Origin: Nocardioides sp. | Lineage (GTDB): Bacteria > Actinomycetota > Actinomycetes > Propionibacteriales > Nocardioidaceae | Length of the DNA: 33,904 nt | Reading direction: 5' to 3' | NCBI GenBank assembly: GCA_002729525.1 | Contig: PBYI01000022.1 | Span: 1 to 33,904 of the forward strand | In this document: in pieces, positions 1-33,904 of the stretch | Layout: every line of letters starts with the position of its first letter | Numbering within the stretch: the first letter of the stretch is position 1 | Made by a program: the position numbers and the translations under genes | Notes under the pieces: model-generated | Seen by the model: the letters and a program-made list of their open reading frames with translations, nothing else | Databases searched by the model: none | What the model was told of the DNA's origin: nothing

Positions 1-805
1 GACGCCCGGCCCCGTCCGCCTGGAAGTCGAGGGCAACCTGCCCGCGGGCGAGGTCGCCGAGGGCCTTGGCGCGGCGTACGCCGAGCGGGTCGTCCGACCC
101 GGCGTCCTTGAGGGCTGCGGCGCCGGCGCGGAGGGCGTCCTCCAGGTCGAGGGCGTCGTCCAGATCGAGCAGCGCATCGATGCTGACGAGGCCGTGCCTG
201 GCCTGGTCGAGGTCGACGATCACGTCCCGGTGGTCCGACGGATCGTCGGCCAGCAGCTCGGGCGCGAAGCGCACGAAGGCCTCGTCGACGGTCCGGTCGA
301 TCTGCGCGAGCGTGGTGCGGGCGGCAGCCCAGGCGAGCTGCGCGTCGACGTACGCCGCACCCGCCTCGGGGAGCGTGCACGTCGCAGCCGCGATCTTCCT
401 CGCCTTCCACAGCGGCAGGTCGAGCGCGGTCACCCGCGACCAGATGCGGGGCAGCCGGTAGCGGAGCTCGATGAGTTCACCGACGTACCGCGACCCGGAC
501 TGGCGAGAGAGGCCGAGGGCGGCGGCGATCTCGTAGGCCTCGTCCTCCTCCACCACCGGTGCCCCCGGGCCGGCAAGGTGGAGCGCCTGACTCCCGAACC
601 GGTCCCTGGTCATCTGGTCGAGGTGCTCGTCGGCCCATTCCTCGGCAGCGCGGTCCTCGGGGAGCTGGCGGGCGGCAACCCACTCCAGAACGGCGTACGC
701 CTCGGTCAGCGCGGCCTGCTTCTTGACCTCAGCAGCAGCCCTGACGGCAGCGACCAGACCGACGGGAGTCGGCTCGTTGTCCCAGGTCAGGATCGCTTTT
801 CGCAT
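1..805 (-). CDS. DUF222 / HNH endonuclease-family protein, 5' part (truncated by window edge)
   Basis: This minus-strand frame is open from ATG at 803-805 to the window edge, giving about 268 residues without a stop. The protein begins MRKAILTWDNEP and carries segments typical of the actinobacterial DUF222 (13E12-type) family: LAGPGAPVVEEDEAYEIAAA, then a stretch around SGSRYVGELIELRYRLPRIW, then WKARKIAAAT. Members usually end in an HNH nuclease domain; that part would lie beyond position 1 and cannot be seen. They are common, often multicopy, and of unclear role. A -10-like TACAAT (812-817) sits exactly 6 nt before the ATG, which predicts a leaderless mRNA and supports this start. The plus-strand frames here are antisense shadows. 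Confidence is high for a real gene and moderate for the nuclease assignment. Confidence 0.82.
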   Translation of the reverse strand, partial: MRKAILTWDNEPTPVGLVAAVRAAAEVKKQAALTEAYAVLEWVAARQLPEDRAAEEWADEHLDQMTRDRFGSQALHLAGPGAPVVEEDEAYEIAAALGLSRQSGSRYVGELIELRYRLPRIWSRVTALDLPLWKARKIAAATCTLPEAGAAYVDAQLAWAAARTTLAQIDRTVDEAFVRFAPELLADDPSDHRDVIVDLDQARHGLVSIDALLDLDDALDLEDALRAGAAALKDAGSDDPLGVRRAKALGDLARGQVALDFQADGAGR

Positions 806-811
806 GTCTCG

Positions 812-838
812 ATTGTAGGTGCGACCACCGACAGTCGA
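812..838 (-). promoter_or_regulatory. Predicted promoter of the DUF222 gene, leaderless
   Basis: On the minus strand a -10-like TACAAT (812-817) is preceded, 15 bp upstream, by TCGACT (833-838). The start codon A (805) is 7 nt downstream of the -10 box, where transcription would begin. No Shine-Dalgarno sequence can fit, so translation is probably leaderless. Confidence 0.5.
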
Positions 839-888
839 CCCTGGCGCAGAGGACTCCTGTGGATGCGGTTCGCGGTCGGCTGTCCGGG

Positions 889-969
889 GTTTCGACTTCC
901 TCCCTCGCTGGCGCTCGGTCGGGCTCAACCACCGGAGCCGTCTGGCGCTCGGTCGGGCTCGACCACCGG
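889..969. repeat. Intergenic direct repeat, two 27-bp copies
   Basis: Positions 909-935 and 943-969 are 27-bp copies differing at one base (927 versus 961), with a 34-bp period. Each reads TGGCGCTCGGTCGGGCTC followed by AACCACCGG or GACCACCGG. The stretch from 889 (GTTTCGACTTCC) leads into the first copy. From memory, similar sequences are scattered between genes in Nocardioides-type genomes, so this may be a dispersed intergenic repeat family; that is not checked here. Confidence 0.65.
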
Positions 970-986
970 TGCGCGGTGGTCGGGCT
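956..986 (-). terminator. Hairpin downstream of cheB, possible terminator
   Basis: Arms 956-967 and 975-986 pair with two G-T wobbles around a 7-nt loop; the core GACCACC/GGTGGTC (961-967/975-981) is perfect. It begins about 20 nt beyond the cheB stop on the minus strand. It has no U tract, which is usual for actinobacterial terminators. It overlaps the second copy of the direct repeat, so the repeat itself may supply the terminator. Confidence 0.5.
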
Positions 987-1006
987 GGACCGCCCGGGGC
1001 AGTCAC

Positions 1007-2179
1007 TCAGCGGCGGATCACGTCGACGCGGTCGGAACCGAAGGCGGTGCGCGGGAGGCCGGTGGTGGTGCCGTTCGCGGTCCCGTTGGTGACGGCACCG
1101 TTCGTGTGGCCGTTGGTGTTGACCCGCAGCCCGGAGGCGGCGGCGAGGGTGGCGAGGCGGGCGGAGATCGCGTTGAGCGGGAGCACCTCGTGCGCCAGGC
1201 CGGCCTGGGCCACGGCGCCGGGCATGCCCCAGACCACCGACGACGCCTCGTCCTGCACGACGACCCGGCCGCCGACGAGGGAGGCGGAGCGGCAGCCCTC
1301 GCGGCCGTCGGAGCCCATGCCGGTGAGCACGAGGACGACGACGCCGGCGCCGTACACCGAGACGGCCGAGCGGATCAGCGGGTCGGCGGCGGGGCGGCAG
1401 AAGTTCTCCTTCGGCCCCTGGTCGAGGGTGGCCCGTACGACGCCCGCGGATCGCGACAGCCGCAGGTGGTAGTCGCCGGGCGCGACGAGCACCCGGCCGG
1501 GCTCGACCACGTCGCCCTCCGCCGCCTCGGTGACCGTGAGCGGGCAGATCGAGTCCAGCCGCTGGGCGAACTGCGTGGTGAAGACGGGTGGCATGTGCTG
1601 GGCGACCACGACCGGCAGCGCGAACCCCGGCGGGAGCCCCCGCAGCACCGTGGACAGCGCCTCCGGGCCGCCGGTCGAGCAGGCGACGACGAGCACGCGC
1701 GGTCGGGCCCCCTGGGCGGCCGCGACCGGTACCGGGGCGGGCCGCGCGGCCGGCGCGGTCGACCCGACGACCTTGCGCGCACCCGCGAGCGCGCGCACCC
1801 GCGGGAGCAGCTGCTCGGCGACCGTCGCCTTCGACGCCGCGAGACTGCCGGTGCCGGTGGGCTTGGCGACGTAGTCGGACGCACCCCGGGAGAGCGCCTT
1901 GAGCGTCGTCGTCGCACCGCGTTCGGTGAGCGTGCTGAACATGATGACCGGCAGCCGCGGCTTGGACTCGTGGATGCGCGAGAGCGCCCCGAGCCCGTCG
2001 AGGTTGGGCATCTCGACGTCGAGCACGACCACGTCGGGGTCGAGCGCCTCGACCTTCTCGACGGCGTCCAGACCGTCGACGGCGGCGCCGCACACCTCCA
2101 CGTCGTCGGCTGACCCGAGCACGTCGGAGACCAGCCGCCACAGGAGCGCGGAGTCGTCGACGACGAGCACTCGGATCAC
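1007..2179 (-). CDS. cheB: Chemotaxis methylesterase/glutamine deamidase CheB
   Basis: The 390-residue protein has a receiver domain (about 1-120; D8, D9, phospho-acceptor D54, K106) joined by an Ala/Pro-rich linker to a CheB methylesterase domain (about 160-350). The catalytic triad is visible: S168 in ACSTGGPEAL, H195 in VAQHMPP, and D291 in TGMGSDGREG. CheB removes methyl groups from receptor glutamates, opposing CheR. A low-complexity tail rich in Asn/Gly/Thr follows the catalytic domain. I chose GTG at 2177-2179 because translation from there begins exactly at the receiver strand (VIRVLVVDD) and lies 7 nt from a sigma-28-type -10 box. The longer in-frame extension to 2422 runs through the divergent cheR and is not real. 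It is divergent from cheR, its functional antagonist. Confidence 0.95.
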   Translation of the reverse strand: MIRVLVVDDSALLWRLVSDVLGSADDVEVCGAAVDGLDAVEKVEALDPDVVVLDVEMPNLDGLGALSRIHESKPRLPVIMFSTLTERGATTTLKALSRGASDYVAKPTGTGSLAASKATVAEQLLPRVRALAGARKVVGSTAPAARPAPVPVAAAQGARPRVLVVACSTGGPEALSTVLRGLPPGFALPVVVAQHMPPVFTTQFAQRLDSICPLTVTEAAEGDVVEPGRVLVAPGDYHLRLSRSAGVVRATLDQGPKENFCRPAADPLIRSAVSVYGAGVVVLVLTGMGSDGREGCRSASLVGGRVVVQDEASSVVWGMPGAVAQAGLAHEVLPLNAISARLATLAAASGLRVNTNGHTNGAVTNGTANGTTTGLPRTAFGSDRVDVIRR

Positions 2180-2186
2180 GCCGTAC

Positions 2187-2214
2187 CGATCGGCAAAGTC
2201 CACCGAAAGGTGAG
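2187..2214 (-). promoter_or_regulatory. Sigma-28-type promoter of cheB
   Basis: On the minus strand CTCA (2211-2214) is followed after exactly 16 bp by GCCGATCG (2187-2194), then 7 nt to the GTG start of cheB. In the usual sigma-28 alignment this reads TCACCTTT-N11-GCCGATCG, against TAAAGTTT-N11-GCCGATAA in enterics. The predicted transcript begins at or next to the start codon, so cheB is probably translated from a leaderless mRNA. Confidence 0.7.
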
Positions 2215-2233
2215 GGATACCCGGCCCGAACGC

Positions 2234-2261
2234 CTCAGGTCCGGCCGTCGGTGGGCGATCG
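2234..2261 (+). promoter_or_regulatory. Sigma-28-type promoter of cheR
   Basis: CTCA (2234-2237), a 16-bp spacer and GGCGATCG (2254-2261) are followed by 7 nt and a GTG (2269). It lies back-to-back with the cheB promoter; only 19 bp separate the two CTCA boxes. The -10 box has one change from GCCGATCG. The 7-nt spacing predicts a leaderless cheR mRNA and favours the downstream GTG as the start. Confidence 0.7.
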
Positions 2262-2268
2262 GACCCTC

Positions 2269-3270
2269 GTGATCTCCACCGCCAGCTTCGACTTCGTGGC
2301 CGACCTGCAGCGCCGCGAGACGGCCATGCGCTGCGAACCCGGCAAGGAGTACCTCGTCGAGGCGCGGCTCCTGCCGCTCGCCCGAGAGGCGGGCTACGAG
2401 GACGTCGACGCGTACGTCGCACGGTTGCGCGTCGACGCCGCCGCGCGCGCCGACGCCGTCGACGCCCTCACCATCAACGAGACGTCGTGGTTCCGCGACC
2501 TCGCGCCGTACCAGACCTTCACCGACACGATGCTCCCCGCGCTCCTGGAGTCGCGGGCGCACGTGCGTCATCTCGAGCTGTGGTCGGCGGCCTGCTCCAG
2601 CGGCCAGGAGGCCTACTCGCTGGCGATGCTGCTGCGGGAGAACCTGCCGCCGGGGTGGACGGCCACCATCCACGCCACCGACGTCTCCCGCGCGATGCTC
2701 ACGCGGGTCAAGGCCGGTCGCTACTCCCAGGTCGAGATGAACCGCGGCATGCCGGCCACCCGGCTGGTGCGCTGGTTCGAGCGGGCCGGCAGCGAGTGGC
2801 AGGTCTCGGAGGAACTGCGCTCGATGATCACGACCGAGCAGCTCAACCTGGCGGCGCCCTTCCCGCCGATGCGCCGGTTCGACGTCGTGTTCCTGCGCAA
2901 CGTGCTCATCTACTTCGACGCCCAGACCAAGTCCGACATCCTCCGCCGGGTGCACCACACCGTCGCCCCCGACGGGTTCCTGCTGCTCGGCACCAGCGAG
3001 TACGCGCTCGACGCGGGCCCCGGCTGGCAGCGCGAGGTGTCGGGCAAGACCTGGATGCACCGGCCCGAGGGCGCGCGACCCGCGACGCCCGCGGCCGGTG
3101 CCGCAGGACCGGCCGGCGTCCGGGGGGGCGCCGGCTCCGCACCCGCTCGACCGTTGGCGACCACCGTCCCGGCGACGGCGACCGCGTCCTTCTCCTCGAC
3201 CCTCGGCACCGTCGCCCGGGCCGGGACCGGCGCCACCCTCCCCACCTCGCTCACCCCCCAAGGAGCCTGA
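2269..3270 (+). CDS. cheR: Chemotaxis protein methyltransferase CheR
   Basis: This 333-residue protein has the CheR layout: a small N-terminal helical domain (to about 70) and a SAM-dependent methyltransferase domain. Visible motifs are ALTINETSWFRD (N-E-T-x-F-R-D type), the SAM-binding loop LWSAACSSGQEAYSLAM (family form AASTGEEPYS), IHATDVS and FLRNVLIYFD. It methylates receptor glutamates using S-adenosylmethionine. After about residue 270 comes a Pro/Ala/Thr-rich tail of some 65 residues with no recognised domain. GTG at 2269 is preferred because it lies 7 nt after the promoter -10 box; an in-frame GTG at 2251 falls just upstream of that -10 box. It heads a unit with the cheY-like and cheX-like genes. 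Confidence 0.93.
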   Translation: MISTASFDFVADLQRRETAMRCEPGKEYLVEARLLPLAREAGYEDVDAYVARLRVDAAARADAVDALTINETSWFRDLAPYQTFTDTMLPALLESRAHVRHLELWSAACSSGQEAYSLAMLLRENLPPGWTATIHATDVSRAMLTRVKAGRYSQVEMNRGMPATRLVRWFERAGSEWQVSEELRSMITTEQLNLAAPFPPMRRFDVVFLRNVLIYFDAQTKSDILRRVHHTVAPDGFLLLGTSEYALDAGPGWQREVSGKTWMHRPEGARPATPAAGAAGPAGVRGGAGSAPARPLATTVPATATASFSSTLGTVARAGTGATLPTSLTPQGA

Positions 3271-3272
3271 CC

Positions 3273-3656
3273 GTGCACGCCCTGATCATCGACGACTCCA
3301 CGACCATGCGGTCGATCCTGCGCCGCATCGTCACCGGTCTCGGCTACACCACCGCCGAGGCGGGTGACGGACAGCAGGCGCTCGACCAGATGGAGGCCGG
3401 GCCGCTCCCCGACCTCTGCCTCATCGACTGGAACATGCCGGTCATGGACGGCTACACGTTCGTGACCCGGGTGCGCGACCGCGAGGAGTGGCGAGACGTC
3501 ACGCTGATGATGGTCACCACCGAGAGCGAGCACAACCAGATCGTCCGTGCTCTGGCGGCCGGCGCCCACGAGTACGTCATCAAGCCCTTCACGCCGGACG
3601 CCATCATCGAGAAGCTCGACCTGCTCGGGCTCGTCCCCCAGGAGGCGACGGCATGA
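3273..3656 (+). CDS. cheY: CheY-like single-domain response regulator
   Basis: A 127-residue stand-alone receiver domain: acidic pair D7-D8, phospho-acceptor D52 in CLIDWNMPVMDGY, a TT pair in MMVTTES and the lysine of VIKPF. No output domain follows, so it should act by binding a partner, most likely the flagellar switch. The start is GTG at 3273, with AAGGAG at 3260-3265 ideally spaced 7 nt upstream. Its stop overlaps the next ATG by 4 nt (ATGA), so it is translationally coupled to the cheX-like gene, whose product probably dephosphorylates it. A second CheY-like protein lies at 4253. Which of the two contacts the motor cannot be decided from sequence. Confidence 0.93.
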   Translation: MHALIIDDSTTMRSILRRIVTGLGYTTAEAGDGQQALDQMEAGPLPDLCLIDWNMPVMDGYTFVTRVRDREEWRDVTLMMVTTESEHNQIVRALAAGAHEYVIKPFTPDAIIEKLDLLGLVPQEATA

Positions 3657-4153
3657 CCACCACCACCGACACCCCCGTCGACACGGTCGTTCGCGTCGAG
3701 GACGTCCGCGCCCTCCTCGACGGCGTCTGGGAGAGCTTCCTCGGCGCCGAGGAGCCGCTGCTCACCGCGGCGCTGCCGGCCCACCTCGGCGGCTGGACCG
3801 CCGCGGTCTCGGTGACCGGCACGTGGCGCGCGCAGATCACCATCGAGGTGGTCGACCCGCTCGCCCGCTTGGTCACCGCCCACATGCTCGGGCGCGACGA
3901 GGAGCCGGCGGTCGAGGACGTCCGCGACGCCCTCGGCGAGCTGGTCAACATGGTCGGCGGCAACATCAAGTCGCTGCACCACGGCACCGCGATGCTCTCG
4001 CTGCCCTGGGTCGGGTACGGCGAGGACGCGCCGCCGCCGCTGCTGCGCGAGACCTGCCGCCTCGACCTGACCTGGCGCGGGCTGCCGCTCCGGGTCCTCG
4101 TGCACGTCTCCGCCTCGGCGGCCGCGGCCGACGAGCGCCGGCACAGCGGCTGA
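3653..4153 (+). CDS. cheX: CheX-like chemotaxis phosphatase
   Basis: A 166-residue protein with the CheX/CheC/FliY signature: D-A-L-G-E-L-V-N (pattern D/S-x3-E-x2-N) within a segment reading ELVNMVGGNIKS, followed by a Pro some 19 residues later. In this family the Glu/Asn pair catalyses dephosphorylation of CheY-P. Only one such motif is seen, as in CheX; CheC has two. The ATG overlaps the preceding cheY stop by 4 nt, which fits a regulator-phosphatase pair. There is no membrane segment or signal peptide, so it should be cytoplasmic. The family assignment is firm; calling it CheX rather than CheC rests on size and the single motif. Confidence 0.8.
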   Translation: MTTTTDTPVDTVVRVEDVRALLDGVWESFLGAEEPLLTAALPAHLGGWTAAVSVTGTWRAQITIEVVDPLARLVTAHMLGRDEEPAVEDVRDALGELVNMVGGNIKSLHHGTAMLSLPWVGYGEDAPPPLLRETCRLDLTWRGLPLRVLVHVSASAAAADERRHSG

Positions 4154-4252
4154 GCGCCACCGGCCGACAACCAGCACCAGCACCAGCCAGACCACTGCTC
4201 CCGGGGCACCGGACGCCCCTGCTCGCCAGACCCCCACACCACGGAGGCCGCC

Positions 4253-4624
4253 ATGAAGATCCTGATCGTCGACGACAGCCGCGTCATGCGCCAGATCGTC
4301 ATCCGCACCCTGCGCCAGGCCGGCCTCGGCGACCACGCGGTCGTCGAGGGAGGCGACGGCCGTGAGGGCCTCGGCCTCGTGCAGGCCGAGAACCCCGACA
4401 TCGTGCTGTCGGACTGGAACATGCCCGAGATGAGCGGCATCGACTTCCTGCAGGCCGTGCGCGCCTCCGGCAGCACCGTGCCGTTCGGCTTCGTCACCTC
4501 GGAGGGCTCGCCGGAGATGCGCTCGCGCGCCGAGGCCGCGGGCGCCCAGTTCCTCATCGCCAAGCCGTTCACGCCCGAGGTCTTCGCCGATGCCATCGGC
4601 GGCGCCCTCGGCGCGCTCCACTAG
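4253..4624 (+). CDS. CheY-like response regulator (second copy)
   Basis: A 123-residue receiver-only protein with D7-D8, phospho-acceptor D54 (VLSDWNMPEMSG), FVTSEGS and IAKPFTPE. It is clearly a paralogue of the regulator at 3273 but differs through most of its length. GGAGG before the ATG gives good translation signals. It is separated by 99 nt from the cheX-like gene (a weak GGGGC/GCCCC hairpin lies in this gap) and by about 50 nt from the next gene. The S-x-D-W-N-M-P form of the phosphorylation loop is shared by both copies. It probably belongs to the cheR unit. Confidence 0.92.
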   Translation: MKILIVDDSRVMRQIVIRTLRQAGLGDHAVVEGGDGREGLGLVQAENPDIVLSDWNMPEMSGIDFLQAVRASGSTVPFGFVTSEGSPEMRSRAEAAGAQFLIAKPFTPEVFADAIGGALGALH

Positions 4625-4676
4625 TCCCGACCCGTCCCGACGAACCCGTCACGACGACCGACCCGAGGAGGTCAGC

Positions 4677-5183
4677 ATGTCGCTCTCCACCGCCCTGACC
4701 GGGCTCACGGTGCACCTGCCTGCACCCAAGCAGCTGCGTGACCTCCTGGCCGACCTGCTCGGCCGCGACGTCTCGCTGCGCCCCTCGCCGCCCTTCGCGG
4801 TGAGCCCGATGTACCCCGCGAGCATCGGCACGTTCGTCGACGACCAGCTGCGCATCCGCGCCGCGATCGCCTACGACGTCCCGCTGTCGGCGTACGTCGG
4901 TGCCGCGCTCGCGCTGGTGCCGGCCAGCGGGGCGGAGACCGCGATCGCGGACGCAGAGCTCGGCGAGACCATCAGCGAGGGCCTGTCGGAGGTCTTCAAC
5001 GTGATGGCGTCGATGTTCAACATCGAGGGCTCCGAGCACCTGCGGCTCTACCAGGCCCACCTCACCGGCCAGCAGCTCCCGCACGACGCGCGCGCCCGCA
5101 CCCAGGTGCTCGGCCGGCGCGAGGACTTCGCCGTCGAGGTCGCCGGCTACGGCACCGGCCGGGTCGCGATCGTCCTCACCTAG
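4677..5183 (+). CDS. Distant CheX/CheC-like protein of unknown function
   Basis: A 168-residue cytoplasmic protein with no close family I can name. Residues near ISEGLSEVFNVMASMFN show an E-x2-N arrangement (S-x2-S-E-V-F-N) in a helix, resembling the CheX/CheC/FliY active-site helix. An N-terminal half rich in beta-type sequence and a C-terminal strand pattern fit that fold. If so, it would be a second CheY-P phosphatase or an inactive relative. The ATG at 4677 is preceded by GAGGAGG, a strong Shine-Dalgarno sequence. It is the last gene before a strong hairpin at 5220 and directly follows the second cheY, which makes a cheY-phosphatase pair plausible. The fold assignment is by eye and tentative. 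Confidence 0.6.
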   Translation: MSLSTALTGLTVHLPAPKQLRDLLADLLGRDVSLRPSPPFAVSPMYPASIGTFVDDQLRIRAAIAYDVPLSAYVGAALALVPASGAETAIADAELGETISEGLSEVFNVMASMFNIEGSEHLRLYQAHLTGQQLPHDARARTQVLGRREDFAVEVAGYGTGRVAIVLT

Positions 5184-5219
5184 GGGCCGACCGCACCCCC
5201 AGCCCCACTCAGGAGCCCT

Positions 5220-5252
5220 GGGCACCACCGCGCCACCGGCGCCGTGGTGCCC
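5220..5252 (+). terminator. Strong terminator-like hairpin ending the cheR unit
   Basis: GGGCACCAC (5220-5228) pairs with GTGGTGCCC (5244-5252). Inside it, after one C-C mismatch, GCGCC (5230-5234) pairs with GGCGC (5238-5242) around a 3-nt loop. That is 14 base pairs in all. It lies about 35 nt after the preceding stop and just before the flgB promoter, so it should insulate the two units. Confidence 0.65.
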
Positions 5253-5276
5253 GTCGGCATTTCTCCGACGGTTCTG

Positions 5277-5304
5277 CTCAGGTCCTCCCCCGGCACGCCG
5301 ATCG
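5277..5304 (+). promoter_or_regulatory. Sigma-28-type promoter of the flgB-flgE unit
   Basis: CTCA (5277-5280), a 16-bp spacer starting GGTCC, and a perfect GCCGATCG (5297-5304). Transcription should start near 5312, leaving a leader of about 70 nt before flgB, unlike the leaderless cheB, cheR and fliM promoters. It would drive flgB through flgE, about 10.8 kb. Confidence 0.7.
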
Positions 5305-5312
5305 CAGCCTGT

Positions 5313-5327
5313 GAGCAGGGACTGCTC
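5313..5327 (+). promoter_or_regulatory. 5'-terminal hairpin with GGA loop (possible CsrA site)
   Basis: GAGCAG (5313-5318) pairs perfectly with CTGCTC (5322-5327), leaving GGA as the loop, right at the predicted 5' end of the flgB transcript. CsrA recognises GGA in hairpin loops and usually also at the Shine-Dalgarno sequence; the flgB Shine-Dalgarno GAGAGGAG contains a second GGA. The assignment to CsrA is inferred from shape only. Confidence 0.35.
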
Positions 5328-5383
5328 GCCAGGTCGCCGACGGAACGGCAAACGCTCGCCTCACCCGCGAGAGGAGCCCCGTC

Positions 5384-5776
5384 GTGTCCGTCCCGTCCTA
5401 CGCCGTGTCCGACCCCGTGTCGTCGGTCCTCGGCTACGCCCTCGACGGCCTGGCCCTGCGCCAGCGCACCATCGCCAACAACCTGGCCAACCTCGACACC
5501 CCGCAGTTCCGGGCCACCGCCGTCGACTTCGAGAGCAGCCTCGCCTCGGTCCTCGGCACCGCCCGCGGCGCCTCCGGTGAGCAGCTCGCCGGCCGCCTGA
5601 CGGGCGCCGCCCCGGCGACCGCCCCGACCAACACCCCGGTCGGCGAGAACGGCAACAACGTCGACTTCCGCAAGGAGACGCTCGCCGCGATGCAGTCGCA
5701 GTTCCAGTACCAGATGATGTCGCGGGCGGTCAGCGACCGCTTCGACCTCGTCCGCACCGTGGCGCAGGCGACCTGA
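5384..5776 (+). CDS. flgB: Flagellar basal-body rod protein FlgB
   Basis: A 130-residue proximal rod protein. The diagnostic N-terminal helix motif [20 protein letters not shown] is at about residues 26-45 (family form NIANxxTPGY), and the C-terminal helix ([20 protein letters not shown]) matches the rod/hook D0 partner. It is exported by the flagellar type III system, so no signal peptide is expected or seen. The start is GTG at 5384 with GAGAGGAG upstream. It is the first gene of the long unit and overlaps flgC by 1 nt (TGATG). Confidence 0.93.
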
Positions 5777-6165
5777 TGAGCGCCTTCGACGCCCTGCGGA
5801 TCGCCAACAGCAGCATGGGCATGCACCAGACCTGGCTCGACGCCCTGGCGCACAACATCTCCAACGTCGAGACCGCCCGCCCGACCACCGAGACCGCCTT
5901 CCAGGCCCAGCTCGTGGTGGCCGAGGCGCGCGAGGACGGCGGCGTCCGCGTCGCCGGGATCGACCTCGGCGACGCCGAGGGCCGACTGACCTACCAGCCC
6001 GACCACCCGCTCGCCGACGCCGACGGCTACGTGCGGATGCCGGACATCGACATGTCCGGCCAGATGACCGACCTGATCATGGCCCAGCGCGGCTTCCAGG
6101 CCTCGGCCCAGGTCACCAAGTACGCCCAGGAGACCTACACCACCGCCATCGGGATCGGGAGGTAG
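5776..6165 (+). CDS. flgC: Flagellar basal-body rod protein FlgC
   Basis: A 129-residue rod protein. The N-terminal motif [20 protein letters not shown] (family NxANxxT) and the C-terminal rod/hook signature around [20 protein letters not shown] followed by [12 protein letters not shown] are clear. It forms part of the proximal rod with FlgB. The usual central G-Y segment after the Asn motif is altered (ARPT rather than TPGY). It is coupled to flgB by a 1-nt overlap and is followed by fliE after 2 nt. Confidence 0.93.
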
Positions 6166-6167
6166 CG

Positions 6168-6506
6168 ATGAGCGTCAACGGCATCGAGGGCACCGGCTTC
6201 ACGCCGTACGCCGCGCCGCAGGTCGGAGGTCTCTCCGGACCCGCCGGCCCGTCGGGCGGCACCACCGGCGTCGGCTCGTCGTCCGGCCTCGACTTCGGCG
6301 ACATGGTCGTCGACGGCATCGACCGGCTCGACGGCGTCCAGCGCACCAGCGACAGGCTCGCGGTGCAGGCGGCGACCGGTGAGCTCGCGAACATCCACGA
6401 CTACACCATCGCCGCCACCCAGGCCGCGGTGACCACCCAGGTGACCGTCGCGGTCCGCAACAAGGCGGTCGAGGCGTTCAACGACATCATGCGGATGCAG
6501 GTCTGA
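6168..6506 (+). CDS. fliE: Flagellar hook-basal body complex protein FliE
   Basis: A 112-residue protein that joins the MS ring to the rod. The N-terminal half is a Gly/Ser/Pro-rich linker. The C-terminal half has the FliE pattern: [20 protein letters not shown] followed by [20 protein letters not shown], where the last helix is the family signature. The flgB-flgC-fliE order is conserved widely. It overlaps fliF by 1 nt. Confidence 0.92.
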
Positions 6507-8071
6507 TGCGCGACGACATCCAGCGGACCCTGTCGGGCTACCGCGAGACGTTCACCCAGTTCACCGTCGGCCAGAAGGTCGTCGCGCTGGTCGGCAGCGC
6601 CGCGCTCCTGCTCGGTGGCTTCATGGTGTTCCAGTGGGCCTCGGCCCCGGCGTACAGCCCGCTGTTCTCGCACCTGAGCTCCAGCGACGCCGCCGCGGTC
6701 ATCGAGGAGCTCGACGCCAGCGGCACGCCGTACGAGATCACCGACGGCGGTGGCACGATCATGGTGCCGCGCGACGCGGTCTACCAGACCCGCATCGAGC
6801 TCTCCGGCCAGGGACTGCCCGCCAGCTCCGAGGGCGGCTACTCGCTGCTGGACGACCAGGGCATCTCGACCTCGGAGTTCCAGGAGCAGACCGACTTCAA
6901 GCGCGCGATGGAGGGCGAGCTCGCCAGCACCATCGAGGCCATCGACGGCGTCAACGGCGCCGTCGTCCACCTGGCGATGCCGGCCAAGGACGTCTTCGCC
7001 GACGAGCAGCAGCCGCCGACGGCCTCGGTGCTGGTGCAGACCTCGCCCGGCCGCACGCTCACCCCCGAGCAGGTGCAGGCCGTGGTCCACCTGGTCGCCT
7101 CCAGCATCGACGGCCTCGACCCCGACGACGTCACCGTCGCCGACTCCTCCGGCAAGGTCCTCTCCGCCCCGGGCGGCACCGAGGGCGCCGACGCGGCCGC
7201 CCGCACCTCCCAGGTCGAGGCGGTGCAGGACCAGGCCCGCACCCGGCTCCAGGCGATGCTCGACCGCGTCGTCGGCGTCGGCAACAGCACCGTGCAGGTC
7301 ACCGCCGACCTCGACTTCGCCTCGTCCGTCACCGAGACCACCGACTACCGCGCCGACGAGGAGGTCCCCGAGCTGTCGTCCTCGACGAGCAGCGAGGTGT
7401 ACGCCGGCGCCGCCGCCGACAACCAGACCGCCGGCGGCGTCGTCGGCACCGACGGCCAGGCCGAGGGCGACGCGACCGGAGGCAGCGACTCGTCGTACCG
7501 CGCGACGCAGAAGACCGTCGACAACGGCGTCGACACCGTCCGGGAGACCCGTGAGACCTCCCCCGGCGACGTGCAGTCGTGGCACGTCGGCGTGGTGCTC
7601 GACAGCAACAAGACCGGCGCCATCAACCCCCGCGACGTCCGTGACCTGGTCGCCGACGCGATGGGCATCCAGGGGCAGGGCCCCGACACGATCCGCGTGG
7701 TCCAGCTGCCGTTCGACCGCACCGCGGAGGAGGCCGCCGCGGCCGAGCTCGAGGCGGCCGCCGCCGGTGCCGCCGACGCCGGTCGCGAGGACCTCATCCG
7801 CAACATCGCGCTCGGCGCCGGTGTGCTGCTGATCCTGTTGCTCGCGCTCCTCAAGGGCCGCCGCCGCGCCAAGCAGCGCGCCCAGGCGACCACCCTGGTC
7901 GTCGAGCAGCTGCGCCAGGACCGCCAGGCCATCGAGGCACCCGCCACCCAGGCGCTGCTGGAGGTCGAGGCGGCTGAGGAGAGCACGGTCCAGCAGGAGC
8001 TGAGCCAGCTCATCGAGAAGCAGCCCGAGGACGTCGCCTCGCTGCTGCGCGGCTGGCTGGTGGAGCGCTGA
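6506..8071 (+). CDS. fliF: Flagellar MS-ring protein FliF
   Basis: A 521-residue membrane protein. A first transmembrane helix is at about 25-45 (VVALVGSAALLLGGFMVF), then ring-building motifs in the periplasmic-side region (about 50-330, including YSLLDDQGISTSEFQEQTDF), an acidic Ser/Gly-rich stretch, a second membrane helix at about 433-450 and a cytoplasmic tail. The tail ends QLIEKQPEDVASLLRGWLVE, the conserved segment that binds FliG. FliF assembles first and houses the export gate. It overlaps fliG by 1 nt. Confidence 0.96.
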   Translation: MRDDIQRTLSGYRETFTQFTVGQKVVALVGSAALLLGGFMVFQWASAPAYSPLFSHLSSSDAAAVIEELDASGTPYEITDGGGTIMVPRDAVYQTRIELSGQGLPASSEGGYSLLDDQGISTSEFQEQTDFKRAMEGELASTIEAIDGVNGAVVHLAMPAKDVFADEQQPPTASVLVQTSPGRTLTPEQVQAVVHLVASSIDGLDPDDVTVADSSGKVLSAPGGTEGADAAARTSQVEAVQDQARTRLQAMLDRVVGVGNSTVQVTADLDFASSVTETTDYRADEEVPELSSSTSSEVYAGAAADNQTAGGVVGTDGQAEGDATGGSDSSYRATQKTVDNGVDTVRETRETSPGDVQSWHVGVVLDSNKTGAINPRDVRDLVADAMGIQGQGPDTIRVVQLPFDRTAEEAAAAELEAAAAGAADAGREDLIRNIALGAGVLLILLLALLKGRRRAKQRAQATTLVVEQLRQDRQAIEAPATQALLEVEAAEESTVQQELSQLIEKQPEDVASLLRGWLVER

Positions 8072-9093
8072 TGCCCGGACGGTCCATGACCCTGGCGAAC
8101 GTCGGGGCGCGCAAGGCGGCGGTGCTGCTGGTGCAGCTCGGCCAGCAGCAGGCGGCCAAGGTGCTGAGCATGCTCGACGAGCACGAGGTCGAGGCGATCA
8201 CCGCCGAGATCGCGCTGCTCGACGAGGTGAGCGCGGCGGAGTCCGACCAGGTCGCCACCGAGTTCCGCGACCTGATGGTCGCCCGCGAGCACATCTCGCG
8301 CGGCGGCCTCGCCTTCGCCCAGCAGGTCCTCGAGCAGTCCCTCGGCTCCGAGCGAGCCGCGCAGATCATCGAGCGGCTGCACGCCGCGGCGGTGCAGATG
8401 CCGTTCCAGTTCCTGCACCAGGCCGACCCGGCGCAGCTGCGGTCGTTCATCGTCGACGAGCACCCGCAGGTCATCGCCCTGGTGCTCGCCCACATGACCC
8501 CCGACCGGGCCTCGCTGCTGCTCTCCGGCCTCCCGCCGGCGCTGCAGGCGCAGGTCGCGCACCGGATCGCGGTCATGGACCGCACCTCCCCCGACATCGT
8601 CCGTGCCGTCGAGGGCACCCTGGAGCGCAAGCTCTCCTCGATGCTCCAGCCCAGCGACATGTCGCGGGTCGGCGGGCTGGACCCGCTCGTGCACATCATC
8701 AACTGCTCCGACCGCTCCACCGAGCGTCAGATCATCGAGGGGCTCGAGGCGCTCGACAGCGACCTCGCCGACGAGGTCAAGAGCCGGATGTTCATGTTCG
8801 AGGACATCGTCGGCCTCGACGACCGCTCGGTGCAGCAGGTGCTGCGCCAGGTCGAGTCGTCGGTGCTGGCGCTCGCGCTCAAGGGCGTCTCGGACGCCGT
8901 GCGCGGCAAGATCACCGGCAACCTCTCCTCGCGGGCCGCCGAGAGCCTCGTCGAGGAGGTCGAGCTGCTCGGCCCGGTCCGCCTCACCCAGGTCGAGGAG
9001 GCCCAGCAGGCCATCATCCGCACGATCCGCCAGCTCGAGGAGCGCGGCGAGATCATGATCCGGCGAGGGGGCGACGTTGACTTCGTCGACTGA
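8071..9093 (+). CDS. fliG: Flagellar motor switch protein FliG
   Basis: The 340-residue protein has the three FliG domains: an N-terminal FliF-binding part (KAAVLLVQLG), a middle domain with the EHPQ motif (DEHPQVIALVLAHM), and the C-terminal torque domain with SRMFMFEDIVGLDDRSVQQV, whose charged residues face the stator. It sits on the cytoplasmic face of the MS ring and transmits torque from MotA. The start ATG at 8071 overlaps the fliF stop; an ATG at 8086 is an alternative. The 3' end overlaps fliH by 17 nt. Confidence 0.96.
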   Translation: MPGRSMTLANVGARKAAVLLVQLGQQQAAKVLSMLDEHEVEAITAEIALLDEVSAAESDQVATEFRDLMVAREHISRGGLAFAQQVLEQSLGSERAAQIIERLHAAAVQMPFQFLHQADPAQLRSFIVDEHPQVIALVLAHMTPDRASLLLSGLPPALQAQVAHRIAVMDRTSPDIVRAVEGTLERKLSSMLQPSDMSRVGGLDPLVHIINCSDRSTERQIIEGLEALDSDLADEVKSRMFMFEDIVGLDDRSVQQVLRQVESSVLALALKGVSDAVRGKITGNLSSRAAESLVEEVELLGPVRLTQVEEAQQAIIRTIRQLEERGEIMIRRGGDVDFVD

Positions 9094-9811
9094 CACCGGC
9101 CACGCGCCGGCCGCTCCGGCTCCGGTCGCCCTGCCCGCCACCCAGCCCGCGGCGCACCGCTCCGTCGTGCTCCCCGACCTGCGCTCGGGCACCTGGACCC
9201 GCCTCGGCGGCGACGGCGTGCTCGGCGACCCGGTCACCGAGCACGTCCTGGGCACGCTGGCCGAGCAGACCCGGGAGGCGGCCCGCGCCCAGGGGTACGC
9301 CGCAGGCTGGGCGGAGGGCCGCCGCGCCGCCGCCGAGGACGCCGCCGCCCACCGCGCCGAGCTGACCACCGAGTCCGCCGCGGCCGAGACCGCGCGTGCC
9401 GCCGAGCACTCCGCCGCCCTCGCGACCCTGGAGCGGGCCGCCGCCCGGCTCCAGCAGCAGTCGCTGGAGGTCGCCCGGCTCGTCGAGGACGCCTCCCTGA
9501 CGCTGGCCCGTGAGCTCACGACCGCCCTGGTCGGCCACGAGCTCGCCACGGCCGCCGACCCCGCGGCGGACACCGTCCGCCGGGTGCTGGCGGTGCTCCC
9601 CGGCGGGACCCTGCCGGTGACCCTGCGGGTGCCGCCCGCGGTCGCCGCGCTGCTGACCCCGCACGACGCGCCCGAGCTCGCCGAGCACGCGGTGCAGGTC
9701 GTCGCCGACCCGGCGCTCGGGGCGGGCGACGCCGTCGTCGAGACCGACGCCCAGGTCGTCGACCTGCGCGTCACGGCCGCCCTGGAGCGGGTCCGGGAGG
9801 TGCTGTCATGA
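9077..9811 (+). CDS. fliH: Flagellar export regulator FliH
   Basis: A 244-residue soluble protein, identified mainly by its place between fliG and fliI and by its composition. It has a variable N terminus, an Ala/Glu-rich helical stretch (about 70-145, with repeated AAA/EAA turns suited to a coiled coil) and a C-terminal domain like the V-ATPase E subunit. FliH dimers hold and restrain the export ATPase FliI. The start is TTG at 9077, preceded by GCGAGGGGGCG, inside the end of fliG; later GTG codons are possible but have weaker signals. It overlaps fliI by 4 nt. Confidence 0.85.
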   Translation: MTSSTDTGHAPAAPAPVALPATQPAAHRSVVLPDLRSGTWTRLGGDGVLGDPVTEHVLGTLAEQTREAARAQGYAAGWAEGRRAAAEDAAAHRAELTTESAAAETARAAEHSAALATLERAAARLQQQSLEVARLVEDASLTLARELTTALVGHELATAADPAADTVRRVLAVLPGGTLPVTLRVPPAVAALLTPHDAPELAEHAVQVVADPALGAGDAVVETDAQVVDLRVTAALERVREVLS

Positions 9812-11163
9812 CCGTCGGCACCCTCCAGCGCCGCCGCGCCGACGCCCTCGCCGTCGCCGCCCCGCGCCACCTCGGCCGGGTCGTGGAGACCCGCGGCCTG
9901 CACGTGCAGGTCTCCGGCCTCCGCGCCGCCCCCGGCGACCTCCTCGAGATCGAGGGCGAGCGCCCCGTCCTGGTCGAGGTCGCCGCCAGCACGACGTCCG
10001 GACTGGTCTGCCTGCCCCTGGGCCGCACCTCCGGCGTCGAGGTCGGTACGCCGGTCCGCCACACCGGCGGTCCGCTGCGGATCCGGGTGGGCGACGCGCT
10101 CCTGGGCCGGGTGCTCGACGGCCTGGGCCGGCCCGTCGACGGCGGCCCGGCGCTGCACGACGTACCGGGAACGTCGCTCGTCGAGGTCGAGGCCGAGCCG
10201 CCGGACGCGCTCGACCGGCCCCGCATCACCCAGCCGCTCGGACTGGGCGTGCGCGCGCTGGACTCCCTCGTGCCGTGCGGCCGTGGCCAGCGCATCGGCA
10301 TCATGGCCGGCTCCGGCGTCGGCAAGTCCAGCCTGCTGTCGATGATCGCCCGCGGCACCGAGGCCGAGGTCGTCGTGCTCGCCCTGGTCGGCGAGCGCGG
10401 TCGCGAGGTCCGCGAGTTCCTCGAGGGCGACCTCGGACCCGAGGGCCTGGCCCGCTCCGTGGTCGTCGTCGCGACCTCCGACGCCCCGCCCGTCGAGCGG
10501 CTGCGCGCGGCGTTCGTGGCCACCAGGATCGCGGAGTCCTTCCGCGACGCCGGCAAGCACGTCGTGCTGATGATGGACAGCCTCACCCGCATCGCCATGG
10601 CGCAGCGCGAGGTCGGCCTGTCGGCCGGCGAGCCGCCCGCCACCCGCGGCTACCCGCCCAGCGTCTTCGCGCTCCTCCCCCGCCTCCTCGAGCGCGCCGG
10701 CACCAGCCCCACCGGGTCGATCACCGGCCTCTACACCGTCCTCGTCGAGGGCGACGACCTCCAGGACCCCGTCGGCGACACCGCCCGGTCGATCCTCGAC
10801 GGCCACGTCGTGCTCACCCGCCGCCTGGCCACCGCCGGCCACTTCCCCAGCATCGACGTGCTCGAGTCGGTCTCCCGCGTGTCCAACGCCGTCACCACGC
10901 CCGAGCAGCGCGCCGACGCCACCCGGCTGCGCCGGATGATGGCCGCCCACCGCGACGTCCGCGAGCTCGTCGAGATCGGGGCGTACGTCGCCGGCTCCGA
11001 CCCCGACGCCGACGACGCGCTCGCCCGACGTACCGGCATCGACGCGTTCCTCCGCCAGGACATCGACGACGTCACGCCGACCGTCGCCACCTGGGCCCGC
11101 CTGCACGAGCTCGTCGGACCCACCGGCGCCGCTGCCCAGGGAGTCCAGGGGGTGGCGCGATGA
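9808..11163 (+). CDS. fliI: Flagellum-specific export ATPase FliI
   Basis: The 451-residue protein is of the F1-beta/FliI type. It has an N-terminal beta-barrel region, LGRVLDGLGRPVDGG, the Walker A loop AGSGVGKS (167-174), a Walker B strand (HVVLMMDSLTR, about 250-260) and EVGLSAGEPPATRGYPPSVF, which separates type III export ATPases from F-ATPase subunits. It powers early steps of substrate delivery to the flagellar export gate. Length fits the family. Start and stop overlaps (ATGA) couple it to fliH and fliJ. Confidence 0.97.
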   Translation: MTVGTLQRRRADALAVAAPRHLGRVVETRGLHVQVSGLRAAPGDLLEIEGERPVLVEVAASTTSGLVCLPLGRTSGVEVGTPVRHTGGPLRIRVGDALLGRVLDGLGRPVDGGPALHDVPGTSLVEVEAEPPDALDRPRITQPLGLGVRALDSLVPCGRGQRIGIMAGSGVGKSSLLSMIARGTEAEVVVLALVGERGREVREFLEGDLGPEGLARSVVVVATSDAPPVERLRAAFVATRIAESFRDAGKHVVLMMDSLTRIAMAQREVGLSAGEPPATRGYPPSVFALLPRLLERAGTSPTGSITGLYTVLVEGDDLQDPVGDTARSILDGHVVLTRRLATAGHFPSIDVLESVSRVSNAVTTPEQRADATRLRRMMAAHRDVRELVEIGAYVAGSDPDADDALARRTGIDAFLRQDIDDVTPTVATWARLHELVGPTGAAAQGVQGVAR

Positions 11164-11600
11164 GCGACCGCGACGGGCTCGCCGCCGTGCTCCGCGTCCG
11201 CGCCGTCCGCGAGCGCGACAGCCGTGCCGGCCTGGCCCAGGCCATCGCCGAGGTGCACACCGCAGAGGCCCACCTGGCCCGGATGGAGGAGTCGGTGCGC
11301 CAGCACGCCGGCTTCGTGGAGGGCGACCTCAACCGCTTCGTGGCGATGCGGCACGCGCTGGCCGCGCTGCGGCACGCCGTCACCGAGGCCCGCGAGCGCA
11401 CCCAGGAGGCCCGCACCGTCGCCCTCGACGCCCACGCCCGCTGGCAGGCCGACAAGACCCGCCTCGGCGCCGTCGAGGGACTCGTCGAGCGGCGTGAGCA
11501 GGCACGGCGCGACGAGCGTCGCCGCGCCGACGACCGGGTGCTCGACGAGATCGCCGGCCAGGGCTGGCTGCGCGCCCGCGGAGTGGAGGTCGGCTCGTGA
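11160..11600 (+). CDS. fliJ: Flagellar export chaperone/stalk protein FliJ
   Basis: A 146-residue, almost wholly helical, charged protein (runs such as ARERTQEARTVALDAHARWQ and RREQARRDERRRADD) with no Pro-rich breaks, as expected for the FliJ antiparallel coiled coil that sits in the FliI ring. Sequence identity in this family is low, so the call relies on position after fliI, size and composition. ATG at 11160 overlaps the fliI stop by 4 nt; the 3' end overlaps the next GTG by 4 nt. Confidence 0.82.
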   Translation: MSDRDGLAAVLRVRAVRERDSRAGLAQAIAEVHTAEAHLARMEESVRQHAGFVEGDLNRFVAMRHALAALRHAVTEARERTQEARTVALDAHARWQADKTRLGAVEGLVERREQARRDERRRADDRVLDEIAGQGWLRARGVEVGS

Positions 11601-12646
11601 GCGTCGCCTCCATCACCGCGCGGATTGCCGAGATCCAGGGCCAGCTGGCCCTGCTCGCCCCGCCCACGACGTCGTACGCCGGCTCGGTCGGCGGCACGAC
11701 CGCCGCCACCGGCACGGGCACGTCCACCGGCACGAGCACGACGGCCTCCGACTTCGCCGCCGCCCTCGGCCGGGCCACCACGGCGGCGAGCCCCGGCCTC
11801 ACCGTCGGGTCGACGACCTCGGGCGGCACCACCGGCGAGCAGGTCGTCGCGAAGGCCAACGAGTTCCTCGGCATGCCCTACGTCTGGGGCGGCGACGACC
11901 CGTCCGAGGGCGGCCTCGACTGCTCCGGCCTCGTGCAGCACGTCTACGAGCAGTTCGGCATCGACCTGCCCCGCGTCTCGGCCGACCAGGCCCGCGCCGG
12001 CGTGGCCGTGCCGTCACTGTCGCAGGCCCAGCCCGGCGACCTCATCGCCTGGGACAACTCCTCACGCAACAACGGCGCCGACCACATCGCCATCTACATC
12101 GGCGGCGGCAAGATGATCGAGGCGCCCCGCCCCGGGGGCCACGTGCAGCTCGTCGACGTGCCGTCCGAGCCCGACTACATCCGCCGGGTCCTCCCGACCG
12201 GTGGCGGTGAGGTCGCCACCCCGGTCGCCGACGCCGCCGGCGTCGCGGGCCGGGTCGCCGGCACCACGCCGTACGCCGACCTGTTCGCGCAGGCCGGCGC
12301 CCGCTACGGCGTCGACCCGTCGCTGCTGTCCGCGGTGGCCGCCACCGAGTCGTCGTACGACCCGCGGGCGGTGAGCCACGCCGGGGCGCAGGGCCTCATG
12401 CAGCTGATGCCCGGCACCGCCCAGGGGCTCGGCGTGACCGACCCGTTCGACCCGGCCCAGGCCGTGGACGGCGCGGCCCGTCTGCTCCACGACCTGCTCG
12501 GCCGCTTCGGGCGCACCGACCTGGCGCTGGCGGCGTACAACGCCGGCCCGGGGGCGGTGCTGCGCTACGACGGCATCCCGCCGTACGCCGAGACCCAGAA
12601 CTACGTCCGCAAGGTGCTCGCGCACCTCGAGGGGAGCGCGGCATGA
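11597..12646 (+). CDS. Bifunctional peptidoglycan hydrolase: NlpC/P60 endopeptidase plus lytic transglycosylase (FlgJ-like role)
   Basis: The 349-residue protein joins two cell-wall hydrolases. Residues about 80-200 form an NlpC/P60 domain with the nucleophile C109 in GGLDCSGLVQHVY and H163 in ADHIAIYIGGG. Residues about 225-345 form a soluble lytic transglycosylase domain with E251 in AATESSYDPRA, then GAQGLMQLMPGTAQ and ALAAYNAGPGAV. The first would cut stem peptides, the second glycan strands. The N terminus (1-80) is Thr/Gly/Ser-rich with no hydrophobic signal peptide, so the flagellar export system may carry it out, as it does FlgJ. It lies in the fliJ-fliK interval, coupled on both sides by 4-nt overlaps. 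A role in opening the wall for the rod is inferred from context. Catalytic residues look intact. Confidence 0.9.
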   Translation: MSVASITARIAEIQGQLALLAPPTTSYAGSVGGTTAATGTGTSTGTSTTASDFAAALGRATTAASPGLTVGSTTSGGTTGEQVVAKANEFLGMPYVWGGDDPSEGGLDCSGLVQHVYEQFGIDLPRVSADQARAGVAVPSLSQAQPGDLIAWDNSSRNNGADHIAIYIGGGKMIEAPRPGGHVQLVDVPSEPDYIRRVLPTGGGEVATPVADAAGVAGRVAGTTPYADLFAQAGARYGVDPSLLSAVAATESSYDPRAVSHAGAQGLMQLMPGTAQGLGVTDPFDPAQAVDGAARLLHDLLGRFGRTDLALAAYNAGPGAVLRYDGIPPYAETQNYVRKVLAHLEGSAA

Positions 12647-14673
12647 CGATCCTGCCCACCCAGGACACCACGCCCACCGGCGTCGGCGCCGCCCCCGCGG
12701 CCGGCGGCCGTACGTCGGGCGGTGGCGGCCTGTTCGCCACCCTCGTGGCCGGCCTGCTCACGCGTCGCGACGCCGGTCCGGCCGGTGCTGCGGCACCGGG
12801 CGCCGGCGACGAGCCCGTGACCTCCGACGCCACCGACGCTCCGCCCGACGGCACCGACACCACCACGACGGCCGACGAGCCGACCGCTGCGACCGCTGTC
12901 CCGGCCGAGAACGACCTGTCCGGCCCCCAAGCCGTGCGTACCGACGTGCCGGCCGTCGAGGTCGTCGCCGACCCGGCCGCCGAGATCTCCGGTCGTCCCA
13001 CCGCTCGGGAGGGCGCCGACCGTCCTGAGGTCGACCCGCCGTCGACGGACTCCGCCCCCGCCGCGCCGCTGCCCCCGGGCGACGCCGCGCTGCTGCGCGG
13101 CCTTGGCGTGGTCCCCGGTCTGGCCGAGCTCGTCGGTCTGCCCGGGCTCGTCGGCCTCACGACCGCCCCGACCACCGCGACCGCTCCCGCCGCGGCGGAC
13201 CCGGCCCGTGTCGCCCCGACGCTCACCGGCCCGCTCGGCCGCGGAGCCGCGCACGCCGTGGTCGGCCCGATCCCGGTGCAGGTCGCCCCCGTGCTGTCCA
13301 CGACCGGAGCACCCGTCACGGTCGCTGGTGCTGCCGCCGGTGCGGCTCCCGCTACGTCCCACACAGTGTCCTCCGCGGCGAGGGCGGCTCCTGCCGTGGC
13401 GGTCGGCGCGGACGGCATCGCGCCGGTCCCGGCGGACGTCACCTCGGCGGACTCCACTGTCCCGCTCGGCGACTCGACCGCCCGAGGCGCAGCCACGGTC
13501 CCGGCTAGCACCAGCACCGGCACCACCGCGACCACCGCGACGCCCACCGCGACCGCTGCCGCCACCCCGGCATCCCCGTCGACGCCGCAGCCGGCCGCCA
13601 TCTCCGGCGCTCCCGTCACCCCGGTCACGGCCGAGGTCGGGTCCCCGGCGGATGCGCGGCTCCAGACGCCGGACCGAGCCCCGGTCGGCACGGATGCTCC
13701 GTCCCGCTCCGCCGAGCCGATGAGCGCGACCAGCGCAGCCGACACCGCCGTCGCCGACCCGTCGACCGTTGACGCCGCGTCCGTCCCCGACCGGACCACG
13801 GGCATCCCGGCCACCACCAGCAGCCCCACCTCAACCGCGAGCGACGTCCCGGGCGCAACGGTTCCCGCGACGCCGACAACCCCGGCCACCCACGGCACCC
13901 ACGGCACCCACGGCACCCGTCCGTCGACCCCGAGCGACGCAGCAGCGAGCACCGAGGCACCCGCCGCGGCCGCGGCACCGCCCACGGCCGCCCCCACCGC
14001 GGCCACCGCACCGACGACGTCCACCGCGCCCGTCACCCCGACTGCTCCCGTCACCCCGGTCGCCGCCGGCACCGTCGCCCAGGTCACCCGCCAGGTCGTC
14101 GACCGGGTCTCCCCCGTGATCGAGCGGGTCACCGCGGTCGGCAGCACCGGCCAGCGGCTGGTCCTGCGGCTCGACCCCGAGCACCTCGGCGAGGTCCGGG
14201 TGACCCTCACCGTCACCGACGGCCAGGTCCGGGTGCGGCTCGCGTCCGACACCGCGACCACCCGCGACGCGCTCGAGCAGGGCGCGGGCGAGCTGCACCG
14301 GCTCCTCGGCCGCGACGGCGCCGACGTCCGGGTCGCCGTACGCGCCGCCGACCTGGCGGCCGCGACGACGCTCCAGGCCCAGCACCAGACCCAGCAGCAG
14401 ACCCAGCAGAACCCGCAGCACGCGGGTCAGCCGGGACACGACTCCGGCGCCGGCACCGGCGCCGACCCCCAGGGCCAGGCGCGCGACGACCGCGCCGCCG
14501 ACGCCCGATCCGGCGACGGGCGCGGACGCCCGGACGACCGGAACCCCGACCGGCCTGCACGGATGCAGGCCGACCCCCTCGCCAGGGACGGCGCACTCGA
14601 CGTGGGGACGGCACCGCCGTCGCCACCCGACCCGCTCGAGCCCGGCCGCCACAGGCTGAGCCTGAGCATGTGA
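12643..14673 (+). CDS. fliK: Flagellar hook-length control protein FliK
   Basis: The 676-residue protein has a long Ala/Thr/Pro/Ser-rich N-terminal region (to about 475) and a compact C-terminal domain (about 480-575) with the FliK signature GQRLVLRLDPEHLGEVRVTL and later VRLASDTATTRDALEQ. FliK is an exported ruler: the disordered part measures the hook and the C-terminal part switches export specificity at FlhB. Low-complexity stretches include three copies of a 9-nt unit encoding HGT (13891-13917) and a Gln-rich segment near 14380-14420. A polar tail of about 100 residues follows the C-terminal domain. No cysteines or membrane segments are seen. Confidence 0.9.
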   Translation: MTILPTQDTTPTGVGAAPAAGGRTSGGGGLFATLVAGLLTRRDAGPAGAAAPGAGDEPVTSDATDAPPDGTDTTTTADEPTAATAVPAENDLSGPQAVRTDVPAVEVVADPAAEISGRPTAREGADRPEVDPPSTDSAPAAPLPPGDAALLRGLGVVPGLAELVGLPGLVGLTTAPTTATAPAAADPARVAPTLTGPLGRGAAHAVVGPIPVQVAPVLSTTGAPVTVAGAAAGAAPATSHTVSSAARAAPAVAVGADGIAPVPADVTSADSTVPLGDSTARGAATVPASTSTGTTATTATPTATAAATPASPSTPQPAAISGAPVTPVTAEVGSPADARLQTPDRAPVGTDAPSRSAEPMSATSAADTAVADPSTVDAASVPDRTTGIPATTSSPTSTASDVPGATVPATPTTPATHGTHGTHGTRPSTPSDAAASTEAPAAAAAPPTAAPTAATAPTTSTAPVTPTAPVTPVAAGTVAQVTRQVVDRVSPVIERVTAVGSTGQRLVLRLDPEHLGEVRVTLTVTDGQVRVRLASDTATTRDALEQGAGELHRLLGRDGADVRVAVRAADLAAATTLQAQHQTQQQTQQNPQHAGQPGHDSGAGTGADPQGQARDDRAADARSGDGRGRPDDRNPDRPARMQADPLARDGALDVGTAPPSPPDPLEPGRHRLSLSM

Positions 14674-14682
14674 GGAGGACCC

Positions 14683-15237
14683 GTGTCCACCATGGCCACC
14701 GAGGGCGTCAGCGGCCTCGGCTCGATGGTGCCGACCGGTACGAGCAGCCAGACCAGCTCCACCGACAAGGAGATGTTCCTGCAGCTCATGGTGGCGCAGC
14801 TGCGCTACCAGGACCCGTTGAACCCGGCCGACACCGGGGAGTTCCTCTCCCAGTCGGCGCAGTTCACGGCCCTGGAGACGATGCAGTCGGTCGCCGAGCA
14901 GACGGCCCTGGTCGTCGGCGCCCAGCTGGCGTTCGGCGCGGCCGGCCTGGTCGGCCGTGACGTGAGCTACCAGCTCGAGGACGGCACCACCGGCTCCGGC
15001 CGGGTCCACGGTGTCTCGTTCGAGGCGTCCGGCGCCGTGCTCGACGTCGACGGCACCTCCGTGCCGATGGGCCTGGTCCTCGGCGTCGCCGAGGCCGCCC
15101 CGAGCACGGGCACCGCCGCGAGCTCCATGAGCCCGACCACCACCGGCACGACCGAGTCCTCCGACACCACCCAGGACCGCGCCAGCGGTCTCCCGACCGA
15201 CCCGACCGCCACGGTCGGCAACGTCGGCGCCGGCTGA
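14683..15237 (+). CDS. flgD: Hook cap / hook assembly protein FlgD
   Basis: A 184-residue protein with the FlgD N-terminal signature MFLQLMVAQLRYQDPLNPAD at about residues 31-50, followed by EFLSQSAQFTALETMQSV. FlgD caps the growing hook. A short central beta region (LVGRDVSYQLEDGTTGSGRV) and a Ser/Thr-rich tail follow; the tail seems to replace part of the usual C-terminal domain. The start is GTG at 14683 with GAGGAGG upstream. It lies 9 nt after fliK and 81 nt before flgE. Confidence 0.92.
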   Translation: MSTMATEGVSGLGSMVPTGTSSQTSSTDKEMFLQLMVAQLRYQDPLNPADTGEFLSQSAQFTALETMQSVAEQTALVVGAQLAFGAAGLVGRDVSYQLEDGTTGSGRVHGVSFEASGAVLDVDGTSVPMGLVLGVAEAAPSTGTAASSMSPTTTGTTESSDTTQDRASGLPTDPTATVGNVGAG

Positions 15238-15318
15238 TCCGGCGTACCGAGCACGACCGTCCCTGATCCCCCAGCACGACCCACCGGCCGCGGACCCGCG
15301 GCCAGGAGAGGAACCACC

Positions 15319-16173
15319 ATGCTTCGCTCGCTCTTCGCCGGCATCAGCGGCCTCCGCGCCAACCAGACGTCCCTCGACGTCACCGGCAACAACATCGCCA
15401 ACGCCAACACCGTCGGCTACAAGTCCAGCCGCACCATCTTCCAGGACACCCTGAGCCAGCAGATGACCGGCGCGACCAGCGCCAACGCCAACCGCGGCGG
15501 CACCAACCCGATCCAGATCGGCCTCGGCGTGCAGCTCGGCGCGACCGCGATGAACCTCAACCAGGGCTCCGCGCAGACCACCGGCAAGCCGACCGACCTG
15601 ATGCTCCAGGGCGACGGCATGTTCGTCGTCCAGCGCGGCACCGAGCAGATCTTCACCCGCGCCGGCGCCTTCACCTTCGACGAGACCAGCACCCTCACCA
15701 CCCCGGCCGGCGGCCGGGTGCAGGGCTACGCGTACGACGCGGCGACCGGCACCTTCGACACCTCGGCGCTCGTCGACATCACCCTCGACACCACCGGTCT
15801 GGGCCTGCCCGCCGGCGTCGGCCTCACGTCGTACGCCTTCGGCTCCGACGGCGTGCTGCGCGGCGTCTTCTCCGACGGCGTCCAGCGCGACATGGCCCAG
15901 CTCGCGGTCGCGAACTTCAACAACCCCCAGGGTCTGCAGAAGGTCGGCGAGACGTCGTTCATGGCGACCGCCAACTCCGGTCTCGCCCAGGTCGGCGTCG
16001 CCGGCGGCGGCGGCAACGGCACCGTCATCGGCGGCGCGCTGGAGATGTCGAACGTCGACCTGGCCGCCGAGTTCACCGACCTGATCCTCGCCCAACGCGG
16101 GTTCCAGGCCAGCAGCCGCGTGATCACCACCTCCGACCAGGTGCTCGAGGAGCTGGTCAACATCAAGCGCTGA
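15319..16173 (+). CDS. flgE: Flagellar hook protein FlgE (short form)
   Basis: The 284-residue protein starts MLRSLFAGISGLRANQTSLD and has the hook/rod helix GNNIANANTVGYKSSRTIFQ and a C-terminal helix with SNVDLAAEFTDLILAQRGFQ. Placement after flgD, and LMLQGDGMFVV with GTNPIQIGLGV typical of FlgE/FlgG, support the hook protein. It is short for FlgE (enteric FlgE is about 400), near FlgG length, so it has few extra surface domains; a distal-rod FlgG role cannot be excluded on sequence alone. GGAGAGGAA precedes the ATG. A terminator-like hairpin follows at once. Confidence 0.88.
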   Translation: MLRSLFAGISGLRANQTSLDVTGNNIANANTVGYKSSRTIFQDTLSQQMTGATSANANRGGTNPIQIGLGVQLGATAMNLNQGSAQTTGKPTDLMLQGDGMFVVQRGTEQIFTRAGAFTFDETSTLTTPAGGRVQGYAYDAATGTFDTSALVDITLDTTGLGLPAGVGLTSYAFGSDGVLRGVFSDGVQRDMAQLAVANFNNPQGLQKVGETSFMATANSGLAQVGVAGGGGNGTVIGGALEMSNVDLAAEFTDLILAQRGFQASSRVITTSDQVLEELVNIKR

Positions 16174-16179
16174 GTCCGC

Positions 16180-16196
16180 CCGCGCCGTCGGCGCGG
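16180..16196 (+). terminator. Terminator-like hairpin after flgE
   Basis: CCGCGCC (16180-16186) pairs perfectly with GGCGCGG (16190-16196) around a GTC loop, 6 nt beyond the flgE stop codon. There is no U tract. It would close the flgB-flgE unit before the next sigma-28-type promoter. Confidence 0.55.
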
Positions 16197-16237
16197 ACGT
16201 CGTCTCCCAGATCGTGACGGCCGTCGGCCCCGGACTC

Positions 16238-16265
16238 CTCAGGTCCGGGCGCCGGCGGCCGATCG
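16238..16265 (+). promoter_or_regulatory. Sigma-28-type promoter of flbD-motA-motB-fliL
   Basis: CTCA (16238-16241), a 16-bp spacer starting GGTCC, and a perfect GCCGATCG (16258-16265). Transcription should start near 16273. That leaves about 50 nt of leader before the flbD ATG chosen here, or 2 nt before an alternative in-frame ATG at 16275. Confidence 0.7.
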
Positions 16266-16276
16266 CATTCCCTGAT

Positions 16277-16313
16277 GGCCACGGACGGCCGCCGAAATGC
16301 AGCACAAGGATGG
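16277..16313 (+). promoter_or_regulatory. Leader with GGA-loop hairpin and CsrA-like Shine-Dalgarno of flbD
   Basis: GGCC (16277-16280) and GGCC (16287-16290) enclose the hexaloop ACGGAC near the predicted 5' end. The flbD Shine-Dalgarno region GCACAAGGATGG (about 16302-16313) matches the CsrA consensus RUACARGGAUGU at 10 of 12 positions. Two GGA sites, one over the ribosome-binding site, is the usual arrangement for CsrA repression. The presence of CsrA in this organism is not shown by the window. Confidence 0.4.
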
Positions 16314-16322
16314 TGCCCTGCG

Positions 16323-16709
16323 ATGATCTCGCTCACCCGTCTCTCCGGGTCGGTGTTCGCCCTGAACGCCGACCTGATCGAACGCGTCGACGCCACACCG
16401 GACACGGTGATCACGCTCGTCGACGGCAAGAAGTACGTCGTGGCGGAGTCGCCCGACGACGTCGTGATGACGATCCGCCGCTACCGCGCGGAGACGATCG
16501 CCCTGAGCAGCTGCATCCCGCTGGGTGACCTCGGGTCCTTCTTCGGCGGCTCCCCCGCCCCGGCCGAGGCACCCACCGGCGCCGCCGCGGAGGCCGCGGC
16601 GGGCGCGGCCGGACGACCGGCCCTCAGCGTCATCGCCGGGCAGCGGTCCCGGGAGCGCGCCGAGCGCGCCGACCGGGTCGACGACACCGAGCGGGGGCAC
16701 GTGCGATGA
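16323..16709 (+). CDS. flbD: FlbD family flagellar protein with C-terminal extension
   Basis: The first 60 or so residues match the small FlbD family: MISLTRLSGSVFALNADLIE, then VDATPDTVITLVDGKKYVV and a helix with a conserved Arg. FlbD-type proteins of this sort are often found next to motA and are of unclear function; they are unrelated to the Caulobacter FlbD regulator. Usual length is about 60-70, but this one has 128 residues because of an Ala/Arg-rich tail (GAAAEAAAGAAGR and onward). ATG at 16323 fits the family start and has AAGGA upstream; an in-frame ATG at 16275 would add 16 residues. It overlaps motA by 4 nt. Confidence 0.85.
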   Translation: MISLTRLSGSVFALNADLIERVDATPDTVITLVDGKKYVVAESPDDVVMTIRRYRAETIALSSCIPLGDLGSFFGGSPAPAEAPTGAAAEAAAGAAGRPALSVIAGQRSRERAERADRVDDTERGHVR

Positions 16710-17479
16710 AGGACCCCGCAACCCTGCTCGGGCTCGGGCTCGGCTTCGTCATCATCGTCACCGCCAACATCCTCGAGGGCGGCAACCCCACCAGCCTCCT
16801 GCTGCTGCCGCCGATGCTGCTGGTGCTCGGCACCACCGTGATGGTGACCATCGCCGGCGGCACGATGGCCGACGCCAAGACGGCGGTCACCTCGCTCAAG
16901 CGTGCGTTCACCGGCGGCGACAACTCCTCGGCCGCCGAGGTGGTGCCCACCGTGGTCAAGCTGGCCGAGCGGGCGCGTCGCGAGGGCCTGCTGGCCCTCG
17001 AGGACGACCTGCGCGAGATCGACGACGAGTTCCTCGTCAAGGGCGTGACCCTCGCCGTCGACGGCCCCGACCCCGAGGAGGTCCGCGACATCCTCGAGGC
17101 CGAGGTGGACGCCAAGCGCCGCGCCGACAAGCAGGCGGCGAAGTTCTTCGCCGACGCCGGCGCCTACGCCCCCACGATCGGCATCATCGGCACCGTCATG
17201 GGCCTCGTGCACGTGCTGGAGAACCTCTCCCAGCCCGAGGAGCTCGGCCACCTCATCGCCGCAGCGTTCGTCGCGACCCTGTGGGGCGTGCTGTCGGCCA
17301 ACGTGATCTTCCTGCCCATCGGCAACCGGCTCAAGCGCCTCGGCGACCTCGAGGCCGCCCGGATGGAGCTCACCGTCGAGGGCGTCTCGGCCATCCAGTC
17401 CGGCGCCAACCCGCGCGTGATCGCCCAGAAGCTCACGTCCCTGCTGCCGGCCGAGCAGCAGGTGGCCGAGGCAGCCTGA
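16706..17479 (+). CDS. motA: Flagellar stator protein MotA
   Basis: The 257-residue membrane protein has four predicted membrane helices: about 5-25, 30-50, and a pair near 150-170 and 185-205. The large cytoplasmic loop has the conserved charged patch KLAERARREGLLALEDD, which engages FliG. PTIGIIGTVMGLV holds the conserved proline of the third helix, and GVLSANVIFLPI the fourth. With MotB it forms the ion channel that drives rotation. Start overlaps flbD by 4 nt; motB follows after 1 nt. Confidence 0.96.
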   Translation: MKDPATLLGLGLGFVIIVTANILEGGNPTSLLLLPPMLLVLGTTVMVTIAGGTMADAKTAVTSLKRAFTGGDNSSAAEVVPTVVKLAERARREGLLALEDDLREIDDEFLVKGVTLAVDGPDPEEVRDILEAEVDAKRRADKQAAKFFADAGAYAPTIGIIGTVMGLVHVLENLSQPEELGHLIAAAFVATLWGVLSANVIFLPIGNRLKRLGDLEAARMELTVEGVSAIQSGANPRVIAQKLTSLLPAEQQVAEAA

Positions 17480-17480
17480 C

Positions 17481-18512
17481 GTGGCCGGGCGGGGCCGGCG
17501 TCGCGGTGGGCACGACGAGGAGCACGAGAACCACGAGCGGTGGCTGGTCACCTACGCCGACATGGTCACCCTCCTGATGGTGCTCTTCATCGTGATGTTC
17601 TCGATGAGCCAGGTCGACGAGCGGAAGTACCAGGAGCTCAAGGAGGGCCTGGCCGCCGGCTTCGGCGTCAACGACAGCGTGCTCAGCGGCGCCCGGTCGG
17701 TGAACACCGAGGTCGGCTCGCAGCAGGTCGAGGCGATCGCACCGATCCTGGCCGACGGCGACATGACGCCCCAGCAGAAGGAGGAGGTCGCCCGCGCCGT
17801 GGCGCAGGCGGAGTTCCTCACCCGCGACCGGGCGAAGGCCGACGCGGTCGCCGAGGTGCGCCGGCTGGAGCAGGTGCGCAAGGCGATGGTCCGCGCGCTG
17901 CGCAAGAAGGGGCTGCAGCGCGACATCGCCACGACGTACGACGAGCGCGGCCTGGTGATCAGCCTGGTCTCTCGCCACGTCGTCTTCCGCAACGACCTGG
18001 CCACCCTCACCACCCGCGGCGAGAAGGTCGTCGACGCGCTCGCGCCGGTGCTGCGCGACCTGCGCGAGGACCTGTCGGTCGACGGCCACACCAACCAGGT
18101 GCCGGTGAAGCCGCGCTACTACGCCACCGACTGGGACCTCTCCTCCGCGCGCGCCGTCACCGTGCTGCGCCGGCTGGAGGAGCGCTGGACGATCCCGGCG
18201 CACCGCCTGTCGACGGCGTCGTTCGGCCACACCAAGCCGCTGGTCGACCCCTCGAAGCCGCACTCGCAGGAGGTCAACAAGCGGGTCGACATCGTGGTGC
18301 TCAGCCCGCTGGCACCCGAGGTCGCGGCGCTCATCCCGGAGAACGCCGGCGACCGGGCCGGCTCCGGGTCCTCAGAGGAGGCGTCGACCACCGACGACGC
18401 CGGGCACGCGACCGACGACACCGACCACAGCACGTCCGACCAGCCAGACCAGACAGACCACGCCGCGGCGCTCCCCGTCGGCCCGACCCCCGTCACCGGA
18501 GGCACCTCATGA
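17481..18512 (+). CDS. motB: Flagellar stator protein MotB
   Basis: A 343-residue protein with a charged cytoplasmic N terminus, one membrane helix holding the ion-binding aspartate D27 (RWLVTYADMVTLLMVLFIV), a plug/linker and an OmpA-like peptidoglycan-binding domain (about 175-275, with LSVDGHTNQVPVK, SSARAVTVLRRLEE and KPLVDP, then NKRVDIVV). A Thr/Asp/Gln-rich tail of some 60 residues follows. MotB anchors the stator to the wall. The motif around the key Asp is of the proton-type RWLxTYAD form, though ion choice is not certain from this alone. Start is GTG at 17481. Confidence 0.96.
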   Translation: MAGRGRRRGGHDEEHENHERWLVTYADMVTLLMVLFIVMFSMSQVDERKYQELKEGLAAGFGVNDSVLSGARSVNTEVGSQQVEAIAPILADGDMTPQQKEEVARAVAQAEFLTRDRAKADAVAEVRRLEQVRKAMVRALRKKGLQRDIATTYDERGLVISLVSRHVVFRNDLATLTTRGEKVVDALAPVLRDLREDLSVDGHTNQVPVKPRYYATDWDLSSARAVTVLRRLEERWTIPAHRLSTASFGHTKPLVDPSKPHSQEVNKRVDIVVLSPLAPEVAALIPENAGDRAGSGSSEEASTTDDAGHATDDTDHSTSDQPDQTDHAAALPVGPTPVTGGTS

Positions 18513-18949
18513 GTGCGACCCTCACCCCTCCTGCCACCACCGAGGCCGAGGCCCCGAAGAAGGGCGGCCTGGTCAAGAAGCTGCTCCTGCTGGTCGTGGT
18601 GCTCGCCGTGGTCGCGGGCGCGGCCTGGTGGTTCGTGCTGCGCCCGGTCCCCGAGACCGCACCGGAGCCGGGCGAGGTCATGGTGCTCGAGCCGGTGCAG
18701 GTCAACCTCCAGGGCGGGCACTACCTGCGGCTGGGGATGGCGCTCCAGATGACCAGCACGGTCGCCCACGAGCTCGACGGGTCGAAGGCGCTCGACGCCG
18801 CGATCGACCTCTTCTCGGGCCTGCCCCAGGAGGAGCTCGCGACCAAGAAGCAGCGTGCCGACCTCAAGGCCGAGCTCGAGGAGGAGCTCGACCACCGCTA
18901 CCACGGGGAGGTGATGGGGGTCTACTACACCGAGTTCGTCACCCAGTAG
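18509..18949 (+). CDS. fliL: Flagellar basal body-associated protein FliL
   Basis: The 146-residue single-pass membrane protein has a Lys-rich segment KKGGLVKKLLLLVVVLAVVA at about 17-36 leading the membrane helix, a Pro-rich linker and an extracytoplasmic domain with VNLQGGHYLRLGMALQMTS and a C-terminal VYYTEFVTQ, all typical of FliL. FliL rings surround the stator. ATG at 18509 overlaps the motB stop by 4 nt. The final base of the TAG stop is also the first base of a perfect hairpin, so termination follows directly. Confidence 0.92.
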   Translation: MSATLTPPATTEAEAPKKGGLVKKLLLLVVVLAVVAGAAWWFVLRPVPETAPEPGEVMVLEPVQVNLQGGHYLRLGMALQMTSTVAHELDGSKALDAAIDLFSGLPQEELATKKQRADLKAELEEELDHRYHGEVMGVYYTEFVTQ

Positions 18950-18968
18950 CGGTTCTCAGCAGAACCGC
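18949..18968 (+). terminator. Terminator-like hairpin after fliL
   Basis: GCGGTTCT (18949-18956) pairs perfectly with AGAACCGC (18961-18968) around CAGC. It begins on the last base of the fliL stop codon. Two further perfect hairpins follow before fliM. Confidence 0.65.
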
Positions 18969-18997
18969 CCGGTAGGGCCACCCGCGCCCCACCCGTA

Positions 18998-19041
18998 CGG
19001 GCCACCCCCGGTGGCCCGGTCCACCGGTCCGCAACCGGTGG
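18998..19041 (+). terminator. Two further tandem hairpins between fliL and fliM
   Basis: CGGGCCACC (18998-19006) pairs with GGTGGCCCG (19010-19018), 9 bp with a CCC loop. CCACCGGT (19021-19028) pairs with ACCGGTGG (19034-19041), 8 bp with a 5-nt loop. Together with the one at 18949 they make three consecutive perfect hairpins in about 90 nt, just upstream of the fliM promoter. Confidence 0.55.
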
Positions 19042-19052
19042 CGAACAAATCA

Positions 19053-19080
19053 CTCAGGAGACCCGGCGCACCGCCGATCG
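19053..19080 (+). promoter_or_regulatory. Sigma-28-type promoter of the fliM unit, leaderless
   Basis: CTCA (19053-19056), a 16-bp spacer (starting GGAGACC) and a perfect GCCGATCG (19073-19080), followed by exactly 7 nt and ATG (19088). This is the same geometry as cheB and cheR and predicts that fliM mRNA begins at its start codon. Confidence 0.7.
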
Positions 19081-19087
19081 GGTGTCC

Positions 19088-20086
19088 ATGAGCCTCGCCG
19101 CGTCCGCCTCGGGACTGCCAGCGCCGTCGGGCCTGTCGCGACGACGCAGCGGCGACGGCGCGCCCGTGCCCTACGACTTCCGGCGCCCGATCCAGCTGTC
19201 GCGCGAGCACCAGCGCATCCTGCAGCTCGGCTTCGACGGGTTCACCCGCCAGGCGACCACGGTCTTCACCTCCGCCCTGCGCAGCGTGTGCTCCGTCGGC
19301 CTGCGCACCATCGACCAGCGCAGCTACGCCGAGTACGTCGACTCGCTGGCCCCGATGACGTACCTCACCCTCTTCAGCACCGAGCCGATGCAGGGCCGCG
19401 GGATGCTCGACATCCCCCTCGACGCCGTCATGTCCTGCGTCGACCACATGCTCGGCGGACCGGGCTCGGCCCACCAGCCGAAGCGGCCGCTCACCGAGAT
19501 CGAGAGCGGCATCATCTCCTCGCTCGTGGCCCGTCTGCTGCGCGAGATGCGCTACTCCATCGCCTCGATCGTGGCGATCGACCCCGAGATCACCGGCGTC
19601 GAGTACAGCCCCCAGTTCGCCCAGGTCGCCGGCGCCTCCGACGTCATGGTCGTCATCGAGATGGAGCTGCGCATCGACGAGGTGGCGTACCCGATGAGCA
19701 TCTGCCTGCCCTTCAGCGGCCTGCACCCGCACCTCGCCGCGGCCGCCGCCCCGGCGCCGGTCTCCAACCGCGAGCGCGCCCTGCGCGCCGAGGCCACCGA
19801 GCTGCTGCGTGACAACCTCCAGGACGTCCCGGTCGAGGTCAGCGTGCGGTTCCGCAACACGCGGGTCGACCCGGTGACCCTGACCTCCCTGGTGCCCGGC
19901 GACGTGCTGCGCCTGCGGCACCCCGCCTCGGCCCCGCTCGACGTCACGTTCGAGGACGAGGCCTTCGCGCACGCCACCGCCGGCACGCAAGGGCAGCGGC
20001 TCGCCGCGCTCGTCGTCGCCACGCAGAGCCTCGAGGACGAGTCCTCGCCCGACACCAGCCACCCGCTCAGCCAGGAGGTCCGATGA
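19088..20086 (+). CDS. fliM: Flagellar motor switch protein FliM
   Basis: The 332-residue protein has the middle FliM domain, with HMLGGPGSAHQPKRPLTEIE (GGxG motif) and nearby conserved helices, and a C-terminal SpoA/surface-presentation domain (about 235-305: VPVEVSVRFRNTRVDPVTLT, LVPGDVLRL). FliM links FliG to FliN in the C ring. The N terminus is an Ala/Ser/Pro-rich stretch and lacks the usual CheY-binding form LSQxEIDALL; the nearest resemblance, LSREHQRIL at about 37, is inside the folded start. ATG at 19088 is preferred for its 7-nt distance from the -10 box; GTG at 19082 would add two residues. It overlaps fliN by 4 nt. Confidence 0.93.
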   Translation: MSLAASASGLPAPSGLSRRRSGDGAPVPYDFRRPIQLSREHQRILQLGFDGFTRQATTVFTSALRSVCSVGLRTIDQRSYAEYVDSLAPMTYLTLFSTEPMQGRGMLDIPLDAVMSCVDHMLGGPGSAHQPKRPLTEIESGIISSLVARLLREMRYSIASIVAIDPEITGVEYSPQFAQVAGASDVMVVIEMELRIDEVAYPMSICLPFSGLHPHLAAAAAPAPVSNRERALRAEATELLRDNLQDVPVEVSVRFRNTRVDPVTLTSLVPGDVLRLRHPASAPLDVTFEDEAFAHATAGTQGQRLAALVVATQSLEDESSPDTSHPLSQEVR

Positions 20087-21009
20087 CCGCCGAGCCCCTG
20101 CCCACCGGCCCGCACGACGACCTGGTCCGCACCGCGGCCCAGGCGTGCGCCTCGCTCCTGCCCGCCGCCGAGCCGCTCGCAGCCGGCGAGCCGCAGGCCG
20201 GCGGCGAACACGTCACCTCCATCTTCGCCGGAGCGGTCGTCGCCGACCTCGCCGGTGCCGTCCCGGGCCGGCTCGCGGTCCTGGTCGGCGACGACCTCGT
20301 CAAGGCCCTGGCCGGCAGCCCCTTCGGCGGTCTGGACACCGCCGCCGCGGTGCAGCCCGCGCTGGACGCCGCCGCGACCGCGCTCGGACTGAATGCGCAG
20401 GCCGGACGCTCGGTCGACCTCGACGACGTGGTCGCCGACCTCGGTGGCGACTTCACCGCGATCCCGCTGCTGGGCAGCGCGATCAGCGGCGCGCTGCTGG
20501 TGCCGCACGCGATGCTCGACGCCCTGGCCTCCGGCGGCTCCGGTGGCTCCGGCGGCTCGGCCGCCGGGTCACCGGCGTCCGCTGCGGACGCGGTCGTGGC
20601 CGGCACGGTCGAGGCGACCGCGACGGCGCCCACCGGCGCGCCTGGTGCGGCCACGCCGGCCGGTGCGGGCGGGTCCTTCGGGGACCCGACGGGCGCGGAC
20701 CCGTTCTCCGGTCTGCAGACCTCGATGCCGCACGACAACGTGCGCTCCATCGCCGACGGCCGCCGCGGCATCGAGATGCTGCACGGCGTCGAGATGGAGG
20801 TGACCGTCGAGCTCGGTCGCACCCGGATGCCGGTGCGCGACCTGCTCGCGCTGGCGCCCGGCGCCGTCCTCACCCTGGACCGCGCCGCCGGCTCCCCCGC
20901 CGACCTGCTCGTCAACGGCCGGCTCATCGCCCGGGGCGAGGTCGTCGTCGTCGACGAGGACTTCGGCCTGCGCATCACCGAGATCATCGACCGCAGCAAG
21001 GTGGGCTGA
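20083..21009 (+). CDS. fliN: Flagellar motor switch protein FliN with long N-terminal domain (FliY-like)
   Basis: Only the last 80 or so of 308 residues form the FliN SpoA domain (LHGVEMEVTVELGRTRMPVR, LLALAPGAVLTLDRAAGSPA, LVNGRLIARGEVVVVDEDFG). The first 150 residues form a separate folded region (including DLVRTAAQACASLL and VGDDLVKALAG) joined by a Gly/Ser/Ala/Pro linker. That layout recalls FliY, where a CheC-like domain precedes FliN, but I do not see the E-x2-N catalytic pair, so phosphatase activity is unlikely. It may instead bind CheY-P. Overlaps fliM by 4 nt; fliO follows after 3 nt. Confidence 0.88.
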   Translation: MTAEPLPTGPHDDLVRTAAQACASLLPAAEPLAAGEPQAGGEHVTSIFAGAVVADLAGAVPGRLAVLVGDDLVKALAGSPFGGLDTAAAVQPALDAAATALGLNAQAGRSVDLDDVVADLGGDFTAIPLLGSAISGALLVPHAMLDALASGGSGGSGGSAAGSPASAADAVVAGTVEATATAPTGAPGAATPAGAGGSFGDPTGADPFSGLQTSMPHDNVRSIADGRRGIEMLHGVEMEVTVELGRTRMPVRDLLALAPGAVLTLDRAAGSPADLLVNGRLIARGEVVVVDEDFGLRITEIIDRSKVG

Positions 21010-21012
21010 ACC

Positions 21013-22218
21013 GTGGAGGACCAGATCTGGCGGATGGTCGGCTCGCTCGTCGTGGTCGTCGGGCTGCTGCTGCTCGTCGCGCGCTTCGGCGCCCGGCGGA
21101 TGCGCGGCGGCGCCGGCAGCCCGGTGCGCGTGCTGCACCGCGCGTCACTGTCCAAGACCGCCGGCCTGTCGCTGGTGTCGGTCGGCCACCGCGTCCTGCT
21201 CCTCGGGACGACCGACCAGCAGGTCCGGGTGCTCGCCGAGCTCGACGCCGACGAGGTGGACGGCGACGTGGTCGCCGGCCTGCTGGGCGGCCACGCGCTC
21301 GAGGAGCTCGCCGCCGAGGACGACGTCGCCCAGACGCTCGCGGAGCCCGCTCCCGCCCGGCGCCGCACTCGCGCCGAGCGGCCCGCCGTGTCGGCCGACG
21401 ACGCCGACCGGCTCCCGCCGGGCCTGGCCGCACTGCTCGGTATCACCGACGACCAGGACGACCAGGACGACCAGGACGACCAGGACGCTGCGGCTCCGGT
21501 CGCCGCACCCGTGGCCCCGGCCCCGACCGCCGCCTCGTTCGCCAGCCACCTCGCGGCCGCCCCGGCCGCCCGCCGCGCCGCCGCCCGCCCGGCGGTCGCC
21601 GCCGACGGCACCCTGCTCACCTCGCCCGAGGACGACGCCGCGCTGCTCGCCGAGCTCCGCGCCCTCGCTGCCGGGCAGCCGCTGCCCGGCCGGACCCAGC
21701 CCGTCACACAGCCCGTCACACAGCCCGTCACACAGCCCGTCACCCAGCCCGTGCAGCCGGCGTACGCCGCCGCGGTCCCGGCCGCCGCGCCCGCCGCTGC
21801 CACCGCGCCCGTGGGCCGAGGCCGCCACGCGGCCCCGGCGCCGGACCTCGAGCTGCCTCCCGTCGTCACGGGCGGCGCCCGGGCCCAGCGCACCGACGCG
21901 GCCCAGCCCTTCCAGCCGGCGGTCGCAGCCCCCGCGGTCGAGGCCGCCGGCGGCGTCACCGACCCGGCGGCCTCGCTCGACGCCGCCCTGCGCGCAGCGC
22001 TCGTCGCGTCCCGGGCCCAGCGCGCGCTGGCGCCCGACCCGGCCCTGCTCGGTGCGGCCTCGGCGGCCGCTCCGGCGCCCGCCGGTCAACCGGCACGCCC
22101 GGCACGCCGGGGTCGCTCCCAGGCCCCGGTCGTCCAGGACGGCGCCCTCACCGGCTCGATCCTGTCGCCCTCGACCTGGCGGCAGGCCGTGAACGCCGTC
22201 ACCGGACGAGCGTCGTGA
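21013..22218 (+). CDS. fliO: Flagellar export protein FliO, greatly extended
   Basis: Residues about 1-95 are the FliO core: a membrane helix (SLVVVVGLLLLVARFGARRM) and VRVLHRASLSKTAGLSLVSV, then GHRVLLLGTTDQQVRVLAEL. FliO helps assemble the FliP-containing export gate. The remaining 300 residues are a predicted cytoplasmic, disordered Ala/Pro-rich extension with two perfect internal repeats (DDQ and TQPV units). Common FliO proteins are about 100-150 residues, so 401 is very long. Start is GTG at 21013; the stop overlaps the fliP GTG by 4 nt. Confidence 0.85.
   Translation: MEDQIWRMVGSLVVVVGLLLLVARFGARRMRGGAGSPVRVLHRASLSKTAGLSLVSVGHRVLLLGTTDQQVRVLAELDADEVDGDVVAGLLGGHALEELAAEDDVAQTLAEPAPARRRTRAERPAVSADDADRLPPGLAALLGITDDQDDQDDQDDQDAAAPVAAPVAPAPTAASFASHLAAAPAARRAAARPAVAADGTLLTSPEDDAALLAELRALAAGQPLPGRTQPVTQPVTQPVTQPVTQPVQPAYAAAVPAAAPAAATAPVGRGRHAAPAPDLELPPVVTGGARAQRTDAAQPFQPAVAAPAVEAAGGVTDPAASLDAALRAALVASRAQRALAPDPALLGAASAAAPAPAGQPARPARRGRSQAPVVQDGALTGSILSPSTWRQAVNAVTGRAS
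21448..21486 (+). repeat. 9-nt tandem repeat inside fliO
   Basis: Four perfect copies of GACGACCAG plus a partial copy encode repeated Asp-Asp-Gln. The perfect DNA identity suggests recent slippage, so copy number may vary between strains. Confidence 0.9.
21697..21753 (+). repeat. 12-nt tandem repeat inside fliO
   Basis: Three perfect copies of CAGCCCGTCACA, a fourth with one change and a partial fifth encode Gln-Pro-Val-Thr repeats. It stays in frame (12 nt), so changes in copy number would only alter linker length. Confidence 0.9.
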
Positions 22219-23216
22219 CCCCCGAGCGGGAGCCCGCGCGACGGGGCTCTCGCCGGTGCACCACCACGTCGCGCCGTACCCCTTCCACCGGCGGGCTCGG
22301 CGCGCGTGCGCTGCTCACCGGCGCCGCCCTCGTCCTGCTCACCACCGCGCTCCTCGGCCTCGCCGCCCTCGCCGCACCCGGCGCGTCCGCGGCCGCCCCG
22401 GTCACCACCGCCACCGGGCTGCTCAACCAGCCCACGCCGACCACGCCGGACGACACCCAGGACGGCACGACCCCCGACACGACCGGCCCCAACGGCGGCG
22501 CCCCCGGACCCGAGGGTCCCGGCGGCCCCAGCGGCGGCACGGTCGACGGCGGCTCGGGCGTGACCATCGACCTGGGCGGACTGGCCGAGAAGCCGTCGTC
22601 CTCGGTCACCCTGCTGCTGACCCTGACCCTGCTCTCGGTGCTGCCGGCGCTGCTGCTGACCTGCACGAGCTTCACCAAGATCCTGGTGGTGCTGGGCCTC
22701 ACCCGCAACGCGCTCGGCCTCCAGCAGACCCCGCCGAACCAGGTGCTCACCGGCCTCGCGCTGTTCCTGAGCCTGTTCATCATGGCGCCGGTGCTGTCGG
22801 GCATCAACAGCGAGGGACTCCAGCCCTACCTGGACGGCCAGAAGACCGCCGCGGTCGCCTACGAGGACGGCGTGGACCCGCTGCGCGACTTCATGCTCGA
22901 CCAGACCGGCGACGACGAGCTGGCGCTGCTGACCAACGTCGCCCGCCGCGACCTTCCCGCCAACCGCGAGGACGTCGAGATGTCGACGCTGGTGCCGGCG
23001 TTCGTGCTGAGCGAGCTCAAGCAGGCCTTCATCATCGGCTTCATCATCTTCATCCCGTTCCTGGTCATCGACGTCGTCGTGAGCGGGGCGCTGATGGCGC
23101 TCGGCATGATGATGATGCCGCCGGTGATGGTGTCGCTGCCGTTCAAGCTGTTGCTGTTCGTGCTGGTCGACGGGTGGGCGCTCATCGTGCAGGCCTTGGT
23201 GCAGAGCTATGGCTAG
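22215..23216 (+). CDS. fliP: Flagellar export gate protein FliP
   Basis: The 333-residue protein has a signal peptide-like hydrophobic segment (about 33-60, LLTGAALVLLTTALLGLAAL), a Gly/Pro/Asp-rich linker and the FliP core from about 125. The core has LLLTCTSFTKILVVLGLTRN, then PPNQVLTGLALFLSLFIMAP, DEMSTLVPAFVLSELKQAF-like sequence (here VEMSTLVPAFVLSELKQAF) and ALGMMMMPPVMVSLPFKLLL. FliP forms the gate pore with FliQ and FliR. It is longer than usual (about 250) because of the linker. GTG at 22215 overlaps the fliO stop. Confidence 0.95.
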   Translation: MTPEREPARRGSRRCTTTSRRTPSTGGLGARALLTGAALVLLTTALLGLAALAAPGASAAAPVTTATGLLNQPTPTTPDDTQDGTTPDTTGPNGGAPGPEGPGGPSGGTVDGGSGVTIDLGGLAEKPSSSVTLLLTLTLLSVLPALLLTCTSFTKILVVLGLTRNALGLQQTPPNQVLTGLALFLSLFIMAPVLSGINSEGLQPYLDGQKTAAVAYEDGVDPLRDFMLDQTGDDELALLTNVARRDLPANREDVEMSTLVPAFVLSELKQAFIIGFIIFIPFLVIDVVVSGALMALGMMMMPPVMVSLPFKLLLFVLVDGWALIVQALVQSYG

Positions 23217-23309
23217 CGCCCGTCCCTGTTCCCGACCTGGCGCCCGCCCCGGCGCCCCTCGCCGCTCCCCCGTCCCGTGCCCGCACCCGCCGCGTCAGGA
23301 GGTCGTCCG

Positions 23310-23579
23310 ATGACCGACACCTCGATCCTCGAGATCGCGCTGATGACGATGACCGTCGCGTTCAAGCTGTCCGCCCCGATCCTCGGTGCGGCGCTGTCGG
23401 TCGGCTTCGGCGTCTCGCTGTTCCAGTCGATGACGCAGATCCAGGAGTTCACGCTGGCGTTCGTGCCGAAGCTGATCGCGGTCGGCGTCGCGCTGGTGGT
23501 GAGCGGCAACTGGATGCTGCACACCCTCGTGAACTTCACCCAGGACCTGTTCGACATGGTCCCGTCGCTGCTCGCCTAG
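23310..23579 (+). CDS. fliQ: Flagellar export gate protein FliQ
   Basis: An 89-residue protein with two membrane helices (about 12-35 and 48-70) and the FliQ motif ALSVGFGVSLFQSMTQIQEF followed by TLAFVPKLIAVG. It joins FliP and FliR in the export gate. The ATG at 23310 has a perfect AGGAGG at 23297-23302. The 93-nt stretch before it shows no gene or clear structure. Confidence 0.95.
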   Translation: MTDTSILEIALMTMTVAFKLSAPILGAALSVGFGVSLFQSMTQIQEFTLAFVPKLIAVGVALVVSGNWMLHTLVNFTQDLFDMVPSLLA

Positions 23580-23589
23580 GTCGTCCGTC

Positions 23590-24357
23590 GTGGTCGTGTC
23601 CGTCGCCGGGGAGCCGCTCCTGGCGTTCCTCCTGGCCTCGGTGCGGATCGCGTCCTGGCTGGTGATCGTGCCGCCGTTCTCGACCCGCGCGGTGCCCACC
23701 ATGGTCAAGGTCGTGCTCGCCCTGGCGCTGGCGCTCGCGAGCGCCCCGATGCTGAGCGGTGCCGACCTGCCGCTGACCGCCGCCGGCCTGGTGATGACGA
23801 CCGCCACCCAGGTCGCGATCGGACTCAGCCTCGGGTTCGTGACGATGCTGCTGCTCTCGGCGATCGCCGCGGCCGGCAGCCTCGTCGACCTCTTCGGCGG
23901 CTTCGCGCTGGCCCAGGGCTTCGACCCGCTCGGGCAGAACATGAACACCGTCTTCGGCACGTTCCACCAGTGGCTGGCCACGATGCTGCTGTTCGCGACC
24001 GGCGGCCACCTGCTCGTGCTCGGCGGGCTGCTGCGCACCTTCGAGCTGCTGCCCCTCGACGGCGCGTTCGACCTCACCGGCGTCCCTGCGGTGGTCTCGC
24101 GGGCGTTCAGCGTGTTCTTCGTGGTCGCCGTGCAGGTCGCGCTGCCGCTGGTCGCGGTGATGTTCGTGACCGACCTCGGCCTGGCGCTGATGACGAAGGT
24201 CGCGCCGCAGCTCAACGCGCTGAGCGTGATGTTCCCGGCCAAGATCGGGATGACGCTGATCCTGGTGGGGCTCAGCTTCCCCGCGCTTCCGGGCGTCGTA
24301 CGCCGGGTGACCGAACTGTCCATGGACGCCATGGCCCGGATCGCCGGAGCGGGGTGA
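23590..24357 (+). CDS. fliR: Flagellar export gate protein FliR
   Basis: The 255-residue membrane protein has about six hydrophobic segments and the family features FLLASVRIASWLVIVPPFST, VAIGLSLGFVTMLLLSAIAA and AGSLVDLFGGFALAQGFDPL, then LNALSVMFPAKIGMTL near the C terminus. It completes the FliP-FliQ-FliR gate. GTG at 23590 is used; GTG at 23596 is an alternative, with a weak Shine-Dalgarno for both. Confidence 0.94.
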   Translation: MVVSVAGEPLLAFLLASVRIASWLVIVPPFSTRAVPTMVKVVLALALALASAPMLSGADLPLTAAGLVMTTATQVAIGLSLGFVTMLLLSAIAAAGSLVDLFGGFALAQGFDPLGQNMNTVFGTFHQWLATMLLFATGGHLLVLGGLLRTFELLPLDGAFDLTGVPAVVSRAFSVFFVVAVQVALPLVAVMFVTDLGLALMTKVAPQLNALSVMFPAKIGMTLILVGLSFPALPGVVRRVTELSMDAMARIAGAG

Positions 24358-24361
24358 GGAC

Positions 24362-25558
24362 GTGGCCGGCGGGGACGAGGACAAGACAGAGAAGCCGACA
24401 CCGAAGCGGCGCAAGGAGGCCCGCAAGGAGGGTCAGGTCGCGCGCAGCCAGGAGGTCGGCGCCTGGGCGTCGATGCTGGTCGCGAGCATGGCGCTGCCCG
24501 CGCTGGCCCAGCACGAGGTCGAGCAGCTGTCGGTGATGACCCGGACGTCGCTGCGCGCCGTCGAGGAGCCGTCCACCGAGCTGGCCCAGTCGCTGCTCGG
24601 GCAGGCCGCGCTGCACGTGTTCGTGGTGCTGCTCGTGCTCGGCAGCGCCGTCATGCTCGTCTCGGTCGCCGCCACCCTCGCCCAGGGCGGGTTCTACCTC
24701 GCGACCAAGGCGGTGAAGCCGTCGGCCAAGAAGCTCAACCTCGTCCAGGGCGCCAAGCGGCTCTTCGGTCCGCAGGCGGCGTGGGAGGGCGCGAAGATGC
24801 TGCTCAAGTGCACCGCCGTGTCGGCCCTGGTGTGGGTCGGCGTCGACTCGCTGCTGCCCCTGATGGGCGGCGACCTCCCGATGGGCACGGTGCTCGAGAC
24901 CGGCACGGACCGGGCCTTCAGCGTCCTGCGCAACGTCGCCGTCGCGGGCCTGCTCATGGCCGGTCTCGACTACGCGATGCAGCGCCGCCGCGTGGGCAAG
25001 CAGACCCGGATGAGCAAGCACGAGGTCAAGCAGGAGCACAAGCAGTCCGAGGGCGACCCGCTGGTCAAGAGCGCGATCCGGTCGCGGCAGATGGCGGCCG
25101 CCCGCAACCGGATGATCGCCGACGTCGCCGAGGCCGACGTGGTGCTGGTCAACCCGACCCACGTCGCGGTCGCGCTGCGCTACCGGCCCGAGGTCGGGGC
25201 GCCCGTCGTGGTCGCCAGCGGTGCCGGCGCGATCGCGGCCAAGATCCGCGAGGTCGCCGCCGACCACCGGGTGCCGATGGTGCGCGACGTACCGCTCGCC
25301 CGGGCCCTGCACCGGTCCTGCAAGGTCGGCCAGGAGATCCCCACCGAGCTGTTCGCGGCGGTCGCGCAGGTGCTCGCGTTCGTCATCAGCCGCCGGGCAC
25401 GCGGCAGCGCCTCCGGCACCCACCACTCGCCGCGCTCCGAGCGCGACCTGCTCCCCGACGTCCCCGTGGCCGGTCGCCGCCGGCGTCCCGGACCGGCCCA
25501 GACCGGTACGACGTCACCGGTCGCGACCTCCTCAGGTCGGACCCCGGTCGGCCGATAG
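24362..25558 (+). CDS. flhB: Flagellar export switch protein FlhB
   Basis: The 398-residue protein starts with the conserved charged segment DKTEKPTPKRRKEARKEGQV, has four membrane helices (to about 215), and then a cytoplasmic domain with the self-cleavage site N264-P265-T266-H267 (VLVNPTHVAVALRY). FlhB switches export from hook to filament substrates on contact with FliK. A Ser/Arg/Pro-rich tail of about 50 residues extends beyond the usual end. Start is GTG at 24362. Its stop codon (25556-25558) lies inside the -10 box of the next promoter. Confidence 0.96.
   Translation: MAGGDEDKTEKPTPKRRKEARKEGQVARSQEVGAWASMLVASMALPALAQHEVEQLSVMTRTSLRAVEEPSTELAQSLLGQAALHVFVVLLVLGSAVMLVSVAATLAQGGFYLATKAVKPSAKKLNLVQGAKRLFGPQAAWEGAKMLLKCTAVSALVWVGVDSLLPLMGGDLPMGTVLETGTDRAFSVLRNVAVAGLLMAGLDYAMQRRRVGKQTRMSKHEVKQEHKQSEGDPLVKSAIRSRQMAAARNRMIADVAEADVVLVNPTHVAVALRYRPEVGAPVVVASGAGAIAAKIREVAADHRVPMVRDVPLARALHRSCKVGQEIPTELFAAVAQVLAFVISRRARGSASGTHHSPRSERDLLPDVPVAGRRRRPGPAQTGTTSPVATSSGRTPVGR
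25531..25558 (+). promoter_or_regulatory. Sigma-28-type promoter of flhA, inside the flhB 3' end
   Basis: CTCA (25531-25534), a 16-bp spacer starting GGTCGG, and GCCGATAG (25551-25558), the copy nearest to the enteric GCCGATAA. The -10 box includes the flhB stop codon. Transcription should start near 25566. Confidence 0.65.
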
Positions 25559-25565
25559 GACCTCC

Positions 25566-25582
25566 GACGCCAGGACGGCGTC
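25566..25582 (+). promoter_or_regulatory. 5'-terminal hairpin with AGGA loop in the flhA leader
   Basis: GACGCC (25566-25571) pairs perfectly with GGCGTC (25577-25582) around AGGAC, starting at the predicted first base of the flhA transcript. This is the third leader with the same design as those of flgB and flbD. A further GGA lies in CCAGGAGGGC shortly after. Confidence 0.35.
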
Positions 25583-25635
25583 ACGTGCGCCAGGAGGGCG
25601 CGGTCCCTGACCCGGCGACCCCGAAAGCCCTCCTC

Positions 25636-27702
25636 ATGTCGAAGCGCCTCACGCAGTTCGCCGTCCCGGTCGGCATCGTGCTCGTCGTGGTGATGCTGGT
25701 CATCCCGCTGCCGCCCGTCGTGCTCGACCTGCTCATCGCCGTCAACATCACCGGAGCCCTGCTGGTGCTCCTGACCGCCATGTTCGTCACCCGCCCGCTC
25801 GACTTCGCGTCGTTCCCGTCGCTGCTGCTGGTCATGACGCTGTTCCGCCTGGCGCTCAACGTGAGCGCGACCCGGCTCGTCCTGCTCGACGGCTACGCCG
25901 GCAAGGTGATCGACACCTTCGGCCACTTCGTCGTCGGCGGCTCGCTGATCGTCGGCCTGATCATCTTCGTGATCCTGCTGATCATCCAGTTCGTCGTCAT
26001 CACCAACGGTGCCGGCCGCGTCGCCGAGGTGGGCGCCCGGTTCACCCTCGACGCGATGCCCGGCAAGCAGATGGCCATCGACGCCGACCTCAACTCCGGC
26101 CTCATCAGCGAGGACGAGGCCCGCCGGCGGCGCCAGGAGGTGCACGCCGAGGCCGACTTCTACGGCGCGATGGACGGCGCCTCGAAGTTCGTCAAGGGCG
26201 ACGCGATCGCGGCCATCATCATCACCGTCGTCAACCTCATCGGCGGCCTCACCATCGGCCTCGTGCAGCTGGGCATGGCGCCCGCCGAGGCCGTGTCGAC
26301 GTACTCCCTGCTGACCGTCGGTGACGGCCTGGTCTCCCAGATCCCGGCCCTGCTGCTCTCGGTGGCGACCGGTCTGGTCGTGACCCGGAGCGCCAGCGAC
26401 GGCGACATGGGCTCCGACATCGTCCGGCAGATCACCGCCCGCCGGATGCCGATGCAGATCGCCGGCTTCGCGGCCATCAGCCTGTGCCTCATCCCCGGCC
26501 TGCCGAAGATCCCGTTCCTCGTCGCCGGCGGCACGCTGCTGCTGCTCTCCAGCCGGGTGCCCAGCGAGCAGCAGGCTGCCGAGAAGGCGCTCGCCGCGGT
26601 CGAGGCCGGCAACGCCCCGGCCGGCGGCCCCTCCGACGACGACCTCCCCGAGCGGCTGGCCGAGGAGATCCAGGTCGACCCGCTCGGGCTCGACCTCGCC
26701 GCCGACCTCATCGACCTCGTCGACGACCGCAACGGCGGCGACCTGCTCCAGCGGGTCCGGGCGCTGCGCCGCAAGGTCGCCAGCGACCTCGGCATCGTCG
26801 TCCCACCCGTGCGCACCCGCGACGACCTCACGCTCCCGGCGCACACCTACGCGATCAAGCTGTACGACATCGAGGTCGCCCGCGGGGAGGCGCCGCCGGG
26901 CACCGTGCTGGCGATCGGCGACTTCCTCGGCTCGCTGCCAGGCGAGCCCACCCAGGAGCCGGTGTTCGGCCTGGACGCGAAGTGGATCCCGGCCGAGCTG
27001 CGCGGCCAGGCCGAGCTCTCTGGCGCCACCGTGGTCGAGCGGTCGGCGGTCATCACGACCCACCTCGCCGAGGTGGTCAACAGCCATGCCGCCCGCCTGC
27101 TGGGCCGCGAGGACGTCCGGATGCTCACCGACGTGGTCGCACGCACCCACCCCAACGTCGTCGAGGAGCTGACCCCGTCGCAGCTGTCGCTCGGCGAGGT
27201 GCAGCGGGTGCTCCAGTCGCTGCTGGACGAGGGCATCTCGATCCGCGACCTGGTGCGCATCTACGAGGCGCTGTCGCTGCGCGCCCAGACGAGCAAGGAC
27301 CTCGACGGCCTGGTCGACGCGGCGCGTGGGGCGCTGGGCCCGGCCGTCGTGGCGCCGTACCTCGTCGACGGCACGCTGCACGTCATCAGCTTCGACCCGC
27401 AGTTCGAGCAGCGGATGCTCGAGTCGACCCGCCCGGGCGAGCACGGCACCACGATCGTGCTCGACCCGGTGACGCTCCAGACGGTCATCGGCGCCCTGGC
27501 CAGCAACCTCATCGAGGCCGAGAACCAGAACATCCGCCCCGTGCTGGTCTGCGCGCCGCAGCTGAGGGCCGCCGTACGACGGCTGGTGCGACCGGCCATC
27601 GAGCGGTTGCCCGTGCTGGCCTACCCCGAGCTGATGGGCAGCGCGCAGGTGCGCTCCATCGGCGTCGTCAGCGGTGAGCGCTCGGCGCAGGTGCCGGCAT
27701 GA
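25636..27702 (+). CDS. flhA: Flagellar export apparatus protein FlhA
   Basis: The 688-residue protein has an N-terminal part with about eight membrane helices (starting VPVGIVLVVVMLVIPLPPVV; DFASFPSLLLVMTLFRLALN) and a large cytoplasmic domain (from about 330) that docks substrates and chaperones. The conserved cytoplasmic loop EADFYGAMDGASKFVKGDAI is intact. Length fits the family. ATG at 25636 puts the first helix near the start as usual but has a poor Shine-Dalgarno; an in-frame GTG at 25585 would add 17 residues and has AGGA upstream. It overlaps the next ATG by 4 nt. Confidence 0.96.
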   Translation: MSKRLTQFAVPVGIVLVVVMLVIPLPPVVLDLLIAVNITGALLVLLTAMFVTRPLDFASFPSLLLVMTLFRLALNVSATRLVLLDGYAGKVIDTFGHFVVGGSLIVGLIIFVILLIIQFVVITNGAGRVAEVGARFTLDAMPGKQMAIDADLNSGLISEDEARRRRQEVHAEADFYGAMDGASKFVKGDAIAAIIITVVNLIGGLTIGLVQLGMAPAEAVSTYSLLTVGDGLVSQIPALLLSVATGLVVTRSASDGDMGSDIVRQITARRMPMQIAGFAAISLCLIPGLPKIPFLVAGGTLLLLSSRVPSEQQAAEKALAAVEAGNAPAGGPSDDDLPERLAEEIQVDPLGLDLAADLIDLVDDRNGGDLLQRVRALRRKVASDLGIVVPPVRTRDDLTLPAHTYAIKLYDIEVARGEAPPGTVLAIGDFLGSLPGEPTQEPVFGLDAKWIPAELRGQAELSGATVVERSAVITTHLAEVVNSHAARLLGREDVRMLTDVVARTHPNVVEELTPSQLSLGEVQRVLQSLLDEGISIRDLVRIYEALSLRAQTSKDLDGLVDAARGALGPAVVAPYLVDGTLHVISFDPQFEQRMLESTRPGEHGTTIVLDPVTLQTVIGALASNLIEAENQNIRPVLVCAPQLRAAVRRLVRPAIERLPVLAYPELMGSAQVRSIGVVSGERSAQVPA

Positions 27703-27965
27703 ACCTCGCCTCCGCGCCCGTCATCGGGTCGGCCGCGGTGCTGACCTCGCCGGCGCTCTACGGCGCCTTCGTCACCGGCACCGTGCCGATCGACGTGGCG
27801 ATCACCCGCTGGCTGGTCGCCCTGCTGATCTGCTGGGTCGCGATCTCGGCCGTCGTGATGATGGTCGGCCCGCCGCCGGCGCCGAAGCAGACCGTCGAGG
27901 GCCCCGCCGGGTCGCCGCAGGGCACCGACGGTCAGTCCGCCGACGCCTCCAGCAGCGCGTTGTAG
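27699..27965 (+). CDS. Small membrane protein of unknown function, coupled to flhA
   Basis: An 88-residue protein whose ATG overlaps the flhA stop by 4 nt, suggesting translational coupling. One clear hydrophobic helix (about 37-57, RWLVALLICWVAISAVVMMV) follows a mildly hydrophobic Ala-rich N terminus; the C-terminal 30 residues are Pro/Gly/Ser-rich and probably cytoplasmic. I recognise no family. Its last 34 nt overlap the end of marR on the other strand. A role in export-gate or motor assembly is only a guess from position. Confidence 0.7.
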   Translation: MNLASAPVIGSAAVLTSPALYGAFVTGTVPIDVAITRWLVALLICWVAISAVVMMVGPPPAPKQTVEGPAGSPQGTDGQSADASSSAL

Positions 27966-28444
27966 CCGGCGAGGTCCCGCACGAAGCCCTCGAGCTTGTC
28001 GGTGTCCCAGCCGGCCAGCCGCTCCTGCACGTAGCGGCGGCGGTCGGCGCCGACCACCTCGATCCGGCGTCGGGCCTCGTCGGTGGCCGAGAGCACGATC
28101 GCACGACCGTCCTCGGGGTCCGGCTCGCCGGCGAGGAGGCCGAGCTCGACGAGGTGCTTCACCTGCCGGCTCACCGCGCCCTTGTCGACGTCCAGGCTCT
28201 CCACCAGGGTCGACGCGCGCAGCGTGCCCTCGCGCAGCACCGTGGTGAGGATGAGGTACGACGTGGGCTGGAGGTCGGGGTGCACCAGCCGCGCGCGGTC
28301 GGCGATCACGCGTCGTACCCGACGCATCAGGACGCCCACCTCGCTCTCGAGCGTGGTGATGGCGGCCTCCCGCAGGGCGAGGTCGTCGGTCACGACGGTG
28401 GTCTCCTGGGCTGTGTGGGGGTGGGGGACGGTGGCGGTGCTCAT
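27932..28444 (-). CDS. MarR family transcriptional regulator
   Basis: The 170-residue protein has a winged-helix DNA-binding domain. The recognition region is STLVESLDVDKGAVSRQVKH, followed by the wing with EPDPEDGRAIVLSATDEARR, both standard for MarR. Dimerising helices flank it. It is co-transcribed with the MFS exporter ahead of it (4-nt overlap ATGA), so it is likely a local repressor of that exporter, relieved by a ligand. Two 17-bp inverted repeats before the exporter are candidate binding sites. Its 3' end overlaps the convergent small membrane gene by 34 nt. Confidence 0.93.
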   Translation of the reverse strand: MSTATVPHPHTAQETTVVTDDLALREAAITTLESEVGVLMRRVRRVIADRARLVHPDLQPTSYLILTTVLREGTLRASTLVESLDVDKGAVSRQVKHLVELGLLAGEPDPEDGRAIVLSATDEARRRIEVVGADRRRYVQERLAGWDTDKLEGFVRDLAGYNALLEASAD

Positions 28445-30072
28445 GCCCGCTCGTCCGCCGGGACGGTCGCGACACCGGTGGCGGCCGTGGCGGTCTCGGC
28501 GTCACGGTCGATCGTGGTGCGCAGCGGGACCTCGCGGAGGAACAGCACGCAGACGAGGGCAAGGATGGCAAACGGCGCCGCGACCTGGAACACGTGCCCG
28601 ATCCCCGAGCCGAAGGCGTGCTCGTAGAGCGAGGCCCAGGCGTCCGGCAGGGACGACAGGTCGGGGATGCCGCCGGAGCCCGCGGCCGCCGCGTCCGGCA
28701 CCGTCTCTCCCTGGGCGACGAGCTCGGCCGCACCGTCCTTGACGCTCGCGGCGACCTGGTGGCTGAGCATCGCGCCGAGCACCGCGACACCCGCGGAGCC
28801 GCCGAGGGAGCGGAAGAAGGTCATCACCGAGGTGGCGGCGCCCATGTCGGAGAGCTGAACGCCGTTCTGCACTGCGAGCACGAGGTTCTGCATGGTCGCG
28901 CCGAGGCCGAGGCCGACGAGCGCCATGTAGGCGCCGACCCGCCACAGCGGGATGTCGGCGTCGACGGTGCCGAGGAGCAGGAAGCCGGCGACGACCAGCA
29001 CCATGCCGCCGACCAGCCAGCGCTTCCAGACACCGGTGCTGCTGATGATCCGACCGGTGGCGATGCTCGACACGAGCAGACCGCCGACCATGCAGATCGA
29101 CATCAGGCCGGCCTCGGTGGGCGACATGCCCCGGGCGAGCTGGAAGTACTGGCTGAGGTAGACGGTCGCACCGAACATCGCGACGCCGACGAGCACCGAG
29201 GCGAGAGTGCCGAGCACCATCGTGCGGTCGCGGAAGAGACGGAGCGGGATCACCGGGTCGGTGGCGACGCGGGCCTCGACCCAGATCGCGACCGCGACGA
29301 GCGCCAGACCGAGGGCGACGAGCAGGGCGGTGGTGGTGGAGGCCCAGTCGAAGGAGCTGCCGGCCAGCGACACCCAGACGAGCAGCACGGAGACGCCGGC
29401 GACGAGGGTGAGCGCACCGAGGTAGTCGATGTGCACCTCACGGCGTACGTCGGGCAGGTGCAGGGTGCGCTGGAGGACGACGAACGCGAGCGCCGCGAAG
29501 GGCAGGCCGACGAAGAAGCAGCCGCGCCAACCGAGCGCGGAGTCGACGATGAGGCCGCCGATCAGCGGGCCGCTCACGGTGGCGGTGGCGAAGACCGCGC
29601 CGATGTAGCCGGAGTACCGGCCGCGCTCGCGCGGGCTGACCATCGTGGCGATGACGACCATGACCAGCGCGGTCAGGCCGCCCACGCCGAGGCCCTGCAC
29701 GAACCGGGCGGCGATGAGGACGCCCATCGACGGGGCGAACGCCGCCACCAGCGACCCGATGCTGTAGATCACCAGCGCGGTCTGGACGAGCACCTTCTTG
29801 TCGAAGAGGTCGGCGAGCTTGCCCCAGATCGGGGTGGTCGCGGTCATCGCCAGGAGCGTCGAGACGACGACCCAGGTGTACTGCGACTGCGAGCCGCCGA
29901 GGTCGGCGACGATGCGCGGCAGCGCGTTGGTCACCACGGTGCTGGACAGCATCGCGACGAACATGGCGAGCAGCAGGCCGCTCATGGCCTCGAGCACCTC
30001 GCGGTGGCTCATCGCGCCGGCGGGGCGCTCGGTGGGGGTCGTCGGTGTCGACGTCACGGTCTCGTTCTCCAT
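28441..30072 (-). CDS. MFS drug exporter, DHA2 (14-helix) family
   Basis: A 543-residue membrane protein with about 14 hydrophobic helices. Motif A is visible as GKLADLFDKK between helices 2 and 3, motif C-like sequence around ATATVSGPLIGGLIVD, and AARFVQGLGVGGL earlier. Length and helix count fit the DHA2 drug:H+ antiporters (EmrB/QacA type). The substrate cannot be told. I chose ATG at 30070-30072, which gives MENETVTS and a short polar N terminus; longer in-frame translation up to 30354 runs through the regulatory leader. Downstream marR is in the same operon, and its leader holds an attenuator-like structure. Confidence 0.93.
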   Translation of the reverse strand: MENETVTSTPTTPTERPAGAMSHREVLEAMSGLLLAMFVAMLSSTVVTNALPRIVADLGGSQSQYTWVVVSTLLAMTATTPIWGKLADLFDKKVLVQTALVIYSIGSLVAAFAPSMGVLIAARFVQGLGVGGLTALVMVVIATMVSPRERGRYSGYIGAVFATATVSGPLIGGLIVDSALGWRGCFFVGLPFAALAFVVLQRTLHLPDVRREVHIDYLGALTLVAGVSVLLVWVSLAGSSFDWASTTTALLVALGLALVAVAIWVEARVATDPVIPLRLFRDRTMVLGTLASVLVGVAMFGATVYLSQYFQLARGMSPTEAGLMSICMVGGLLVSSIATGRIISSTGVWKRWLVGGMVLVVAGFLLLGTVDADIPLWRVGAYMALVGLGLGATMQNLVLAVQNGVQLSDMGAATSVMTFFRSLGGSAGVAVLGAMLSHQVAASVKDGAAELVAQGETVPDAAAAGSGGIPDLSSLPDAWASLYEHAFGSGIGHVFQVAAPFAILALVCVLFLREVPLRTTIDRDAETATAATGVATVPADERA

Positions 30073-30084
30073 GTCCGCTCTAAC

Positions 30085-30101
30085 GGTTGATAGAAGCAAC
30101 C
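30085..30101. promoter_or_regulatory. 17-bp inverted repeat, candidate MarR operator 1
   Basis: GGTTG-N7-CAACC, a perfect 5-bp palindrome with 7-bp centre, overlaps the -10 box and probable start point of the proximal exporter promoter. Operators of this form and size are usual for MarR proteins. Confidence 0.5.
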
Positions 30102-30128
30102 TTATTCCGGGTTGGTTGCCTCGGACAA
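30099..30128 (-). promoter_or_regulatory. Proximal promoter of the MFS-marR operon
   Basis: On the minus strand a -35-like TTGTCC (30123-30128) and a -10-like TAAGGT (30099-30104) are 18 bp apart. Both boxes overlap the two inverted repeats, consistent with repression by MarR. Confidence 0.4.
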
Positions 30129-30130
30129 CT
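30114..30130. promoter_or_regulatory. 17-bp inverted repeat, candidate MarR operator 2
   Basis: GGTTG-N7-CAACT has the same 5-7-5 spacing with one mismatch and lies over the -35 box. The centres of the two sites are 29 bp apart, a little under three helical turns, so two dimers could sit on the same DNA face. Confidence 0.45.
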
Positions 30131-30200
30131 TGTCGTGCGTCACGGGCCGCGCGGTCGGCATCGCTCGAGGACCGGGGACACGGGTCCGGGGAAAAGGAAC

Positions 30201-30272
30201 GACCCGCAGGCGGTGACGTCGGGCCGGTGGCCTCGACGCCGTCCGGGGGACGTCCCGGATCGCCTGCGGGTC
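30201..30272 (-). terminator. Large three-way hairpin, terminator-like, in the MFS leader
   Basis: Read on the minus strand, GACCCGCAGGCG (30261-30272) pairs perfectly with CGCCTGCGGGTC (30201-30212), 12 bp. Inside are two further hairpins: TCCGGG/CCCGGA, and an 11-bp one formed by GGCGTCG-a-GGCC and GGCC-CGACGTC. GTTCCTTTT follows directly, a short U-rich tail. It lies between the leader ORF and the exporter, where a premature terminator would act. Confidence 0.6.
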
Positions 30273-30293
30273 GGGTGACTGCGGTGGATTGCC

Positions 30294-30347
30294 AGCAGCC
30301 TCGAGGGTGGTTCCACCCCCGCACTACTGGGCTGCTAGCGAGCAGCC
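30294..30347 (-). promoter_or_regulatory. Mutually exclusive hairpins of a ribosome-sensing attenuator
   Basis: On the minus-strand RNA the segment AGCAGCC (30330-30336), which overlaps the leader ORF stop, can pair with GGCTGCT upstream in the ORF (30341-30347; 7 bp, CGCT loop) or with GGCTGCT downstream (30294-30300; 7 bp, enclosing a GGGTGG/CCACCC hairpin at 30305-30318). The two pairings exclude each other, the hallmark of attenuation. A ribosome stalled on codons 5-7 would cover the first arm. Confidence 0.6.
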
Positions 30348-30373
30348 ACCTCACGCGTCCTTGAAGAAATCAT
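30335..30373 (-). CDS. 12-codon leader peptide of the MFS operon
   Basis: ATG at 30371-30373 opens a 12-residue ORF reading MISSRTREVAAR, ended by TAG at 30335-30337. A perfect AAAGGAGG (30385-30392) lies 11 nt upstream, with GAGGA touching the ATG. The peptide is too short to be a product in itself; its end forms the 5' arm of an attenuator hairpin. Arg5-Thr6-Arg7 fits the +x+ pattern (basic, any, basic) known to stall ribosomes with bound macrolides, as in Erm leader peptides. There is no long-protein alternative with such good signals here. It is inferred to control the exporter downstream; translation and stalling are not shown. Confidence 0.65.
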   Translation of the reverse strand: MISSRTREVAAR

Positions 30374-30405
30374 TCCTCGGACCACCTCCTTTCCCGTGTA
30401 CGACG

Positions 30406-30442
30406 AGCGTAGGTCGCCGCTCAGCGGGCGACAACGGTTTTT
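30406..30442 (-). promoter_or_regulatory. Distal promoter of the MFS leader with WhiB7-like A-tract
   Basis: On the minus strand -35 TTGTCG (30429-30434) and -10 TACGCT (30406-30411) are 17 bp apart. AAAAA (30438-30442) sits exactly 3 bp upstream of the -35 box, the arrangement of WhiB7/WblC-activated promoters of antibiotic-resistance genes in actinobacteria. Transcription would start near 30399, a few bases before the leader Shine-Dalgarno. Confidence 0.5.
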
Positions 30443-30607
30443 CGCCTCGCGCGACCGGGCTGGTTGCGAACAGCGAATTTTGCGGTGACGGACTACTCAT
30501 GAGAAGAACACCTGCTCCAACAGTTGATCTGTCTGATTCCGCCCACCCGTGACACCACCGACCGCTACGTTCGGGCGCGGTTCGAGCGGAGCACACGGGG
30601 GATTCGC
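30443..30607. other. Intergenic stretch upstream of the large secreted protein
   Basis: No coding region can be supported here. It should hold the plus-strand promoter of the gene at 30608; TACGTT at 30566-30571 is a possible -10 box but no convincing -35 box lies at the right distance. It is visibly richer in A/T than the flagellar locus. A GGGGGA stretch just before the ATG may serve as the ribosome-binding site. Confidence 0.4.
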
Positions 30608-33600
30608 ATGGCACAGCGCCGACGACAGCAGCGCCTACTCCTGGTGGGAGCAGTAGCCCCGGCAGCCGCAGCCCTGATCGCGAGCAGCGGCACCTCCGCC
30701 GCCCACGCTCAGGTCTCAGACCTGAGCCCGGGAGCGCCGTCCCGCGGAGTCCTGTCTCGAGTCGCCGAGGTACCGCCCGAGGCGCCGATCATCACCGACA
30801 CGTCCGGCGAGGGCCTCGCTGTCGGCGTGAGTTGGTTGGCACCTGAGGTCGATGCTCAGGTGACGGGCTACGACCTGCTGGTCGAGCCAGTCGCGGGGAC
30901 GGAGAGCGAGGCCTGTGCCAGCCCATCGTCGGTGGACCTCGAGGTCGGCGGCGAAGCAACCGGAGCGGTGGTTCCCGGGCTGTGCGCCCAGGTTGCGTAC
31001 ACCGTGACGATGACCGCCACCAACGCCGCCGGAACCAGTGCTCCGAGCGATACCTCGGACCCCGCTGTGCCGACTGCAGCGACGTCACCACGCAATGCCC
31101 TGGTCACCGGCGCACTGCCGCGCGACGGACGAGCCGTCCTCAGCTGGAGCCCACCGACGTACGACGGGGGCGCCGACCTGACCGGGTACCAGCTCACGGC
31201 AACGCCGACCGGCGGCGGCGACGACGTCTCGATCACGATGCCGGCGAGCTCGACGGCCGGAACGATCACGGGGCTGACGAACGGCACGGAGTACGAGATC
31301 AGCCTCGTCGCCACCAACACCGTCGGGGACGCCGCGCCGGCCACCACGACGCTGACTCCGTCGGCTGCCTACCTTCCTGGCGCTCCCACAGACCTGGCGG
31401 TGGTGCCGGACGGTGCCGGCGGCATCGCGCTCGCCTGGTCAGCACCCGACGACGACGGCGGGGACAGCACCGACTCGTACACGATCCAGTACGTCCGGTC
31501 CGTTCAGGGCGAGGACGGCACCTGGGCGCCCGCCTCCGATGCTGAGGCACACGAGCTCACGATCGATGCGCCAGCCGCCGGCGTCACGGTGGACACCTTC
31601 GAGGACCCGACGGCGGCCTACCTCTTTCAGGTCGCCGCGACGAACGGCGTTGGCACCGGCGCGTGGGCAGCGGCGAGCAGCGGCGTCACCCCGCAGGTCT
31701 CCGTGACCGACGCGACCGTGGTGCTGAGCAGCGAGACGATCGAGCAGCTCGACTACCTCGACGGCGAGAGGCTGAAGTGGATCGAGCCTGCACCGGCTGA
31801 GGCAAGCAGTCTCAGTGTGGGCGATGTGCTGGTGACCGGGACGAGTGCGTCGCTCCCGCAGGGTCTGCTCCGTGAGGTCGTCGCGGTCGAGAGCGCTGCC
31901 GGATCCCTCGTGGTTCGGACGGTCGACGCCTCTCTCGACGACGTCTTCACCAGCATGACGATGTCTGCCGACCTGGACCCCACCGCGACCGTGGAAGACG
32001 CGCCTGCGCCGACCTTCAAGCCGGGCAGCGAGGGGGTCGCCCCTGTCCCCCAGCAGGCACTCGGCATCGAGCTGAAGGGATCCTTGGGGAAGACCTTCGG
32101 CGTCGACAAGAAGTTCGGTGCGGCGTTCGTCAAGGTCCAGGCGGGGTTCAAGGCCGAGGCGAAGCTGAATCTGAGCGTCCACCAGAACGTCGTGGGCTAT
32201 CCGGACGGCGTCGATCTGAGGTTCGACGCTGGCGTCTCGGCCAGCGCCGCCGGCACGGTGGGAATCAAGGGTGAGCGCGACTTCCTGCTCGGCACGATCA
32301 TCGGCTCTCCGCTCACATTCACGGTGGGGCCCGTCCCCGTGGTGATCATTCCGAAGGTCGACACCTACCTCACGATCTCCGGCGAGGTGGCCGTCTCGGT
32401 GTCCGCTCAGGCCGGCGCCAACGGCGGCTTCGCTTGGTCGTCCCGCGATCCCGGCAAGCTCACGCCCCACCACAACGCGTACTTCAAGGTCTCCGGCGGC
32501 ACGGTGCCCGGCGTCAGCGCGACAGGCACCGGGTTCCTCGGCCTCAAGGCGCGCCTGATCAACTCGCTGTACGGCGCCGCCGGTCCGAGCCTCACCGTCA
32601 CGGCCGGGCTCGAGGCGACCATCAACTTCAACCCTCGCCCTGGCGACGCGTGGTTCACGTTGGGACCGAAGGTCGACGTGAGCGCCGGACTCGCGTTCAG
32701 TGCGTTCGGGCTTCACGGTGAGCTCGAGCTGCGGCTGACTGGGATCGACTTCGACCCGTGGGTGATCCAACGCGTGCCATCGGCGTCGTACGTGATCACG
32801 GCCGAGACGCTGAACCCGAGGGCGGGGACCCCAGTCCAGCTGACGGCGGAGCGTTCGGACGGGGCGACAGAGAACGTGACGTGGACGGTCGTTGATGGAG
32901 TCAGCGCCGACTCGGTGACCAACGGTGGCGTCTTCACCGCAGCGGAGCCCAGCGGCCGACACGTCTCCATCGCGGCGTCCGACTCCAGCGGCGCCGAGGG
33001 CACCATCTCCCTCAAGGTCGGCAAGCGATTCGACTCCCCACCCAGCCTCACTCTGAGGCAGCCGTCCGACGCCGTCGCGCTCGACATCTCCTGGTCGAGG
33101 CCGTCCAGCCTCGGTGAGGGCACCCTCGCGGGGTACATCCTGACGACGACGCCGTCGACGGGCCGCCACGTGCTCGGAGCCGACGACCAGAGCTTGCTCA
33201 TCGAGGACCTGAGCCCGGGCGACTACTCGGTCTCTCTGTACGCAAAGAACTCGCTCGGCCGGCTGTCGGCGCCGACGAGCCGCAGCATCGTCCTGACGCC
33301 GCTCTGCACGAACACGTTCATCGGAAGCCAGAGCGACGCCTGGAACGTTCCCGCCAACTGGTCGGAGGACCGGCTGCCGGGAAATGCGGAGTGGGTGTGC
33401 ACGGCAGGCAGGAGTGTCCACGTCCCGCCCAACTTCACCGCGAATGTGTCGGGCCTCCAGGCAGCCGGCTCGCAGATTGAGCTCGACGGCGAGTTGGCGG
33501 TGTCGTCATATCTCGACGCCTCTACTACGGCGTGGACGGGTAGCGGCGTCTTCACGGCAGGCGAAGCGATCCGTTGGTCATTGAGTGGGTCACTCGCCAT

Positions 33601-33904
33601 CGATGTCGTGAACCGCGGAACGCTGTCGGTCACCGGTCGGCTCGAGCCACAGCCCGACACCCGGATCGTGAACCACGGCACCCTGCAACTCGCAGACCCC
33701 GACACCGGCGACAGCGGCTACATCGACACCTTCAGCGGCAGCGACAACTGGACCCTCATCAACCAGACCGACGCCACCATCGACCTACGCGGCGGCACCC
33801 AGAACGTCAGCTACATCAGCCGCATCGCAGGCACCCTCGACAACCACGGCACCCTCAACATCACCACCACCCCCAACAGCAACACCCCCCTCGCCTACGT
33901 CGGC
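30608..33904 (+). CDS. Large secreted fibronectin type III / Ig-like protein, 5' part (truncated by window edge)
   Basis: An open frame of 1099 codons runs from ATG at 30608 to the window end without a stop. A signal peptide (MAQRRRQQRLLLVG, then Ala-rich, cleavage likely after AHA at residue 34) indicates export. Then come fibronectin type III-like domains at about 55-155, 160-255 (LSWSPPTYDGGADLTGYQL) and 258-360 (LAWSAPDDDGGDSTDSYTIQ), a long unassigned region (about 365-725) of beta-type sequence, an Ig-like/BIG2-type domain (about 727-805), another fibronectin-like domain (806-898), and a repetitive part with NHGTL motifs like a beta-helix. It is probably a cell-surface or released adhesin-type protein. 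No anchor is visible because the C terminus is outside. Codon use becomes almost wholly C-ending in the last 200 nt. Confidence 0.9.
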   Translation, partial: MAQRRRQQRLLLVGAVAPAAAALIASSGTSAAHAQVSDLSPGAPSRGVLSRVAEVPPEAPIITDTSGEGLAVGVSWLAPEVDAQVTGYDLLVEPVAGTESEACASPSSVDLEVGGEATGAVVPGLCAQVAYTVTMTATNAAGTSAPSDTSDPAVPTAATSPRNALVTGALPRDGRAVLSWSPPTYDGGADLTGYQLTATPTGGGDDVSITMPASSTAGTITGLTNGTEYEISLVATNTVGDAAPATTTLTPSAAYLPGAPTDLAVVPDGAGGIALAWSAPDDDGGDSTDSYTIQYVRSVQGEDGTWAPASDAEAHELTIDAPAAGVTVDTFEDPTAAYLFQVAATNGVGTGAWAAASSGVTPQVSVTDATVVLSSETIEQLDYLDGERLKWIEPAPAEASSLSVGDVLVTGTSASLPQGLLREVVAVESAAGSLVVRTVDASLDDVFTSMTMSADLDPTATVEDAPAPTFKPGSEGVAPVPQQALGIELKGSLGKTFGVDKKFGAAFVKVQAGFKAEAKLNLSVHQNVVGYPDGVDLRFDAGVSASAAGTVGIKGERDFLLGTIIGSPLTFTVGPVPVVIIPKVDTYLTISGEVAVSVSAQAGANGGFAWSSRDPGKLTPHHNAYFKVSGGTVPGVSATGTGFLGLKARLINSLYGAAGPSLTVTAGLEATINFNPRPGDAWFTLGPKVDVSAGLAFSAFGLHGELELRLTGIDFDPWVIQRVPSASYVITAETLNPRAGTPVQLTAERSDGATENVTWTVVDGVSADSVTNGGVFTAAEPSGRHVSIAASDSSGAEGTISLKVGKRFDSPPSLTLRQPSDAVALDISWSRPSSLGEGTLAGYILTTTPSTGRHVLGADDQSLLIEDLSPGDYSVSLYAKNSLGRLSAPTSRSIVLTPLCTNTFIGSQSDAWNVPANWSEDRLPGNAEWVCTAGRSVHVPPNFTANVSGLQAAGSQIELDGELAVSSYLDASTTAWTGSGVFTAGEAIRWSLSGSLAIDVVNRGTLSVTGRLEPQPDTRIVNHGTLQLADPDTGDSGYIDTFSGSDNWTLINQTDATIDLRGGTQNVSYISRIAGTLDNHGTLNITTTPNSNTPLAYVG

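Follow-up and report, generated by a model that had tools for sequence, protein, structure and literature searches.

The window analysed here is a stretch of 33,904 nucleotides from a Nocardioides genome (contig PBYI01000022.1). On its minus strand, a gene for a DHA2-type exporter is preceded by an intergenic region that the initial annotation had read as a candidate antibiotic-sensing attenuator, in which a ribosome stalled by a drug on a short ORF would switch a terminator. The genes and main features of this region are as follows.

30406..30443, minus strand: WhiB7/WblC-type promoter, predicted (GAAAAA box, 3 bp CCG, -35 box TTGTCG, 17 bp, -10 box TACGCT)
30194..30399, minus strand: Ms_IGR-5 small RNA (RF02471), from the predicted start at 30399 to the end of the Rfam match
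30379..30392, minus strand: extended Shine-Dalgarno sequence AAAGGAGGTGGTCC, complementary over 14 nt, with one G-U pair, to the 16S 3' tail of the same genome
30335..30373, minus strand: 12-codon ORF MISSRTREVAAR, with ATG at 30373 and stop codon TAG at 30335
30085..30128, minus strand: TTGTCC and TAAGGT, 18 bp apart, read by eye as a promoter-like site of the exporter; the MarR-type palindrome GGTTG-N7-CAACC lies at 30101-30085
28441..30072, minus strand: DHA2-type MFS exporter, likely start ATG at 30072, a neighbour outside the RNA
27932..28444, minus strand: MarR-family regulator gene, directly behind the exporter

The minus-strand segment 30399-30194 is a full-length match to the Rfam family RF02471, Ms_IGR-5 (model positions 1-184; 117.4 bits, E 4.3e-26), well above the gathering score of 45 bits of this covariance model, and a search of the whole genome gave this single match. 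Ms_IGR-5 is an actinobacterial small-RNA family that is already catalogued in Rfam, so the leader does belong to a described family, contrary to what had been supposed. All features pointed out in the initial annotation (promoter, Shine-Dalgarno sequence, 12-codon ORF, two 7-bp pairings sharing AGCAGCC, stem, inner hairpins and tail) are present in the sequence, and they lie far beyond chance because RF02471 matches from end to end.

Matches to RF02471 were found in 97 of 120 genomes of the window's own family, one per genome except for G102 with two overlapping matches, and in 70 of 396 genomes of the phylum (35 above the cut-off). A pattern scan of named genomes gave at least 80 loci, with Acidimicrobiales, Solirubrobacterales, Thermoleophilaceae, Nitriliruptoraceae, Nonomuraea and Gordonia among the record titles. 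Among the matches listed, three loci with the RNA motif (L163, L191 and L197) come from metagenome-assembled genomes titled Acidobacteriota/Acidobacteria or Chlamydiae, and these labels likely reflect mislabelled bins or contamination. The count of exact pattern matches (88 of 396 genomes, and once for the reversed pattern) was discarded as a measure of prevalence, several matches looking unrelated by eye. For comparative analysis we used 119 distinct loci, 70 from the window's own family, 27 from the remaining families of its class and 22 from the rest of the phylum; the first two groups are called nearer loci (97) and the last distant loci (22).

In the published papers, as far as their accessible text goes, Ms_IGR-5 appears under the synonyms IGR-5 or ncMSMEG15794c in M. 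smegmatis and SLIV_16488 in S. lividans; it is named there as an sRNA, was mapped once more in M. smegmatis, and has been annotated or mapped as an sRNA in Streptomyces. The name scr4389, used in one paper, may or may not denote the S. coelicolor homologue. The open-access literature, with subscription papers and supplements outside its scope, only names or maps Ms_IGR-5 in the text available, and neither function, ORF, promoter class nor pseudoknot was found in it, nor did we find an open-access paper joining pseudoknot, WhiB7, sRNA and actinobacteria.

In the promoter, the GAAAAA box lies at 30443-30438, the -35 box at 30434-30429 and the -10 box at 30411-30406 on the minus strand, and the predicted transcript start is near 30399. 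The WblC motif is given in print, in the portion available, as GAAAWY located 3 bp before the -35 box; the window promoter likewise has an A/T box 3 bp before its -35 box and a spacing within 16-19 bp. A -35/-10 pair with this spacing was found in 96 of the 97 nearer loci and in none of the 22 distant loci. Counted from the -35 box, the tetranucleotide at -8 to -5 contains at least three A/T in 92 of these 96 promoters, compared with 7/96, 1/96 and 3/96 at the control offsets of -12, -8 and +12; the control offset of +8, which coincides with the -35 box itself, gave 79/96. The proposed WhiB7-like character of the promoter is thereby borne out across relatives. The four weak boxes belong to L005 and to L091, L093 and L098, the latter three from genus g19 and without clear WhiB7. 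In these three g19 loci, which have a degenerate WhiB7 box, the RNA lies directly before argS, the called gene start following it at about 37 nt.

A WhiB7-like gene with GVWGGELF and an AT hook is present in the window's genome (G000:C45:95254-95604, minus strand). In this genome L143 carries both GVWGGELF and RGRPR, which are marks of WhiB7. Among the tested genomes that bear the RNA, WhiB7 was present in 9/9 of the own family outside g19 and in 23/23 of other families of the class; none of the six g19 genomes with the RNA has a clear WhiB7, one giving a faint match (7.5e-11). Among 20 tested of the 23 own-family genomes without an RNA match, 16 lack WhiB7 and 4 have it. This joint absence represents few independent events, because 14 of the 16 WhiB7-less genomes sit in g19 (14 tested g19 genomes with neither an RNA match nor a WhiB7 match). 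In the distant set, WhiB7 matched at E<=1e-10 in 9 of 22. On the promoter sequences, the Ms_IGR-5 RNA is likely switched on by WhiB7. Control by WhiB7 is nevertheless unlikely to be ancestral, since the RNA persists in six g19 genomes that lack a clear WhiB7, and a promoter of this kind is missing from all 22 distant loci. In S. coelicolor, according to the accessible part of the report, WblC directly controls four free-standing intergenic RNAs.

The ORF follows an exceptional Shine-Dalgarno sequence. The 16S tail of the window's genome is GGATCACCTCCTTTCT, and the predicted duplex of -29.9 kcal/mol exceeds the best value of -20.0 among 532 called gene starts of the same loci, these starts being our own gene calls, of which some will be misplaced. 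An ATG, GTG or TTG lies in frame at the right distance in 97/97 nearer loci, against 3/97 and 2/97 in the other two frames, and the stop codon lies exactly five codons from an internal GAG-GTG in 117 of 119 loci while its identity switches (TAG 106, TGA 7, TAA 4). The same stop distance was found in 77/77 evaluable named loci among the matches listed (TAG 52, TGA 17, TAA 8). To judge from this conservation of frame and stop the 12-codon ORF is genuine, as had been proposed. In the 22 distant loci, an in-frame standard start was found in 11, with 1 and 0 in the other frames. Among 100 distant loci (L120-L139 and L151-L230, from the matches listed), ATG, GTG or TTG was in frame in 42 (other frames 23 and 0), and CTG, ATC, ATT or ATA in 53 (other frames 24 and 8). 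Translation in these distant lineages is uncertain because standard starts are few and CTG, ATC, ATT or ATA starts are many. The near-cognate in-frame starts of distant lineages often stand behind the same 16S-complementary Shine-Dalgarno sequence; they may be likened to the AUU start codon of infC, which is sensitive to IF3.

The internal GAGGTG (30352-30347, minus strand) is Shine-Dalgarno-like and overlaps the 5' strand of helix P1 described below. It is invariant in 119/119 loci, even in those (up to 20 sequences) where the P1 partner is lost. It is possible that this motif meets the 16S tail as the ribosome nears the stop codon. We do not claim it as a pause site, since its predicted 16S duplex is equalled by 6.5% of in-gene windows and since relatives were both found and anchored with similar letters.

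The predicted fold of the RNA comprises the following elements.

30395..30398, minus strand: 5' strand of helix P0, CACG, RNA nt 2-5
30356..30360, minus strand: pseudoknot strand a, GGACG, codons 5-6
30352..30355, minus strand: 3' strand of P0, CGTG, codon 7 and the first base of codon 8
30342..30350, minus strand: 5' strand of helix P1, GGTGGCTGC, end of codon 8 to codon 11
30291..30339, minus strand: stem-loop P2 (30339-30330 with 30300-30291), weakly conserved, holding the stop codon
30274..30282, minus strand: 3' strand of P1, GCAGTCACC, immediately before the terminator
30200..30273, minus strand: terminator stem P3, 30273-30261 pairing with 30212-30200, which encloses inner hairpin P4, 30259-30254 pairing with 30247-30242
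30248..30252, minus strand: pseudoknot strand b, CGTCC, in the loop of P4
30188..30199, minus strand: T-rich tail TTCCTTTTCC, following P3

Pairing was counted on a structure-blind MAFFT alignment of all 119 loci, and both the counts and the shuffles ignore descent. For the whole structure 88.1% of cells were paired compared with 77.0% after shuffling, a value reached in 0 of 500 shuffles. Sliding the partners by 1-3 columns reduced it from 88.1% to 32-45%, a control that is biased toward any structure read off the same sequences. Helix P1 (GGUGRCUGC with GCAGYCACC) was paired in 93.9% of cells, with 42 two-sided changes against 5.5 in shuffles, and its number of pairs with two-sided change was equalled in 1/500 shuffles. 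A search for P1 partners in single sequences was untelling (9/9 pairs in 263 of 1940 shuffled trials); the case for P1 lies in its fixed place and its covariation. Helix P0 was paired in 98.4% of cells against 84.8% in shuffles, with 46 two-sided changes against 6.1, and its variants include CACG/CGUG, CCAG/CUGG, CUUC/GAAG, CGUA/UACG and CAGG/CCUG; its number of pairs with two-sided change is 3 compared with 2.5 in shuffles, and 280/500 shuffles were as high. In 77 named loci among the matches listed, 4-5 of 5 P0 pairs formed in 76 when the most favourable of 15 offsets was taken; in 70 this offset fell in the expected range of 8-10.

The pseudoknot, PK, joins GGAC(N) in codons 5-6 to (N)GUCC in the loop of P4. 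It was paired in 92.5% of cells, with 52 two-sided changes against 18.1 in shuffles, and 17/500 shuffles had as many pairs with two-sided change. Its pair 52-214 is C-G in 104 loci, U-A in 12, U-G in 1 and broken in none (n=117). On the best tree, built without the tested columns, this swap between C-G and U-A requires at least 6 joint changes, but the well-supported branches carry only 1 independent pair. Among the matches listed, GGUCC occurs 60-170 nt downstream in 67 of 77 named loci, a count with no position check or control behind it. The named loci are a partly independent check, and the search pattern itself prescribed their PK 5' strand and GAGGTG. Instead of forming PK, codons 5-6 could pair with GGUCC of the Shine-Dalgarno sequence; 96.8% of cells pair in this way, with little covariation, and 50/500 shuffles were as high.

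Terminator stem P3 is as in the Rfam model and has two-sided changes at 13/13 pairs; the terminator-like stem noted earlier thus exists, with a length of 13 bp instead of 12. Inner hairpin P4 is kept in 58-74% of cells and P2 is paired in 65.6%. The tail is moderately T-rich, the mean number of T in 12 being 4.3 in the own family, 4.0 in the other nearer loci and 2.9 in the distant loci. The Rfam model is without P0, PK and P1, and its first helix was dropped here, having no two-sided change in 708 cells. Compared with that model, the two covarying helices P0 and P1 and the loop-loop pseudoknot, with strands lying in codons of the ORF, are new predictions. The two AGCAGCC pairings, which had been proposed as a mutually exclusive switch, can be drawn in the window, but their base pairs are kept in only 27-94 of 119 loci for the first and 41-93 of 114-119 loci for the second. 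We rejected them as a conserved switch; neither is kept in full, and for the second there is weak support within the longer stem P2.

The Arg-Thr-Arg of codons 5-7 had been taken for a stalling motif of the +x+ type. It occurs in 49/119 loci, and any +x+ in 56/119. PK accounts for the GG at the end of codon 5 and for the AC at the beginning of codon 6. This AC is replaced by AU in 12 nearer loci, converting Thr to Met or Ile, and there the partner loop has changed from GUCC to AUCC; the distant locus L059 also has T at that position of codon 6, paired with G. Since these 12 loci carry the matched change of the loop, we infer that RNA pairing, rather than a stalling role of the peptide, preserves 'Arg-Thr'.

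The effect of ribosome position was modelled with a pseudoknot-free partition function. In the window RNA the probability of P3 was 0.99 whether the RNA was free or a ribosome stood at the start codon, codon 5, codon 7 or the stop codon, and over 97 loci its median was 0.97 in each of three states (free, codon 7 and stop), falling below 0.5 in 1/97. No alternative pairing that excludes the terminator appeared in this model, in five full-length states of the window RNA or in three states of the 97 loci. Because the terminator stem forms equally wherever the ribosome stands, the model contains no antiterminator. P1 was open in the model with the ribosome at codon 5, codon 7 or stop. P0 had a probability of 0.0 in the free window RNA under this pseudoknot-free model, and reached 0.96 only with nt 5-43 held open; the simple fold model thus speaks against P0, whereas the comparative evidence speaks for it.

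The relation of the RNA to the exporter is variable. The exporter scores 204.8 bits against the DHA2 model TIGR00711, below its cut-off of 230.2. By our own gene calls, a DHA2 exporter is the next gene at 21 of the 119 loci, namely 21/70 in the own family, 0/27 in other families of the class and 0/22 in the rest of the phylum, and the first called downstream gene lies on the opposite strand in 22/70, 16/27 and 16/22, respectively. With exporter types assigned from protein clusters, one representative of each being compared with Pfam, 49 of the 70 own-family loci adjoin some exporter-type gene (DHA2, MFS_3 or ABC). GTTG-N7-CAAC is present in the spacer between RNA and exporter at 21/21 DHA2 loci, in comparison with 1/49 of the other own-family spacers, and in the window this palindrome overlies, by eye, the -10-like box of the promoter-like site of the exporter. 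The exporter likely has its own MarR-type control, and the gene right behind it may encode the repressor.

Comparison of the sequences establishes the promoter box, the ORF, the 14-nt 16S complement and the covariation of the predicted P0, PK and P1. The competition proposed earlier, between RNA structure and a ribosome on the ORF, is supported in this form, with predicted strands of PK, P0 and P1 lying in the codons of the ORF. As these elements use codons 5-11, translation and folding should exclude each other. The reading that we prefer, which is quite possible while short of an even chance, is that Ms_IGR-5 is a self-terminated, WhiB7-controlled and ribosome-operated switch, in which a translating ribosome opens the fold and a blocked or initiating ribosome is held. 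PK occupies nt +14 to +18 of the ORF and, by covariation, is a pseudoknot at the initiation region. Judged from the ribosome footprint, mRNA enters the initiating ribosome at about the place where PK begins. A 30S subunit would bind the very strong Shine-Dalgarno sequence, and since PK begins at +14, near the mRNA entry, it would be held between duplex and PK, much like the ribosome entrapped on E. coli rpsO, the hyper-pairing behind and the pseudoknot ahead retaining it until the pseudoknot melts. Elongation would then strip PK, P0 and P1 in order, and the fold would re-form after the ribosome has left. In this way, RNA copies transcribed when drug stress induces WhiB7 would sequester or tune 30S subunits that are initiating. 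On the geometry alone, such holding of 30S subunits is the likely output of the switch. A wider version, which we regard as doubtful, is that of an ancestral actinobacterial RNA machine, in which the pseudoknot clamps the start-codon loop of the micro-ORF to the terminator hairpin, the 16S tail docks on its near-complete complement, initiating 30S subunits are metered, and WhiB7 would have recruited the RNA later into the response to translation-blocking drugs.

The main rival keeps the same fold and switch and places the output in trans, the freed 3' strand of P1 (GCAGYCACC) binding G-rich ribosome-binding sites elsewhere. This strand is C-rich and conserved, and P1 is predicted to be open in each of the ribosome-bound states at codon 5, codon 7 or stop; the authors of the S. 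coelicolor study, in the text available, also propose a trans role for the four free-standing WblC-controlled RNAs. But the pairing within P1 already explains the conservation of the strand, and we consider a trans output somewhat unlikely.

Alternatively, what matters might be the peptide: a micropeptide synthesised during drug stress could, for instance, rid the translating ribosome of drugs. The ORF conserved in frame and the Shine-Dalgarno duplex predicted to be stronger than at 532 called gene starts would suit this explanation, as would the ribosome footprints reported, in the accessible part of one paper, on the M. abscessus and M. smegmatis homologues. It is made improbable by the finding that codons 5-11 track RNA pairing, as the replacement of Thr by Met or Ile is compensated in 12 loci and changes in codons 10-11 accompany those of the P1 partners; in addition, codons 2-4 and the last residue vary, and distant lineages have many near-cognate starts. 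Slightly less probable again is that the RNA is simply noncoding and functions through its fold alone, the ORF being incidental. For this explanation speak the strongest constraint, which is on pairing, the few standard starts in distant lineages, and the observation of the same footprint paper, as far as its text is available, that footprints are also seen on most of the characterised ncRNAs of E. coli; against it stand the in-frame start in 97/97 nearer loci, a stop codon that switches among TAG, TGA and TAA at one place in 117/119 loci (and in 77/77 among the matches listed), and the 14-nt Shine-Dalgarno sequence. The attenuator of the initial annotation, in which a drug-stalled ribosome at Arg-Thr-Arg switches the terminator and lets transcription enter the DHA2 exporter, has in its favour that the exporter is next on the same strand here and at 20 other own-family loci, some read-through into it being possible, yet it is highly improbable given an exporter linkage confined to 21/119 loci, none outside the own family, a MarR-type palindrome in 21/21 of those spacers, a terminator stem indifferent to ribosome position in the fold model, and +x+ in only 56/119.

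Comparison with known systems helps to place the switch that we prefer. Leader peptides of Erm and ABC-F genes have a short ORF, a stalling motif and linkage to a resistance gene. Ms_IGR-5 shares with them a short ORF before a drug-resistance-type gene, but lacks a conserved stalling motif and conserved linkage. SgrS and RNAIII are dual-function sRNAs with a short ORF, in which coding and pairing regions are largely separate; a short ORF in a regulatory RNA is common to them and Ms_IGR-5, whereas coding and pairing coincide only in the latter. According to the accessible parts of published accounts, the uORF of the whiB7/wblC leader resembles Ms_IGR-5 in its short ORF behind a consensus Shine-Dalgarno sequence, its terminator-like stem and its link to translation stress; it differs as the leader of whiB7 itself, thought to act by attenuation, while Ms_IGR-5 has neither a conserved downstream gene nor a modelled antiterminator. 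The rpsO pseudoknot of E. coli and mycobacteria (S15 control), as described in the passages available, likewise lies at the initiation region, and the E. coli version takes in the beginning of the coding region and entraps the ribosome, but it belongs to the leader of a ribosomal-protein gene with a protein repressor, whereas Ms_IGR-5 is a small separate RNA. The 5' region of tisB mRNA also has a pseudoknot, which the available text describes as needed for 30S binding, although it serves a standby site far upstream of the toxin gene and is not made of codons. Ms_IGR-5 appears to be an independent RNA with a conserved ORF, its independence being indicated by the varied context of the loci and by Streptomyces transcript maps, to the extent that these are accessible.

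Set beside the literature available to us, where the family name and map were known before, the A/T box, the ORF judged genuine, the exceptional predicted Shine-Dalgarno duplex and the predicted P0, P1 and pseudoknot are new here. A catalogued RNA family now has a testable anatomy of promoter class, ORF, strong predicted Shine-Dalgarno duplex and pseudoknot. Moreover, a short ORF reading 'Arg-Thr-Arg' can be held by pairing and mimic a drug-stalling leader peptide. If ribosomes are indeed held in this way, an RNA acting on initiation itself would form part of the programme by which actinobacteria intrinsically resist drugs, and this RNA would be older than the programme.
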